Shown here: in pieces, positions 1-9,803 of the stretch
Position numbering within the stretch: the first letter of the stretch is position 1
Layout: each line of letters opens with the position of its first letter
Source of the DNA: Candidatus Latescibacterota bacterium
Lineage (GTDB): Bacteria; JAAXHH01; JACQVL01
Assembly (NCBI GenBank): GCA_016209865.1
Contig: JACQVL010000281.1
Coordinates: 1 to 9,803 of the forward strand
Reading direction: 5' to 3'
DNA length: 9,803 nucleotides
The notes under the pieces: model-generated
Database searches by the model: none
The model's input: the letters and a program-made list of their open reading frames with translations, nothing else
Told to the model about the DNA's origin: nothing
Translations under genes and position numbers: made by a program

Positions 1-798
1 GAGCGAGGTGGAGGGCCGGCGGGAGGGCGAATCACGTTCTACGTGTCAGAGACGCTGAAGGGGCGAAAAGGCGAAAGGGGTAAAAGGCGAAAAGGGGGAC
101 GGCAGGGAACACAGCGGGTGATCCTGTGGGGCATTGAAGACAGGGTGGAACGCTGGCTGGCGTCGCACGGGGTGCATGGCGAGCGCTTGGAGGATTCCCC
201 GTCGGATCACAGCCAGGTCATCTTAGTCGGCGACCTGTCGGACACGACGGCGGACAGAGACGCATGGATCGCCCTGATGCAGCGGGTTGCTCAAGGCAGC
301 GTGGCGGTTTTCCTCTCCCCCTTAGCGTTCAAGCGTGGGGAGGATGCGGTCGGCTGGCTGCCGCTGGCGAACAAGGGGAAGTGCTACGCGTTCCACGACT
401 GGCTGTACCACAAAGAATGCGTGGCGAAGACGCATCCGATCTTCGACGGGCTGCAGGCGAAGGGAATCATGGATTGGGACTACTACGGCCAGGTCATCCC
501 GCGCGACATGTTCGATGGACAGGACACGCCCGATGACGTCGCCGCGGCGGCGTTCGCGCTCGGCTATCCCTGTCCAGGCGGCTACGCCTCCGGGGTGCTG
601 GTCAGTTCGTACCGGTTTTGTGCGGGCCGGTTCGTGCTCAACACCCTGCGTGTGCTGGAGCATCTCGACGCCCATCCGGCGGCGGACCGACTCTTGCTCA
701 ACATGATTGCTTATGCGGCGCGATTCGTCGATGAACCGGTCGCTCCGCTTCCTGAGGATTTTGAAGAGCGACTCAGGGGAATTGGATACGTTCAATAA
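1..798 (+). CDS. C-terminal part of a large glycoside-hydrolase-like protein (GATase-like domain), 5' end outside the window
   Basis: The frame is open from the first base and ends at TAA 796-798, giving 265 visible residues. A GTG at 43 could be read as a start but has no Shine-Dalgarno at usable distance, and the residues before it (RITFYVS) read like protein, so I treat the gene as cut by the window edge. After a Lys/Arg-rich stretch the sequence forms an alpha/beta fold: QRVILWGIEDRVERWL, a hydrophobic strand VILVGDL, then SVAVFLSPLAF, a motif-rich middle (FHDWLYHKECV, DWDYYGQVIP, GYPCPGGYASG) and a C-terminal helix RLLLNMIAYAARF. A strand-rich flavodoxin/GATase-like domain ending in this kind of helix is common at the C-terminus of large bacterial glycoside hydrolases (beta-galactosidase-type and GH2-like), where it is structural rather than catalytic. 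No catalytic domain is visible here, so the hydrolase label is inference. It is the first of five co-directional genes. Confidence 0.5.
   Translation, partial: ERGGGPAGGRITFYVSETLKGRKGERGKRRKGGRQGTQRVILWGIEDRVERWLASHGVHGERLEDSPSDHSQVILVGDLSDTTADRDAWIALMQRVAQGSVAVFLSPLAFKRGEDAVGWLPLANKGKCYAFHDWLYHKECVAKTHPIFDGLQAKGIMDWDYYGQVIPRDMFDGQDTPDDVAAAAFALGYPCPGGYASGVLVSSYRFCAGRFVLNTLRVLEHLDAHPAADRLLLNMIAYAARFVDEPVAPLPEDFEERLRGIGYVQ
62..95 (+). repeat. 8-bp tandem repeat inside the coding region
   Basis: Four consecutive 8-bp units can be read: GGCGAAAA (62-69), GGCGAAAG (70-77), GGGTAAAA (78-85) and GGCGAAAA (86-93), followed by GG. The 11-mer AAAAGGCGAAA occurs twice exactly, 16 bases apart. Eight is not a multiple of three, so gain or loss of one unit would shift the reading frame. 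The repeat encodes the Lys/Arg/Gly-rich linker between the upstream part of the protein and its C-terminal domain. Confidence 0.7.
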
Positions 799-805
799 AC
801 ACTGG

Positions 806-825
806 CTTCCCGCTTGCGCGGGAAT
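806..825 (-). repeat. dRS3-like palindromic intergenic repeat
   Basis: Eight bases after the stop codon of the first gene, TTCCCGC (807-813) pairs perfectly with GCGGGAA (818-824) across a 4-base loop TTGC. Read on the - strand the element is ATTCCC, eight bases, GGGAAG, one base from the dRS3 consensus ATTCCC-N8-GGGAAT known from Neisseria; related short palindromes (GTCATTCCCGC and similar) are scattered through many bacterial genomes. The stem is GC-rich but not followed by a U-run, so termination could at most be weak. Its sequence explains the non-coding look of the 69-base gap between the first two genes. Confidence 0.65.
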
Positions 826-867
826 GACAACAGAACCATTTGACAGACAGAGGTGAAAGGGATTCTG

Positions 868-1656
868 ATGTCCACTCAACGTTGCGTTCGGATCGGTATG
901 ATCCAGGCCGTTCCCAAGAAGTGGGAGGTCGATGAAAACTGGGCGATGTTTGAAACACTCGTCCGCCGCCACGCGGGCGATCAGGTCGACCTCTTTCTCG
1001 CCCCGGAGTGCTTTCTGGACGGGTACGCGGCGTCAGAAGTGGATTGGACGGTCGAGCGATTTGCGGAAGTCGCCCAGAACCTCAACGACAGTCCGTACAT
1101 CGACCGGCTCAAACGCCTGGCCGCGGAGACGCGCGCCCACATCGTGTTCGGCTTCACGGAGCGCGTGGACGATCGTTTCTACAACTGCGCGGTGCTGGTC
1201 GGTCGGGACGGTCACATCCAGGGCACGTACTACAAGACGCACCTCCGGGATCACGACAAGCGGTTCGCGCCGGGGATCGACCTCCCCGTCTTCCACCTGG
1301 ATTGCGGGGTGATCGGGGTCGTCATCTGCGCGGACAGGGTCTGGCCGGAGACGATCCGGGTGCTGCGCGTGAAGGGCGCAGACATCGCCCTCGTCCCTGC
1401 CTACGGCGGATGGGGCCTGGACAACGAGTGGCGGATGCGCGTACGCGCGCACGAGAACGGGATGTTCGTCTGCTTTGATCATCCCCACGTGGCGTTGATC
1501 GCCAACCCACGGGGCGACGTCGCGGCGAAGTTGCAGTCGAACGTCCCCGGTCTGTTGATCTACGATATGGACCTGAGCGAAGTGACTACCGCGTACCTCC
1601 AGGACCGGCGTCCCGACCTGTACGGGATTCTCGGAGACCCGAGCGTGCGGCTCTAA
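868..1656 (+). CDS. Carbon-nitrogen hydrolase (nitrilase superfamily amidase)
   Basis: This 262-residue protein has the length and layout of a single-domain nitrilase-superfamily hydrolase, cytoplasmic enzymes that cleave amides, carbamyl groups or nitriles through a Cys-Glu-Lys triad. All three residues are visible: Glu47 in FLAPECFLDGY, Lys123 in GTYYKTHL and Cys154 in GVVICADRVWPE. A second Glu present in many members, a few residues after the Lys, is not evident; Asp130 in LRDHDKRFAPG lies near that place. I start at ATG 868 because AAAGG (856-860) lies 7 bases upstream; an in-frame GTG at 853 would add five residues but has no better site. The gene lies 69 bases after the previous stop and 67 before the transporter, all on the same strand. 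Substrate cannot be told from sequence; members are N-carbamoyl amidases, omega-amidases, beta-ureidopropionases and aliphatic amidases. There is no signal peptide. Confidence 0.88.
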   Translation: MSTQRCVRIGMIQAVPKKWEVDENWAMFETLVRRHAGDQVDLFLAPECFLDGYAASEVDWTVERFAEVAQNLNDSPYIDRLKRLAAETRAHIVFGFTERVDDRFYNCAVLVGRDGHIQGTYYKTHLRDHDKRFAPGIDLPVFHLDCGVIGVVICADRVWPETIRVLRVKGADIALVPAYGGWGLDNEWRMRVRAHENGMFVCFDHPHVALIANPRGDVAAKLQSNVPGLLIYDMDLSEVTTAYLQDRRPDLYGILGDPSVRL

Positions 1657-1711
1657 TATCGAACGGTGCGTCGGAATCTCGGAGGGCAAGAAGATCGCCG
1701 TGTGTCGTAAC

Positions 1712-1719
1712 GAAGGAGG
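1712..1719 (+). promoter_or_regulatory. Strong ribosome binding site of the transporter gene
   Basis: GAAGGAGG lies 4 bases before ATG 1724. It places the start there rather than at the in-frame GTG 1700, which would put this site inside the coding sequence. Confidence 0.75.
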
Positions 1720-1723
1720 AATC

Positions 1724-3214
1724 ATGCCTCAAAAGGAAGCCGCCTCTGACTCATCCTCATCGTGTATCCAGGTTCCTGAGCTCGACGGTTTCTACACCCA
1801 GCCGCTGTCTGCGGGCAAGCTGTACAGACTGGTGGGGTCGTTCGGGCCGGCGGCAGTGATCGCGTCCCTGTCGATCGGGGCAGGGGAGACGATCATGGTG
1901 ACCGGAGTGGGCGCGTGGGCGGAATACGGCCTCCTCTGGCTGGTGCTGTTGAGTGTGCTCACGAAGGGCGTGTTCGTCACCTACCTACTCGGACGGTACA
2001 CCGCCGCCAGCGGCCAGCACATCGGCCCGCGCCTCCTCCAGCTCCCCGGCCCGCGCGGCTGGCTGCTTCACGCGATCGTCTGGATGGAACTGATCGCCAT
2101 GACCCTGGCGCTCGCCGCCGTCGCCAAGCCCTGCGGAAACTTAGTCGTCTACCTGCTCCGCGCCTCCCTGCCCGGCAGTGTGAGTCACGCGACCTGGGAA
2201 AACCTCTGCACAACCCTCTTCCTGGCCGCCGCGCTTATCCTGAGCCTCTATACCTCCTATATGACCCTTGAAAAACAACAGATCGTCATCTGCGGCATCT
2301 TAGTGGGCGGGACGATCCTGTCGACGTTCATGATCGGCCCCAGGGTCGTTGACGCCTTAGCAGGGACGTTTCGTTTCGGCCACCTGCCGCCGGCGCCGGA
2401 GTGGGCCCCTCCAGCGGTGCGCAACGACTACTGGCTCAACGTAGCCACTGTGTTCGGCTACGTCGGGAGCACGGTCAGCCCTTACATCGCGTACGCCAAC
2501 TGGACCAGCATCCGCGGGTTTGGGCTGTCCGGCCATCCCAACATTCAAGACATTCGTGCCCGCGCGGACGCCAGCGCGCGCATCGATTACCTCCCCGACG
2601 ACCCGGCGGAGGCGCGCCGCCTGCGGGCGCTCTTGTCGCCGCTGCGCTGGGACGTGGGCATGGGCGCCGTCGTGCTCTTCATCGTCACCGCCGCCTTCAT
2701 GATGGCCGGGGCGGTCGGACTCTACCCGCGACACCTGTCCCTGCCCGGCAACGCGTTCGACCTCCTGACCAGGCAGGGGTACATCTGGGAACACCTCCAT
2801 CGCGGCCTGGTGCCGGTCTACTACGTGGCCGTTCTCGCCGCCCTGTGGGGCACGTTAGCCACCATCCCGGAGGCGGAGACGCGGGTGGCGCATGAATTCT
2901 TCAGCGCGATCTGGCCGCGGTTTGCGTCGTTCCCGTTCCGTGGTCTGCAGGCCATCATCGTCCTCTGGTTTCTCGTCGCTTCCTGCTTCTGGATCTGGAG
3001 CGGGGTGAGTTTCGACCTGTTGACTCAGATCGTGGCGCTCCTGGCGACCAACCTTGGGGTGGCGCTCATTTGCGTGGCCGCCCTGTACCTCAACTTCAAA
3101 CTGCCGCCGCGCTACCGCACCCGCTGGTGGATGCTGGCCGGCGGCGTGATCTCGGCGCTCATCCTGTTCCTGGCGTTCGCCGGGAGCGCGGTGGGGCTGT
3201 TGCGGAAACTATAA
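1724..3214 (+). CDS. Nramp-related APC-fold membrane transporter lacking the metal-binding motifs
   Basis: This 496-residue polytopic membrane protein shows about eleven hydrophobic segments (roughly residues 38-62, 64-90, 113-135, 160-180, 188-205, 238-262, 312-334, 362-384, 409-428, 432-455 and 469-492), the usual Nramp number. The opening GSFGPAAVIASLSIGAGET resembles the LGPG-type start of Nramp helix 1. In true Nramp proteins helix 1 carries DPGN and helix 6 carries MPH, and both hold the divalent metal. Here the helix-1 position reads IGAGET (51-56) and the helix-6 position reads GSTVSPYIAYANW (248-260), so neither metal motif is present. Automatic pipelines would probably call it a divalent metal transporter; I infer a different, perhaps organic, substrate. 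A hydrophilic loop rich in Asp and Arg (about 270-305) separates helices 6 and 7. Its stop is 10 bases from the next gene's ATG, so the two are probably co-transcribed. Confidence 0.8.
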   Translation: MPQKEAASDSSSSCIQVPELDGFYTQPLSAGKLYRLVGSFGPAAVIASLSIGAGETIMVTGVGAWAEYGLLWLVLLSVLTKGVFVTYLLGRYTAASGQHIGPRLLQLPGPRGWLLHAIVWMELIAMTLALAAVAKPCGNLVVYLLRASLPGSVSHATWENLCTTLFLAAALILSLYTSYMTLEKQQIVICGILVGGTILSTFMIGPRVVDALAGTFRFGHLPPAPEWAPPAVRNDYWLNVATVFGYVGSTVSPYIAYANWTSIRGFGLSGHPNIQDIRARADASARIDYLPDDPAEARRLRALLSPLRWDVGMGAVVLFIVTAAFMMAGAVGLYPRHLSLPGNAFDLLTRQGYIWEHLHRGLVPVYYVAVLAALWGTLATIPEAETRVAHEFFSAIWPRFASFPFRGLQAIIVLWFLVASCFWIWSGVSFDLLTQIVALLATNLGVALICVAALYLNFKLPPRYRTRWWMLAGGVISALILFLAFAGSAVGLLRKL

Positions 3215-3218
3215 GGAG
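3213..3218 (+). promoter_or_regulatory. Ribosome binding site overlapping the transporter stop codon
   Basis: AAGGAG begins inside the TAA stop of the transporter (3212-3214) and ends 6 bases before ATG 3225. The overlap suggests translational coupling of transporter and oxidoreductase. Confidence 0.7.
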
Positions 3219-3224
3219 AACACC

Positions 3225-4280
3225 ATGCCCAAGCGGTACAGAGTCTGTCTGATCGGATGCGGGCGGATGGGCGCGACGATCGATGATGAGGTGCGCGATC
3301 ATCCGCACAGCTATCTATGGCTGCCATACTCGCACGCGGCGGGCTACATGGCGGTCGAACGGACGGAACTGGTCGCGGTCTCGGACGCGATCCCCGAAAA
3401 AGTCGAGACCATCCGCCAGCGATACCACGTTCCGTCCGGCTACACCGACTACCGGGAGATGATCGAGCGGGAACAGCCGGACATCGTCAGCATCGCCACC
3501 CGGCCGGCGACGCACGCGGAGATGACCGTCTTCGCCGCCGAACACGGGGTGAAAGGCATCTACTGCGAAAAACCTCTGTGCGGGTCGATGGAGGAAGCGG
3601 ACGCGATGGTCGGTGCCTGCGAACAGTACGGCGTCAAGTTCAACTACGGAACCCAGCGCCGCTACATGCCGCTGTATAAAAAGATGCTGGAGATGATCGC
3701 CAACGGCGAACTGGGGGACATCCACTGCGTGATCGGTCATTGCGGGGTGGGATCGGCGCTCTGGGGGCATACGCACACGTCAGACATGCTGATGTTCTTA
3801 GCGGGCGACCCGGAGATCGACTTCGTGCAGGGGGCGATCGTGGCGAAGGAGGAGGACTGGGAGGACAACCGGTTGAACACCGACCCGGGCATCGCCAACG
3901 GGTACGTCCGGTTTAAGAACGGTATCCATGCTTACATCGTGGCGGGCGGCGGGTATGAGTTCGAGGTCAGCGGCACGAAAGGCAAACTGCGAACCCTGAA
4001 CAACGGCATCCTGGCCCAGTGGCGCCGTGTTGAAGAGCCGTGGCACATCCTGAAAGAGGTCCCCTTCCCTGATGTTCAGCATGCGAGCGGGACGGTCAAA
4101 GGGATTGAGGACATCGTCGAGGCGCTGGACACCGGGCGCGAGACGCAGGGGCCGGTTCACTTAGCCCGCCGCAGCCAGGAGATGCTCATGGGGTTCATCG
4201 AGTCCCACCGGCGGGGCGGGACGCGCGTGACCCTGCCGGTAGCGAACCGGAGCCTGTACGTGGGCAGGAAGGATTGGTGA
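3225..4280 (+). CDS. Gfo/Idh/MocA family NAD(P)-dependent oxidoreductase
   Basis: The protein has 351 residues, normal for this family of soluble sugar, inositol and amino-sugar oxidoreductases. An N-terminal Rossmann fold is clear: VCLIGCGRMG (7-16) binds the dinucleotide, and Asp54 at the end of the second strand (AVSDAIPEK) favours NAD over NADP. TRPATH (92-97) and the hallmark EKP (115-117, in YCEKPLCGS) follow. The C-terminal alpha/beta domain has HTSDMLMFLAG (184-194), matching the HxxD-type motif that holds the catalytic His. Bacterial members oxidise or reduce hydroxyl groups of cyclic polyols or sugars; the exact substrate is unknown. The second strand of the Rossmann fold comes after an unusually long insert (residues 17-48, rich in His and Tyr), which is common among uncultured-lineage homologues. 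It lies between the transporter and the ceramidase-like gene, 10 bases from each. Confidence 0.92.
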   Translation: MPKRYRVCLIGCGRMGATIDDEVRDHPHSYLWLPYSHAAGYMAVERTELVAVSDAIPEKVETIRQRYHVPSGYTDYREMIEREQPDIVSIATRPATHAEMTVFAAEHGVKGIYCEKPLCGSMEEADAMVGACEQYGVKFNYGTQRRYMPLYKKMLEMIANGELGDIHCVIGHCGVGSALWGHTHTSDMLMFLAGDPEIDFVQGAIVAKEEDWEDNRLNTDPGIANGYVRFKNGIHAYIVAGGGYEFEVSGTKGKLRTLNNGILAQWRRVEEPWHILKEVPFPDVQHASGTVKGIEDIVEALDTGRETQGPVHLARRSQEMLMGFIESHRRGGTRVTLPVANRSLYVGRKDW

Positions 4281-4290
4281 GCACTGCGCG

Positions 4291-5586
4291 ATGAAACTGG
4301 GAACGGGAAAAACCGTGATCACGCCGCCAATCGGAACCCCGCTTGCCGGATATGGCTTCCGTGATCACGGAGCAGAAGCGATACTGGATGATTTAGAGGT
4401 CCGTGCGCTGTGGTTTCAGGAGGGCGATGACCCGCGCCAGGCGGCCTGTCTCGTCACGGCTGATCTCATCGGGTTCGGTCCTGCGCTGACGACAGAGATT
4501 CGCACGGCGCTCACTCAACGCATCGGCATTCCACCTGAGCGGGTGCTGCTCACGGCCAGTCACACGCATTCCGGCCCACAGACGGATGAAAGCATGGTGG
4601 GGTGTGGAGCGATAGTCGCCGGCGTTGTAGCGACCGTCCGTGAGCGCATCTTAGAGGCCGTGAAGACAGCTTCTCACGACCTGCATCCGGTGACGCTGTG
4701 CGCCGGTTGTGGCCGTTGTGAAGGCTATGCCATCAATCGCCGGCTCGTCAAGGACGGCCAGGTCCTCTTCGTACCCAACCCTGATGGAGTACACGACGAT
4801 GTAGTCATCGTGATCGCCTGTCATGATGCGGCAAGTGGTGCGGTCCGGGCGGGGCTGTTTCAGTTCACGTGCCATCCGACCCTGATGGGCGATTACCGCA
4901 TCACCGCTGACTATCCGGGCGCAGCCCGGCGTTACGTGGAAGAAGCCCTCGGTCATGGTGCGGTGGCGGCGTTCCTCCCTGGTTGCTTCGGGGATGTCCG
5001 TCCGAACTGTACCGTCATCGGCGGAGGGAAATTTCGTCGAGGACAACCTGACGACGTTGCGGCGTTCGGCGCCGCGTTAGGAGAAGAGGTGGTACGCGTC
5101 GTTCGAGGAGACACACAACCGCTGAGTCCTCGACTAAACGGTCAAGCTACAACGCTCGATCTTCCCCTTGCCCGGCATCCGGGCCGTGAGGAACTGGAGC
5201 AGCTCCAGAAAACCGGAACCCCGGTCGAACAGGAATGGGCTTCACGACTCTTGTCGAAGCCGTTTTCGATGACGCGCCCCCTCACGTTGCAGCGCATCGA
5301 CCTCGCATCTGAGGCGCGTCTCATCGCCATGGGAGGCGAAGTCTGCTGCGAGTACGGTCACTTCATCAAAGGGCTTCAACAGGATGCCTTTCTGATCCCG
5401 GTCGGGTACTCGAACGGGTTTGTTGCATACATCCCGACCGCCCGCATCTTCTCAGAAGGCGGGTATGAGCCGGATGGCTCCTGTCTCTACTTCGGCCTCC
5501 CAGGGCCATTACAACCCGATATCGAAGGGATGATTCACGCAGAGATTCGCAAAATCATGGAAGCTGCTGCGTCACTTCCCCTATGA
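4291..5586 (+). CDS. Neutral/alkaline ceramidase-like hydrolase, N-terminal domain only
   Basis: The 431-residue protein matches the catalytic domain of neutral/alkaline non-lysosomal ceramidases, zinc amidases, but lacks their C-terminal immunoglobulin-like domain and any signal peptide, so it should be cytoplasmic. Typical opening motifs are present (GTGKTVITPPIGTPLAGYG). Likely zinc ligands are His91/His93 in SHTHSGP, His195 in FTCHPTLMG, Glu350 in GGEVCCEYG, and a Tyr in the YIPT or EGGYE region (Tyr380 or Tyr392). INRR (148-151) is also a family signature. True ceramidases carry the nucleophile Ser in the hexapeptide GDVSPN; here it reads GDVRPN (234-239), Arg237 replacing Ser. True ceramidase activity is therefore doubtful; a related hydrolase activity on another substrate is more likely. 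ATG 4291 has no clear Shine-Dalgarno and lies 10 bases after the previous stop, which suggests translational coupling. Codon use looks somewhat richer in T-ending codons than in the upstream genes. Confidence 0.85.
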   Translation: MKLGTGKTVITPPIGTPLAGYGFRDHGAEAILDDLEVRALWFQEGDDPRQAACLVTADLIGFGPALTTEIRTALTQRIGIPPERVLLTASHTHSGPQTDESMVGCGAIVAGVVATVRERILEAVKTASHDLHPVTLCAGCGRCEGYAINRRLVKDGQVLFVPNPDGVHDDVVIVIACHDAASGAVRAGLFQFTCHPTLMGDYRITADYPGAARRYVEEALGHGAVAAFLPGCFGDVRPNCTVIGGGKFRRGQPDDVAAFGAALGEEVVRVVRGDTQPLSPRLNGQATTLDLPLARHPGREELEQLQKTGTPVEQEWASRLLSKPFSMTRPLTLQRIDLASEARLIAMGGEVCCEYGHFIKGLQQDAFLIPVGYSNGFVAYIPTARIFSEGGYEPDGSCLYFGLPGPLQPDIEGMIHAEIRKIMEAAASLPL

Positions 5587-5593
5587 GCCCCCG

Positions 5594-7468
5594 TTACTCA
5601 GCTCCAGTCAACGAGACGACCTGCTGTGACACACCAGCTCGATTGTCTCTCGGTTTCCGGGGCAATCGTACCGTGAATGTGGTTCCCTGTCCCAGCTCGG
5701 ATTTGACGTCGATCTGTGCCTGATAGGGTTGCAACAATCGGACACAGGATGACAGGCCGAGTCCGGTCCCCGTGGGCTCTCCCGGACGTTCAGTCCCGGC
5801 CACGGGTTTCGTCGTAAAGAATGGGTCGAAAATGTGTGCCAGGTGTTCGGGAGGAATCCCGCAGCCCGTATCGCTGATTTCCACGGAGATGGTGTCGTCA
5901 TCGTACCGAGTCGCTACGATCAAGCGTTTCTGCGGGGTATCGTGCATCGCATCGAGCGCGTTGCGGACGATGTTCATGAGGCTCTGGCTGAAATCACCGT
6001 ACACCCCCTCGATCTCCGGCAGGTCGTCGGCGAGACGGTAGTTTTTCTCGATCGTGTGTTTAAACTCCAAGTCAGCTTCGAGAAACAAGAGCTCTTCCCG
6101 GATGAGGTCATTGAGGTTCAGCAAGCGCCGTTCCTGCTCCTGCTCCCGACGGCTTTTGACCAGGGTATTCTCGATAATCGCCTCGACGTGCTGACATTTT
6201 TTCAGGATGATGTTGAGATACGGTAAGTCAGAGTTGGCGTGCTGGAGGAGTTCTGCATACCCCCGAATGACAGTGATGGGCCCAAGCAGGTTGTGAGTGA
6301 CCCCTTGTACAACCGCACCGATCGCGGAGAGTTTGGCTTGCTGGAGCAGCTCCAACTCCAGTTCCCGCTGTGTCTGCGCGAGCTGTTTCTGTTCGGTCAA
6401 ATCCCAGACGATCCGCTGGATGACACAGTGAGTTCCGTACCGGATCGTTCCAAGGCTGACCCCCGCGATGAACGGCTGGTCGCCTTTCCGTACGTGAAGC
6501 AGCTCCTCGAACAGAGCACCTGCCTCGGTTCGTGCCCGTTCCCACAGGTGGTGTGCCCGGTCCGACACATCATCGGGATGGAGCGCCCAGACGGACATCT
6601 GACAGAGTTCGTCCCGTGTATACCCGGTCAATCGCTCCGCCTCACGGTTGACATCGACGATGAGGCCGGTGTCCGGGTCAGCGATAAACATCGCATCGAT
6701 CGCCTGCTCGATCGTCTGTCGGTACCGTTCTTCTGATGCGCGGAGCTCGGCGTCCGCCTCTTGCCGTTGCACGGCCATGCGATTGATGTACAGGGCGAGC
6801 GTCCCGATTTCATTCTCGGACAGGACGGGCAAGCGAACGCTCAGGTCCCCTGCGCCGATCTTCTCAACGGCTTCGACCACCGTCTTCAGCGGGTGAACGA
6901 CGAGCCAGCCCATCAGAAAACGTAAGACCACCGCCACAATCACTATCGTCACGATGCCGATCGCCGCCGTCGTGAGGGCATTCTGACGAATCCGGTTGAA
7001 CTCTTCCTCCATCGTCATCGTCACACGGAGGACCCCGACAGGCTCTCTGAGGGGTTGGAGGTAGGTCAACCAGCGGTCGTGCTCTTCATAGTAGAGCACG
7101 GGGGCTCGGATCGTCATCGCTTTCCACAGGTAGACTTGACTGACCGGTCGTCTCACAAGCCCGGTAGGATTGGTCACGTCACGGCCGTACTCGTCGAGGA
7201 ACTGCAGATTGACGGTCGGGTTCGCCATCTGCTGCCGGGCAATCAGAGCGGCCATCATCTTCTGGAGATCGGCGGGCGTGAGGAGTGTCCGCTGCAGTCC
7301 GAGCGACATCGCCGCAGCCCAGGCCTCACACTCTCGCTCAGCCTGTTGCCGTGCGTGTTTCGTCTCACGGGCTGCGTTCAGGATCAGAAACGCACCGAAC
7401 CCAACCCCGATGGGCAGAACAATCCAGATCGTCAGGGTCGTGGCTAACCGATGAGGCACTCCGCGCAT
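5594..7468 (-). CDS. Membrane sensor histidine kinase with HAMP and PAS domains
   Basis: This 624-residue inner-membrane sensor kinase has, in order: a first membrane helix (about 10-30), an extracytoplasmic region (31-165), a second helix (168-190), HAMP (188-240), PAS (246-360, with NREAERLTGYTRDEL), a dimerisation/phosphoacceptor helix and an ATPase domain. The H-box reads GVTHNLLGPITVI with His392; the usual Glu after His is Asn393. The N-box is SLMNIVRNALDAM (497-509), the G1 box DTGCGIPP (533-540), the F-box FDPFFTTK (547-554) and the G2 box GTGLGLSS (567-574), so ATP binding looks intact. The architecture recalls NtrB/ZraS-type kinases. I start at ATG 7468, 5 bases after GAAGGAG, rather than the in-frame GTG 7489. 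No response regulator is adjacent, so its partner is elsewhere. Its stop is 7 bases from the convergent hydrolase stop, and it overlaps no other gene. Confidence 0.9.
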   Translation of the reverse strand: MRGVPHRLATTLTIWIVLPIGVGFGAFLILNAARETKHARQQAERECEAWAAAMSLGLQRTLLTPADLQKMMAALIARQQMANPTVNLQFLDEYGRDVTNPTGLVRRPVSQVYLWKAMTIRAPVLYYEEHDRWLTYLQPLREPVGVLRVTMTMEEEFNRIRQNALTTAAIGIVTIVIVAVVLRFLMGWLVVHPLKTVVEAVEKIGAGDLSVRLPVLSENEIGTLALYINRMAVQRQEADAELRASEERYRQTIEQAIDAMFIADPDTGLIVDVNREAERLTGYTRDELCQMSVWALHPDDVSDRAHHLWERARTEAGALFEELLHVRKGDQPFIAGVSLGTIRYGTHCVIQRIVWDLTEQKQLAQTQRELELELLQQAKLSAIGAVVQGVTHNLLGPITVIRGYAELLQHANSDLPYLNIILKKCQHVEAIIENTLVKSRREQEQERRLLNLNDLIREELLFLEADLEFKHTIEKNYRLADDLPEIEGVYGDFSQSLMNIVRNALDAMHDTPQKRLIVATRYDDDTISVEISDTGCGIPPEHLAHIFDPFFTTKPVAGTERPGEPTGTGLGLSSCVRLLQPYQAQIDVKSELGQGTTFTVRLPRKPRDNRAGVSQQVVSLTGAE

Positions 7469-7470
7469 CG

Positions 7471-7713
7471 TCACTCCTTCGTCCCGCACGTGATCGGGAC
7501 GGACAGCGCCGTCTCAACCGGCAGCAGACAGCGCTGGTCGTCGCAGGCCTGGTAGGTGAGAGTCGCCCGAAGTATCCCTGACTGGCCCGGCCGGACCTCC
7601 GGCTTCAGACGAAGGATGCCCCGGATGGTGACCTCGCCCTGGTAGACGGAGAGCGGGCGGTCAGCAAATCCCAACATGACGGCGGTTCCGACTGGATATG
7701 AAATAGGGTTCAT
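7471..7713 (-). CDS. Short DsbD-N-like domain, probably a remnant of a thioredoxin-family protein
   Basis: This frame encodes 80 residues. The end reads TLTYQACDDQRCLLPVETALSVPI, matching the signature strand of DsbD N-terminal-type domains (a Tyr-Gln-x-Cys followed by a second Cys and Pro), here with Cys57 and Cys62. Such domains normally follow or precede a thioredoxin fold or a membrane reductase. Nothing of that kind precedes it: an in-frame TGA lies at 7717-7719, three bases upstream of ATG 7713, and no Shine-Dalgarno is visible. No signal peptide is present although these domains normally act outside the cytoplasm. I therefore favour a 5'-truncated remnant, though a small intact gene cannot be excluded. 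The stop (7471-7473) lies 2 bases before the kinase start and the 3' end contains the kinase ribosome binding site, so translation through it may feed the kinase. Confidence 0.55.
   Translation of the reverse strand: MNPISYPVGTAVMLGFADRPLSVYQGEVTIRGILRLKPEVRPGQSGILRATLTYQACDDQRCLLPVETALSVPITCGTKE
7474..7480 (-). promoter_or_regulatory. Ribosome binding site of the histidine kinase
   Basis: GAAGGAG on the - strand ends 5 bases before ATG 7468 and lies within the last codons of the DsbD-N-like frame. It decides the kinase start and indicates coupling of the two frames. Confidence 0.7.
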
Positions 7714-7770
7714 CGTTCAACAGGAGGCCTGAGTAGAAGATTGTCCTGTTGCTGCGAATAGTCTGATGAT

Positions 7771-7799
7771 AAAATAAAGAGGATGTCCACGGTCTGCAA
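7771..7799 (-). promoter_or_regulatory. Possible sigma-70-like promoter for the DsbD-N-like frame and kinase
   Basis: On the - strand TTGCAG (7794-7799) is followed after 17 bases by TATTTT (7771-7776). The -35 matches the consensus at three of six positions and the -10 at four, with ideal spacing. It would start transcription about 50 bases before ATG 7713. Sequence match only. Confidence 0.25.
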
Positions 7800-7827
7800 T
7801 CAGATTCCCCTGCGTCCTCATTAATCA

Positions 7828-7833
7828 AAGGAG
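7828..7833 (+). promoter_or_regulatory. Ribosome binding site of the PHP gene
   Basis: AAGGAG lies 10 bases before ATG 7844, slightly longer spacing than at the other genes of the window, and fixes that ATG as the start. Confidence 0.65.
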
Positions 7834-7843
7834 AGCGTTCACC

Positions 7844-8713
7844 ATGCAGCCACTCTGTCTCACCGGCCCCACCCTCAAGACCAACCTCCATACCCACACC
7901 ACGTTCTCTGACGGCACCTTCACCCTGGCGCAGGTCGTTGCAGCGTACGAAGCCCTTGAGTACGACGTCCTGGCGATCACCGATCACAACCGCTGGCAAG
8001 ACCACACGAGCGCGTCGACGGGGCGGGTGCTCGTCCTCAGCAGCAACGAGCCGTCCCTCGCGCAGCGAGAGCATCTCTTAGCCTTAGGCGTCCACCAGAC
8101 ATCCCCGGTCGATGCCGGAGAACGAGACCGGTCGTCGTCCCGGACGCAAGAAGTGATCGATTGGATCAATGAGCAGAGCGGGTTCTCGGTGCTCAACCAT
8201 CCGGCCTGGTCGGGGATGCCGGTCGACCGCCTCCTGGAACTGGAGCGGTACCATGCGATCGAGGTCTGCAACGCGGGATGCACCGGACACGGCTCCGAGT
8301 TCTCCCTCACCCACTGGGATGAATTGCTCCGCCGGGGCCGGCGGGTCTGGGGTCTGGCGACGGATGACAGCCATTACGACTGGGATCGCGGCCTGGGGTG
8401 GGTCGAACTCTTCTGCGAGCGGACGGAGGCGGCGGTTATCCGGGCCCTCCATGAGGGACGGTTCTACGCCACGATGGGCCCACGGTTCGAGCACATCGAG
8501 TGTGACGGTGAAACGCTACGCCTGCGCTGTGATCCGGTGATGGGCATCGCCGTCCTCTCCGAACAGGGGCCGATCAAGGTGGTGCACGGCGGGTTCGGGA
8601 CGGTGGACGGGCTGGAGTGGAAACTCCCGGACCGCGGCCACCGGTACGTCCGGGTCGAACTCCACCGGGCCGACGGGAAGAAAGCGTGGAGCAACCCGAT
8701 CTGGGCGGACTGA
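7844..8713 (+). CDS. PHP-domain metal-dependent phosphoesterase
   Basis: The 289-residue protein shows the PHP metal-binding motifs in order: LHTHTTFSDG (His16, His18, Asp23), AITDHN (Asp47, His48), the Glu of SSNEPS (Glu69), REHLLALG (His77), LNHPAWS (His119) and TDDSH (Asp174/Asp175, His177). These residues build the trinuclear metal site of stand-alone PHP phosphoesterases such as YciV/TrpH-type and histidinol-phosphatase-like enzymes, so the site looks complete. Residues from about 210 form a C-terminal strand-rich domain (IECDGETLRLRCDP, RYVRVELHRADGKKAWSNPIW), typical of the CehA/McbA-like branch, whose substrates are mostly unknown. No signal peptide is obvious. The gene stands alone, divergent from the kinase pair and convergent with the ferritin-like gene 30 bases away. 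Confidence 0.88.
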   Translation: MQPLCLTGPTLKTNLHTHTTFSDGTFTLAQVVAAYEALEYDVLAITDHNRWQDHTSASTGRVLVLSSNEPSLAQREHLLALGVHQTSPVDAGERDRSSSRTQEVIDWINEQSGFSVLNHPAWSGMPVDRLLELERYHAIEVCNAGCTGHGSEFSLTHWDELLRRGRRVWGLATDDSHYDWDRGLGWVELFCERTEAAVIRALHEGRFYATMGPRFEHIECDGETLRLRCDPVMGIAVLSEQGPIKVVHGGFGTVDGLEWKLPDRGHRYVRVELHRADGKKAWSNPIWAD

Positions 8714-8743
8714 ACGTTGAGAGTGAGCCAATACAATTCTGTG

Positions 8744-9803
8744 TCATTCCCCGATAAACTGCTCGATATCCTCGCGCGTCATCAGGAACAGGTCCATATC
8801 CTTCCGCCACGCACCGAGACTGACGAGGCATTCGGTGAACAACTCCCGCGTCTTGAGCTCCAGTTCCTGCATGCCCAGGTCGGTCATCATCCGGATGATG
8901 TGCTGGCCTTTCTTCACGTGCGTCCGCTCGTCCGACCGGATGAAGTCGGCGATGTGGACGAGGATGGCGTCGTTCCGGCTGCGCGCCTCGTCGATGAACC
9001 CGCTGATCGTCTTCATCACCCCGACCTCGCCGAAGAGGTTGATCTCCGCCATGCCGTAGGCGGGTTCCATCGGTCCCCGGCACATCGAGCTGGTCAGACG
9101 GTTGGGCAGCTCGAACGGGTCATACCCGGTGGCGAGCATCGACTTGTGACCGATCTCGGTGTGGCGTGATTCATCCCAGGTGATGCGGGCGAGGTCGTAT
9201 TCCGCCTGAAAATCCTTAAACCGGATGTCCCAGAGGAACGTCCCGAACGCCTCGATCGCGTCCACCTCGTCCCGCTGCGTGCGGATGAACCGCAGGCGCT
9301 GGTTCTCGTAGGAGCCGACCGGAAGGCGCGGCTGGCCGTCGCCTAAGTCGTAATCCCCGGTGTTCTGGAAGGTGACGAAGCGGGAATCGCGCTTCGGGAC
9401 GGTGTTGCGGACGAAGGGGGTGGTGGCGATGCGGAGCGGGGATGGTTCTTCGTTGCGCGCATCCGACCCGGTCACCCCGCCGATGCTGCCGAGCAACTGC
9501 TTGAGATGCCAGCGCCAGGCCGACAGCCGGCTCTCATCCACCCCGCCCTCGATGTAGGCGTCGATCGCCTGATCCGCCCAGACGAGCATCGGCTCGTCAT
9601 CCAGCAGGATGCGCCTCAGCGCGCGAATCGTGGGCGCATCGGTGACCGGGTCGGTGTCGTCGATGTGATGGCGGTACGCCGTCTCCAGCGCCCGTCCGGC
9701 GACCGGATGCAGGCCGACGAGGAACTCGGCGGGGTCGGCCGCGGAGAGCATCTCGTCGATGAACCGGTCGATCTCCGCGTCGCGGTACCCATCGATCACG
9801 GAC
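8744..9803 (-). CDS. Ferritin-like di-iron protein, 5' end at or beyond the window edge
   Basis: At least 351 residues are visible, counted from a GTG at 9799. The frame stays open to the edge and no Shine-Dalgarno can be seen, so the true start may lie outside. The C-terminal two-thirds carries the classic four-helix di-iron ligand set: a Glu in RDEVDAIEAFGTF (Glu178 or Glu183), E-x-x-H in WDESRHTEIG (Glu210, His213), Glu258 in NLFGEVGVM and E-x-x-H in RSDERTHVKKG (Glu291, His294). An N-terminal helical part (about 40-105, with DAPTIRALRRILLDDEPMLVWADQAI) looks like a second ferritin-like bundle half. The family is uncharacterised; possible roles are oxygenase/oxidase chemistry or iron-dependent hydroxylation, and storage is unlikely given the length. 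The stop TGA lies within bases resembling the end of the dRS3-like repeat. The neighbours give no functional hint. Confidence 0.7.
   Translation of the reverse strand, partial: SVIDGYRDAEIDRFIDEMLSAADPAEFLVGLHPVAGRALETAYRHHIDDTDPVTDAPTIRALRRILLDDEPMLVWADQAIDAYIEGGVDESRLSAWRWHLKQLLGSIGGVTGSDARNEEPSPLRIATTPFVRNTVPKRDSRFVTFQNTGDYDLGDGQPRLPVGSYENQRLRFIRTQRDEVDAIEAFGTFLWDIRFKDFQAEYDLARITWDESRHTEIGHKSMLATGYDPFELPNRLTSSMCRGPMEPAYGMAEINLFGEVGVMKTISGFIDEARSRNDAILVHIADFIRSDERTHVKKGQHIIRMMTDLGMQELELKTRELFTECLVSLGAWRKDMDLFLMTREDIEQFIGE

Follow-up and report, generated by a model that had tools for sequence, protein, structure and literature searches.

Does the gene for a non-canonical Nramp-like carrier that is followed by an oxidoreductase gene and a hydrolase gene belong to a module for the uptake and degradation of an organic compound, and if so, what is carried? 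Nramps are regarded as transporters of metals, and "divalent metal transporter" is their routine annotation as well as the NCBIfam family name of the carrier studied here, termed C. A first-pass annotation of the locus had proposed that C and three neighboring enzymes, B, D, and E, jointly import and dismantle an amide- or N-acyl-bearing sugar or polyol. The window analyzed in this work corresponds to contig C235 over its full length of 9803 bases, which belongs to a metagenome-assembled genome of 3.75 Mb and 83% completeness, and the comparison set for the phylum consisted of 16 genomes.

Gene arrangement of the locus

The ORFs B, C, D, and E were found to be collinear and to lie on the same strand, as the first-pass annotation had claimed (Table 1). 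The intergenic gaps amount to 67 bases between B and C and to 10 bases at both the C-D and the D-E junction, and at each of the latter two junctions the ribosome-binding sequence lies over the stop codon of the preceding gene, which agrees with the close spacing and the overlapping translation signals that had been described for the last three genes. C has its own ribosome-binding sequence, AAGGAGGA, directly upstream of its ATG. Between B and E, the plus strand showed neither promoter-like nor terminator-like sites.

Table 1. Genes and other features of the window
Feature	Position	Strand	Evidence or remark
A, ORF without known family	1..798	+	5' end beyond contig edge
Hairpin repeat between A and B	806..826	+	z -2.8 for the 72-base gap
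B, carbon-nitrogen (nitrilase superfamily) hydrolase, 262 aa	868..1656	+	CN_hydrolase match
C, predicted orphan-clade Nramp-superfamily carrier, 496 aa	1724..3214	+	NCBIfam Nramp_1 match, TM1/TM6 residues, tree
C-D junction	3207..3227	+	AGGAG over TAA stop of C (TAAGGAGAACACCATG), 10-base gap
D, Gfo/Idh/MocA oxidoreductase, 351 aa	3225..4280	+	GFO_IDH_MocA match, E115-K-P motif
D-E junction	4274..4293	+	GGTGA over TGA stop of D, 10-base gap
E, short neutral/alkaline-ceramidase-like metal hydrolase, 431 aa	4291..5586	+	Ceramidase_alk N-terminal match

A fifth same-strand ORF, A, is located 69 bases upstream of B and matched neither a family nor a PDB entry. The hairpin in the A-B gap, a form of which is present elsewhere in the same genome, is likely to represent the upstream boundary of the unit, and A is probably outside it. 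Same-strand runs of genes are commonplace, and the informative evidence is provided by the 10-base junctions, which span C, D, and E only. These three genes, without B, probably form a short co-transcribed cassette, the conservation of which is limited and confined to one candidate phylum. A histidine kinase gene is convergent with E, the two being 7 bases apart.

The carrier and its metal site

C scored 52.1 bits against the NCBIfam model Nramp_1 (NF037982; cut-off of 50). It matched no Pfam family, PF01566 included, even at E values of up to 1, and PDB sequence searches with C alone or with an alignment of its relatives returned no match. A chain of hhalign comparisons led from C to its GxGE relatives (E 4e-102, with the paralog C107 common to both profiles), to GAGD carriers (E 1.5e-18), and to the canonical Nramps (E 1.7e-8, 255 columns, 95% probability). 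This profile similarity is significant and makes C a member of the Nramp superfamily in the wide sense of PF01566. The AlphaFold2 model of C was poor (pLDDT of 48.5, pTM of 0.48) and was left out of the analysis of fold and site.

Canonical Nramp/SLC11 proteins are characterized by the motifs DPGN in TM1 and MPH in TM6 (PMC10185341), and the NRMT signature consists of DxxG in TM1 and TxxA/T in TM6 (PMC8806188). C was found to possess G52-A-G-E55 instead of DPGN and S249-T-V-S252-P-Y instead of A-x-x-M-P-H; the canonical D and N of DPGN and M of MPH were aligned by hhalign to G52, E55, and S252, respectively. In a maximum-likelihood tree of 59 rows, in which the TM1 motif mostly tracks the clade, C is located within the GxGE clade, to which the GAGD carriers are the sister group (support of 100/99), and the canonical, NRMT, and GxGS carriers form the other side of the tree. 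All PF01566-type proteins with a readable TM1 in the 16 genomes of the phylum are of the orphan type, and none has DPGN.

C shares its superfamily with canonical Nramp/SLC11 proteins such as MntH, DraNramp, and ScaDMT according to the profile-profile match, but an assignment to this group was rejected because GAGE and SPY occupy the DPGN and MPH columns and because C is placed, with full support, outside the canonical clade. The TM6 methionine is divergent both in C and in NRMT proteins (EleNRMT, CabNRMT; PMC8806188, PMC4072509), whereas the TM1 Asp is kept in the latter only. An assignment to NRMT was also rejected, given that C has GxxE and SxxS in place of DxxG and TxxA/T and is part of a separate clade. 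C as well as the GAGD and GxGE carriers related to it match the account of an "orphan" Slc11 outgroup in PF01566, which is reported to be devoid of the Slc11 features for Mn and proton transport and to be distinct from NRMT (PMC9606685, PMC10606218), a likeness by description only; the passages of these two articles that deal with this outgroup give neither a substrate nor a gene context. As judged from its residues and phylogeny, which agree with the earlier description of the transporter as non-canonical and Nramp-like, C is classed as an orphan-clade carrier of the Nramp superfamily without the residues of the divalent-metal site.

E55 of C could still bind a cation, and C may in principle continue to move a divalent metal or Mg2+, perhaps via this residue, and feed a cofactor to metal-dependent enzymes such as the zinc-type E. 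This explanation is consistent with the membership of C in the superfamily (NF037982 match over the cut-off, hhalign E value to the canonical proteins), with the zinc-ligand motifs retained in E, and with the report that an Nramp-related protein of an outgroup branch that has no Mg riboswitch nonetheless seemed to be capable of Mn transport (PMC4072509). However, C has G, E, and S at the positions of the metal ligands D, N, and M, and neither the canonical signature nor the DxxG-TxxA/T signature of NRMT (PMC8806188) is present; together with the neighbor genes described below, this makes metal supply by C unlikely.

The enzymes and the conservation of the gene set

B scored 122 bits against CN_hydrolase (PF00795; cut-off of 23.2) and contains the catalytic triad E47-K123-C154, in agreement with its membership in the carbon-nitrogen (nitrilase) superfamily. 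The Gfo/Idh/MocA family that had been assigned to D was borne out by a score of 76.7 bits for the N-terminal Rossmann domain of GFO_IDH_MocA (cut-off of 24) and by CEKP at residues 114-117, which includes the EKP motif. The best NCBIfam match of D was IolG (TIGR04380) at 86.6 bits, far under the equivalog cut-off of 355, so that D was rejected as an IolG inositol 2-dehydrogenase, and it was over the cut-off of none of the specific dehydrogenase models.

E scored 42.4 bits against the Ceramidase_alk N-terminal model (cut-off of 32.1). It shares with neutral ceramidases (2zws, 4wgk) the N-terminal fold family and the motifs HTHSG, CHPT, GE, and Y, which we take to be the zinc ligands. Unlike these enzymes, it is short, has a score of 34.6 bits against the 1200 set as cut-off for the neutral ceramidase model, and lacks the Ser of GDVSPN, presumably the ceramidase nucleophile. 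This hexapeptide is conserved in neutral ceramidases (PMC5874051); it reads GDVRPN in E and GDIRPN in the G011 protein, and no Ser is present at this position in the other aligned homologs. No signal peptide was evident in E. On account of the missing Ser and the low score E was rejected as a ceramidase, and "amide-cleaving" is therefore unproven for this protein. The earlier statement that two of the enzymes belong to amide-cleaving families was thus too strong.

A single C ortholog, with 60-64% identity, was identified in each of the 16 genomes of the phylum. According to the first-pass annotation, the module would be refuted by transporter homologs that are mostly found alone or in unrelated contexts, and 13 of the 15 relatives indeed carry C without an adjacent B, D, or E. 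In all 10 loci that were read furthest, one in G013 and one in each of nine g3 genomes, SHMT is encoded by the first conserved gene 3' of C, an enolase-superfamily gene follows a few kb beyond, and a PHP gene is located upstream where the sequence reaches. B, D, and E are also absent from three more C loci of genus g3, read over about 1.5 kb, and the C gene of G011 is located at the end of its contig. That most C orthologs are apart from D and E and beside SHMT counts against reading C, D, and E as a unit.

Two of the adjacencies were found to recur. In G001, which belongs to another family of the same order, contig C614 stops inside the C gene at residue 456, and contig C250 opens with residues 464-496 of a C protein (the last 33), followed 28 bases downstream by D; the C-D adjacency therefore recurs in this one other genome. 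In G011, an E ortholog (58%) is located directly after a D ortholog (73%), so that the D-E adjacency also recurs in one other genome. Within the genomes of the phylum, D orthologs (69-73%) were present in G001, G011, and G013 only, and the genomes of genus g3 possess C and no D ortholog.

No B ortholog was detected in the ten most deeply searched genomes (best match of 33% among nine relatives), and a sample of 288 genomes likewise contained no ortholog and only two B relatives, with 38-42% identity. In none of the relatives is B kept beside C, and B was excluded from the cassette. The side-by-side co-occurrence of at least three of the four families, the repetition of which across genomes had been named as support for the module, was seen in the window alone; the four-gene set is not conserved as a system, and the support from the relatives is partial and weak and concerns C, D, and E only. 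A module in which B, C, D, and E cooperate in the uptake and breakdown of an amide-bearing sugar or polyol would account for the collinearity of the four genes, and in G276 the gene of a B relative and a Gfo/Idh gene overlap. Opposed to it are the scarcity of B, the 67-base B-C gap with a separate ribosome-binding site for C, and the missing ceramidase serine of E. We consider this module very improbable, and it was dismissed on the grounds that no B ortholog was present in the relatives searched and that C usually has other neighbors.

C, D, and E might also be accidental neighbors, that is, independent genes of gene-rich families, with the downstream glyA (SHMT) as the only steady partner of C in other lineages. 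In addition to the 13 relatives mentioned above, this is in line with the abundance of such genes in G000, which has at least nine strong Gfo/Idh matches and four E-like genes, so that chance neighbors are not rare. D orthologs in other phyla (G054, G199) occur in unrelated contexts, and E homologs in other phyla have a Gfo neighbor in one of 18 loci. However, the adjacencies of orthologs recur twice independently (C-D in G001, D-E in G011) among several thousand genes, and the 10-base junctions in the window have overlapping signals. Chance neighborhood is possible, although we regard it as somewhat doubtful.

Gene contexts of orphan carriers and the candidate substrate

In each of the four genera that were read, the GAGD carrier of this phylum has Gfo/Idh genes for company. 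The gene order is Gfo, xylose-isomerase-like, GAGD carrier, Gfo, IolD, and IolE-like in G003, and GAGD carrier, Gfo, IolD, and IolE-like in G013. The IolD proteins encoded beside the carrier scored 808 and 813 bits (curated cut-off of 715), and the IolE-like protein scored 174 bits, which is under its cut-off of 290. The position of this sister carrier between Gfo/Idh, isomerase, IolD, and IolE-like genes resembles the iol (myo-inositol) clusters (PMC9430895), whereas the window contains neither iolD nor iolE. The text of this cluster survey makes no mention of Nramp, and nothing relevant was found in the literature that links Nramp with inositol catabolism. In the genome of the window, the GSGE paralog C107 has a xylose-isomerase-like gene next downstream, and L153, a GSGE carrier from a different phylum, has SDR, FAA hydrolase, and enolase-superfamily genes as neighbors.

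A Gfo or isomerase gene was located at most two genes away from none of the 19 canonical carriers, none of the seven NRMT-like carriers, and about 3 of 31 orphan carriers outside the phylum. These genomes are rich in Gfo and isomerase genes, making genome content a confounder, and the contrast of 3/~31 with 0/26 is by itself not significant, so that this linkage outside the phylum was discarded as evidence. Among the Pfam neighbors of the canonical and NRMT carriers were Fe_dep_repress (4), FeoA (4), and MgtE_N (2), and canonical and Mg-type carriers neighbor genes of DtxR/MntR-type repressors. In contrast, none of these three families is among the 25 commonest neighbor families listed for the orphans outside the phylum, where AP_endonuc_2 (3), GFO_IDH (2), and SGL (2) as well as sulfatase and SSF were found; the lack of a metal regulator in this list also speaks against metal supply by C.

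The genes next to orphan carriers, Gfo/Idh, xylose-isomerase-like, and sugar-acid genes among them, favor organic substrates; the case is clearest for the GAGD carrier and extends to C through its relationship with this carrier. C is without the metal-binding residues, and its relatives are encoded close to genes for the degradation of sugars and inositol, so that its cargo may be an organic nutrient rather than a metal. The analysis shows the gene order, the loss of the metal-site residues, the clade, the two recurring adjacencies, and the contexts of the relatives; from these we tentatively infer, with a little less than even confidence, that the solute taken up by C is polyol- or sugar-like and is processed by D, perhaps also by E. 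The kind of substrate, the inward direction, and the two enzymatic reactions all belong to this inference. Uptake by C would follow the alternating-access mechanism of LeuT-fold carriers, with an organic solute similar to a polyol, cyclitol, or sugar, and the GxGE break of its TM1 would be part of the substrate site. A hydroxyl group of the imported solute would next be oxidized by D, an NAD(P)-dependent enzyme of the type of the inositol/glycoside dehydrogenases, whereas the metal-dependent hydrolase E would act on an acyl, ester, lactone, or amide linkage in this solute. Of the original proposal, the C-D and D-E adjacencies survive through their recurrence in G001 and G011, respectively. The idea that a non-canonical carrier takes up an organic, polyol- or sugar-like compound also survives and finds support in the TM1/TM6 residues, the phylogeny, and the orphan contexts, including the inositol-type operon of the phylum; the participation of B was lost, and the amide-cleaving role of E is unproven.

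A wider reading, which is possible but rather doubtful, is that the GAGD and GxGE carriers form an Nramp-superfamily clade for organic polyols or sugars and not for divalent metals, with myo-inositol or a derivative as the substrate of the GAGD carriers of this phylum. The iol-linked GAGD carrier points to a concrete candidate substrate. If it is true that the orphan clades carry inositol- or sugar-like solutes, many "divalent metal transporter" annotations would be wrong. The GAGD and GxGE carriers would then be a living sister group to the metal-transporting Nramps that is informative on the gain or loss of the metal site, and the evolution of this site from organic-solute LeuT-fold carriers would become testable via living sister clades.

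In APC amino-acid permeases (PF13520), of which the permease of L118 is presumably an example, the break of TM1 carries a short GxG motif with small residues, and the GxG-like TM1 break that they have in common with C is an analogy only. Among the 18 E loci examined, that of G016, from another phylum, is an analogous cluster and contains in this order Gfo, an E-like hydrolase, and an amino-acid permease, followed by DeoC-like, aldolase-like, and alcohol dehydrogenase-like genes, the last three named by eye from the sequence.

Nramp-like carriers within inositol-type and other loci

The four GAGD-type loci (L134 to L137), in which the Nramp-like carrier is flanked by genes for Gfo/Idh, xylose-isomerase-like, IolD and IolE-like proteins, represent an inositol-type operon, with a carrier of the Nramp superfamily occupying the transporter's place. 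A gene for a xylose-isomerase-like TIM barrel protein also lies directly 3' of the GSGE-type carrier. Further Nramp-related carriers, with the TM1 motif GTGS or GPGS, were encountered in other phyla (L174, L175, L177-L182 and L184-L187), and form two clades in the 59-row maximum-likelihood tree; sulfatases, symporters and sugar genes adjoin some of them.

Coordinates of carrier loci and minor window features
Feature	Location	Positions	Strand	Remark
Hairpin TTCCCGC-TTGC-GCGGGAA, then TGAC	window	806-826		in the gap separating ORF A from B
Small ORF, DsbD_N-like (score under the Pfam cut-off)	window	7471-7713	-	overlaps histidine kinase gene start
GSGE-type Nramp-like carrier and the isomerase-like gene after it	L045 (G000:C107)	3628-5928		second Nramp-like carrier in window's genome
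GAGD-type carrier locus	L137 (G003:C8:56600-67700)	2940-10373
GAGD-type carrier locus	L136 (G013:C179)	1227-6575
GAGD-type carrier locus	L134 (G000:C202)
GAGD-type carrier locus	L135 (G001:C158)

Neighbours of the orthologues of carrier C

The orthologue loci read (L019-L022, L024-L028 and L066) belong to genome G013 and genus g3, and serine hydroxymethyltransferase is encoded next after the carrier in all 10 of 10 with enough flank. An enolase-superfamily gene follows a few kb beyond, and a PHP gene lies upstream on the opposite strand, where it is joined in g3 by a Tat-type metallophosphatase gene.

Enzyme clusters elsewhere and minor window features

An independent cluster of Gfo, ceramidase-like and carrier genes is present at L118 (G016:C21:1-8000), which encodes in one direction Gfo/Idh, a ceramidase-like hydrolase, an amino-acid permease, and DeoC-like, aldolase-like and alcohol dehydrogenase-like proteins. 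At L133 (G276:C40, 3933-5710), a Gfo/Idh gene is overlapped by a same-strand relative (37%) of the carbon-nitrogen hydrolase B.

Near the contig end, ORF A contains a purine-rich low-complexity stretch (gggcgaaaaggcgaaaggggtaaaagg...; window 40-110), which is possibly the true 5' limit of this gene. The hairpin form recurs on other contigs of the window's genome and in some other loci.
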